Assembly (NCBI GenBank): GCA_016181275.1
Contig: JACOZQ010000026.1
Location: 1 to 37,955, forward strand
Length of the DNA: 37,955 bases
Direction of reading: 5' to 3'
Origin: Candidatus Woesearchaeota archaeon
GTDB taxonomy: Archaea > Nanobdellota > Nanobdellia > SCGC-AAA011-G17 > ARS1403
How positions within the stretch are numbered: position 1 is the first letter of the stretch; each line of letters starts with the position of its first letter. The notes beneath the pieces are model-generated. The model saw nothing but the letters and a program-made list of their open reading frames with translations. It searched no databases and was not told the DNA's origin. This document shows, piece by piece, positions 1 through 37,955 of this stretch. Position numbers and translations under genes: made by a program.

Positions 1-190
1 TGAATGCTAGATCAATTGAAAAAAATAAAACTATAATAACATCTGCCGTTACAATAAGATTATAATAATTATGAGCTAAATCCTTGAAGAAAAATTCTAC
101 TATTAAAACAACTGCCAACAAAACAAGAAGATAAGGAATAACTCGATCAGTAATATACTCTAATTTTTCAAATAATGGATGCATATTCAT
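1..190 (-). CDS. Membrane protein, N-terminal part only (gene runs off the left edge)
   Basis: Reading the reverse strand from the ATG at 190 gives 63 residues without a stop before the window ends. The protein starts MNMHPLFEKLEYITDR, followed by a hydrophobic stretch at about residues 17-31 and a second at about 44-62, with a short polar link (KDLAHNYYN). That is a short cytosolic N-terminus and a helical hairpin of two membrane segments. The second segment carries an aspartate (FFSIDLAF), as in the first helices of voltage-sensor-like domains, but two helices are too little to name a family. An ATG two codons downstream is an alternative start. It is transcribed away from the gene at 232, and the 41-bp gap must hold both promoters. 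Confidence 0.65.
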   Translation of the reverse strand, partial: MNMHPLFEKLEYITDRVIPYLLVLLAVVLIVEFFFKDLAHNYYNLIVTADVIIVLFFSIDLAF

Positions 191-202
191 TTCCAGAAAG
201 TT

Positions 203-210
203 TTTATATA
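203..210 (+). promoter_or_regulatory. TATA box for a leaderless transcript
   Basis: TTTATATA is centred about 25 bp before the ATG at 232. This is the usual distance from an archaeal TATA box to the transcription start, so the mRNA would begin at or next to the start codon. It supports 232 as the real start of the 94-residue frame. Confidence 0.6.
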
Positions 211-231
211 TTTAATGTTATCTTTTAGGAC

Positions 232-516
232 ATGGTTTCGGTTTATGAGATTAAAAAAAATTTTAATGATTTTATAAAGCAAATTTCTAAAAGAAAAGGA
301 AAGAAATTAGATTCAAAAGACAAGCAAACAATCTTTACTGAGTTCAGAATATTTGAAGAGCTATTTGAGGAAAAAGGATTTCTACTTCAGGCAGGCAAGC
401 TCGCAAAATTTTATTCATCTGTAATAAATAATAAAAATATCATCAATGAGACTGATTTAAGAGTATTAAAGGGGATTCTTGGGTTTTTTACCTATGCTGG
501 CAAATGCTCAGTCTAA
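232..516 (+). CDS. Small helical protein, possibly the 5' part of a frameshifted gene
   Basis: 94 residues, not recognised. The start is supported by the TATA box 25 bp upstream. Residues 1-80 are charged and helical (for example FRIFEELFEEKGFLLQAGKL) and read like genuine archaeal coding sequence. The last ten or so residues after LKGILGFF look random. At exactly that point, around a run of six T at 484-489, the +1 frame takes over with PMLANAQS, a typical signal-peptide end, and continues into the beta-barrel-like protein. Either the two ORFs overlap by 38 bp as separate genes, or one base was gained in the T run and this is the front of a longer protein. The fused hydrophobic core would read LKGILGFLPMLANAQS. 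Confidence 0.5.
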   Translation: MVSVYEIKKNFNDFIKQISKRKGKKLDSKDKQTIFTEFRIFEELFEEKGFLLQAGKLAKFYSSVINNKNIINETDLRVLKGILGFFTYAGKCSV

Positions 517-1039
517 AAAGCCAGAAGGATTTATTTTTGGCGCTGCAACATTGCCTTCTAACGGTATTCCCGACCATTACAAAACTGGCTTTGGCTTTGG
601 CGGCGGTATTAATGTTCCTCTTGGTGAGAGCAATTTATATTTGAGAATAGCTGGAGATTATAGTAAATTCAAAGGAGATAAAACCATATTAGAGGATAGA
701 AAACCTTTCAGAACAGAAAGAACAAAATACGAAGACTATATGACTTCTTATTCTGGAGAAGCTGGCTTGTCTTATGCTCCATCCAAAGATGTTTATTTCT
801 CTGGCGGATATGGTGCTGGGCAGCTTTCAGATGTTTCCGGCATTTTAAGAACAGGCTCTAGAGATAATATAGATTTACAAAGTTCAAGAGGAAAAAGAGG
901 ACATGGACCCTATGGCTTGATTGGAATCAGAGCAAGAAAAATTTATTTAGAATTCGGAGCTAAAAATTTCAAGTTCAGGGAAGGAGAAAACTTTTCTGGC
1001 TTGTTTGCAAGACTTGGCCTTACTTTTGGAGCTGAATAG
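479..1039 (+). CDS. Secreted beta-barrel-like protein
   Basis: The frame opens after a TAA at 467-469, and the first usable start is TTG at 479. It begins with the end of a signal peptide (FLPMLANAQS, with an A-x-A type cleavage site) but lacks the positive N-region and most of the hydrophobic core. Those appear in the overlapping frame, so the true start is probably upstream through a frameshift. The mature part, about 175 residues, has glycine-rich, alternating polar/apolar strands (GFGFGGGINVPL, YLRIAGDYSKF, VYFSGGYGAG, GPYGLIGIRARKIYLEFGA, GLFARLGLTFG). That pattern is like the small eight-stranded outer-membrane barrels of bacteria, and it ends with a strand-like LGLTFGAE. No family is identified beyond this fold resemblance. 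Its 3' end overlaps the convergent methyltransferase gene by 20 bp. Confidence 0.55.
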   Translation: MGFLPMLANAQSKKPEGFIFGAATLPSNGIPDHYKTGFGFGGGINVPLGESNLYLRIAGDYSKFKGDKTILEDRKPFRTERTKYEDYMTSYSGEAGLSYAPSKDVYFSGGYGAGQLSDVSGILRTGSRDNIDLQSSRGKRGHGPYGLIGIRARKIYLEFGAKNFKFREGENFSGLFARLGLTFGAE

Positions 1040-1781
1040 TAAAATCAACACATATCCTAAATTTTCTTGGAGAATATTGGCCTGCTTTCACAACTTTCAA
1101 AATTTTCGGTTTGCAATGTTTTTTTATTTTCTCAATTGAAACTGCGGGGATATTTTCCTCCTGCTGAAAATCATAAAAATGAATTACTCCCTTTTTACCT
1201 AAATTTTTAATTGCTAAATCCAAAAATAATTCTGCATCCCTTGGAAGAGGCATTACAATCCTTGAAAACTTTTTTTTAATTCTTGGCAGGATTTTTCTTA
1301 CATCACCTAAAAATAATTTAACATTTTTTATTTTATTTAATTTTAAATTTTCTTCTGCAAATTTATGAGCTGCTGGATTTATTTCAACTCCAAAGATTTC
1401 TTTTGCTTTTGAAAACTTCGATATCTCTATAGAGTAGATTCCTATCCCTGAAAACATCACTAAAACAGATTCATCTTTTTTTACTAGTTTAGAAATCCTT
1501 AATCTTTCATTTCCCAATCTTGGAGAGAAATATGTTTTGTCTATATTTAACTTGAATATGCAATTATTTTCCTTATGCAAAGTTGTTTTTGTTTTTTTTC
1601 CTGCTAATATTTTTGTTTTCTGCAGCCTGTATTTTCCGTAATGAATTCCTGTCTTGATTGCTACTGTTTCTATGTTTTTAAAATTCTTTAATAATTCCCG
1701 AGCTATTTTTTTTGAGCTCTTTGTTTTTTCCGGAAGTATTGCTATCTTTCCAATAATGTCAAAGGATGATGGAAGCTTCAT
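1020..1781 (-). CDS. Trm5-like tRNA (guanine-N1)-methyltransferase
   Basis: Class I SAM-dependent methyltransferase resembling archaeal Trm5, which methylates N1 of G37 in the tRNA anticodon loop and prevents frameshifting. Seen: FDIIGKIAIL at residues 7-16; YFSPRLGNER at 84-93, the Trm5 signature before the Rossmann fold; the SAM-binding loop VLVMFSGIGIYSIEI at about 107-120; GVEINP at 131-136, whose acidic residue binds the ribose; GDVR at 159-162; and VMPLPRDA at about 176-183, in the place of the catalytic NPP-type motif. At 253 residues it is shorter than usual archaeal Trm5 proteins of over 300, so the N-terminal D1 domain is reduced or absent. It follows the aspartic protease by four bases and is probably the last gene of a three-gene operon. 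Confidence 0.8.
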   Translation of the reverse strand: MKLPSSFDIIGKIAILPEKTKSSKKIARELLKNFKNIETVAIKTGIHYGKYRLQKTKILAGKKTKTTLHKENNCIFKLNIDKTYFSPRLGNERLRISKLVKKDESVLVMFSGIGIYSIEISKFSKAKEIFGVEINPAAHKFAEENLKLNKIKNVKLFLGDVRKILPRIKKKFSRIVMPLPRDAELFLDLAIKNLGKKGVIHFYDFQQEENIPAVSIEKIKKHCKPKILKVVKAGQYSPRKFRICVDFTIQLQK

Positions 1782-1785
1782 TTTA

Positions 1786-2172
1786 TTAATTAATCTCTAA
1801 AACTCCTTCTTTAAAATTTATATGAACATTGAAATTTTTCAGGAAGCTTAAACCAAGCAAACCATCAACATAACTTTTTGAAGGAAGATTATGAACCATA
1901 ACTTCTACATTCTTTGCTTCATTTCTAAGTGCATTAATCTTTTCAATAACAGCAATTGAAACTGGCTCCACTCCTGTAGCGCTAACTAACTCACCTTTTT
2001 CTTTGATTTGGTCTGATTTAATATTCAACAATTCCATAAAAGAGTTCGGTATCATTACATGCGTTGCTCCCGTGTCTAGAGCCATTCTTAATTTTCTTTT
2101 TATTCCATTATTTTCCAAAAATACATCTAAGATAATGTGTGTCGTTCCTTTGTCGATTTTGCGGGTAATCAT
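1786..2172 (-). CDS. Retropepsin-like single-domain aspartic protease (clan AA)
   Basis: 128 residues. The catalytic motif ALDTGATHVMIP (residues 31-42, Asp33) and the later hydrophobic-glycine motif GLLGLSFLKNF (104-114) are those of clan AA retropepsin-like proteases, which act as homodimers with one aspartate per subunit. There is no signal peptide or membrane segment, so it is probably cytosolic; substrates are unknown. Its ATG at 2172 shares a base with the TAA of the upstream small gene (TAATG), so the two are probably translationally coupled. Small proteins of the upstream type are, as far as I recall, often found next to such proteases. Confidence 0.8.
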   Translation of the reverse strand: MITRKIDKGTTHIILDVFLENNGIKRKLRMALDTGATHVMIPNSFMELLNIKSDQIKEKGELVSATGVEPVSIAVIEKINALRNEAKNVEVMVHNLPSKSYVDGLLGLSFLKNFNVHINFKEGVLEIN

Positions 2173-2387
2173 TAGAAAGCTGCAATATATCCCTTAGGAG
2201 CTTTACCATTATAGAAATGATATGTGTATCTAAATTTTTTTCCCTTCATCGCTTTATATATCTCCCCTCTATCCTTGCTATGGGCAATCAATTCTACATC
2301 TATAGGTCTGTTCAGTTTATCCTCTCTCAAGATTTCAACAAGAACCCATTCATCCTTATACTGTTGTTTTATTTCTTCGATTCTCAT
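2172..2387 (-). CDS. Small conserved protein coupled to the aspartic protease (DUF5678-like)
   Basis: 71 residues from the ATG at 2387 (MRIEEIKQQYKDEWVLVEIL). The frame stays open upstream to 2441, but the extra 18 residues cover the promoter, and a TTTAAAT box at about 2411-2418 is at leaderless distance from 2387. The pattern is DEWVLVE, then VELIAHSKDRGEIYKAM, then a short glycine/proline region ending KGYIAAF. This is the layout of small bacterial and archaeal proteins of unknown function that accompany clan AA proteases; the DUF5678 label is from memory of the motif. It ends with TAATG overlapping the protease start. Confidence 0.7.
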   Translation of the reverse strand: MRIEEIKQQYKDEWVLVEILREDKLNRPIDVELIAHSKDRGEIYKAMKGKKFRYTYHFYNGKAPKGYIAAF

Positions 2388-2430
2388 AAAAATAATATAA
2401 AGAGAAGAATATTTAAAACTTACCACAATA

Positions 2431-2467
2431 TTTATATACATTCTAAAGCAATTAAAAGAAAGGTGAT
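2431..2467 (+). promoter_or_regulatory. TATA box and Shine-Dalgarno site for the gene at 2471
   Basis: TTTATATA at 2431-2438 lies 33 bp before the ATG, and AGGTGATT at about 2461-2468 matches the anti-Shine-Dalgarno end of archaeal 16S rRNA. Unlike many genes here, this mRNA has a short leader with a ribosome binding site. Confidence 0.6.
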
Positions 2468-2470
2468 TAG

Positions 2471-3631
2471 ATGCTAAAAAAAGCAGGGTTTTTTCTTGTA
2501 CTGATTATTTTGTTGAGTATCGGAATCTTTGCCCAAGGATTTGGATTTGATTTTCAATATGGGGGAAGCAGGTCCGGTTATGTTTCTTCAGGTGTTGCTG
2601 GCGCAATAACCTCTGCCTTGGACATTATATTTGGCGGTGTAGTCGGCCCATTATTTGATGCAATTGAATTCAATTTCTATGGAGCCACCAAACTGGCTCT
2701 TTGGATAATTCTCTATTTGATATTTTCAAACATTTTCAAAAATTATTTTTCAAAGAAGGGAATGCACAACAAATTTTCAAAAGTCATTGCTGCAATAATG
2801 GCTTTGTTCTCTGTCGTGTTCATACCTGCAAGCGTTCTTGATCTAGTTTTTAGAGACATGTTAGGTGGATTGGTGGGCATTTTATTATTAGCTGCCGTAA
2901 TTGGATTTCCACTTTATTATTTATTCAAGTGGAGCAGAGAGAACAGAGAAGATCGAGCGGTTAATTTAGTTTCGGCATTATTATTTTTCCTGCTCATGAT
3001 TGTTTTCTCTCAGCTGAATAATCAGTTTGTTTTCGCATTTACAAATGGACTTGTGCAAAGCATAACAAGCTTGGCTGTATCATTTGGAATTTTATTTGCA
3101 TTAATAATGTGCATTCATCGAGCTTATCTTGGATTCAAAGGAATTGGTGGAGGGAGCTCACGAGCAGATGCAGAAGAAAGTGAAAGGCCAAGAGAAGATA
3201 AATTCAAAGAAGCAAAAGCATTAGCTCAACAAGCAGTAAGACAGCTCAATCTTATGGGACAGAGTATTGATTCTTTAAGTAATGATGCCAATGGAATAGC
3301 GCATCAATTAACAAGACAACCAAGAGGATTAGACTTTGCTAACAGACTTGATTTGACTAATCTAGATAATACTATTGAAAGACTTGCTAATATTCTCAAC
3401 AAAAATAATAAAGTAGATTTAGCTAATGAAATTTTACAAGAACACAATAGAATGAACGAAGCTGTTAATCATTTTATTCCTGTAAGAAAACATTTAGAGA
3501 CACAGCTTGATCATGCAAGAAGAGGACATGTTGACATTGCATATTTTTCAGACTTGATTAATAAAATCGAAAACTTAGATAGCAATATTAGATCATTAGC
3601 AAGATCCTTGTTGAAAACTGGAAGATTATAG
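2471..3631 (+). CDS. Polytopic membrane protein with cytosolic coiled-coil tail
   Basis: 386 residues, not recognised. There is a signal peptide or signal anchor at residues 1-22 (KKAGFFLVLIILLSIGIFAQG) and membrane segments at about 73-90, 104-124, 132-152, 164-181 and 195-217. A soluble, charged C-terminal half from about 225 is rich in heptad-like helices (ALAQQAVRQLNLMGQSIDSL, IERLANILNK). The layout recalls pore subunits of secretion or conjugation machines, but no family motif supports that. The gene at 4786 has a similar membrane-then-coiled-coil plan and was the direct downstream neighbour before the insertion sequence arrived. The stop codon TAG is formed by the last bases of the target site plus the first base of the inserted element. 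Confidence 0.75.
   Translation: MLKKAGFFLVLIILLSIGIFAQGFGFDFQYGGSRSGYVSSGVAGAITSALDIIFGGVVGPLFDAIEFNFYGATKLALWIILYLIFSNIFKNYFSKKGMHNKFSKVIAAIMALFSVVFIPASVLDLVFRDMLGGLVGILLLAAVIGFPLYYLFKWSRENREDRAVNLVSALLFFLLMIVFSQLNNQFVFAFTNGLVQSITSLAVSFGILFALIMCIHRAYLGFKGIGGGSSRADAEESERPREDKFKEAKALAQQAVRQLNLMGQSIDSLSNDANGIAHQLTRQPRGLDFANRLDLTNLDNTIERLANILNKNNKVDLANEILQEHNRMNEAVNHFIPVRKHLETQLDHARRGHVDIAYFSDLINKIENLDSNIRSLARSLLKTGRL
3622..3630 (+). repeat. Left copy of 9-bp target site duplication
   Basis: AAGATTATA lies directly outside the left end of the insertion sequence. The same nine bases follow the right end at 4742-4750. Confidence 0.8.
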
Positions 3632-3682
3632 GCTATGTGTAAAAACTAATTAGCCTATAAGTAGGTTAATGTTTTCTCCTTT

Positions 3683-3720
3683 ATTTGTTTTTTCGTGCTC
3701 CAGCACGATAAAAAACAAAT
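3683..3720 (+). repeat. Strong hairpin in the leader of the insertion sequence
   Basis: ATTTGTTTTTT-CGTGCT is followed after CC by AGCACG-AT-AAAAAACAAAT, forming 17 base pairs with a two-base AT bulge. It lies between the left inverted repeat and the transposase start. It could terminate transcription entering from the upstream gene or hide the transposase start in read-through transcripts, as described for other insertion sequences. Confidence 0.65.
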
Positions 3721-3770
3721 AGTAGGAAGTATTTTTGATTTTGGGCTATGGGGTTAGAGAAGGGTAACCT

Positions 3771-4739
3771 ATGGCAAAGAAGAAAAAGAAAAGATATCCA
3801 AGAGACGAAGCATTATATAATCTAGCACAAGAATATGAAGTATTCTTTTTCTTAGATTATCTGCCGGAAGCGGCTCACATAGTGGCAGGGAATAAGGACT
3901 TATGGACCGGATCTGGCAGGCCACCAGAAAAACTTTATGACATTCTGGTTTGCTTGGCAATCCAGCATTACATAGGATTTTCTGACAGAAGAAGCATTGG
4001 AATGATCAAGCTGCTAACACAAGCTAGGAAAATCCAAGTTAAAATTCCCAGTTTTAAGACACTTAATAATTATAGGAATAATGATCAAATCAAGCCTTAC
4101 TTAGATAAGATTCTTGAGGTTCTTTCCAAGCCTCTCTCTGAAGTTGAAACAGAATTCTCCACTGATGCAAGTGGAGAAAGAACCTCCAGTTCATCAAGCT
4201 GGTATAACATAAGGACAAGAAAGAAAATCAGGAAGAAAGATCATGTTACAACACATGTTTCCTCTACAAGAAAATTCAACATGCCTGTGGCAGTTGAAGT
4301 TTCTGCCAGTAGAGGAAAAGATAATGTGCACTTCAGGCAGCATGTAAGAAAAGTGTGTAAAAACTTTACCATTGACGAATGGAGTGGAGATGGAATGTAT
4401 GCTTCAAGAGACAACTGCAATGCTCTTGAAGACGTTAATGCAGTTCCTTACTTCAAGATTAAGAAAAGTTTTACTCCAAAACCAAAGGGCTCTCCTTTGT
4501 GGAAGCAGATGGTATTGAAAGCAAGAAATAATCCTGATGATTATGACAGACATTATCATAAGAGAAGTAATAGTGAGTCTACTTTCTCTGCCAAGAAGAG
4601 AAAGTTTGGAGATTCTTTGAGGTGTAAACATGATACTGCTAAAGAGAATGAAAGCATGTTGAAATGGGTTTGCTATGGATTTACTGCTCTTGCAAGAGCA
4701 GCAACCACATTAGATATTGAGCCTAATTTTTACACATAG
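3771..4739 (+). CDS. DDE transposase of the insertion sequence
   Basis: 322 residues. Catalytic residues fit the DDE_Tnp_1 fold of IS4/IS5-type elements: Asp132 in FSTDASGERTS, Asp207 in SGDGMYASRDN, and Glu269 in SNSESTFSAKKRKFG with the usual S/T and R/K spacing after it. A basic N-terminus (KKKKKRYPRDE) and an N-terminal helical DNA-binding region precede the core. It is preceded by an AGAAGGGTAACC leader with a weak ribosome binding site. The stop codon lies inside the right terminal repeat, so gene and element end together. The complete triad and length suggest an active enzyme that cuts and moves this element. Confidence 0.9.
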   Translation: MAKKKKKRYPRDEALYNLAQEYEVFFFLDYLPEAAHIVAGNKDLWTGSGRPPEKLYDILVCLAIQHYIGFSDRRSIGMIKLLTQARKIQVKIPSFKTLNNYRNNDQIKPYLDKILEVLSKPLSEVETEFSTDASGERTSSSSSWYNIRTRKKIRKKDHVTTHVSSTRKFNMPVAVEVSASRGKDNVHFRQHVRKVCKNFTIDEWSGDGMYASRDNCNALEDVNAVPYFKIKKSFTPKPKGSPLWKQMVLKARNNPDDYDRHYHKRSNSESTFSAKKRKFGDSLRCKHDTAKENESMLKWVCYGFTALARAATTLDIEPNFYT

Positions 4740-4741
4740 CT

Positions 4742-4750
4742 AAGATTATA
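4742..4750 (+). repeat. Right copy of 9-bp target site duplication
   Basis: AAGATTATA repeats the nine bases at 3622-3630. Removing the element and one copy restores ...AGATTATAATAAAG, so the upstream gene would then stop at TAA in the same codon. Confidence 0.8.
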
Positions 4751-4756
4751 ATAAAG

Positions 4757-4764
4757 TTTATAAA
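4757..4764 (+). promoter_or_regulatory. TATA box for the gene at 4786
   Basis: GTTTATAAAG at 4756-4765 is centred about 25 bp before the ATG at 4786, giving a leaderless mRNA. The downstream gene therefore keeps its own promoter despite the insertion next to it. Confidence 0.6.
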
Positions 4765-4785
4765 GGAGTTAATATTTATAATACC

Positions 4786-5688
4786 ATGGCAAAAAAGAGA
4801 GCGAGTAGAAATTCTCAAAGTGTTTCAAATCCTTTTGATAAATTAGGATTAAAAAATCCGATCAGTAGCGAGAGATGGGAAACTAATACCATATTTTTTG
4901 GATTGCTTGTAATTGTAACTTTAATTGGTCTTTTAAGTGGTAATGCTTATTATTCTGAAAATTCAATAACTGGTTCTGTTATCTCTGACATTACTGGAGC
5001 TCAAACTACCTCTGGAATTACCCCAATAACTAATATGCTAAAAGATTTATTTAGTGTAATTTTTAATTCTGATGATGGGATAATCGCTACAATATTTAAA
5101 AATTTATTTTCTACTAATAATTGGTTGGCTGCTATTGCAGTATTAATGGTTATATCTGGATTTTTTTATCTAGCATTAAAAAAGACATTTTTCCACGGAG
5201 ATGATCACAATAAGCTTGCTGTAATGATTGCGCTCGGTATGGGATTATTAGCTATTGGCATTACAATTAATGACAATACTTTGGTTAGTTACTTTAAAGA
5301 ATTATTTAGTAGTGCAATATTATTAATTGTACTTATAGTAATTGGTTTTGTATTATGGATTTTTACTTTGAAAGCAATGACTCATACTTCCAAAGCCTTG
5401 GGAGAAAGACACTCTGCATCTGCTGAAAGAATGGGCGCAAGAAAGGGATTCTTAAAAGCAAGATTTGAGAAAAAAACAGAAAAGTTGAGTAGGGAAAAGG
5501 AAGAGAAACTTGCTGAAACCCTAAGAAAACTTGCTGAAAAACATGCTAAAGAATTTAGATCGAGAGAAGCCTTGGGAGATGAGGCAGGCAAGCAAGCAGC
5601 ATGTAATGAATATGAAACAAGAGCTAAAAAACTTGGTTTTGATAAGAAAGATATTGAAGCTGCTTGGCAATGGGCATTTAATGAATAA
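4786..5688 (+). CDS. Membrane protein with four helices and charged coiled-coil tail
   Basis: 300 residues, not recognised. After a basic N-terminus (MAKKRASRNSQ), hydrophobic segments lie at about 35-52, 113-131, 143-161 and 175-196. The loop between the first two, about 60 residues, is probably extracytosolic. From about 205 to the end the protein is a highly charged helix (RFEKKTEKLSREKEEKLAE, LRKLAEKHAKEFRS) ending in WQWAFNE. The plan, membrane core then cytosolic coiled coil, matches the 386-residue protein at 2471, and both may work in one envelope complex. That is inference from layout and adjacency only. The gene converges on FEN1 with a 5-bp gap. Confidence 0.7.
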   Translation: MAKKRASRNSQSVSNPFDKLGLKNPISSERWETNTIFFGLLVIVTLIGLLSGNAYYSENSITGSVISDITGAQTTSGITPITNMLKDLFSVIFNSDDGIIATIFKNLFSTNNWLAAIAVLMVISGFFYLALKKTFFHGDDHNKLAVMIALGMGLLAIGITINDNTLVSYFKELFSSAILLIVLIVIGFVLWIFTLKAMTHTSKALGERHSASAERMGARKGFLKARFEKKTEKLSREKEEKLAETLRKLAEKHAKEFRSREALGDEAGKQAACNEYETRAKKLGFDKKDIEAAWQWAFNE

Positions 5689-5693
5689 TCTTT

Positions 5694-6710
5694 TTAACTA
5701 AAATCTTCCAATCCTTTTTGCTTTCTCTGTTCTTTATTTTCATTAAATTTTTTCAATAAATTATTTATTCTTTCTTCTGAGAAGTCATGTTGCTCGACCA
5801 AAATTTCTTTCACTCTTTTCTCGTCGGGTTCTTTCCATTTAAGCTGGTAATTTTTCATTACAGGCATTGACTTAAAAATTGCATAAATTTTCTTCCAATC
5901 AAAATCCGGATTTAGTTCAGAAAATAATTTGTCAAAGTTTTTGAACTGTTTTACAAGATTCAAGGCTTTCTTCGGACCTATTCCTGGAATACCTCCTGGA
6001 TTATAATCTGTTCCTGTCAAAATACCCATGACAATCAACTGATCTTGATTAATTCCTAAATGTTCTAAAACATCCTGTAGCTCGATAACTTGTGGCTGAA
6101 TATAAACAAATTTCCCTCCTGGAAGTTTTCTTGTTTGCGATAGAGTTAGGTTAGGGATTGTTCTAGGGCAGCCGTGCATCAAGCAATCAGCATCTGAACT
6201 TGCAAAATAATCTATGTCTTTCCTCTCCACCATGAATGCTCCCTGTGCATCTGCCTCACTAGGAGATTGTATAACTGGCATGCCCATTGCCTTAATCAGC
6301 TCTTTTGATTCTTCAACCATTTCATTGTTCAAATAAGTAACCTGTTTTGAATACTTGTACATTGATTCTGTATCTTCTTCATCTCTAGCTTCTTTGTATT
6401 TCTCATATGCCTTTTCTTTCCTTTCTCGTCTTTCTTTTTGAGTCTGATATTTTAATTCCGGAGGTTTTCCGTCGAAGATATAAACCAATTTAATTCCTTT
6501 CTGCATCAAATTTAAACTGCGATGAAAAATTCCTGACAAATGAGATGTGACATGGCCTTTAGAATCCATCAATGGAGTTCCATCTTTCTGGCGAATTGAA
6601 CTGAGAAATTGATACAAGCTGTTTGAAGAATCTACACCAATCTTCTTTCCTTTTAAATCATCCCAGCTTATTGTTTTAACAGGCAATACTCCAGGCAGTT
6701 TTACTCCCAT
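5694..6710 (-). CDS. fen: Flap endonuclease 1 (FEN1)
   Basis: 338 residues from MGVKLPGVL, the standard FEN1 beginning. The frame is open 18 codons further upstream, but that part is promoter-like sequence. FEN1 removes 5' flaps during Okazaki fragment maturation and repair. Metal-binding residues are in place: Asp27 (GVDSSNSLYQF), Asp80 (IFDGKPPEL), Glu152 and Asp154 (SPSEADAQGA), Asp173 and Asp175 (SSDADCL), and Asp235 (GTDYNPGG, followed by the helix-hairpin-helix GIPGIGPKKAL). The C-terminus QKGLEDFS fits a weak PCNA-binding box (QxxLxxF). It lies next to a PD-(D/E)XK nuclease and PolB, forming a replication/repair block. Confidence 0.95.
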   Translation of the reverse strand: MGVKLPGVLPVKTISWDDLKGKKIGVDSSNSLYQFLSSIRQKDGTPLMDSKGHVTSHLSGIFHRSLNLMQKGIKLVYIFDGKPPELKYQTQKERRERKEKAYEKYKEARDEEDTESMYKYSKQVTYLNNEMVEESKELIKAMGMPVIQSPSEADAQGAFMVERKDIDYFASSDADCLMHGCPRTIPNLTLSQTRKLPGGKFVYIQPQVIELQDVLEHLGINQDQLIVMGILTGTDYNPGGIPGIGPKKALNLVKQFKNFDKLFSELNPDFDWKKIYAIFKSMPVMKNYQLKWKEPDEKRVKEILVEQHDFSEERINNLLKKFNENKEQRKQKGLEDFS

Positions 6711-6798
6711 AACAAAGGATAAATAAATAGAATTTTTAAATTTATTCAAAAGATTTATATTCAAGCAGTTTTCAGTTTCTTAATGAGGTGTTAAAGAG

Positions 6799-7455
6799 TT
6801 GGTGATAAGGCATACTAGTTTTGATCATAAAGGGGGATGGTATCATTATAGAATACATGCTTTGAAGATGACTGAGCTCTGCAAAGATAATCTATTCTCA
6901 TTAAGAAAATACCTTGAAACTATGTTTGAGCAATGCCCAAATGATTATTTTCAAATAGGCCCTAGAAGTTCTTCATTAAAATTTAAACTTGATAATCTGG
7001 ATTTAAAACATGTTAGGAATCATGATCTGTGCGACTGGACAAAAATCGGACTGGAAAAGAATGATAGGAGATATAACACAGCGCATTCGCAAGTCCAAGT
7101 TTTCATGCTGGAAAATGACAGCAAGACAATTGCTGCTGAAGTTCCTTTGTGGCTTCAACCAGAGGAAGTTGATTTTTATCAGAGCCTGTTTAAAACAAAC
7201 GACCCTTTGACAGGGCATATCGATCTTTTAAGGATTGATGACAATAAAATCTGGGTGCTAGATTACAAGCCAAATGCCAGGCTGGAAAAATTTGCTGCTA
7301 CTCAAGTATATTTTTATGCGTTAATGCTTAGCAAGAGAACTAAAATACCGATAGAGAAATTCAGATGCGGATACTTTGATATGCATGATTGCTTTTTATT
7401 CAAGCCAGATGAATGCTCACTGCCTAAAATAAAAAATATTCTAAACTTCTGCTAA
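6799..7455 (+). CDS. PD-(D/E)XK nuclease, Cas4/RecB-like
   Basis: 218 residues. The nuclease core is AAEVPLWL, then LTGHIDLLRIDDNKIWVLDY with K next (the G-H-I-D plus D-Y-K active site), then ATQVYFYALML (the Q-x3-Y motif). This is the RecB/Cas4-like branch of the PD-(D/E)XK superfamily. There is no cysteine cluster like that of Cas4 and no CRISPR nearby, so it is probably a general repair nuclease or an exonuclease partner. Start: GAGGTG at 6785-6790 is a ribosome binding site eight bases before TTG 6799; GTG at 6802 is an alternative. It lies between FEN1 and PolB and its stop overlaps the end of the convergent polB gene by four bases. Confidence 0.8.
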   Translation: MVIRHTSFDHKGGWYHYRIHALKMTELCKDNLFSLRKYLETMFEQCPNDYFQIGPRSSSLKFKLDNLDLKHVRNHDLCDWTKIGLEKNDRRYNTAHSQVQVFMLENDSKTIAAEVPLWLQPEEVDFYQSLFKTNDPLTGHIDLLRIDDNKIWVLDYKPNARLEKFAATQVYFYALMLSKRTKIPIEKFRCGYFDMHDCFLFKPDECSLPKIKNILNFC

Positions 7456-9746
7456 AAATTAAATAGCGAAACCTGCTTGCTCCCTTTAATCAAGTCATCA
7501 AACTTTTTATTGTAAAAAACCAAGATTGAATCTGCTATCGGCTTTAGCTGCTTGTTTATATAATGATCATAATCTATCTTATGCTTTTGATTTTGGACAG
7601 GCTCGGGTCCATCTTCTGTAATTACATATTCGATTATGTTTGATACAATCTTGTCTAATTTCAAAGCGGCTTTCAAATGCTGCGATTTCACCAAATATTT
7701 CTTCAAATCTTTCCTGATTGACTTTCTATAAATTAACTGCTCATCATATTTTCCTTTTTTAACATCCTCAATAAACTTTCTTACATAATCTGTTATTTCT
7801 TTCTTATGGAAAATTCTGTCAAGCAGTTCATGCTGGAAATTTTTGGCGAGTTCTGTCCAGTCTCTCCTGCGCGATTCCATTCCTGTAAATTCAATCTTTT
7901 CTTCTCCGTTTATTACTCTTAATCCTGCATATCTTTTTTTAGCTCCTGCTTCAGCGCCCCTAATCTTTGGCATTATGAACATCTTGAATACTTTTTCAAA
8001 TTCCAGCTCAAGATGATTCTTAACTCCGTATTTCTCATTTATGTGAATTGTAAAGAATTTATTTATTTCATCTGTAAGTTTCCTGCCAAGCTGCTCTGCT
8101 TTTTCTGTCGAGCCCACTTTCGGTCGGATAAAACATGAGTCAGTATCGCTGTAAATTACCTCATGGCCTTTTTCCCTAATTTTCTCAGCTGTCAATTTTA
8201 TCAGATGCTGCCCAAAATGAGTTATTGCATTCGCCATATCTGTGCTAAAAAACCTAAAGGAGGAATTTGCCATAACACCGAACATTGAATTAAGCAGTAT
8301 CTTTATTGCATAAGATGTGAGCTCATCTTTTTCCTTCTTAACTCTCTCTCTTTCTTTCATCAACTCGTCAATTATCTCAGGAAGAAATCCCAAATCTTTT
8401 TTGAATGCTGCCCCATTTGGCGCGATTATCAAATTCTTCCCTTTTTTCTTGCCTACAAAAGTAAATGGATCAATATTAAAAGTCCTCATTATTGATGGAT
8501 ACAGCGATTTAAAATCAAGGATTATTATATTTTCATATATTCCTGGAACTGAATCCATTACATATCCCCCTTTAATCCTTTCTTCCTTATTTTTGAAGCC
8601 AGCTGACTGCGCTACATATTTCCTCTCCTTTAATTTTCTAAGATAAAGAGAATCAAAAGACGCTATCGATGCATTTACCCTGTCTAACGGTATTCCCGTC
8701 AATAAGGAACGATGAATTGACAAATCTAAAACACGCGTTTTCTTTATTATGTCCAATACTAGTCTAGCATCGTTCAGATTGTATTCAATTAATTTCTCGG
8801 GATTATTCTTATAGAAAGATTCTATTTCTTCCGGCTTGTTATAATCATCAATCAGTTTTTTCTCTTTAAGGAAATGATGAGCTGCTGTGCTTAACTTGTA
8901 ATTTTCCAGCTGAATAAAAGATCCTTTTAGCAGATCAATTGCATCTAAAACAATTCTTCCCTGAAAATCAGACTTTGAAGTCCTGAAAAAATCAGATTCC
9001 AATGTGAGCTTGCACTGCTGGTTTGTCCTCCCTAATATAAATGGAATTTTATGCTGCTTGAATTTCTCTTTTAAAAAATTCAAATCAAAATCAATCACAC
9101 TCCATCCTGTGATAATATCGGGATCTTCATCTCTTATTATTTCCTTGAATTTTTCCAGCAATGATTCTTCATCTTTAAATGAAACAGCATTCTTTAATTT
9201 TTTATTGTGCACTATCAATGATTTCGTGAAGTCTTCCGAATATATTGAAATTGAATAAAGATACTTGCCGTCGATAGAGGTTTCTATATCTATTGAAAAA
9301 ACTCTTAATCTTGGAGTAAATTGAGCCGGGGATATTATCGGCTCTTCAAAAATCCTGTCGATGAACTCATTCTGCTCGTAATCTTCTTCATTTATTTCAA
9401 CAGCTGACTTTATATTATTATCAATCAAAAAACGATATGCAAATTTTATGTCGGCTTCATAGCATTCAACTTCTCTTTCCTCTAAATATCTTCTTAAATT
9501 AGGAACATCGGCAGGAATTTCTGTATAAATTTTTACCAATTTTTCATCATCGAAGTTTTTGCAGTTTGTTTTTTCATATTCATATTCTCTTGGCAATGAT
9601 TTTTGGTCCGATTCCTTGATATAGAAATAAGGCCTGTATGAATTTATTGTCAAAAAAGACTGGCCATTTTCAAGCTTTCCAAATAATAAAACACTTGGTT
9701 TATTGTTTACTATCCTATATGTCGGGTATAATACAAATCCTTTCAT
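7452..9746 (-). CDS. polB: Family B DNA polymerase
   Basis: 764 residues from MKGFVLYPTYRI. The open frame extends 18 codons further, into the promoter shared with the aminopeptidase gene. Replicative or repair polymerase with proofreading. Exonuclease motifs: FSIDIET (Asp153, Glu155), DFDLNF (about 219-224) and YNLNDARL (about 322-329). Polymerase motifs: A DFKSLYPSIM (411-420), B KILLNSMFG (482-490) and C YSDTDS (532-537). The last residues KQVSLFNF form a PCNA-interacting box. All catalytic positions are present, and no intein occurs although archaeal polB genes often carry one. Length fits the compact archaeal PolB type. Confidence 0.96.
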   Translation of the reverse strand: MKGFVLYPTYRIVNNKPSVLLFGKLENGQSFLTINSYRPYFYIKESDQKSLPREYEYEKTNCKNFDDEKLVKIYTEIPADVPNLRRYLEEREVECYEADIKFAYRFLIDNNIKSAVEINEEDYEQNEFIDRIFEEPIISPAQFTPRLRVFSIDIETSIDGKYLYSISIYSEDFTKSLIVHNKKLKNAVSFKDEESLLEKFKEIIRDEDPDIITGWSVIDFDLNFLKEKFKQHKIPFILGRTNQQCKLTLESDFFRTSKSDFQGRIVLDAIDLLKGSFIQLENYKLSTAAHHFLKEKKLIDDYNKPEEIESFYKNNPEKLIEYNLNDARLVLDIIKKTRVLDLSIHRSLLTGIPLDRVNASIASFDSLYLRKLKERKYVAQSAGFKNKEERIKGGYVMDSVPGIYENIIILDFKSLYPSIMRTFNIDPFTFVGKKKGKNLIIAPNGAAFKKDLGFLPEIIDELMKERERVKKEKDELTSYAIKILLNSMFGVMANSSFRFFSTDMANAITHFGQHLIKLTAEKIREKGHEVIYSDTDSCFIRPKVGSTEKAEQLGRKLTDEINKFFTIHINEKYGVKNHLELEFEKVFKMFIMPKIRGAEAGAKKRYAGLRVINGEEKIEFTGMESRRRDWTELAKNFQHELLDRIFHKKEITDYVRKFIEDVKKGKYDEQLIYRKSIRKDLKKYLVKSQHLKAALKLDKIVSNIIEYVITEDGPEPVQNQKHKIDYDHYINKQLKPIADSILVFYNKKFDDLIKGSKQVSLFNF

Positions 9747-9767
9747 AATCAAAATGTTGAAAGATAA

Positions 9768-9776
9768 GTTTAAATA
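9768..9776 (+). promoter_or_regulatory. TATA box for the methionine aminopeptidase gene
   Basis: GTTTAAATA is centred 27 bp before the ATG at 9799, so the transcript is predicted to be leaderless. The 52-bp gap also holds the polB promoter on the other strand. Confidence 0.55.
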
Positions 9777-9798
9777 AGTTGTTGCAAAAATAAATGCC

Positions 9799-10683
9799 AT
9801 GAGTTTGCAGGACTACAAAAAAGCAGGGAAGATAGCAGCAGAGGCGTTGCAGTTTGGCAAGAAATTAATAAAAGAAGATGCTTTTCTAAGAGAGGTTACT
9901 AAAAAAACAGAAGAATTCATATTAAATAATGGGGGAAAATTGGCTTTCCCAGTCCAAATTTCTTTAAATAATAAAGCAGCACATTGTTATGCTGGAACTA
10001 GCAATGAGCAGAAATTTATAGACGGTGATTTAGTAAAATTCGATGTTGGAGTTCATGTCAATGGGTATATTGCTGACAATGCTTTAAGTGTTAATATTGC
10101 TAATGATAAGGATCTGAAGTTAATAAGAGCAAGCAAAGATGCATTGAGAGAAGCAATCAGCTTGATGAGGCCCGGTGTTAAACTAAATGAGATAGGGATG
10201 GCGATTGAAGAGGTAATTGTGGGCTATGGCTTCCAGCCAATAAGAAATTTGAGCGGGCATGAAGTTGAGAGATGGAATCTGCATGCCGGTATTATAATAC
10301 CAAATTACGACAATAAAAATGAAATGGAATTGGAAGAAGGGCAGGTGTTTGCAGTTGAGCCGTTTGCAACTACTGGAGCTGGAAAAGTCAGCGAAGGAAA
10401 ATTCAGTGGAATATATAAAGTTCATGAATTGAAAAGCGTGAGAATTGGAAGGGATGTGCTGAAAATGATTTATGAAAATTACAGGACATTGCCATTTGCT
10501 AAAGACTGGCTGAACAAGGAATTTGACAGATTTAAAATTGACAACAGCTTTAGAATTCTAGAACAGCAGGAAGTAATTCATAACTATACTGAGCTTATTG
10601 AAAAAGAAGGAACAAAGGTGAGCCAAGCAGAGCATACTGTTATGGTGGCTAATAATCCAATTGTGCTGACGAAAATAGAATAA
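9799..10683 (+). CDS. map: Methionine aminopeptidase, type II
   Basis: 294 residues. It removes the initiator methionine from nascent proteins using two metal ions. The pita-bread fold residues are visible: His62 (KAAHCYAG), Asp82 (VKFDVGVH), Asp93 (GYIADNA), His154 (NLSGHEVERW), Glu187 (VFAVEPFATTGAG) and Glu278 (SQAEHTVMV). The insert between about residues 195 and 270, with YENYRTLPFAKDWL, is the type II subdomain of archaea and eukaryotes. Start ATG fits the TATA box 27 bp upstream. It converges with the small gene at 10684 with no bases between the stop codons. Confidence 0.96.
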   Translation: MSLQDYKKAGKIAAEALQFGKKLIKEDAFLREVTKKTEEFILNNGGKLAFPVQISLNNKAAHCYAGTSNEQKFIDGDLVKFDVGVHVNGYIADNALSVNIANDKDLKLIRASKDALREAISLMRPGVKLNEIGMAIEEVIVGYGFQPIRNLSGHEVERWNLHAGIIIPNYDNKNEMELEEGQVFAVEPFATTGAGKVSEGKFSGIYKVHELKSVRIGRDVLKMIYENYRTLPFAKDWLNKEFDRFKIDNSFRILEQQEVIHNYTELIEKEGTKVSQAEHTVMVANNPIVLTKIE

Positions 10684-10827
10684 TTACCTGTTATAATTTT
10701 TTAATCTCCAGACAAGGTCTGATAATTCAGCTTCGGCATAAATCCTTTGCCATTTTATTCTTTCTTCCTCAGAAAGTTTTTCCTGTTTTAGATCATAAAT
10801 TCTATATGATTTGTCTTTTGTTTCCAT
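10684..10827 (-). CDS. Small charged protein downstream of CDC48
   Basis: 47 residues starting METKDKSYRIYDLKQEKLSE and ending RLKNYNR, with no family recognised. It is helical and charged, with no membrane segment. The start is supported by AGGAGA seven bases upstream, and the gene begins nine bases after the cdc48 stop, so it is probably the last gene of that operon. A role as a small partner of CDC48 is only a suggestion from its position. Confidence 0.6.
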   Translation of the reverse strand: METKDKSYRIYDLKQEKLSEEERIKWQRIYAEAELSDLVWRLKNYNR

Positions 10828-10836
10828 TTTATTCTC

Positions 10837-13800
10837 CTATCCAAAATATGTCGGTACTTCTTTTCTTATTGCAGCTCCCCTTGCCGATTTAAAAAAACGT
10901 TCTTCAATCATCTTGTAAGCTTCCAGATCATCTTCTGTTATGCTTGCTCTTGTCTTCTTCAATGCTTCTTCAAAATGCTTCATATTTATCTCACTGGATT
11001 TTATATTCTCCCTTAATGCGAGCAGGCCAGCTTCTCTGCATACATTTTCTATGTCAGCTCCCGTATATAATTTTGTCTCCTTCGCCAGCTTTGTCAAATC
11101 AACATCAGTAGCCAAAGGCATGTCTTTTGTATTTATTGTAAATATTTCCAATCTCGATTTCTCCTCAGGCACTGAAACTAAAATCATCCTGTCAAATCTT
11201 CCAGGCCTTAATAAAGCTGGATCTAACATATCAGGACGATTAGTTGCCGCAACAACAATTACATCGTGCAATTCTTCCAAGCCGTCCATTTCTGAAAGTA
11301 AAGTATTTACAATTCTTTCAGTAACTCCTGAATTATCATAACCTCCTCTTCTTGGAACTAATGCATCTATTTCATCAAAGAATATAATTGCCGGCGTTAA
11401 CTGGCGAGCTTTTTCGAAAACTTTTCTTACTCCCTTCTCCGACTCTCCCACGAATTTATTTAACAACTCAGGACCTTTTACCAAAATAAAATTTGCTTGT
11501 GATTCGTTTGCAACTGCTTTTGCCAGCAATGTTTTACCACAGCCAGGTGGACCATATAGCAATATTCCTCTTGGTGGTCTTATACTCAAATTTTTGAATG
11601 CATTTGGATATTTCAAAGGCCATTCAACAGCCTCTTTCAGCTCCTGCTTTGTTGATTCTAATCCTCCAACACGATTCCATTTTACATTTGGTATCTCAAC
11701 TAATATTTCACGCATTGCAGAGGGTCTTACAATTTTCAAAGCTTCCTGAAAGTCTTCATTTGTAACAATTAATTTTTCTAAAACTTCTTTTGATATTGGC
11801 TCTTTTTCCTGCAACTTTATGTCTGGCAATAATCTACGAAGAACATTCATTGCTGCTTCCTTTGCAAGAGCTGAAACATCTGCTCCAACAAATCCATGAG
11901 TTACCTCTGCTAATTTTTCAAGCTTTACATCTTCTGTCATCGGCATGTTTCTTGTATGAATTTTTAAAATATTCAATCTTCCTTTTTTATTAGGAACTGA
12001 AATTGGAATTTCCCTGTCAAATCTTCCGGGACGCCTTAATGCCGGATCAATTGCATTCGGTCTGTTAGTTGCTGCGATGACTACAACTTTTCCACGACTT
12101 TTCAAGCCGTCCATCATCGACAACAATTGAGCTACAACTCTCCTTTCCAGCTCACCATGAACATCTTCTCTTTTTGGAGCGATTGCATCAATCTCATCAA
12201 TGAAAATAATTGATGGTGCATTTTTCTCTGCATCTTCAAATAACTGCCTTATGCGCTTTTCCGAGTTATGGACTATGAAACCATTTGCAATAAAATTATG
12301 ATTTTTTGGAACAGTAAAATCGTAAACATGATTTTCAGATTCTTCAATAATCTTGACCGGGCTCCATATAATATCATTGTCTTTCAAAATCCTTATCTTC
12401 TCTATCGTTGTATGATCTTCCCCTAATTGTTTCAATAGGATAATAAATTTCTCAACTTGCTGTCTCGAAAATGCTTCTATATTTGGATTCAGACCTTCTC
12501 TGATAAGCTTTCTCTTTGATAAATTATGTTTTTCTATAATTTTGTTTATGAATTTTGCTAGGGGGATTCTATTGTAAACCGGCTTTGAATATTTTAAATC
12601 TAACTTACTTTCGAGCGTTTCTTTTCTCTTCAGATGGTTTAATTTTATTTTTTCCTTAAATACATCTAATGATTCTTTATCGCTTATTGTAAGCTCATAA
12701 GTCCCATCTTTTTTAAATCTAAATGTTGATTGTATCCCGAGCCTTAATAGCAACAATTTTACTCCATTGAGCATTTGTTTGCTTGAAGTATAATAAGAGA
12801 TTTGCATTCCTCCTGGAACGAGATGCACATGTCCGTCTGTATCAAACAAACCTTGCAAATATGAAGCAATATAATCTTTTGGTAATCCGATCATATAAGA
12901 CGGCACGATTACTGTTTTAGATTTATTCTTAACAGGGATGCCCAGATTCTTTAGCAGATTCCCTATTGGCCTGGATGAGAAATAATAACCATATTTACCA
13001 TCACATTTAAGGTCGTCAATTTCAAATAATTCCTTTACGATTCTTCTATATTCATTTACTACTTTTTCATCTGCATTTATTAAAGATATTGTGGATACTC
13101 CTTTGTCTTTGTAATTGTACCTTAAATGCCCATCTCCTGCTAAGAGCCCTAATAAAAATAGTAAATCCTTGTTTATCTTTGTTGGTATTGATCCTTTTCT
13201 AGTTAATTTTAATCTGTCTAGGAACCCTGGTTTGTGTAATTTTTTAATGATCCATGCAGGAGCAGATTCATTATGCTTATGATCATTTATTTTCTTTGCA
13301 GTTACCCCTAGAAATTCTGCAACATCTTTATTCTGACCATGTAAGTTAAATAAGTCTTTTATCCACCCTCCAGAAAATGAAACATTATCATCTATAAAAT
13401 CCAAAATCTCTGGTATTGACTCATTTATCTCGGGCAATGCATTTGCAATAGCAACCCTATCTTCAGGTTTAAGATCCTGGGCAAGAACCCAAACAGGTTC
13501 TAAATCTTTTAAAGTTAATAATTTTGATGTTGGTGTTAATTCAATAAATCCATGTGGGGTTGCTATCTTTAAAGTTTTTTGCACTCCTTTATCATAAGTA
13601 TCTGAAATTGGCAAAAGCTCTGATTTTTGGTTTTCCATATTTATTGCTGCTATCTTATGAGTCTTTCCTTCTTTAGCTGCTTCTTCTATTGTTGTTAATC
13701 CTGCTCCATTAGTTATTATCAATGAATCTTTAGCAACACATTCTCCATAGTATTTATTCATAATTTCCGGACCGTTAACTAAAATGAAATGCGCATCAGA

Positions 13801-14607
13801 TTCGTTTGCAACTGCTTTTGCCAGCAATGTTTTACCACAGCCAGGCGGACCATGCAGCAAAACTCCAGCTGGCGGCTCAATTCCTAATCTCTTAAAAATT
13901 TCTGGATGTCTCATCGGGAGCTCGATCATCTCTCTAATTTTCTTTACTTCTTCTGATAATCCGCCAATGTCTTCATAGGTAACTTCTGGAATTGATTCTT
14001 CAACAACATCAACTGCTTTTGGATTTACACTTATTTGAGTTGTTTCTGTAACTATAACTGGCTGTTTTGGATTTGCTTCTACAACAATAAATTTTAATGA
14101 AGAGAAACCAAAATTATCGAAGAATGTATCTTCAAAATTAAATATATCCTCGAAGAATGGTGATTCTGCTAAAGTTCTGCGCCTTCTTCTTGTTCCACCT
14201 AAAGCAACTATATCTCCTTTTACTAAAGCCCTTCCCAATAAACCGCGCTTGAAAACATCCGGATGAGCTTGAACCATTATCCCTTTTTGAGCTGGAGCTA
14301 TTGCAATCGTCTTTGCTTCTTTTACTTCTGCCTGCCTGACTTTTACAGTTTCGCCGATGCCTGTTTTTGCATTCCTTCTTAAAATTCCGTCCATCCTTAT
14401 TATTGACTGGCCGACATCAGATGGATAAGCTCGATCAATAACACCGACGGTGACTCTGCTCCCTTCTATTTCCACAACATCACCAGGGCGAACCCCAAGA
14501 AGATTCATTGTATGGCTGTCTATTCTGACTATCCCTTTGTAAGCTTCTTCCTGCAAAGCTTCCATTACTTTCAGTTGAACTTCTTTTTTATCAATGATTT
14601 CAGCCAT
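10837..14607 (-). CDS. CDC48/VAT AAA ATPase with an in-frame intein
   Basis: 1256 codons; without the intein the mature protein is 764 residues, normal for archaeal CDC48 (VAT, p97). It unfolds proteins, often feeding the proteasome. N-domain: a double-psi barrel at about residues 1-90, then a second lobe to about 190. D1: Walker A GPPGCGKT at 253-260, [12 protein letters not shown], and Walker [11 protein letters not shown] after the intein. D2: [31 protein letters not shown] and sensor TNRPD. The C-terminus is KEVPTYFG. The intein interrupts YYGE-SEKR of D1. The gene overlaps the upstream zinc/AbrB regulator gene by eight bases, so expression is probably coupled. Confidence 0.95.
12265..13740 (-). 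other. Intein with LAGLIDADG homing endonuclease, within cdc48
   Basis: 492 residues (290-781 of the precursor). The N-terminal splice residue is Cys290 (YYGE, then [12 protein letters not shown]). The C-terminal end is [13 protein letters not shown] followed by extein Ser782, with the usual penultimate His and final Asn. Two LAGLIDADG helices, [11 protein letters not shown] (about 485-495) and [12 protein letters not shown] (about 583-594), make it a DOD-type homing endonuclease with apparently intact acidic residues (Asp492, Asp591). The block B motif reads LTPTSKLL, where most inteins have T-x-x-H, so the histidine that assists the first acyl shift is replaced by Ser. Insertion at the conserved D1 motif fits inteins choosing the least variable site. 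Confidence 0.93.
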
Positions 14608-14959
14608 TTTTGCTCCACATTCTTTTTCTGAAAAATATGCTCAATTTTTCTGGTTCTTCCAATGCCATGAAAAGCATATTATTTAACTTCTTTTGTATTT
14701 CATCTTGGTAATCAATTATCTCTCTCGGTATTGAAACTGTGTAAGAATTTCCTACCATTCTTAATTTTACTTGAAACTGCTTGTTTCTTATTTTAGAAAA
14801 ATGCTCTAATTTCTGCTCATCTTCTGGATGTAGATATGTCTTGCCACAATTATTACACTCTAAAGCCCGAACACAGAATCCATTTTTAATGACTTCAGTC
14901 TTCTCCATTTTTGTGTCACAGTCATCACACAAAACCCTGGCATTAAATAAATCTGACAT
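14600..14959 (-). CDS. Zinc ribbon + AbrB/MazE-like DNA-binding regulator
   Basis: 119 residues. The N-terminal half has two CxxC pairs (VLCDDCD and [10 protein letters not shown]), a zinc ribbon of the YgiT kind. The second half, [20 protein letters not shown], is a swapped-hairpin AbrB/MazE fold, followed by a helix and a basic tail. It is probably a transcription regulator or antitoxin-like protein. The palindrome at 14975-14995 in its own promoter is a likely operator. The protein at 35155 has the same two-part plan and a related palindrome nearby. The end overlaps cdc48 by eight bases. Confidence 0.75.
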
Positions 14960-14974
14960 TTTGTATATATTTTT

Positions 14975-14995
14975 GTATATACATCACGTGTATAC
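14975..14995 (-). promoter_or_regulatory. Near-perfect palindrome over the predicted start of the zinc/AbrB-cdc48 operon
   Basis: The 21 bases start GTATATACAT and end GTGTATAC, and most positions are symmetric. The TATA box TTTATAAA at 15000-15007 predicts a transcription start near 14978, so a bound protein would block it. The AbrB-like product is the obvious candidate for autoregulation. A related sequence, ATACACATCGTGTGTAT, occurs at 34881-34897. Confidence 0.55.
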
Positions 14996-15022
14996 TAAAT
15001 TTATAAATCTTTCGGTTAGTTT

Positions 15023-15180
15023 TGCTGTGAACGTTTTCGATTTCAAACCGAACGGAAACTCAAGCGATTCTCACAGCATTTTTCACAAATCACAAAATTA
15101 TAGTCCTTAATCAAAGGCACGAATGCGTTGCTCGAGAACGGCTCTAAGGAGTCATCCCCTCGTGCGCTAAGGCAGACTAT
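15023..15180. ncRNA. Candidate structured RNA, class unknown
   Basis: This stretch without a gene is visibly more GC-rich than its surroundings and folds in two domains. Domain 1: TGCTGTGA (15023-15030) pairs with TCACAGCA (15071-15078), and inside it GTTTTC (15033-15038) pairs with GGAAAC (15054-15059). Domain 2: ATAGTC (15100-15105) pairs with GACTAT (15175-15180), CTTA with TAAG just inside, GCACGA (15117-15122) with TCGTGC (15160-15165), and GGCTC-TAAG-GAGTC (15140-15153) forms a capped hairpin. On the plus strand a TATA-like box at 15000-15007 precedes it and a T-rich run (TTTTCATTTT) follows, which favours that strand. It does not show the core motifs of tRNA, RNase P or SRP RNA that I would expect. 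Confidence 0.45.
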
Positions 15181-15182
15181 TT

Positions 15183-15326
15183 TCATTTTATTAGATTCTT
15201 GAATAGAATTTCATCGCTACATGAAGCACATAACATAATTTCAATTTTGATTTTATCAGTTGGGTGATAAAAATATTTATTCAATTCTTTTACTTTATAG
15301 CACTTTATGCATTTACCTACTGTCAT
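15183..15326 (-). CDS. 47-residue zinc mini-protein coupled to the transposase
   Basis: Begins MTVGKCIKCYKVKELNKY and contains a second pair MLCASCSDE, so two CxxC knuckles about 23 residues apart form a probable zinc ribbon, followed by a short helix (EILFKNLIK). The ATG at 15326 overlaps the transposase stop as ATGA, the classic coupling arrangement. It could bind the transposase, DNA or RNA. Nothing else is recognisable. Confidence 0.65.
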   Translation of the reverse strand: MTVGKCIKCYKVKELNKYFYHPTDKIKIEIMLCASCSDEILFKNLIK

Positions 15327-16417
15327 ACGGAAGTCCTCCAAGAATCATCAAGGTCAAATGGAAAATCAATCTTATCATGGAAATAAGCTAAAATTAAGCA
15401 CCTAATATTGTGGCAGGCAACCCTTAACAAGAGCTCATTAATCCTTGCAGTATGGTTTTTGTGCCTTGTGAAATCCGATAAAACTGTTTTGAGCATATGA
15501 AAGGATGCTTCAACATTGGCTCTTAATGAATATCTTCTTTTTTCTTTTTGCTCAGCATCTTCATAATATCTTATTACATCTCTCTTCCATGAAGTATAAT
15601 CCATTGGCTTTGCTACCGTGTTCTCTTTCGGTTTTACATACAATTTTATGTTTAAAGATTCACAGAAGAAACTGTGCTTTTTTGAATGATATGCAGTATC
15701 AACATAGATTTCTTTAATATGAAATTTTTCTTTTGTTTTCAAAACAAGCTCTTCAAAGAATTTACTATCGTGCTCATATCCTTTAGCTACAATTGCATAA
15801 GGAATAACGTGGCTATTTACTCCGCAGATTGCATGCAATCCTGTATAACTTCTTTTCTTCTCTTTATCTGTTCTAATATCTTTATATCGCCTTTTCCCGC
15901 TACTCTCCTTAAATCCCGTTCCATCGCATGCGAAAAAATTCTCATTTTGGATTAAAGGCTCGCTTAATCTTGTAATTAATTTTTGTATATAAGGAGTAAG
16001 GGAAGGGTCATTAATGTAATCATTAATTCGGTTGAAGTAATTATCTGAGAAATTCGTGGCTTTCAGATAATTTTCATTATAAGCTGATTTAACATGATAT
16101 ACTGTTCGTCTTGCTCCACGAAGATGATACTGCTTGACACAGCCAATGATTATTTTTTCTTTTAACGGAACGGATTTTCTTCCTGTTCCTTTATATCCAT
16201 TTGGCAGATTTAAAGTTAATAGTGTATTGTTTAGGATCTTTAGAAAAATATAAGGCTCCCATTGATGTGCTTGATTAATTGCGGTAAAATCCCTTTTTAT
16301 CTTCCTCAATCTTTCTGCTTTTCTGAATTCCTCTAAGCTAGATTGCTTTAAATTTGGAATTGGAGAATTCCAAAAATCTCTTTGCCAGAAGTCCCTAAGA
16401 TTTGTATCCCTATCCAC
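15323..16417 (-). CDS. DDE transposase-like protein in an operon with an exonuclease
   Basis: 364 residues. DDE_Tnp_1-type core: Asp165 (FFACDGTGFKES), Asp240 (IYVDTAYHSKKH) and Glu303 (NVEASFHMLKTVL), with an N-terminal helical region and a conserved-looking GTGRKSVPLKEKI segment. The only possible start near the front is GTG at 16417, which shares its first base with the TAG of the exonuclease gene (TAGTG). Its stop overlaps the next gene as ATGA. I found no terminal inverted repeats or target duplication by eye around it, unlike the element at 3631. It may be an insertion sequence whose ends I cannot see, or a domesticated transposase. It is not close to the other transposase in sequence. 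Confidence 0.85.
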   Translation of the reverse strand: MDRDTNLRDFWQRDFWNSPIPNLKQSSLEEFRKAERLRKIKRDFTAINQAHQWEPYIFLKILNNTLLTLNLPNGYKGTGRKSVPLKEKIIIGCVKQYHLRGARRTVYHVKSAYNENYLKATNFSDNYFNRINDYINDPSLTPYIQKLITRLSEPLIQNENFFACDGTGFKESSGKRRYKDIRTDKEKKRSYTGLHAICGVNSHVIPYAIVAKGYEHDSKFFEELVLKTKEKFHIKEIYVDTAYHSKKHSFFCESLNIKLYVKPKENTVAKPMDYTSWKRDVIRYYEDAEQKEKRRYSLRANVEASFHMLKTVLSDFTRHKNHTARINELLLRVACHNIRCLILAYFHDKIDFPFDLDDSWRTSV

Positions 16418-16938
16418 TAGACAACACCCATCCTTTTTAATCGTTCATAAATCTGGTAAGTCAGAAAGACATCATGACCGCAGTAGGTTGTAATTTCATC
16501 TATTTTCTTTTCCTTCCATAGCTTGGCTACATCCTCTCCATTTTTTATTTTTTTGAACTTGTTTCCTGAAAAAAACTTTGCATAATCGTCTAATGTTCCT
16601 TTCTTGAACTTATTTCCATAAGAAAGCACGAAGCGTAAATCTGTTACTCTACCTTTAATGTCTGGCATCTTAACTCCGTGCTTAAAGCTTCTTACAAGCA
16701 GATAAGGGATATCAAAAGTAAAGCAGTTGAATCCAATTATCCTGAAATATCCTTGAAAAACAGGCATACTCCAGAAGTTTTCAAGAAGCCTTTTTTCAGA
16801 GTCTTCAGCTAAAACTGTAATAAATTGTCTATTCTCTATATTGCACCTAACACCAATGCAGATAACCCTTGCATCATCTTCAAGAGGATCTAAAGTTGTT
16901 GTTTCGATGTCGAAGATTATTTCCTTTGTATTTGACAT
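16417..16938 (-). CDS. DnaQ/PolB-like 3'-5' exonuclease
   Basis: 173 residues from MSNTKEIIFDIETTT; GAGGTGAAGGG about 12-20 bases upstream supports this start over earlier ones. RNase H-fold exonuclease of the DEDDy type: ExoI FDIETT (Asp10, Glu12), ExoII IGFNCFTFDIPYL (Asp76), and ExoIII YCGHD (Tyr152, Asp156). The family (predicted PolB-like exonucleases) degrades DNA or RNA from 3' ends. The domain stands alone with no polymerase. Translation is probably coupled to the transposase-like gene (TAGTG). The promoter, TATA at about 16991-17000 on this strand, carries three GCATA repeats spaced ten bases apart over the predicted transcription start. Confidence 0.85.
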   Translation of the reverse strand: MSNTKEIIFDIETTTLDPLEDDARVICIGVRCNIENRQFITVLAEDSEKRLLENFWSMPVFQGYFRIIGFNCFTFDIPYLLVRSFKHGVKMPDIKGRVTDLRFVLSYGNKFKKGTLDDYAKFFSGNKFKKIKNGEDVAKLWKEKKIDEITTYCGHDVFLTYQIYERLKRMGVV

Positions 16939-16960
16939 TGTCCATCTCCCTTCACCTCTT

Positions 16961-16985
16961 GCATATCTATGCATATATACGCATA
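16961..16985 (-). promoter_or_regulatory. Phased GCATA repeats over the exonuclease operon start
   Basis: GCATA occurs at 16961, 16971 and 16981, exactly ten bases apart, so all copies face one side of the helix. The TATA-like CTTATAAATAG (reverse strand, 17001-16991) predicts a start near 16970, inside the repeats. This is a typical position for a repressor in archaea. Confidence 0.5.
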
Positions 16986-17041
16986 CTTTACTATTTATAA
17001 GCTTATCCGACAGATTTACGAAAGGTTTATATATTACATAT

Positions 17042-17063
17042 GCAGAAGTATGCATAGGGCATA
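17042..17063 (+). promoter_or_regulatory. GCA(T/G)A repeats over the start of the antitoxin-like gene
   Basis: GCAGA at 17042, GCATA at 17052 and GCATA at 17059, with TATGCATA palindromic at 17049-17056. The TATA box TTTATATA at 17026-17033 predicts transcription from about 17056. The same repeated element lies over the divergent exonuclease promoter, so one regulator may control both. Confidence 0.5.
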
Positions 17064-17071
17064 GTTTGGAG

Positions 17072-17203
17072 GTGGTTTTTATCACAAAAGACAAGGCTGT
17101 TGTTATCCGTATCATGAAGTCCACAAGGGACAAACTTAGAAGCATTGGTAAGTATGCGGATACATATGATTCCATTATTTTAAGATTAATTGGCAAGAAA
17201 TAA
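17072..17203 (+). CDS. Small antitoxin-like DNA-binding protein
   Basis: 43 residues from GTG 17072 (TTG at 17066 is also possible). The sequence reads VVIRIMKSTRDKLRSIGKYADTYDSIILRLI in its core; the STRDKLRSIGKYADTYD part followed by IILRLI matches small archaeal VapB-like antitoxins, where a strand is followed by two helices (DUF7557-like, from memory of the pattern). No toxin gene of the PIN type follows. It is divergent from the exonuclease operon and shares repeated GCATA elements with it, so it is a good candidate for the regulator of both. Confidence 0.6.
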   Translation: MVFITKDKAVVIRIMKSTRDKLRSIGKYADTYDSIILRLIGKK

Positions 17204-17381
17204 TTTCTATTTTCTATTATTGTTATTTGTACCAAAAAACTTTTTTCTTTTTTTGTTTGTAGCATTAAAAGGAAGAGTTCTCTTTGGAGATATAAATAGC
17301 CATAACTTCGATGCGGTAACTATAATTCTTGCCTTAGAGAGTATAGTTTCCGCTTCGGGAACCTTTTTATATTATTTTTGA
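17190..17381 (+). CDS. Possible small two-helix membrane protein
   Basis: An open frame of 63 residues from TTG 17190 (or TTG 17220) overlaps the end of the preceding gene. It contains FFLFLFVALKGRVLF and AVTIILALESIVSASGTFLYYF, two hydrophobic stretches around a polar GDINSHNFD turn. No clear promoter or ribosome binding site supports it, and T-rich DNA easily yields hydrophobic frames. It may equally be untranslated. Confidence 0.3.
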   Translation: MARNNFYFLLLLFVPKNFFLFLFVALKGRVLFGDINSHNFDAVTIILALESIVSASGTFLYYF

Positions 17382-17390
17382 GTAATTGTT

Positions 17391-17900
17391 ATGATGGTTG
17401 AAAGGATTCTTACTAACAATGAAAAAAAGTTTTTGACTATTGTAGTAGGATGTTATAATATTGGCATAGGTGTTCAATGGAAAGCATTATATGATGCTGA
17501 ATTGAGCAGAGGAAGAATCCATGAAATATCAAAAAAGTTTAGACGGGAGGGATTAATAGAAAAAGATAGTTACAATGTTAGAAAAGAGAAAATAAAAGAG
17601 GTAAAAGAACTTTTAAAATATAACCAAGAAATTGAAGAGGGATATCATAGGATTTGGAAACCTTTTTTATTATTTATGATTCTTTTTGTAATTGCAGTTA
17701 TTCTATTAATAATCTCTTTTTGGATCCATCAATCATCCCCAGAACAACAAATAAACATTCAAGAAGCTTTAAAGATTGATATTCCAGTACATGGTTATAC
17801 TCCTGGTGAGAATATAACCCCATTAAATGAATCTCAAATGAAAATATTTTGTAAAGTATTAGTGCCTGAAAACAATTTATCTATTTGTAATCAATATTAA
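17391..17900 (+). CDS. Winged-helix protein anchored by one membrane helix
   Basis: 169 residues. Residues 1-65 look like a winged-helix DNA-binding domain (LSRGRIHEISKKFRREGLIEKDSYNVRKEK resembles recognition helix plus wing; shown here as separate segments LSRGRIHEISKKF and RREGLIEKD). One membrane helix lies at about 88-112 (FLLFMILFVIAVILLIISFW). The remaining 55 residues, with two cysteines near the end, would be outside the cell. It is a plausible membrane-bound sensor-regulator, but no family is identified. The 3' end overlaps the convergent lipoprotein gene by 20 bp. Confidence 0.65.
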   Translation: MMVERILTNNEKKFLTIVVGCYNIGIGVQWKALYDAELSRGRIHEISKKFRREGLIEKDSYNVRKEKIKEVKELLKYNQEIEEGYHRIWKPFLLFMILFVIAVILLIISFWIHQSSPEQQINIQEALKIDIPVHGYTPGENITPLNESQMKIFCKVLVPENNLSICNQY

Positions 17901-18507
17901 TCTGTGTTTCTTTCTGGATATCCTGTAATCCTTTCTCTCCTAAATTATAGCAGGTAGCCTCATACCAAATGGTCCTATAACTCTTTGTTGGATCTGGTTC
18001 GATTAAAATCCTCATGCTATCTTTACTCTGTTTTAAGATAGTCTGAGTCCATTCATCATTAATAGCCCCATCATAAAACTCCTTTGTTTCACAATTAATG
18101 GCTGTTTCTCCAGAGTTTTCAAACCATAAATAGAAATAAATATTGTCACCAGAATTTGATTGTAAGGGATTCGCAGCTTCTAATCCTGTCCTACTTCCGA
18201 TCCATAACCTTGAAAGTTGAGGTGCTGGTTTAAATGGTCTTTCAAATTCAGGAACAGCCTGAACTGGTTCTTCTATCTTTGCAGGTTCTGGATTTTGTTG
18301 TTCATCATTATCACATACTTTATTGTTATTTTGATCTAAACAGCATCCAGTTCCAAACCTAATATAAGGAGATTCACATACAACTAATTTATCGATATTT
18401 TCAGATGCAATCTCTTTTGCCAATTTCTCATCAACTTGACAACCTTGTCCTGAAACTAAAAAAACAGTCAATAAAATTCCGAATAAGATTAGTTTTTTCT
18501 TCATCAT
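17881..18507 (-). CDS. Secreted lipoprotein-like protein with Ca-binding-like loop
   Basis: 208 residues from the double ATG at 18507. Signal sequence MMKKKLILFGILLTVFLVSG is followed by QGC, so Cys23 could be a lipid attachment site. A cysteine-rich segment with CCLDQNNNKVCDNDE resembles the DxNxNx(C)DxDE loops common in secreted proteins of Pacearchaeota-type archaea and probably binds calcium. After a proline-rich linker, the C-terminal 110 residues (LWFENSGETAINCETKEF, TIWYEATCYNLGEKG) look like an immunoglobulin-like beta domain of the CARDB kind. Substrate or partner unknown. It shares its promoter region with the divergent ribbon-helix-helix gene. Confidence 0.7.
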   Translation of the reverse strand: MMKKKLILFGILLTVFLVSGQGCQVDEKLAKEIASENIDKLVVCESPYIRFGTGCCLDQNNNKVCDNDEQQNPEPAKIEEPVQAVPEFERPFKPAPQLSRLWIGSRTGLEAANPLQSNSGDNIYFYLWFENSGETAINCETKEFYDGAINDEWTQTILKQSKDSMRILIEPDPTKSYRTIWYEATCYNLGEKGLQDIQKETQINIDYK

Positions 18508-18510
18508 TCT

Positions 18511-18563
18511 AATGTACACATACACGAAAACTCCTATATAAATCTGTCGTTTACAGGTACATT
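18511..18563. promoter_or_regulatory. Divergent promoter with mirrored AATGTAC/GTACATT sites
   Basis: AATGTAC at 18511-18517 and GTACATT at 18557-18563 are exact inverted copies placed symmetrically around one TATA-like CTATATAAAT (about 18534-18543). Transcription starts about 25 bp to each side would fall on these two sites. The adjacent ribbon-helix-helix protein is the likely ligand. Confidence 0.5.
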
Positions 18564-18591
18564 ATAGAATCTGTTGGTTAGAGGTGAAATT

Positions 18592-18732
18592 ATGAGAAAG
18601 AAATATACAAATGTAGCAATCCCCGAAGAACTAGCCAGTGCTGTTGATTCTTTTATTCAAAAAAATAAACTCGGGTTTAGGAGCAGAGCAGAATTTGTTA
18701 TTGAAGCGATTAGGAATAAGCTTAAAAAGTAA
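18592..18732 (+). CDS. Ribbon-helix-helix regulator
   Basis: 46 residues: KKYTNVAIPEELASAVDSF, then GFRSRAEFVIEAIRNKL. The beta strand (YTNVAIP), helix 1 and the SRAEFVIEAI helix 2 are typical for archaeal RHH proteins of the MetJ/CopG fold, which bind DNA as dimers through the paired strand. GAGGTGA at 18581-18587 is its ribosome binding site. It stands first in the plus-strand run that leads to the ATPase-protease pair and sits beside mirrored promoter sites, so it may control both itself and the lipoprotein gene. Confidence 0.8.
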   Translation: MRKKYTNVAIPEELASAVDSFIQKNKLGFRSRAEFVIEAIRNKLKK

Positions 18733-18760
18733 TTTCTTTTCTGATTATTAGTGGACAAAG

Positions 18761-19081
18761 ATGAGTAAAAAATCAAAAAGAGAGGCATATTTTATCCTTG
18801 CCCAGATTTTAGCAATATTATCTGGTAGTTTATTTGTTGTTGCTGGATTTTTTATCAATGCTTCAGCAAACTATCATTCTGCTATCCAAACAAATAATGA
18901 GCTTATTTATCAAGTAAAAACTATTGAACCGAACGCACTTCCTTATTTGAGGGAATCCAACAATCTTTTAGGTAAGATGCAACTTTCTGCCTATAACTAT
19001 TTCAAGTGGTTTTTAATTATAGGGGGTTTAGTTTCACTTGGCTCATTAATTGCTTGGTTTAGGGGTTATAAATCAAAATAA
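18761..19081 (+). CDS. Small two-helix membrane protein
   Basis: 106 residues, not recognised. Hydrophobic helices lie at about 10-32 (YFILAQILAILSGSLFVVAG) and 82-100 (WFLIIGGLVSLGSLIAWF). The 50-residue loop (SANYHSAIQTNNELIYQV...) is probably outside and helical, and both ends are basic and inside. It starts 28 bases after the ribbon-helix-helix gene and is probably co-transcribed with it. Confidence 0.65.
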   Translation: MSKKSKREAYFILAQILAILSGSLFVVAGFFINASANYHSAIQTNNELIYQVKTIEPNALPYLRESNNLLGKMQLSAYNYFKWFLIIGGLVSLGSLIAWFRGYKSK

Positions 19082-19090
19082 ATCATTTTC

Positions 19091-19136
19091 GAGGCAAAAT
19101 AAGGAATTTGAGGCAAAAAATTAGAAACCTTTAAAT
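19091..19136 (+). promoter_or_regulatory. Promoter with paired GAGGCAAAA repeats
   Basis: GAGGCAAAA occurs at 19091-19099 and 19110-19118, 19 bp apart, followed by the TATA-like TTTAAAT at 19130-19136 for the gene at 19169. The promoter of the next gene has two TTGTGCA sites with the same 19-bp spacing. Confidence 0.4.
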
Positions 19137-19168
19137 CCAAATTCATATTCTCTAATAGATATATTCAA

Positions 19169-19372
19169 ATGCCAAGAGTAAAAGAAACAGGAAAATACAT
19201 TTACAGGATTGCTGAAGCTGAATTAAAGAAAAAAGCCAGTATGCCAGATTTAGTTCTAATCCCCGATAAGAAATACAAGAAAAGAAATGTTATGAAGCTT
19301 AAATTTGTTAAATACAATCCTAAGACTAAATCTATAACTTTTAAGGTTACAAAAAGAGATCATAAATTCTGA
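19169..19372 (+). CDS. Small basic protein upstream of the ATPase-protease pair
   Basis: 67 residues, strongly basic (KETGKYIYRIAEAELKKKAS, KKYKKRNVMKLKFV, KVTKRDHKF) and rich in beta-type sequence in the second half. No membrane segment, cysteine pair or known motif. It could be a nucleic-acid binding accessory of the adjacent defence-like pair or independent. It has its own TATA-like box about 33 bp upstream, with two direct repeats before it. Confidence 0.6.
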   Translation: MPRVKETGKYIYRIAEAELKKKASMPDLVLIPDKKYKKRNVMKLKFVKYNPKTKSITFKVTKRDHKF

Positions 19373-19378
19373 GTTTTT

Positions 19379-19430
19379 GTGCAGAAACCTCATTATTGTG
19401 CAAAGCCACGATTTTCAAAAGATTTAAATA
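19379..19430 (+). promoter_or_regulatory. Promoter of the ATPase-protease operon
   Basis: TATA-like TTTAAATA at 19423-19430 predicts transcription from about 19452, giving a 12-base leader before the ATG at 19464. Upstream, GTGCA occurs at 19379 and 19398 (TTTTTGTGCAGAAA, TTATTGTGCAAAG), 19 bp apart, as a possible regulator site. Confidence 0.4.
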
Positions 19431-19463
19431 GCCCTTCATTTTTTATACTATATCTTCAATAAT

Positions 19464-20642
19464 ATGGCAAAAAATTCAGAAAAAGAGGCTAATCTTCAAA
19501 TCAATCATGTATCTGAGCTACTTAAGATAATTGAAGGAGGATTGCAAATGGATTCATCAAAAGTTCTTAACTATTCATTGCTTCTTATTCAAAAACTAGA
19601 AAAAAACAATGATTTTGAGAATGCTCAGAAAATAAAGAATATTCTCAAAAGAACAAAATCTGTATCTTTATCTCCAAAAGGATTGTCTTTAGAATATGCC
19701 CGAATACCTGTTGATACGGAGTCAAGACTGCCCCTTGCAGAAGTTAAAAATTACTTTGAAGATGAAGTATTTTTAGCCTTTAATGAAAAACTAATGGAGG
19801 ATATAAAAGAGTTTATCCTTTTATTAAAGGAACAAGACAACCTTCCTAGTATAAAAGTATACCGAAATTTATTACTGTATGGGCCTTCTGGAACTGGGAA
19901 AACTCAAACAGCTAAATATATTTCAGCTAAAACAGGTCTTCCACTGGTTACTGTAAGAATTGATGGTTTGGTTTCTTCTTATCTTGGAAGTACTTCGAAG
20001 AATATTCGAGCGTTATTTGATTTTATTGAAAAAACTCCTTGTATTTTATTTTTAGATGAATTTGACGCTGTAGCTAAAATGAGAGATGATGCAAATGAAC
20101 TTGGAGAATTAAAAAGAGTTGTGAATTCATTGTTACAAAATATAGATGGTCTTCTAGGAAAAGTACCAATTATTGCAGCTACCAACCATCAACACTTATT
20201 AGATCCCGCTGTTTGGAGAAGATTTGATTATAAAATGCTAATAGATTATCCAAATGAAAATGAGAGAGAGCACTTGGTAAGGAAATTTTTAAGCGATTCT
20301 AAATTTAATGATAACCTCTATAAAATAATGTCTGCCTTAACTGAAAAAATGAGTGGTGCAGAAATTGAAGTTTTGTCTAATATGATAAAAACTAAGATAG
20401 TATTGGAACCAAATAAAAGGTTGGATGAAAATAGATTATTAGAATTATTTTTAAGATATAACCGAAGAGTTATCCATTTTAGTAAAAATAAGGATGGTCT
20501 AGAACAAGATGATGGGCTTATCTTAATGAAGAGTTTGAGAAAACAAAATAAGAATTTATTTACCATTGATATCTTATCTAAAATGTTTGGAATGTCTACT
20601 GGAAAGATAAGTACTTTTCTAAGGGAGGAGAAAAATGAATGA
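19464..20642 (+). CDS. ietA: AAA ATPase of an IetAS-like defence pair (IetA)
   Basis: 392 residues. An N-terminal helical region (1-75) precedes a classic AAA module: Walker A LLLYGPSGTGKTQTA (GPSGTGKT at 140-147), Walker B ILFLDEFDA (about 194-202), sensor AATN (238-241), and paired arginines WRRF (252-253) in the arginine-finger position. The last 40 residues (FTIDILSKMFGMSTGKISTFL) look like a small helix-turn-helix. The gene ends inside the protease gene (8-bp overlap), so the products are made together. AAA ATPase + subtilisin-like protease pairs of this form are the IetAS system, first noted for plasmid incompatibility and later shown to give phage defence in bacteria. The assignment rests on architecture and motifs. 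Confidence 0.8.
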   Translation: MAKNSEKEANLQINHVSELLKIIEGGLQMDSSKVLNYSLLLIQKLEKNNDFENAQKIKNILKRTKSVSLSPKGLSLEYARIPVDTESRLPLAEVKNYFEDEVFLAFNEKLMEDIKEFILLLKEQDNLPSIKVYRNLLLYGPSGTGKTQTAKYISAKTGLPLVTVRIDGLVSSYLGSTSKNIRALFDFIEKTPCILFLDEFDAVAKMRDDANELGELKRVVNSLLQNIDGLLGKVPIIAATNHQHLLDPAVWRRFDYKMLIDYPNENEREHLVRKFLSDSKFNDNLYKIMSALTEKMSGAEIEVLSNMIKTKIVLEPNKRLDENRLLELFLRYNRRVIHFSKNKDGLEQDDGLILMKSLRKQNKNLFTIDILSKMFGMSTGKISTFLREEKNE

Positions 20643-22974
20643 AGGTAAGCCCCTTCTCCCCATTCGTATAGTTCAACCTAGTAATGATTACTTTCATCAA
20701 AAAGAAGGTGGTGGTGGACCAGTAAAATACTTCATCGATGAAGCACATTTTAATGAACATACAAATCGCCTTGCTAATGAAATAAAAAATATTCAAAAAG
20801 AATTACAAGATAATTTTAATGAATTCCCAGATCTTCCTAACGTAATAAAAATAAAACTAAATGATAAAGCCTTAGCGAAATCTAATAGACCTAAGAAATT
20901 GTTAGATAAAGATACTTGTCCAATAATAGGTCATGGACAAATTGGAGAAATTTTACTCAGTGCAACTAATGAAGGGTTAAAAAAATTAGAAAACAAAATA
21001 GAAACTACAAAGAATAAAGTTGAGAAGGCAAATCTTACAGCAATTCAAGATTTTAGCTCAATAGAATTAAATGAAAAAACCCAAGGTTTAGATGTGAAAG
21101 AGATATACTCCAGATCGTTAAGAGAAGGAAAAAGCTATCTAAAGGTAATTCTATTTGATCATCAGGATGATGGGCTCAATAAAAAGTGTGTTGAGAGACT
21201 TTCTGAATGGTGTGAAAAAGAAAAATTACATTTAGAAAATATCTCAAAACTAAAAAAAGTTAAAATTTATCGGTTGTCTGGTGCTGACGAAGTTAAAATA
21301 AAATCAATAGCCAAACATCCTTCTGTAAGAAAAGTTTCATTTTTTCCTTTATATCGTATTATTGTACCTCTTTCTGCATTTAAAACAGACATAGAAAAAA
21401 AATTTCCTAAACCTCAAGAAGGAGCTGATTACCCTCTGGTGGGGGTTATTGATTCTGGCATTCCCAAAGACCATCCTATACTTGCACCTTGGATAATCCA
21501 CCAAGAAACATTTGTACCTCCAAACTATCAGGACCCTTATCACGGTTCTTTTGTTTCTGGTTTAGTAAGTATGGGCAATCAATTTAATGGAAAAGAAGTT
21601 TGTCCAGAAGATGAAGTAATAAAAATTCTTGACTTACAAATAATTCCAAAGCCAAAAATGCACTCTTCGGATATTGGAGATACCTTGACAGAGGACGATT
21701 TGATTACTAGACTTCAAGAAGCAATACCTAGTTTATCTTCTAAATTCAACATAAGGATCTGGAATATGTCTATTAGTAAAGGACAAGAATGTCAAGAAGA
21801 AGAATTCTCTGATTTAGCCAAAATTCTAGATGAACTTCAAGAAGAAAGCGAAATACTTTTTGTTATACCTTCTGGAAATTTTGAGGGCGAAGCGCAGAGA
21901 ACTTGGCCACCACCTAATTCACTAACCGGTGATAGACTGCAAATACCGGGAGATTCTGTAAAAGCCATTACTGTTGGTGCCCTTACTTTTAAGGAGAGAG
22001 CAGATAGTGTTGTAAGATCTTATGAGCCTGCAAGTTATTCTTGTAAAGGACCAGGTCCTTCATTTATAATGAAACCAGAACTTGTTCACTTTAGCGGGAA
22101 CATATCAAAATTAAAAAATGGAGACATTGATTTCTCAAAACAGGGAATAGTTTCAACAGATGCACAGGGTAATCTAGTTGAAGATGTTGGAACTAGTTTT
22201 TCTACTCCTTTAGTTGCGAGAACATTGAGTCTAATAGAATATAATCTTGCCGATAAACCTTCCTTGAACTTAGTTAAAGCACTTGCAGTACATAACGCTT
22301 CATTACCCAAGAAGATAGGTAATATGCAGAAAATCTTTCCTTATGTTGGCTATGGGGTCCCTTCTTCAATCTCGAATATATTTAATTGCGATGAGCATGA
22401 GATGACTTTAATATTTGAGCAAGGGGTCTACAATGGATTTACATTAGATTATCCTTTTGGGTGGCCTACCTCTCTGAAGGATGAAAATGGAAAATGTAAT
22501 GGAAAAGTTAGGATGACCTTAGTTGCTCAGGTTCCTGTTGATAGTAATTTCGGTTCTGAGTATATAAGAGCCAACGTCTCAGCATCTTTGCAAAGAAGTA
22601 AATTTAATCAAAGAAAAAATAAAGAAGAATGGAAGGGGGTTATTGGAGAAGAACCCGATAATAAAAAGTTAAAAAAAGTTTATGGAAGAAAACTAATAGA
22701 ACAAGGTTTCAAATGGAAGCCTATAAAGAGATATGAGAAGTGTATAAAAAAAATAGAAGCTAAGAAATGGAGAATACGTGTTGATTTGCTCTTAAGGAAT
22801 GAATTTAAACAAGATCCAAACAAACCAATAAACTTTGCTTTGTTGTTTACAATTTCCGATCCAGAAGAAAAGGCTCCAGTTTATACAGAAGTGGTGCAGT
22901 CTCTTAGAGATTTAAATGTTTTAACTGAATTGATTCAGTTAAGGTCCCAACTAAGACAGAAGTTGAGGTCTTAA
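20635..22974 (+). CDS. ietS: Subtilisin-like serine protease of the IetAS-like pair (IetS)
   Basis: 779 residues, S8 family. The catalytic residues are all present: Asp273 (VGVIDSGIP), His303 (PYHGSFVSG), Asn415 of the oxyanion hole (VIPSGNFEG) and Ser521 (VGTSFSTPLVA). The N-terminal 250 residues, with SNDYFHQKEGGGGPVKYF near the start, are the long prodomain-like extension I associate with IetS proteins. The C-terminal 200 residues contain beta-rich sequence and end in a charged helix. There is no signal peptide, so it acts in the cytosol, consistent with control by the ATPase. ATG 20635 lies within the ATPase gene as ATGAATGA. An active protease with its own ATPase suggests infection-triggered proteolysis. 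Confidence 0.85.
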   Translation: MNEGKPLLPIRIVQPSNDYFHQKEGGGGPVKYFIDEAHFNEHTNRLANEIKNIQKELQDNFNEFPDLPNVIKIKLNDKALAKSNRPKKLLDKDTCPIIGHGQIGEILLSATNEGLKKLENKIETTKNKVEKANLTAIQDFSSIELNEKTQGLDVKEIYSRSLREGKSYLKVILFDHQDDGLNKKCVERLSEWCEKEKLHLENISKLKKVKIYRLSGADEVKIKSIAKHPSVRKVSFFPLYRIIVPLSAFKTDIEKKFPKPQEGADYPLVGVIDSGIPKDHPILAPWIIHQETFVPPNYQDPYHGSFVSGLVSMGNQFNGKEVCPEDEVIKILDLQIIPKPKMHSSDIGDTLTEDDLITRLQEAIPSLSSKFNIRIWNMSISKGQECQEEEFSDLAKILDELQEESEILFVIPSGNFEGEAQRTWPPPNSLTGDRLQIPGDSVKAITVGALTFKERADSVVRSYEPASYSCKGPGPSFIMKPELVHFSGNISKLKNGDIDFSKQGIVSTDAQGNLVEDVGTSFSTPLVARTLSLIEYNLADKPSLNLVKALAVHNASLPKKIGNMQKIFPYVGYGVPSSISNIFNCDEHEMTLIFEQGVYNGFTLDYPFGWPTSLKDENGKCNGKVRMTLVAQVPVDSNFGSEYIRANVSASLQRSKFNQRKNKEEWKGVIGEEPDNKKLKKVYGRKLIEQGFKWKPIKRYEKCIKKIEAKKWRIRVDLLLRNEFKQDPNKPINFALLFTISDPEEKAPVYTEVVQSLRDLNVLTELIQLRSQLRQKLRS

Positions 22975-23191
22975 TCCCATGCAACTCTTATCTATTTCCG
23001 TGCAGAATTATATTCCAGTACAAAACCCAATAACAAATGAAAATAGATGTGGATAGCCTGCCTAGTGCCTAAAATTAGGGATTTTTAACAAAAATGGAGG
23101 AAAAAAGTAAGCTTAAGGACTTTCCGTTCGAAAATGGGCTTTTCGTTCACAACAGGTTAGTTTCTTAAGCTTTCTTTAACTACTTTATTTT
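22975..23191 (+). other. Spacer with an inverted repeat and a 24-codon micro-ORF
   Basis: No full gene fits here. AAGCTTAAG at about 23109-23117 recurs inverted as CTTAAGCTT near 23163-23171, enclosing about 45 bases with TTCGAAAA and TTTTCGTTC. A micro-ORF from ATG at 23095 (MEEKSKLKDFPFENGLF...) spans it, ending TAA near 23169. The stretch CCTAAAATTAGG plus TTTTT at about 23071-23090 could end the protease transcript. Confidence 0.3.
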
Positions 23192-23803
23192 ATGATTAAT
23201 AGTGGCTGTTTATTGTTTGAAAAATATGAGAATGAGATAACATGCATTTATGGAGAAGCAAGCACTGGAAAGACGACGTTCGTAAAACTGGCTGCAATTG
23301 AGCAGACTGGAAAAAATAAAAAAGTCGTTTACATCGACACTGAAAATAGTTTTAACACTGAAAGAATAAAACAGCTTGCTGGAGATAATTTTCAAAACGT
23401 CTTAGATAATATAATTTTATTTAAGCCGAGAAGGTTTTCCGAGCAGAACCAGATTATAAAATTCCTTCCTGGCATAAAAAATATTTCCTTGATAATTATA
23501 GATACAATAAGTTATTTTTACAGAGTCAAAGTAAAAGAAAAGCCTAAAGTATATAACATGTGGATGAGCAGGCAATTTTCAATTCTAAATGAGCTGAGCA
23601 AAAATATTCCAATCATAATAACAAACCAAGTTTATAATAAAGTAGATAAGAATGAAATCACAATGGTTGGCGGAGAGATGTTCAAAAAATTGAGCAGTAG
23701 AATAATAAGACTTGAGAAAACTCCGAGAAGAATTATTTTTGAGAAACCTGCTGGAGAAAAAATTAACTTTGAAATAAAGGGCAATGGAATTTTCAATCTA
23801 TAA
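23192..23803 (+). CDS. radB: RadB, archaeal RecA/RadA paralogue
   Basis: 203 residues, the usual RadB length. RecA-fold ATPase with Walker A GEASTGKTT (21-29), KVVYIDTENSF (Walker A-linked glutamate region) and Walker B ISLIIIDTISYFY. There is no N-terminal helix-hairpin-helix domain, which separates RadB from RadA. The C-terminal half carries IPIIITNQVYN and the RLEKTPRRIIFEKPAG edge typical of RadB. It assists or modulates RadA in recombinational repair. Stop codons of this gene and the convergent transporter gene overlap by six bases. Confidence 0.88.
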   Translation: MINSGCLLFEKYENEITCIYGEASTGKTTFVKLAAIEQTGKNKKVVYIDTENSFNTERIKQLAGDNFQNVLDNIILFKPRRFSEQNQIIKFLPGIKNISLIIIDTISYFYRVKVKEKPKVYNMWMSRQFSILNELSKNIPIIITNQVYNKVDKNEITMVGGEMFKKLSSRIIRLEKTPRRIIFEKPAGEKINFEIKGNGIFNL

Positions 23804-24355
23804 AAATAAGAATATTAACAACGAGAAGATTATCATCGAACCAAGATCTGCTATCGATGTTGTGATTGGAATTAGCAAATTATCTGGATCTTCTTTTTTT
23901 TTGTAAAAATATTTTCCAGCTGAAACAGAGATTATTGCTATCAAAGAGACTAAAAAGATTGTAGTGGTGGTTGTAATTATAAGAATTTTCAAATAAAAAA
24001 GAGGACTCAATTCAAATCCTTTGAGCAGAGCGATTATTGATGATAAAGTAGAGATATAAAATGAAGATATTAATGAAATCTTTAATGTCAGTAGATAATC
24101 TTTTTTTAATGCCTTATTCCATAAATTTTTCTTGCTGATCTTATTCTCATACAATAAAGTAGTGTATTTCGAAGCAAACACTGTACCAAAATTTCCTACC
24201 ATCCCGTTTAACGCCGGAAAGATTATAAGCAAGGGAAGAGCGAGAAATATTTTCTCCTCTACGGACTGCAATGCTATTCCCCCTAAAGCACTAATAATTG
24301 AAGCCAAGATTAATATTCCAAGACTTTCCTTGATTATTTTTGTTTCTAGATTCAT
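23798..24355 (-). CDS. MgtE/SLC41-like cation transporter half, second gene
   Basis: 185 residues with about five membrane helices. KEDPDNLLIPITTSIADLGS contains the DPDNxxxPxxTSxxD motif of the MgtE membrane domain, whose acidic residues line the Mg2+ pore. NGMVGNFGTVFASK corresponds to the N-terminal helix motif of the same fold. There are no cytosolic CBS domains. The ATG overlaps the stop of the upstream half (ATGA), so two similar halves are made together and probably form a heterodimeric transporter. Confidence 0.8.
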   Translation of the reverse strand: MNLETKIIKESLGILILASIISALGGIALQSVEEKIFLALPLLIIFPALNGMVGNFGTVFASKYTTLLYENKISKKNLWNKALKKDYLLTLKISLISSFYISTLSSIIALLKGFELSPLFYLKILIITTTTTIFLVSLIAIISVSAGKYFYKKKEDPDNLLIPITTSIADLGSMIIFSLLIFLFL

Positions 24356-24891
24356 GTCATCACCAGCATTGCAATTAATAGAGACAGTATGCTTTCTATA
24401 TCTCCTAAACTAGTTACGTAAGGTCCCATGACGTTGTCAGGATCGTGATGATTTTTATACAGCCATATTGCCAATTTTGTCGTAATGGGAAATAAAACTA
24501 TTGAAGAAATTATGGAAGCAACCACAGGTATAAGCATTATTGCAGGATAATTTTCATCGAATATAAAGAAGGTTAGCAAGTAGCTCATAACCCCCAATAT
24601 TAAGCTGATAAAAAAAATTAAAATAAAAGATGCTGCTTTATTTTCAGCTATTAATCTTGATTTTTTCCCTGGCTTTATCCTTCCGATGTGCAATTCTGTA
24701 CCGAGTCTTGCTGCCAATGTCCCTGCTATTGCTCCTTTGAGTTGCAAGAAACCCGGAAGCAAAATGAATAAACCTGGTATAAGGTATAGTTTATCTGTGA
24801 AAATAGCGAGCAAAGTTCCTGAGATAATTCCACCAGTGTTAGCAACTAATTCAGAAGATAAAATTTCTGAGAAATCTCTATCAAATTTCAT
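24352..24891 (-). CDS. MgtE/SLC41-like cation transporter half, first gene
   Basis: 179 residues with about five membrane helices. HHDPDNVMGPYVTSLGDIES matches the DPDNxxxPxxTSxxD motif, and LKGAIAGTLAARLGTELHIG the earlier conserved segment of MgtE-type domains. N-terminal residues FDRDFSEILSSELVANTGG are a short amphipathic helix before the membrane. A GTTTATATCC box about 24 bp upstream gives it a promoter. It overlaps the second half by four bases. Bacterial MgtE has one such domain as a homodimer with CBS regulation; here two diverged copies replace it. Confidence 0.8.
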   Translation of the reverse strand: MKFDRDFSEILSSELVANTGGIISGTLLAIFTDKLYLIPGLFILLPGFLQLKGAIAGTLAARLGTELHIGRIKPGKKSRLIAENKAASFILIFFISLILGVMSYLLTFFIFDENYPAIMLIPVVASIISSIVLFPITTKLAIWLYKNHHDPDNVMGPYVTSLGDIESILSLLIAMLVMT

Positions 24892-24933
24892 ATAGATAAA
24901 ATTATTCTTTCAGGATATAAACATTTTGGTAGC

Positions 24934-25659
24934 TCAAAAAGAATTATTTTTATTCCTATTTTTAAGAAGATAAAATATTATAGAGGTTATTAATGAAACT
25001 GCTCCGATATAAATTAATAAAGTATTGAGTTCGGACAAGGGAGATTTCAACCAATCATTTATAACATTGATTATATTCTGCTTGAATTCTATTGGAATTT
25101 CTTGAGATATATCTGCTGAAACTATGTTGAATGCTTGATCTACAATGCCTGGAAGCAATTTTGAAAACGAGCTGAATGCCAAAAAACCAAAGATTGCAGA
25201 AAAGAAAGCGTTGATTGAAATCTTAAATAATGCTGTATAAATTGACATTGTTCCTAGAAAATAAAATAATAAACTTAGGATAAAAACAACTATTATAGGA
25301 ATTGCCAGATTATTTAATATTGGCTCGTATTGTGCAATCTGTTTTTTAATTTCATCTGTTGCAGATGCTGCTGCCTGCTCTGGATTGTTTATCTGCTTGC
25401 AATTCTCTTGATTTTTATTTTGATCCTGCTTGCACGCTTCTCTTATTTCAGCTGCTGTCAATCCTGATTCTTTTGAAAGTTGCTCTAGAAGAATATCTGA
25501 TTCAAAAAAATTCTCTTTAAGTGAAGATTCTAGAGAGGGGAGATTCTCAATCAAATTTGCTCCAAAAACAGAAGCAAACAGCATGAAAAAAGCAAATGTA
25601 AATAACAAGCTCGCTAAAGCCCTACTTAGAAACTTTAGAATTTTTCCCGTTTTTATCAT
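24934..25659 (-). CDS. Membrane protein overlapping the topoisomerase gene
   Basis: 241 residues, not recognised. Hydrophobic segments lie at about 12-33, 117-137, 145-170 and 215-232. Between the first two is an 80-residue soluble loop with KESGLTAAEIREACKQ and two cysteines, probably extracytosolic. The N-terminus MIKTGKILKFLSRALASLLF is basic and could act as a signal anchor. Its first 38 bases overlap the 3' end of topA in another frame, so it is probably translated from the topA mRNA. Confidence 0.65.
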   Translation of the reverse strand: MIKTGKILKFLSRALASLLFTFAFFMLFASVFGANLIENLPSLESSLKENFFESDILLEQLSKESGLTAAEIREACKQDQNKNQENCKQINNPEQAAASATDEIKKQIAQYEPILNNLAIPIIVVFILSLLFYFLGTMSIYTALFKISINAFFSAIFGFLAFSSFSKLLPGIVDQAFNIVSADISQEIPIEFKQNIINVINDWLKSPLSELNTLLIYIGAVSLITSIIFYLLKNRNKNNSF

Positions 25660-27823
25660 TTTTATATATTGGCTCTATGTGCTTACATTTTGGATACTTA
25701 GGACAAGAGAAGAAGCTGCCATATAAACTTTTCCTAATTATCAATTCTGAATTGCAATTTGGACAAGTCCTTTTTTCTTTAGATACTGTTTCTGGAATTG
25801 TTTTTGTCTTGCAATCTATATTTAAACAAACTGATTGAGGTCTTGCTCCTTTTCTTATCATTAGAACTTCTGGGTAGCTGCATTCTTTGCAGATATTTTT
25901 TGTAGGCTTTACCAAAGCATTGCTTGGCAACGAGAAAGTTGTTGAGCACCCCTCTTTATACCTACTGCATGAAACAAACATTCCGAATCTTCCTTTTCTT
26001 ATATTCAATGTTCCTTTCTTGCATATCGGACAGGTTCCAACTTTAGATTCCTGCTCCCTTGTTTCTATTGTCGCTTCTGCCAGCTCCTTTCCTATTTCTA
26101 TTTCTTTTTCCTTGAAATGCCTCAAGATTTTTTTCAGATCTCTTTCAGCTCGCTTCAAAACCTGCTCCTTTGTTTCTTTTTTCTCGCGGATTTCCTCCAT
26201 ATCCTGCTCTAATTTGCGAGTCATCTCCTCATCAATAATTTCAGGACAATATTTCTTTAAAGTCTGAACTGTTTTTAAGCCGAGATTTGTGACTTGCAAT
26301 GAAGTATCCATGATATAATTTCTTTGGTATAATGAATCTATGATTGCTGCCCTCGTCGCTTTTGTCCCTAAATTTCTGCTCTCCAGTTCTTTTATTATTG
26401 AAGCTGGCGTGTATCTTTTTGGAGGCTGCGTTTCTTTATCAAGCAAATTAAGTTTCTTAATTTTAATAACCTCACCTTCATTCAAATTTGGAAGCTTCTG
26501 CTCGTTGAATTTTGCGTATTTTCCGTAAAACTTGTGCCAACCCGGCTCTAGAATTCTTGCTCCTCTTGCTATGAAAGGCTCTTTCTTTATATCGAGCTCA
26601 ACTGAGATTGATTCCCTCTTAGCTGGATCTGCAAACGTTGCTAATGTCCTGCGGACAATCAGATCATAAACTTTTCTCTCTCTTTCAGAAATCTTTTTTG
26701 GAATAATTCCTGTGGGCGCTATCGCTGGATGAGCTGGATCTGTTTTCTTTCCATTGTTCGGCTTCAATTCTTTCTTTGACAACAATTCATTGCAAAGAGC
26801 AGAATATTCTTCTTGAGCTGAAAGTTTTTGAATTACTAATCTTAAATTTATCTGAGCTGGAAATTGATTCGAGCTCGTTCTTGGGTATGAGATATATGCT
26901 TTTGTATACAAGCTCTGAGCTGTTGCAAGGGAATCCTTTGGAGAAATTTTGAATAATTTGTATGCTTCCAACTGCAACGAAGTAAGATCGAATGGATTTG
27001 GAGGAGCTTGATGCTGAACTCTCTTTGTTATCTTCTCTATTACTGCTGATTTTTCATTTTTTATTTTTTCAAATATTTTCTTGACTTCTTTCTCATCAGA
27101 GAATTTGTCTTTCTTGTGCTTTGAATAAATATCTCCTAATGCCTCTAGCTCCCAGAAAGGCTCTGGTTTGAATTTTTTTATTTCCAACTCTCTATCAGCT
27201 AAAATTTTCAATGTAGGACCTTGAACCCTCCCCGAAGATAAAATTTTAAAAGTGCTTGTTGCATTCTTTATAGACAAAGTCAAAGCTCTGCTTAGATTTA
27301 TTCCGAAAAGCCAGTCAATAATATGACGAGTTTCTCCTGATTCTATCAATGGAAAATCCAAATGTTTTGAAGCATTATCATATGAATCAATTAATTCTTC
27401 TTTTGTCAGCGTTGAGAATTTCATCCTGCGTCCATCTTTTTTGTTTGCAATGAATCTAAGAATATTATAACCAATCAAGCTTCCTTCCAGATCATAATCA
27501 CATGCAACAATGAAAGTATCGGCCCTTTCAGATAAGTTTGAAAGAACATCAACGTATTTCTTTGTAAAATCAGAAGCTTTATTTATTTCATAACTTGGCG
27601 CCCATTCTGTCTCAAAAACAGGATATGTCCAACCTTTCTTGTTTTTTTCGCGAAGATTAAATAGATGGCCGACAGCACAGCCGACGAAGATTTTTTTACC
27701 TTTATGGATGATTTCATAATAAGAAACTTTATTCTCACTTAATTTCTTAGGCTTTCCTTCAGACAATGCCTCGGCAATCTTTTGAGCTTGGCTTGGCTTC
27801 TCTGTTATGATCAATTCAACCAT
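25622..27823 (-). CDS. topA: DNA topoisomerase IA
   Basis: 733 residues. It relaxes negatively supercoiled DNA or resolves intermediates by cutting one strand. Toprim domain: LIITEKPSQA (Glu8) and ACDYDLEG (about 107-114). Active-site tyrosine Tyr313 lies in KAYISYPRTSSNQ. The SGRVQGPTLKIL motif (about 197-208) is also family-typical. The C-terminus has three zinc fingers: CPICKKG...CSRYKEGC, CKECSYPE...CLNIDC and CPNCNSE...CPKYPKC. There is no helicase domain, so it is not reverse gyrase, which fits a non-hyperthermophile. The stop lies 38 bp inside the next gene. Confidence 0.95.
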   Translation of the reverse strand: MVELIITEKPSQAQKIAEALSEGKPKKLSENKVSYYEIIHKGKKIFVGCAVGHLFNLREKNKKGWTYPVFETEWAPSYEINKASDFTKKYVDVLSNLSERADTFIVACDYDLEGSLIGYNILRFIANKKDGRRMKFSTLTKEELIDSYDNASKHLDFPLIESGETRHIIDWLFGINLSRALTLSIKNATSTFKILSSGRVQGPTLKILADRELEIKKFKPEPFWELEALGDIYSKHKKDKFSDEKEVKKIFEKIKNEKSAVIEKITKRVQHQAPPNPFDLTSLQLEAYKLFKISPKDSLATAQSLYTKAYISYPRTSSNQFPAQINLRLVIQKLSAQEEYSALCNELLSKKELKPNNGKKTDPAHPAIAPTGIIPKKISERERKVYDLIVRRTLATFADPAKRESISVELDIKKEPFIARGARILEPGWHKFYGKYAKFNEQKLPNLNEGEVIKIKKLNLLDKETQPPKRYTPASIIKELESRNLGTKATRAAIIDSLYQRNYIMDTSLQVTNLGLKTVQTLKKYCPEIIDEEMTRKLEQDMEEIREKKETKEQVLKRAERDLKKILRHFKEKEIEIGKELAEATIETREQESKVGTCPICKKGTLNIRKGRFGMFVSCSRYKEGCSTTFSLPSNALVKPTKNICKECSYPEVLMIRKGARPQSVCLNIDCKTKTIPETVSKEKRTCPNCNSELIIRKSLYGSFFSCPKYPKCKHIEPIYKNDKNGKNSKVSK

Positions 27824-27890
27824 TATTGTTCTCCAAAATCTATATTATTCTAAAATAAACCTTTTTAAACTTAATTAGTATTACATTTGT

Positions 27891-28688
27891 ATGCATCGCA
27901 GGGAATTTTTAAAAAGTGCTCGCGCCGGCCTAGTAGGATTATTATTGCCTGAAATTGCTTTCTCTGATGATAAAGTTACTGCCGGAAATCTATACTTGCT
28001 AAATTTATCAAAAGAAGTTAATCATAAACCGATTATTAAATCATTCGGTAGATCAATAAATTTGTATAGGAATATTAATATTGGTTTTGATGAAATCAAT
28101 ATTGTTAATTCTCCTCCTGAATGAAGGGGATTGGATTTATGTGTAATTTTTTATGATAATGAATATCAGATGAAACAACCACAAAATATGAGGATGGGGG
28201 GGGAATTCGGTCCAGATCCAGAAATGTTAAGACTCGAAACAAAAATTGATTATGATGATCTGACGATCCGGTCAAATTGTTGCTCTATTTATCCAAACGT
28301 ATTAATTTCACGAGGATATCGTAGAAATTTTATTACTGTTTCTTCTCGATTAATCGCTCATGAATTAGGACATGCTTTTGCACAACCACATATCTATGAT
28401 AATAATAAGTTTGAAGTTAATAATTCTTCTTTCTATATTATGGTTGGAAGATACATTAAAGGCGACTTTTTTCATGGAATAAATAAGAGAGGTGGAAAGA
28501 TACAAAGAAGAAATACATATAAAAAAAATCAAATAGATATGCTTGGAATACCGGATTTTATAAATGCTGTAAAGGAAAAAGAATACGATTTAAACTTTGC
28601 AAATCAGATTAGGAATCTTCAATGGCAAAATGATATTTTCCTGTGTGATCTCACAACTCGAGAATCTTCCCCTTCCTACCAACATTAA
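27891..28688 (+). pseudogene. Tat-exported zincin metalloprotease gene interrupted by an in-frame TGA
   Basis: Two open stretches in one frame (27891-28124 and onward to 28688) are separated only by TGA at 28122-28124 (CCTGAATGAAGGGGA). Together they would give about 265 residues. The N-terminus MHRREFLKSARAGLVGLLLP is a twin-arginine (Tat) signal. The second part has HELGHAFAQPH, the HExxHxxGxxH-like zinc site of metzincin-type proteases with three histidines. TGA serves as a normal stop elsewhere in this window and Trp is encoded by TGG, so readthrough is unlikely. A recent nonsense mutation or a sequencing error is more probable. A translation restart at TTG 28131 would give a form without export signal. 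The 3' end overlaps the convergent phosphoesterase gene by 38 bp. Confidence 0.7.
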
Positions 28689-29253
28689 TGACGCGAGTTT
28701 TTCCAATTAATTCTTCTATGCCTTCTGCTTCGTGGACATGGCCGCATAATGCCAAGTCTGGCTGGAACTTTTCTATTGCATATCTAACTGCATCACTACC
28801 CGGGAAAAAATGAGTGAACTTTTCTATCAGGCTGCCGGATGGATGGACGTGTGTAACCATTATTTTTTTCCGTTTGTCCTCTATGGACTTATGGCCTTTC
28901 TCTAAAAAATTAAATATTTCTTCTTCTGATAATTGGAATAAGCCAATGTTTGCAGAGCCACATCCGAACATTCCAACCCGGTCTAAGTAGTAAGAATAGC
29001 CGTGCAAATTTACTAGCTTGTAACGTTCTGTTAGAAAATTTATAGTTGAAGTCGGCTCATGATTTCCGGGAATAATCCCAACTTTCAATCCTTTCTCCTT
29101 GAACGGGCCAATTATCCCTTCTGTCCTCGAATCATTAAGAGTCAAATCGCCACATAATAGAACAAAATCAACATTGGCTTTTTTAGCTTCCTCTGCTTTT
29201 GCTCTTACTAGGTTTATATCTCCGTGGATATCTGACAAAGCCATTATTTTCAT
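28651..29253 (-). CDS. Metallophosphoesterase
   Basis: 200 residues. Calcineurin-like metal site: DIHGD (residues 8-12), LLCGDLT, IPGNHEPT, THVHPSG and CGHVHEAEG, in the normal order. This is the family of small archaeal phosphoesterases of uncertain substrate (phosphodiesters or nucleotides) acting in the cytosol. It follows the acidic zinc protein gene by six bases and seryl-tRNA synthetase a little further up, so the three may form one operon. No unusual residue is missing. Confidence 0.88.
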   Translation of the reverse strand: MKIMALSDIHGDINLVRAKAEEAKKANVDFVLLCGDLTLNDSRTEGIIGPFKEKGLKVGIIPGNHEPTSTINFLTERYKLVNLHGYSYYLDRVGMFGCGSANIGLFQLSEEEIFNFLEKGHKSIEDKRKKIMVTHVHPSGSLIEKFTHFFPGSDAVRYAIEKFQPDLALCGHVHEAEGIEELIGKTRVINVGRKGKILEL

Positions 29254-29259
29254 ATAAAA

Positions 29260-29547
29260 TTATCTTTTTTTCGGCTTTTTAAAAGTTTCCGCACATCTTT
29301 CTGAACAAAACCTGAACTCATCTCCGTCAATTTCCTCTTCAATAAAATCCTCTTCTAACAACATCTTGCATTTAGCACATCTCGTTGCTCGATTTTGCTC
29401 TTCGTACCCTTCCATGAACCCTTCTTCTTCATTAGTGATCATGTCATCTTCTTCAGCGACTTCTCTTCCCTCTTCTGTGTAAATATCCTCCTCTCTGTCG
29501 CCGGATTCAATTTCCCTTTCAACTTGATCTTTTGATTTTCTTGCCAT
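29260..29547 (-). CDS. Acidic protein with a treble-clef zinc finger
   Basis: 95 residues. The first 55 are almost entirely charged and acidic (REIESGDREEDIYTEEG). The C-terminus has TRCAKCKMLLEE then FRFCSERCAETF, a CxxC...CxxxC finger like TRASH-type metal-binding domains, and a basic end KKPKKR. Probably a nucleic-acid or metal-binding adaptor; no function can be assigned. It lies between seryl-tRNA synthetase (24 bp) and the phosphoesterase gene. Confidence 0.7.
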   Translation of the reverse strand: MARKSKDQVEREIESGDREEDIYTEEGREVAEEDDMITNEEEGFMEGYEEQNRATRCAKCKMLLEEDFIEEEIDGDEFRFCSERCAETFKKPKKR

Positions 29548-29571
29548 ATTAATAAAGTTTTAAAACTGCAA

Positions 29572-30855
29572 TCATTTTTTATTCTTTTCTATTTTTTTAA
29601 AGCCCAAATACTTTTGCAAAACAGCCGGAACTTTTATTTCTCCATTCTTTGTCTGATAATTTTCCATGATTGCAACTAAAGCCCTAGAGGTAGCGATTGC
29701 AGTATTATTCAAAGTATGAATTACTTCCTTATTTCCCTTCTTGTCTGATAATTTTATGTTTAAATCGCGAGCTTGAAAATCAGTGCAGTTGCTTAACGAG
29801 GTTACCTCTTCATACTGCTTTGTAGTCGGCCTGTAGACTTCTATGTCTTCTGACTTTGCCTTCCAGTTTCCTAAATCCCCAGAGCAGGATTCTATAATTC
29901 TATAGGGTAATTTTAATTTCTGGAATATCTGCTCTGTATTTTTCCTGAGCTCTTCATACATCTTCCACGAATCCTTTGGACTGCAGAAAATGAACTGCTC
30001 AACTTTGTTGAACTGATGTGTCCTCCACAAGCCTTTTTCATTTATTCCGTGGCTTCCAATTTCTTTCCTGAAGCACATCGAGTAAGAGAAATATTTTTTG
30101 GGAAGATTATCTTCTAAAAAATTTTTATTTGAATGCATCCCTAATAAAGAATGTTCTGCCGTAGGTATCATGTATAATTCCTCTGATTCAATCTTGTAAA
30201 GAGCTTTTTCAAATGCCTCTAAATCTCCGGCAGCGGCAGCAACCTTTTTGCTGATCATCAAGGGGGTTTCAATGTACTCATATTTTTTCGAGCTCATGAA
30301 ATCAATCACGAATCTTATCAATGCATTGTTGAGCAGAGCTAACTTACCTTTCATGTAATAAAATCCATTTCCGGAGATTTCTGCTGAAGAATCAAAATCC
30401 AAAACATCTAGCTGCTCGCCGAGCTCAGCATGATTCTTGATTTGAAAATTAAACTTCGGAATTTTTCCAAATTTTTTAATGACTTTATTTTGAGTATGAT
30501 CTTTTCCTTTCGGAACTGAAGAATGCATTAGATTTGGAATCTGCAAAATCTGCGAGCTCATCTCCAATTCGAGTTCGTGCTTCTTGTCTTCAAGATCTTT
30601 TATTTTCCCGGGAATTCCTTTTACTTCTTTTATAACTTGGGAGGCATCAACTTTTCTTTTTACTAAAGAGTTTATTTCCAATGACAATTTATTTCTTCTA
30701 TGGCGTAGCTCTTCAGCTTCTTTTTTTAACTTCAATATTCTCGAGTAATCTTCTACAATTTTATCAACAAGAATTAGTTTGTTATCTTGATATTTTTTCT
30801 TGATATTTTCCTTGACTAATTTTGGATTTTCCTTTATAAATCGAATATCTAGCAT
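29572..30855 (-). CDS. serS: Seryl-tRNA synthetase
   Basis: 427 residues, the standard length. It charges tRNA-Ser. The N-terminus MLDIRFIKENPKLVKENI and a long antiparallel coiled coil (about 30-105) form the arm that grips the tRNA extra arm. Class II motifs: motif 2 FRKEIGSHG and GLWRTHQFNKVEQF, then the serine pocket ESCSGDLGNWKAKSEDIEVY, and motif 3 LNNTAIATSRALVAIMENYQ. It is the common type, not the rare methanogen form. A TTTAAAAC-type box upstream of ATG 30855 supports the start. Confidence 0.96.
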   Translation of the reverse strand: MLDIRFIKENPKLVKENIKKKYQDNKLILVDKIVEDYSRILKLKKEAEELRHRRNKLSLEINSLVKRKVDASQVIKEVKGIPGKIKDLEDKKHELELEMSSQILQIPNLMHSSVPKGKDHTQNKVIKKFGKIPKFNFQIKNHAELGEQLDVLDFDSSAEISGNGFYYMKGKLALLNNALIRFVIDFMSSKKYEYIETPLMISKKVAAAAGDLEAFEKALYKIESEELYMIPTAEHSLLGMHSNKNFLEDNLPKKYFSYSMCFRKEIGSHGINEKGLWRTHQFNKVEQFIFCSPKDSWKMYEELRKNTEQIFQKLKLPYRIIESCSGDLGNWKAKSEDIEVYRPTTKQYEEVTSLSNCTDFQARDLNIKLSDKKGNKEVIHTLNNTAIATSRALVAIMENYQTKNGEIKVPAVLQKYLGFKKIEKNKK

Positions 30856-31016
30856 GAGATAGCTAATTAAAAGGTTAATTTAAAACTTATGGTTAAGCTT
30901 ATAAATTTTTAGAAACACTATTTTAGAATAAAGGGGTTGAGAAAGTTAAAATTTGAACGATAAGTATTTAAATATATATTAAAAAATAACTATTGGAGAG
31001 GTGAATAGGAGGGAGA

Positions 31017-31292
31017 ATGTCCAAACTAAAAAAGGATATATTTGAGGTGTTTTTCAGGAGAAAGCCGGCCATGATATTGGTTGCGCTGAAAAAGAATTTA
31101 AGGAATAGATATGGAAGTATATTAGCAAAAGAAGTTGACTGCACTTATTCTCATACTGTCAAGATTTTGCAGGAGATGGAGAAAGCCGGATTGGTGGGAT
31201 TTGAAAAACAAGGCAGAATAAAAGTAATACAATTAACAGATACTGGAACCAAGATCGCGGACCATATAGGAAGGATAAAAGACCTTCTTTAA
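31017..31292 (+). CDS. Winged-helix transcription regulator
   Basis: 91 residues. A MarR/ArsR-like winged helix: RKPAMILVALKKN, SILAKEVDCTYSHTVKILQEM as helix-turn-helix, then GLVGFEKQGRIKVIQLTDTG as wing, and a final helix. No metal-binding cysteines and no effector domain, so it is probably a simple dimeric repressor. GGAGGG right before the ATG is the ribosome binding site, and a GTATTTAAATATATATT promoter lies at about 30964-30980. A 44-residue gene follows 17 bases later. Confidence 0.8.
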   Translation: MSKLKKDIFEVFFRRKPAMILVALKKNLRNRYGSILAKEVDCTYSHTVKILQEMEKAGLVGFEKQGRIKVIQLTDTGTKIADHIGRIKDLL

Positions 31293-31309
31293 TTTTTTAT
31301 TTTGCTGAA

Positions 31310-31444
31310 ATGAAAGAGAATTTAGAATTAATGAAAGAATGTATTGAGGAAGCTAAAAAGATTTTAAATGAAAAAAGATTAGATTATACTCATTCAGATG
31401 TGATACAAGTTGCAATTGCTTTGTTTCATAAAATTGAGAAATAA
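31310..31444 (+). CDS. Small helical protein after the winged-helix gene
   Basis: 44 residues starting MKENLELMKECIEEAKKIL, then DYTHSDVIQVAIALFHKIEK. Two amphipathic helices and no cysteine pair or membrane segment. The regular hydrophobic spacing and the closeness to the upstream regulator gene suggest a real partner or dimerisation module, but no family name is possible. Confidence 0.55.
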   Translation: MKENLELMKECIEEAKKILNEKRLDYTHSDVIQVAIALFHKIEK

Positions 31445-31453
31445 AAAATAATC

Positions 31454-31690
31454 TTATTGACTTTCTAACCATTCAACAATATCATCGTCCTGATCTTTAG
31501 CTCCAATCACATCGAGCAGAACTGGAACAGAATCCTGACCTGAAATTTCTTTCAACAATTTTCTTTCTGATTTTTGAGCTGGAACTTCTATTTTTTTGTA
31601 TTTTAATCCTGCTTTATCGAGCTCTTTTTCAGCTCGCTTGCAGTAAGGACAACCTTCCAACCTAAATAAAACTAATCTCTTTTCTGACAT
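31454..31690 (-). CDS. Glutaredoxin-like thiol-disulfide protein
   Basis: 78 residues. LVLFRLEGCPYCKRAEKELDKAG carries the CPYC active site after a beta strand (LVLFRLEG, CPYCKRAEKEL); QDSVPVLLD is the cis-proline strand that positions it; the end DDDIVEWLESQ matches glutaredoxin helix 3. It reduces disulfides in the cytosol. The gene lies 20 bases after a 30-residue cysteine-rich gene on the same strand, which may be its partner. Confidence 0.88.
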   Translation of the reverse strand: MSEKRLVLFRLEGCPYCKRAEKELDKAGLKYKKIEVPAQKSERKLLKEISGQDSVPVLLDVIGAKDQDDDIVEWLESQ

Positions 31691-31710
31691 TTTTCAGATT
31701 TTCCCGAAAT

Positions 31711-31803
31711 TTATTTTCCAGTTACCGAAATCATATCTTCATCGCAACAAGTCTTTTGCATCGACGAAGTTGACCCGCAGTATTTGCAAAGGTATATCAC
31801 CAT
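31711..31803 (-). CDS. 30-residue cysteine-rich mini-protein
   Basis: Starts MVIYLCKYCGSTSSMQ and continues KTCCDEDMISV. CxxC plus CC make a compact zinc knuckle. It directly precedes the glutaredoxin gene. Such small zinc proteins are common in this lineage, but the short length keeps the call tentative. Confidence 0.5.
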   Translation of the reverse strand: MVIYLCKYCGSTSSMQKTCCDEDMISVTGK

Positions 31804-31885
31804 CTTTTATTTTTGAGATATATAACTTCTATATAAAGCTTGTTAGAAAAAAATTAAACAATTAAAATAAAAAAGAAAGGAGAGA

Positions 31886-32023
31886 TTATCTTCTCCTTTT
31901 TGATGCTTTCTTTTTTCTTCCGCCTCTAGCCATCTTGGCCTCGCAAACGTTGCCTTTTCCATCGACATAATATAAATATCCGGACTTTCTTTTGACAACA
32001 TTCTTTGCAATTACTTTGCCCAT
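31886..32023 (-). CDS. 45-residue very basic conserved-looking protein
   Basis: Starts MGKVIAKNVVKRKSGYLYYV, continues DGKGNVCEAKMARGG and ends with lysine/arginine (KKKASKRRR). The first half looks like a small beta sheet (GYLYYVDGKGNVCEAKM) and the tail would bind nucleic acid. GAGGTGA lies seven bases before the ATG, a strong ribosome binding site. Function unknown, possibly RNA, ribosome or chromatin associated. Confidence 0.7.
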   Translation of the reverse strand: MGKVIAKNVVKRKSGYLYYVDGKGNVCEAKMARGGRKKKASKRRR

Positions 32024-32127
32024 TTTATTCACCTCTCTTTCCCAGATTACTATCTGGATTAAAAGTGCAATGCTTCCAAAGTATATAAAATTATCGTCGA
32101 AAGTTAATAATTAGCCGACGGAGAAAA

Positions 32128-32622
32128 TTAATAAAAAGGAAAATTATCTCTTTTAAACATGCTCATCACTTTTTCAATACCTTCGATAAAAATCGGCATT
32201 GTGCCTTGATACAAGTGCGCTTCCGGAGCAAATCTTTCTAAAGCAATTATAGAGTTCATTAAGTACCCTCTTAGCGGATTACGAATCCCCGCTTTCTCTC
32301 TCTTTTCTCCTAAAAGACAAATTGGATTTGAAACTATCATATAGTCAGCTATTTGAAAAAGACCATCTAATGACGAAGATAAATGAACTAAGGGATTGAC
32401 TTTTTTATCTTCAGTTATTGATTTTAGAAATAATTCTGGATTTCCAACATCTCCTGGAGACACTTCCCCTTGTGAGCTTAAAACTTCTTCAAGATCGCTC
32501 AAATTTACTCTAGAAAAATTATCTATTGAATAATATAATAAATCATAAACTTTTGCAAAGATTTCACGTGCTTCTGGGTGATCTTGCAGTAACCTTTTTC
32601 CGACACTAATCTCATCAAGCAA
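32128..32622 (-). CDS. Unrecognised protein with damaged 5' end
   Basis: 164 residues from TTG 32622, helical and charged (LLQDHPEAREIFAKVYDLL, LSDLEEVLSSQGEVSPGD). The same frame stays open and protein-like upstream to about 32745 (ARRRNYQGICTDYSDYISAL, then GYFRPLSRKIAPSGLALKF) but has no ATG, GTG or TTG there. An ATG at 32747, exactly 26 bases after a TATA box (32769-32777), begins in the neighbouring frame and stops after 17 codons. A single lost base just after that ATG would explain everything, giving a protein of about 206 residues. So this is a frameshifted gene or a sequence error. Confidence 0.55.
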   Translation of the reverse strand: MLDEISVGKRLLQDHPEAREIFAKVYDLLYYSIDNFSRVNLSDLEEVLSSQGEVSPGDVGNPELFLKSITEDKKVNPLVHLSSSLDGLFQIADYMIVSNPICLLGEKREKAGIRNPLRGYLMNSIIALERFAPEAHLYQGTMPIFIEGIEKVMSMFKRDNFPFY

Positions 32623-32850
32623 AAACTTTAATGCTAATCCAGAAGGAGCAATTTTTCTAGATAAAGGCCTAAAATAGCCACTCTTTAAAGCACTTATATA
32701 ATCAGAGTAATCCGTGCAAATTCCTTGATAATTTCTTCTTCTGGCATATAATTTAACAAGAAGTACATTTTATAAAACTTTCTATTTATTACTACTATCT
32801 AATAAGTAAAAATGGAAAGATTTAAATAGATAAATTATGATTTTTTAAGA

Positions 32851-33678
32851 ATGGCAATAAGACAAAGAAGAGAGGATTATGTATCAAGAACATTAGATGA
32901 TGCAGTAATCAGAGATGGATTGAGCGCGATATCAAGACTAAAAGATTCTGAAAGAAGATATGCTGTAATGGGGGGGATAGCAACACAAAGTTATCTTCCA
33001 ACAATATGCAGAAGGCCTACAATTGATATTGATGTTTTAATTGAAGGTGTAACTAATCGAGAAGCATTTGTCAAGTTTGTCGAGCCTACTCAGGACTATT
33101 TTAGAGATAAAGGATATACAACCAGTTTTAATAGAAGAGAATTTTCATGGAACTTTTCAGCTAGATCGCCTTCAGATGAAGCAATCTTAATGGAATTTTC
33201 GAGATTCAGCCAGAGCTTCTATCCTGTAAAAAAAAGCTTGGTGGAAAGAGAATTAGATAACAGAAGAACTAAATTCATCGAGGGAAGAGAAGACTCTTAC
33301 TGTGTACTTGCTCCCGAGGATATCGCTGTCCCCAAAATAGGAAGATTAATAACGGTTTTAGAAGAGAATCCTAATTTTGATAAATACATTGAGCCATTCA
33401 CAAAACCAATGAGCACAGAGACAATAAGATATGCATTAAACAAGACAAGAGATGTAAAAGAGAGGGTTGCACTAACTCCTGAAGAAGTAAAAGATTTTCT
33501 TGCAGGCAGATTTATTTCCGACGCTTATGATGTAAGAATGCTTGGTGAGCAAGTTGGTTTTGATTCAGACTATTTCAATAAGGTTGTAGGCAGTTGGAAA
33601 GAAGTAGCAGCCCCTTCTGAAGCTAAATCTGTTGTCTGGAAAATCCTTCCATGGAAAGTAAAGGTTTCAACTAATTAA
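32851..33678 (+). CDS. Nucleotidyltransferase-fold protein (AbiEii/MNT-like)
   Basis: 275 residues. RRYAVMGGIATQSYLP followed by RPTIDIDVLIE is the GG...DxD signature of the polymerase-beta-like nucleotidyltransferase fold (Gly41-Gly42, Asp59, Asp61). AbiEii-type toxins and other nucleotidyltransferases of this kind transfer nucleotides to tRNA or proteins. No antitoxin gene of the AbiEi type is adjacent, so it may have another job. Upstream TTTAAATA at about 32821-32828 places the transcription start at the ATG 32851. The C-terminal half is helical and unrecognised. Confidence 0.7.
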   Translation: MAIRQRREDYVSRTLDDAVIRDGLSAISRLKDSERRYAVMGGIATQSYLPTICRRPTIDIDVLIEGVTNREAFVKFVEPTQDYFRDKGYTTSFNRREFSWNFSARSPSDEAILMEFSRFSQSFYPVKKSLVERELDNRRTKFIEGREDSYCVLAPEDIAVPKIGRLITVLEENPNFDKYIEPFTKPMSTETIRYALNKTRDVKERVALTPEEVKDFLAGRFISDAYDVRMLGEQVGFDSDYFNKVVGSWKEVAAPSEAKSVVWKILPWKVKVSTN

Positions 33679-33745
33679 AGATAATATGAATTTTTTTCAA
33701 TAACAATCTATATAAATAAATGATAATAAAATATTGCCAGCAAGA

Positions 33746-34120
33746 ATGATAGAAAAACACGGAAGCATAGTCGATGCTGAAACAGCTGAAGAATTATTTT
33801 CTAATCTTGAAAAAATGATTGGAATAAACATTAATCTGCGAATGATAAGCTATGATGTCACGGATGAAGGCGAGGTTGTTTTTCCAGAAAATTACTCCGG
33901 AATGCTTATTGATGTTACAGATTATTCTAATGGAACTCCCGATCTTGCATTAAACCTTGATAGATATTCTGAGATTTGCTTTGGCAATCTTAATTTCATG
34001 AAAGGGAGAAGATATGGAATTGCAAGAATAAGCAAAAGAAAAGGAAGAGTAATTTATTTAGATCCTGATGCTGATAAAGAATGGCAAAGACTAATTAATG
34101 AATCTAAAAGACACAAATAA
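33746..34120 (+). CDS. Unrecognised soluble protein
   Basis: 124 residues from the ATG at 33746; a TTG at 33734 in the same frame is too close to the TATA box (CTATATAAATA at 33709-33718) to be used. The sequence alternates helix (DAETAEELFSNLEKMIG) and strands (MISYDVTDEGEVVFP, YGIARISKRKGRVIYLDP). No motif, cysteine pair or membrane segment. It may form a unit with the nucleotidyltransferase upstream (67 bp away), but it has its own promoter. Confidence 0.6.
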   Translation: MIEKHGSIVDAETAEELFSNLEKMIGININLRMISYDVTDEGEVVFPENYSGMLIDVTDYSNGTPDLALNLDRYSEICFGNLNFMKGRRYGIARISKRKGRVIYLDPDADKEWQRLINESKRHK

Positions 34121-34154
34121 TTTCTGAAAAAATTTAACAGCCGATGCTGCACAC

Positions 34155-34175
34155 TTTCTTTTTAGAAAAAAGAAA
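34155..34175 (+). terminator. AT-rich hairpin between convergent genes
   Basis: TTTCTTTTT (34155-34163) pairs with AAAAAGAAA (34167-34175). It lies after the plus-strand gene ending at 34120 and before the minus-strand gene ending at 34213, and could end transcription both ways. T runs flank it. Confidence 0.35.
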
Positions 34176-34212
34176 TCGTTTCCAAAAAAAAACTATTTTT
34201 CCTTGTTAGAAG

Positions 34213-34575
34213 TTAATTTTCCCCCAGCAAGAATAAAATTTTATCCAATTTTTTATTAATCTCATCCAAGCCTTTTGAAGAAGAATGATTTTTATTTTCC
34301 GATATTAGGCTTTTGTTACTTCTGAAGCAATCCTCGCAATAAATTGGCTTGCCAGCAGCTGGCCTGAAGGGAACTTCACAGCGTTTACCGCAAGCATCAC
34401 AAGTTGCAGTGTGCTTGTCTTGGTGTTCGGAATTTCTCTGTCTAAAATTCTTTCTTGAAGAAAACTTGTCTGAATTTCTTCTATTTGGAGATTTTCTTCC
34501 TGAATCGTTTCTACTTGGCCTTCTGGAACTCCTTCTTCCCCTGCCTTCATAATCTTCAAAATTAAAATCTTTCAT
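34213..34575 (-). CDS. CxxC-x17-CxxC zinc protein with arginine/serine-rich front
   Basis: 120 residues. The first 55 are low-complexity and basic (GRGRRSSRRPSRNDSGRK), likely nucleic-acid binding. The core TATCDACGKRCEVPFRPAAG then KPIYCEDCFRS is the CxxC...PF.P...GKPIYCxxCF domain known as CxxC-x17-CxxC, widespread in small bacterial and archaeal proteins of unknown role. The C-terminal helix LDEINKKLDKILFLL could trimerise or dimerise. A CTTATAAAC box about 26-34 bp upstream of ATG 34575 indicates a leaderless transcript. Confidence 0.78.
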   Translation of the reverse strand: MKDFNFEDYEGRGRRSSRRPSRNDSGRKSPNRRNSDKFSSRKNFRQRNSEHQDKHTATCDACGKRCEVPFRPAAGKPIYCEDCFRSNKSLISENKNHSSSKGLDEINKKLDKILFLLGEN

Positions 34576-34683
34576 GATTATTAATCCTTAAAATCCGTTT
34601 ATAAGATTATGCCTAACTGCTGACGCTGATGGACAACTTTTGGTTTTCCATGAGCCTTTTCCTCGCATTGTTCAAAATAATTT

Positions 34684-34728
34684 AAGTGATTTAAGGTCAC
34701 AAAATGTGACCTTAAACCATTATCACTT
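34684..34728. repeat. Nested inverted repeat (TTTAAGGTCACA core)
   Basis: TTTAAGGTCACA at 34690-34701 and TGTGACCTTAAA at 34705-34716 are exact inverted copies with an AAA loop. Outside them AAGTGAT (34684-34690) pairs with ATCACTT (34722-34728). The combined structure is either a hairpin RNA or a dimer-binding site. Confidence 0.7.
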
Positions 34729-34819
34729 GGTATTACAATTTGTAACGTCAAGTTTTTATATTTAATTTCATTTAATTGTATTCTCAATTTATTATTGCTT
34801 TTTCTTTCTTTTCCCCTAG

Positions 34820-34872
34820 GATTGTGTTAAGTTAAGTAATGGTTACTCACCATTACTTAACTTAACACAATC
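34820..34872 (+). repeat. Perfect 23-bp inverted repeat followed by a T run
   Basis: The left arm 34820-34842 (starts GATTGTGTTAAG, ends AGTAATGG) and the right arm 34850-34872 (starts CCATTACTT, ends ACACAATC) match without error across a 7-base loop TTACTCA. TGTTTTTT follows directly, so on the plus strand it looks like an intrinsic terminator. No plus-strand gene is known upstream for at least 700 bp, which makes a small RNA or a mobile-element end equally possible. Confidence 0.75.
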
Positions 34873-34880
34873 TGTTTTTT

Positions 34881-34897
34881 ATACACATCGTGTGTAT
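34881..34897 (+). promoter_or_regulatory. Operator-like palindrome upstream of the DUF4258/YgiT pair
   Basis: ATACACATCGTGTGTAT is a near-perfect palindrome about 20 bp before the TATA box (34917-34927). It is related to the palindrome at 14975-14995 in front of the other zinc/AbrB regulator; about 15 of 20 aligned positions agree by eye. Confidence 0.45.
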
Positions 34898-34927
34898 CTG
34901 AAATTTAAAAAGGAAGATTTATAAATA

Positions 34928-34947
34928 ACTTGTTATTACTTGTTATA
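34928..34947 (+). promoter_or_regulatory. Tandem ACTTGTTAT repeats between TATA box and start codon
   Basis: ACTTGTTATT and ACTTGTTATA follow each other with a 10-bp period, then a partial ACTTAG leads into the ATG at 34954. Lying between TATA (GATTTATAAATA) and the transcription start, they fit a repressor site for toxin-antitoxin autoregulation. Confidence 0.5.
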
Positions 34948-34953
34948 ACTTAG

Positions 34954-35154
34954 ATGAAAATTATCTATAGCAAACATGCAAATGATAAAAGGATTTTATA
35001 TGCTTTCACAAAAGAGCAAATCGAAAGAGCAGTTAAGCTTGGAGCAACCACAAAACAAACAGACGGCTACTTGGCTTCATATAAGGAGTTAAGAATTGCA
35101 TATAAAAAATTAGATAAAAAGATTTATTATATAAAAACAATTTATGTCGGCTAA
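34954..35154 (+). CDS. DUF4258-like toxin candidate
   Basis: 66 residues: IIYSKHANDKRILYAFTKEQ at the start, ending KIYYIKTIYVG. The pattern of a histidine near the N-terminus (KHANDKR), an alpha helix of the EQIERAVKLG type, a variable loop and strands ending ITVY-like (IKTIYV) matches DUF4258, a RelE/MqsR-like group found next to YgiT zinc-finger antitoxins. It is predicted to be an mRNA-cleaving or ribosome-acting toxin; that is family knowledge, not visible here. The stop is directly followed by the next ATG (TAAATG). The ATG fits a leaderless transcript. Confidence 0.65.
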   Translation: MKIIYSKHANDKRILYAFTKEQIERAVKLGATTKQTDGYLASYKELRIAYKKLDKKIYYIKTIYVG

Positions 35155-35505
35155 ATGAAATTAAATAAATGTCCTGAATGCAGGGGGAAAATTGAAGAGA
35201 AAAATATAGATTATATCCTGCTTGGAGTTAATCTTGGGAAATTTCCCACCATGATCTGCAGCAGATGTAGAGAGCAATTTTATGAAGATTCTGTTTTAGA
35301 TAAAATAGACAAGTCTGCAAAAGAAAAAGGATTATGGGGATTAGAACATAAGACTAAATTAAACCTTGTTGGGAATAGCTTAGCAGTCAGATTGAGCAAA
35401 AATCAAATAGAATTTGGAAAATTAAAAAAGGGGGAGGAAGTCATTGTTTATCCAGAGTCTAAAAATAAATTTATAATTGAAGTTACTGGTTTTAAAAAAT
35501 CCTGA
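35155..35505 (+). CDS. YgiT-type zinc finger + AbrB-like antitoxin candidate
   Basis: 116 residues. The first 45 contain KCPECRGKIEE and TMICSRCREQFYE, the CxxC...CxxC plan of YgiT/MqsA zinc domains with the intervening strand (YILLGVNLGKFP). The second part LNLVGNSLAVRLSKNQIEFG and GEEVIVYPESKNKFIIEV is an AbrB/MazE-like DNA-binding hairpin. MqsA itself uses a helix-turn-helix, so the AbrB ending is a different solution. It abuts the DUF4258 gene without a gap and is presumably its antitoxin and repressor. Confidence 0.75.
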   Translation: MKLNKCPECRGKIEEKNIDYILLGVNLGKFPTMICSRCREQFYEDSVLDKIDKSAKEKGLWGLEHKTKLNLVGNSLAVRLSKNQIEFGKLKKGEEVIVYPESKNKFIIEVTGFKKS

Positions 35506-35565
35506 CCGTCAAAATGGCTTTTAAAAGACAATAATGAATATAAACAAATTCGAAATTGAAAAATA

Positions 35566-36762
35566 ATGGTTAAGCTCTATGGTGCGATTACCCAATTAAT
35601 TTTTCTTGAAACTAATTTTATTTCTGTAAGAGAAAGAATTGAAGGACTAATACCAACTCCTGAAATGCTAAAAGAGATCTCTTTATTTCCTGGAGGATCT
35701 AAAATAGGACTTGAATATCTTTCTGAGAGAGATGAGCTCGAAGTAAGAGCAGACCTTACAAAATTATCAAAAGAAAAACATTTGAAAAGAGCAAAGATAT
35801 ATCCTGAAGCGTCATTTCGTTACTGGGATTTCTTAACAGGATTTTGCATTCAAAATGGACATGAAGTTGTGTTCATAGAAGACAAAGAAATTTGCTTGAA
35901 ACAAAATGAAGTTTCGATAGAAGGGCAGGCAAAAAACAGAAAAAACAAAAAGTTTTCAGAAAAAACACTTGAATTAAAAGCCGGATTAAACTCAGATGAG
36001 AAAGTCTTCATGCAAGTTGTGCGAGCTAATGACGAAAATTATTATGCAAATCTTTTATCAAGAAAAATTAACGAGATTGAAAGAGCTGATGCCATGCTGA
36101 GAAAAATAAAATCAAAAGAATTAGATGCTGTTGTTGTCGCCAGCAGTTATAGTGATTTATGGATATCAAATGCTGAAAAAATAAAAGAAGAACATGGAAT
36201 ATGTTTTGATCCTTATTGCGCTGAAAGAACTGAAGAAGAAACAAGAATTAGATTCGTAAGAGATGCTCAACCGGAGCAATGTGTTTCTTCAAGAAGAGAA
36301 AGCATGGAAAGAGCATTAAGATTTATGGAAGAGGGCAGAATAATTAGGAATAGAAAACCGGATTATGTTGGGAGCTGGGAGCTCGTCGATTCTCCTTCTG
36401 AAGGATATTTTGAAATGTTTATTAATGAAAAAAATGGAGAGAATATTAAAGGAAATATTGAAGATTGCTTAGGATCCGCTACTTTTACTGGGAGAATTAA
36501 TGATAAGGAAATTGGATTTGCTAAAAGATATTCGAGAAATTCTTCTGAAGATGCAGTAAAAGGAGTTATCCCATATAAAGGAAGAAAAACAAAGGGAGGG
36601 TTTCATGGATTTTATATGCTTCCTAATGGGATCGGCAGACCATTCTATCTAACTAAATCTGAAAAAGTAAATCCGCTCGAAATATCAAGACAATGGTTTT
36701 CATCGACTAAAGAGATAAATGAGCAGGAATTGTTCCATGAATTATTTGATAAGATTTTTTGA
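35566..36762 (+). CDS. Large unrecognised soluble protein
   Basis: 398 residues, no membrane segment. The N-terminal 200 residues mix helix and strand, with NGHEVVFIEDKEI and then NLLSRKINEIERADAML and LDAVVVASSYSDLWISN. The spacing of these loosely recalls TraB-like folds, but the key residues are not convincing. The C-terminal part is a beta-rich domain (YVGSWELVDSPSEGYFEMFI, GSATFTGRINDKEIGFAKRY, KGGFHGFYML) that could be a small barrel. Function unknown. The start ATG 35566 lies about 45 bp after a TTTTAAAA box, with a ten-codon upstream ORF in the leader. Confidence 0.6.
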   Translation: MVKLYGAITQLIFLETNFISVRERIEGLIPTPEMLKEISLFPGGSKIGLEYLSERDELEVRADLTKLSKEKHLKRAKIYPEASFRYWDFLTGFCIQNGHEVVFIEDKEICLKQNEVSIEGQAKNRKNKKFSEKTLELKAGLNSDEKVFMQVVRANDENYYANLLSRKINEIERADAMLRKIKSKELDAVVVASSYSDLWISNAEKIKEEHGICFDPYCAERTEEETRIRFVRDAQPEQCVSSRRESMERALRFMEEGRIIRNRKPDYVGSWELVDSPSEGYFEMFINEKNGENIKGNIEDCLGSATFTGRINDKEIGFAKRYSRNSSEDAVKGVIPYKGRKTKGGFHGFYMLPNGIGRPFYLTKSEKVNPLEISRQWFSSTKEINEQELFHELFDKIF

Positions 36763-36821
36763 ATCGAAATTAATCATTATATTTTATATCCCCCTGCGGA
36801 AATATACTTTCAATTAAATCT

Positions 36822-37667
36822 TCAGTTTTCATCTTCTAAATCCCCCAAAAGACTTCCAATTCCTTTAAATTGTTCTTTTGATAAATTAACATACGTTTTT
36901 GTTGTTTCTAAATTTGAGTGCCCCATCATACCTTGAACACGAACTATATCTATCCCTTTTTCGACTAAGTGGGTGCCAAATGCATGTCTAAATATGTGAG
37001 AATGAACCCTTTTTATTATTCCTGCTTTTTCTGCTAATTTTTTTATGATTAATTGGAAGGATCTAGTAGTGTAGGGTGTTTCATTTGATTTAGAAAATAA
37101 AAATTTAGATGGCAATTTTTTGGTTTTTATATAAGAATCAATACTTTCTACTAAAGGGATATCTAAATGGATTACCCTGTCTTTATTTCCTTTGCCGGAT
37201 CTGACAATCCCCACCATCCTGGAAGTATCTAAATCTTCTAATTTGAGATTAACTGCTTCCGAAACTCTTAATCCGCAGGAATACATTATCTGGACTATTA
37301 ATTTATCTCTTAAGTTATCAGCTGCATCAATTATTCTTTTTACTTCTTGTTTTGTTAATACTGAAGGAAGTTTTTTACCTACTTTCTTAACTCTAATCTT
37401 GCTTACCGTATATTTTTCTAACATTTTTTCATAATAGAAAGAAATTGCTGATCTTGCAAGGTTTAAACTAGAGCCAGAGTAGTTTTTTTCTATGCTTAAA
37501 TATTCTAAGAATCTCTTAATATCTTCAAATAGAATTCTTGAGTGAATTTTTCCAGTGAAATTGAATAACTCATTAAGGTAAGTTAGATAAGAATTGATTG
37601 TTCTGGGGCTATGGCCAAGTAGTTTTAGTTCACGTTCTACTTTTTCTATCATCTCATCGTTTTTCAT
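36822..37667 (-). CDS. xerA: Tyrosine recombinase, XerA-like
   Basis: 281 residues, the usual XerC/D/XerA size. N-terminal SAM-like domain (1-85) binds the core site. Catalytic residues: Arg134 (SCGLRVSEAVNL), Lys159 (GKGNKDRVI), His224 and Arg227 (HSHIFRHAFG), His250 (MGHSNLETT) and nucleophile Tyr259 (TKTYVNLS). Archaeal XerA resolves chromosome dimers at dif; phage-type integrases share the fold. GATATATAAAG about 25-35 bp upstream gives the promoter. Three AATTGATT repeats lie just beyond it. The C-terminus GSLLGDLEDEN is acidic. Confidence 0.92.
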   Translation of the reverse strand: MKNDEMIEKVERELKLLGHSPRTINSYLTYLNELFNFTGKIHSRILFEDIKRFLEYLSIEKNYSGSSLNLARSAISFYYEKMLEKYTVSKIRVKKVGKKLPSVLTKQEVKRIIDAADNLRDKLIVQIMYSCGLRVSEAVNLKLEDLDTSRMVGIVRSGKGNKDRVIHLDIPLVESIDSYIKTKKLPSKFLFSKSNETPYTTRSFQLIIKKLAEKAGIIKRVHSHIFRHAFGTHLVEKGIDIVRVQGMMGHSNLETTKTYVNLSKEQFKGIGSLLGDLEDEN

Positions 37668-37753
37668 CTAATTAGCATTAGACGAACTTCTTTATATATC
37701 TTGTTGTTTGGGCTTGTAATGGCAAAATACGAAATTGGACTATAATAAAATCT

Positions 37754-37817
37754 AATTGATTGAAAGTTGTTAGAATTGATTAAAAACTGTATCTAATAAA
37801 TATTTTAAGAATTGATT
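37754..37817 (+). repeat. Three direct repeats beside xerA
   Basis: AATTGATT occurs at 37754, 37774 and 37810 in longer related contexts: CTAATTGATTGAAAGTTGTTA, AGAATTGATTAAAAACTG and AGAATTGATTAAAAGTTT, the last two matching over 14 bases. The spacing is 20 then 36 bp. They lie in the 166-bp gap between xerA and the next gene. They could be recombinase accessory sites, a regulator site or origin-type iterons. Confidence 0.5.
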
Positions 37818-37833
37818 AAAAGTTTTTGTTATT

Positions 37834-37955
37834 TTATAAGTCTAACTCAGGATGAGGAAAAACTTCAACTTCAGAGGTTTCTTCTATCACTTCTGGATCT
37901 CCAAGAAGATATGTTAACGGGAAACCAAATGTGGCTCTTTCCTCCTCAAAAGATA
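37834..37955 (-). CDS. C-terminal end of an unknown gene (runs off the right edge)
   Basis: The reverse strand is open from the window edge to TAA at 37834-37836 and encodes 39 complete residues with an acidic end: FEEERATFGFPLTYLLGDP, then VIEETSEVEVFPHPELDL. The start and most of the gene lie outside. No family can be named. Confidence 0.5.
   Translation of the reverse strand, partial: SFEEERATFGFPLTYLLGDPEVIEETSEVEVFPHPELDL

Follow-up and report, generated by a model that had tools for sequence, protein, structure and literature searches.

The window, that is, the whole 37,955-bp stretch of archaeal DNA analysed here, contains a transposon of 8132 bp (15023-23154). This element encodes an IS5-type transposase, several passenger proteins, and an AAA ATPase and a subtilisin-like protease, termed IetA and IetS (Table 1).

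Table 1 Features of the transposon and its target site in the window.
Feature	Position	Strand	Basis or remark
Left 9-bp target-site duplication, GGTTAGTTT	15014-15022		Exact repeat at 23155-23163; homology to sister genomes stops here
Left terminal inverted repeat, TGCTGTGAACG...CGAACGGAAA	15023-15058	+	End-motif search
IS5-type DDE transposase	15323-16417	-	D165, D240 and E303 intact; 3' end toward the left end of the element
3'-5' exonuclease-like protein (DNA_pol_B_exo2 / RNase_H_2)	16417-17265	-	True start probably near 16941
Passenger with one transmembrane helix	17391-17900	+	ORF and helix analysis
Passenger, putative lipoprotein or exported protein	17881-18525	-	ORF analysis
Small ribbon-helix-helix (RHH) protein	18592-18732	+	Pfam RHH_1, E = 0.008, under curated cut-off (weak)
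Two-helix membrane protein	18761-19081	+	ORF and helix analysis
Small basic protein	19169-19372	+	Net charge +15
IetA	19464-20642	+	392-aa AAA ATPase; PADLOC IetA PDLC02196, E = 5.3e-124
IetS	20635-22974	+	779-aa cytoplasmic subtilisin-like protease; PADLOC IetS PDLC02197, E = 1e-204; Pfam S8, E = 2e-24
Right terminal inverted repeat, TTTCCGTTCG...CGTTCACAACA	23121-23154	-	End-motif search
Right 9-bp target-site duplication, GGTTAGTTT	23155-23163		Copy of 15014-15022

An earlier reading of this DNA, made from the letters and ORFs only (the sequence-only reading), had taken the ATPase and the protease for a pair of the IetAS form and proposed a profile search. The PADLOC profiles for IetA and IetS matched the two proteins end to end, at residues 14-391 of 392 and 8-774 of 779, respectively. 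The NCBIfam models IteA and IteS also matched IetA (E = 1e-115, 386.9 bits) and IetS (E = 3e-166, 554.9 bits), below the equivalog cut-offs of 510 and 900 bits, which are a naming threshold and do not define the wider IetAS family. Because the scores fall under these cut-offs, identity of function appears less certain, and the family assignment is unaffected; many bacterial IetAS pairs are likewise annotated merely as an ATPase and an S8 peptidase. IetA possesses a Walker A motif (GPSGTGKT, G140-K146), a Walker B motif (LFLDE, D198 and E199), and an arginine pair (R252/R253), and the key residues of the ATPase site were invariant in an alignment of 45 IetA proteins. D273, H303, N415, and S521 of IetS were all present and invariant among 46 IetS proteins. 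No hydrophobic export signal was found at the N terminus of IetS, where the maximum Kyte-Doolittle score over 19 residues was -0.49 (1.07 overall). These data agreed with the sequence-only reading, which had reported intact ATPase residues, a full Asp-His-Asn-Ser set, the lack of an export signal, and an 8-bp overlap between the genes (20635-20642). The overlap was rejected as a signature of the family, as it was seen at only 15 of 158 junctions.

The distribution of the pair was investigated by a search with the IetA alignment, and 80 loci from named genomes and 80 from viral contigs were retrieved. An IetS match accompanied IetA, in the order A then S, in 166 of the 175 IetA-matching loci, which include three sister-genome loci matching by Cdc48 only. 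The closest pair was that of a Ca. Nanohalarchaeota MAG (identities were 53% for IetA and 47% for IetS), and the closest bacterial IetS proteins were approximately 32-36% identical to that of the window. In the IetS tree, which the sequence-only reading had also called for, the window protein lay inside IetAS and formed a clade with the Ca. Nanohalarchaeota copy (support 99), apart from other archaeal copies. IetS proteins of Bathyarchaeia, Thermoplasmata, and a 'Crenarchaeota' MAG fell elsewhere, among bacterial copies; hence archaea probably gained IetAS more than once. IetA or IetAS was also observed in Bathyarchaeia, a 'Crenarchaeota' MAG, and Methanoplasma (L042, L046, L054, L074, and L075); those of them included in the IetS tree grouped with Bacillota-type copies, pointing to separate bacterial transfers. 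Profiles, synteny, and tree thus placed the two proteins with IetA and IetS rather than with unrelated AAA and subtilisin families, in a pairing that recurs in other genomes, and the IetAS form was upheld.

The pair resembles bacterial IetAS, an anti-phage and plasmid-incompatibility system, in gene order, tight junction, the combination of an AAA ATPase with a cytoplasmic S8 protease, full-length profile matches, the complete set of catalytic residues, and the mobile-element setting. It differs in its archaeal host, in scoring under the NCBI equivalog cut-offs, and in being carried by an IS5-type transposon instead of a plasmid, a prophage, or an integrative island. Judged by sequence, the pair is an archaeal relative of the bacterial defence and toxin-antitoxin system IetAS. 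The vicinity of the AAA core of IetA to FtsH, PAN, and Cdc48 would also suit a housekeeping protease pair for quality control with no link to conflict. However, the top profiles are those of IetA and IetS, their distribution is patchy and mobile, and, of 371 genomes of the window's phylum, a single one contained a full-length IetS, on an insertion absent from sister genomes; we regard a housekeeping role as extremely improbable. S8-domain profile matches in 100 genomes of the phylum were not accepted as IetS; the strongest were other kinds of subtilisin with unrelated neighbours.

We next describe the boundaries of the element. The motif TGTGAACG-N(8-24)-CGAACGGAAA had two matches in the 942-kb genome, which were the element ends (15026 and 23151) in opposite orientation. 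Its reversed control had no match in this genome, and the motif was absent from the other genomes of the phylum that were searched. When 20,000 pairs of regions were drawn at random from the window, no other place equalled the combination of a 9-bp duplication with 10 of 11 inverted bases. Aligned with gaps, the two ends scored no better than shuffled sequences; the significance of the ends is derived from the uniqueness of the motif, the duplication beside the repeats, and the empty sites described below. The G+C content of the element (0.325) was similar to that of its flanks. Since a single copy is known, we can only infer that the element is still able to move.

The transposase matched Pfam DDE_Tnp_1 (E = 1e-14, 55.2 bits against a cut-off of 23) and, under the cut-off, NCBIfam IS5_2 (E = 1e-24); no close relative was found in plasmids or viral contigs. 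The transposase, the inverted ends, and the 9-bp duplication resemble those of IS5-family insertion sequences, in which a duplication of this length occurs in the IS903 subgroup. Canonical IS5 elements contain one gene and span approximately 1-1.5 kb. In contrast, the present element measures 8.1 kb with passenger genes and misses the NCBIfam IS5 cut-off. On account of this size and cargo, we concluded that it is a cargo-carrying transposon rather than an insertion sequence. A second IS5-type transposase gene (3771-4739, + strand) was observed in the window; its product was 26% identical to the element's transposase and approximately 48% identical to that of a 1.2-kb insertion sequence in another genome (G120), and no ends were found for it.

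The element sits between two divergent genes, at 14600-14959 and, radB-like, at 23192-23803. In three sister genomes, G031 and G180 of one genus and G372 of another, both flanking genes are neighbours separated by 96-468 bp; the window contains 8.1 kb extra at this position. The flanks, when joined with a single GGTTAGTTT, aligned to these genomes, which represent three empty sites. We also considered that an ordinary insertion sequence had landed beside a separately gained IetAS island, with no single transposable unit. The small size of canonical IS5 elements agrees with such independent events, as does the position of the transposase, which lies 300 bp from the left end, farther than in most related elements. 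However, the end motif occurs only at 15026 and 23151 and not on the other side of the transposase, the duplication encloses the full 8.1 kb, precisely this stretch is missing from the sister genomes, and transposase relatives in the phylum likewise sit in multigene units. Two independent events are accordingly very improbable.

The genome (942 kb, completeness 92.8%) was described by the sequence-only reading as archaeal and probably DPANN. The archaeal part stood, as shown by the flanking genes (FEN-1, topA, CDC48, and RadB-like); a DPANN host is plausible from the small genome and its relatives. The reading had also considered a defence system of over 4 kb notable in a reduced genome. The pair is real, but it lies inside a transposon; therefore, the cost is that of the mobile element, and the pair is not necessarily an ancestral system that was retained. 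Another small gene (approximately 100 aa) was observed at the same intergenic site in G180 (L014, 5287-5754), which may mark this site as a hot spot for the gain of genes. In addition, the neighbouring CDC48 (10837-14607, - strand, 1256 aa) has an intein-like insert at approximately residues 290-780, which is present in G180 and absent from G031 and G372, and is thus patchy among close relatives.

Three small genes for an RHH, a two-helix, and a basic protein precede the pair, and their ORFs were found as reported by the sequence-only reading, which had proposed them as lineage-specific sensors or regulators. Co-directional and shortly upstream of IetA, they might form a five-gene system in which they sense or regulate IetAS. 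However, in a comparison of the kind that the reading had suggested for related archaea, none of the three had a recognisable homologue near any of the other IetAS pairs examined (approximately 160, among them the closest one, from Ca. Nanohalarchaeota). The two-helix protein had no homologue in 99 genomes of the order. Furthermore, a TATA-like stretch, TTTAAATA, occurs at approximately 19423 upstream of IetA, suggesting that IetA has its own promoter, separate from the upstream genes. We consider a five-gene system very improbable, and the proposed sensor role was not borne out; since no homologues accompany other IetAS pairs, the three proteins are best seen as passengers.

Relatives of the transposase were present in 65 of the 371 genomes of the phylum, and the regions around 60 transposase sites were retrieved. 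At 23 loci, corresponding to 22 distinct elements of 2.3-8.8 kb, we identified GGCTTTG-type inverted ends with an exact 9-bp duplication. No such element was obtained when the right flank was swapped or the duplication was read 4 bp off. A first control, with one flank reversed, gave 7 unspecific matches in 60 and was replaced by this motif-based test. The window transposase is approximately 31% identical to those of the GGCTTTG-ended elements, lies on a long branch outside their clade, and belongs to an element with TGCTGTGAACG ends. In view of these differences, we propose a common plan for the elements and do not claim a single transposon family. The Ca. Nanohalarchaeota MAG with the closest IetAS pair has only a distant transposase (31%), and a search around its pair revealed no convincing transposon ends.

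Recognised defence or conflict genes, namely restriction-modification, GmrSD, or DarT genes, were identified by Pfam in 15 of the 22 elements. The cargo included N6-methylases of the type I/IIG kind (L241, L246, L251, L252, L253, L264, and L271), several of them accompanied by HsdR-like or specificity domains or by a nuclease close by; type III ResIII and Mod (L277/L278); N6/N4 methylases (L243 and L272); a C5 methylase with a MutL-like ATPase, once with Vsr (L255 and L257); GmrSD with M.Eco57I (L259); a GmrSD_N-HNH protein with an EcoRI-type methylase (L256); and DarT-macro (L254). In a PADLOC scan, individual methylase families were represented by up to 7 of the 69 cargo proteins; among 72 size-matched flanking proteins, no family was represented more than once. 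IetA matches among the flanking control genes were discarded, as they were most likely Cdc48 (4e-75 on the IteA model). We lean towards the view that IS5-type transposons serve generally as carriers of immunity in the phylum, with complete defence systems as exchangeable cargo. If so, restriction-modification, GmrSD, DarT-macro, and IetAS are all carried between short inverted ends, and neither conjugative plasmids nor large defence islands would be needed for small archaeal genomes to acquire and shed their defences.

To consider how the pair could act, the predicted structures were inspected. The IetS model (pLDDT 91, pTM 0.93) consisted of an N domain, a propeptide-like region (approximately residues 166-241), an S8 catalytic domain (approximately 266-568), and a C-terminal beta domain (approximately 589-741), and the nearest solved folds included the pro-subtilases 3afg and 3whi, and also KP-43. 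Residues 166-241 showed the beta-alpha-beta-beta-alpha-beta order of a subtilisin propeptide immediately N-terminal to the catalytic domain, which suggests a zymogen-like restraint of IetS. The IetA model (pLDDT 88) showed a helical N-terminal domain, a classical AAA core similar to FtsH, PAN, and Vps4 by Foldseek, and a C-terminal helix pair. This C terminus (residues 368-391; 20565-20639) resembles a helix-turn-helix and is partly conserved family-wide; through it, IetA may regulate its own operon.

An IetS-like protease (S025, the toxin) and an IetA-like ATPase (S026, the antitoxin) form a functional module on the Salmonella island SGI1, which this toxin-antitoxin pair maintains (PMC5006074). 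The likeness lies in the proteins and their mobile element; SGI1 is an integrative mobilizable island, and function was shown there and is assumed by analogy here. We favour restraint of IetS by IetA on the basis of the propeptide-like fold and these protease-toxin homologues. IetS, as a cytoplasmic protease with an internal propeptide-like domain, would normally be kept inactive by bound IetA, presumably as a ring, as assumed from the AAA family. Infection or a competing replicon would disturb IetA, and the released or activated IetS would cleave cell or virus proteins, halting growth and virus production. If the element were lost, the protease would be deprived of its partner, and the pair would thereby also stabilise the transposon by addiction. 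We infer the toxicity of IetS, its trigger, and its targets, as well as an antiviral or toxin-antitoxin function of the pair in this archaeon.

Retention of the transposon might be the sole function of the pair, with no antiviral role. The maintenance of SGI1 by S025/S026 (PMC5006074) and the plasmid location of many bacterial IetAS pairs speak for such a pure addiction module. On the other hand, PADLOC and NCBIfam catalogue bacterial IetAS as anti-phage, and the related elements mainly carry restriction-modification genes, although these can be addictive too. Pure addiction is therefore the less likely reading, albeit one with some weight. From what was established here, namely profile-based membership, active sites, conserved pairing, transposon ends, and empty sites, we consider it probable that IetAS is cargo of an IS5-type transposon in which restrained IetS provides both defence and addiction.

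According to published surveys, DPANN archaea possess few of the known defence systems, and the acquisition route is left open; neither Iet nor insertion sequences appear in the main text of a survey of archaeal immunity from 2026 (PMC12988326). No report of defence-carrying IS5-type elements was found in open-licence papers, which is weak evidence of absence. The IetAS family itself is known. What is novel is the carrier, together with a trend, apparent in this phylum, for IS5-type elements to bear defence genes. Here, a defence system was observed along with its carrier, for which the precise termini, the target duplication, the transposase, and the unoccupied sites in sister genomes are all at hand. 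Element boundaries also offer a direct route to unknown defence genes, since the cargo of 7 of the 22 elements is entirely unrecognised. These seven bounded elements (L250, L261, L265, L270, L273, L279, and L282) encode an NYN domain, a PD-(D/E)XK nuclease, DUF1828/1829, and unknown proteins, which are candidate novel defence systems. Finally, an identical 8209-bp type III restriction-modification element with the same 9-bp duplication was observed in two genera of one family (L277 in G349 and L278 in G329).
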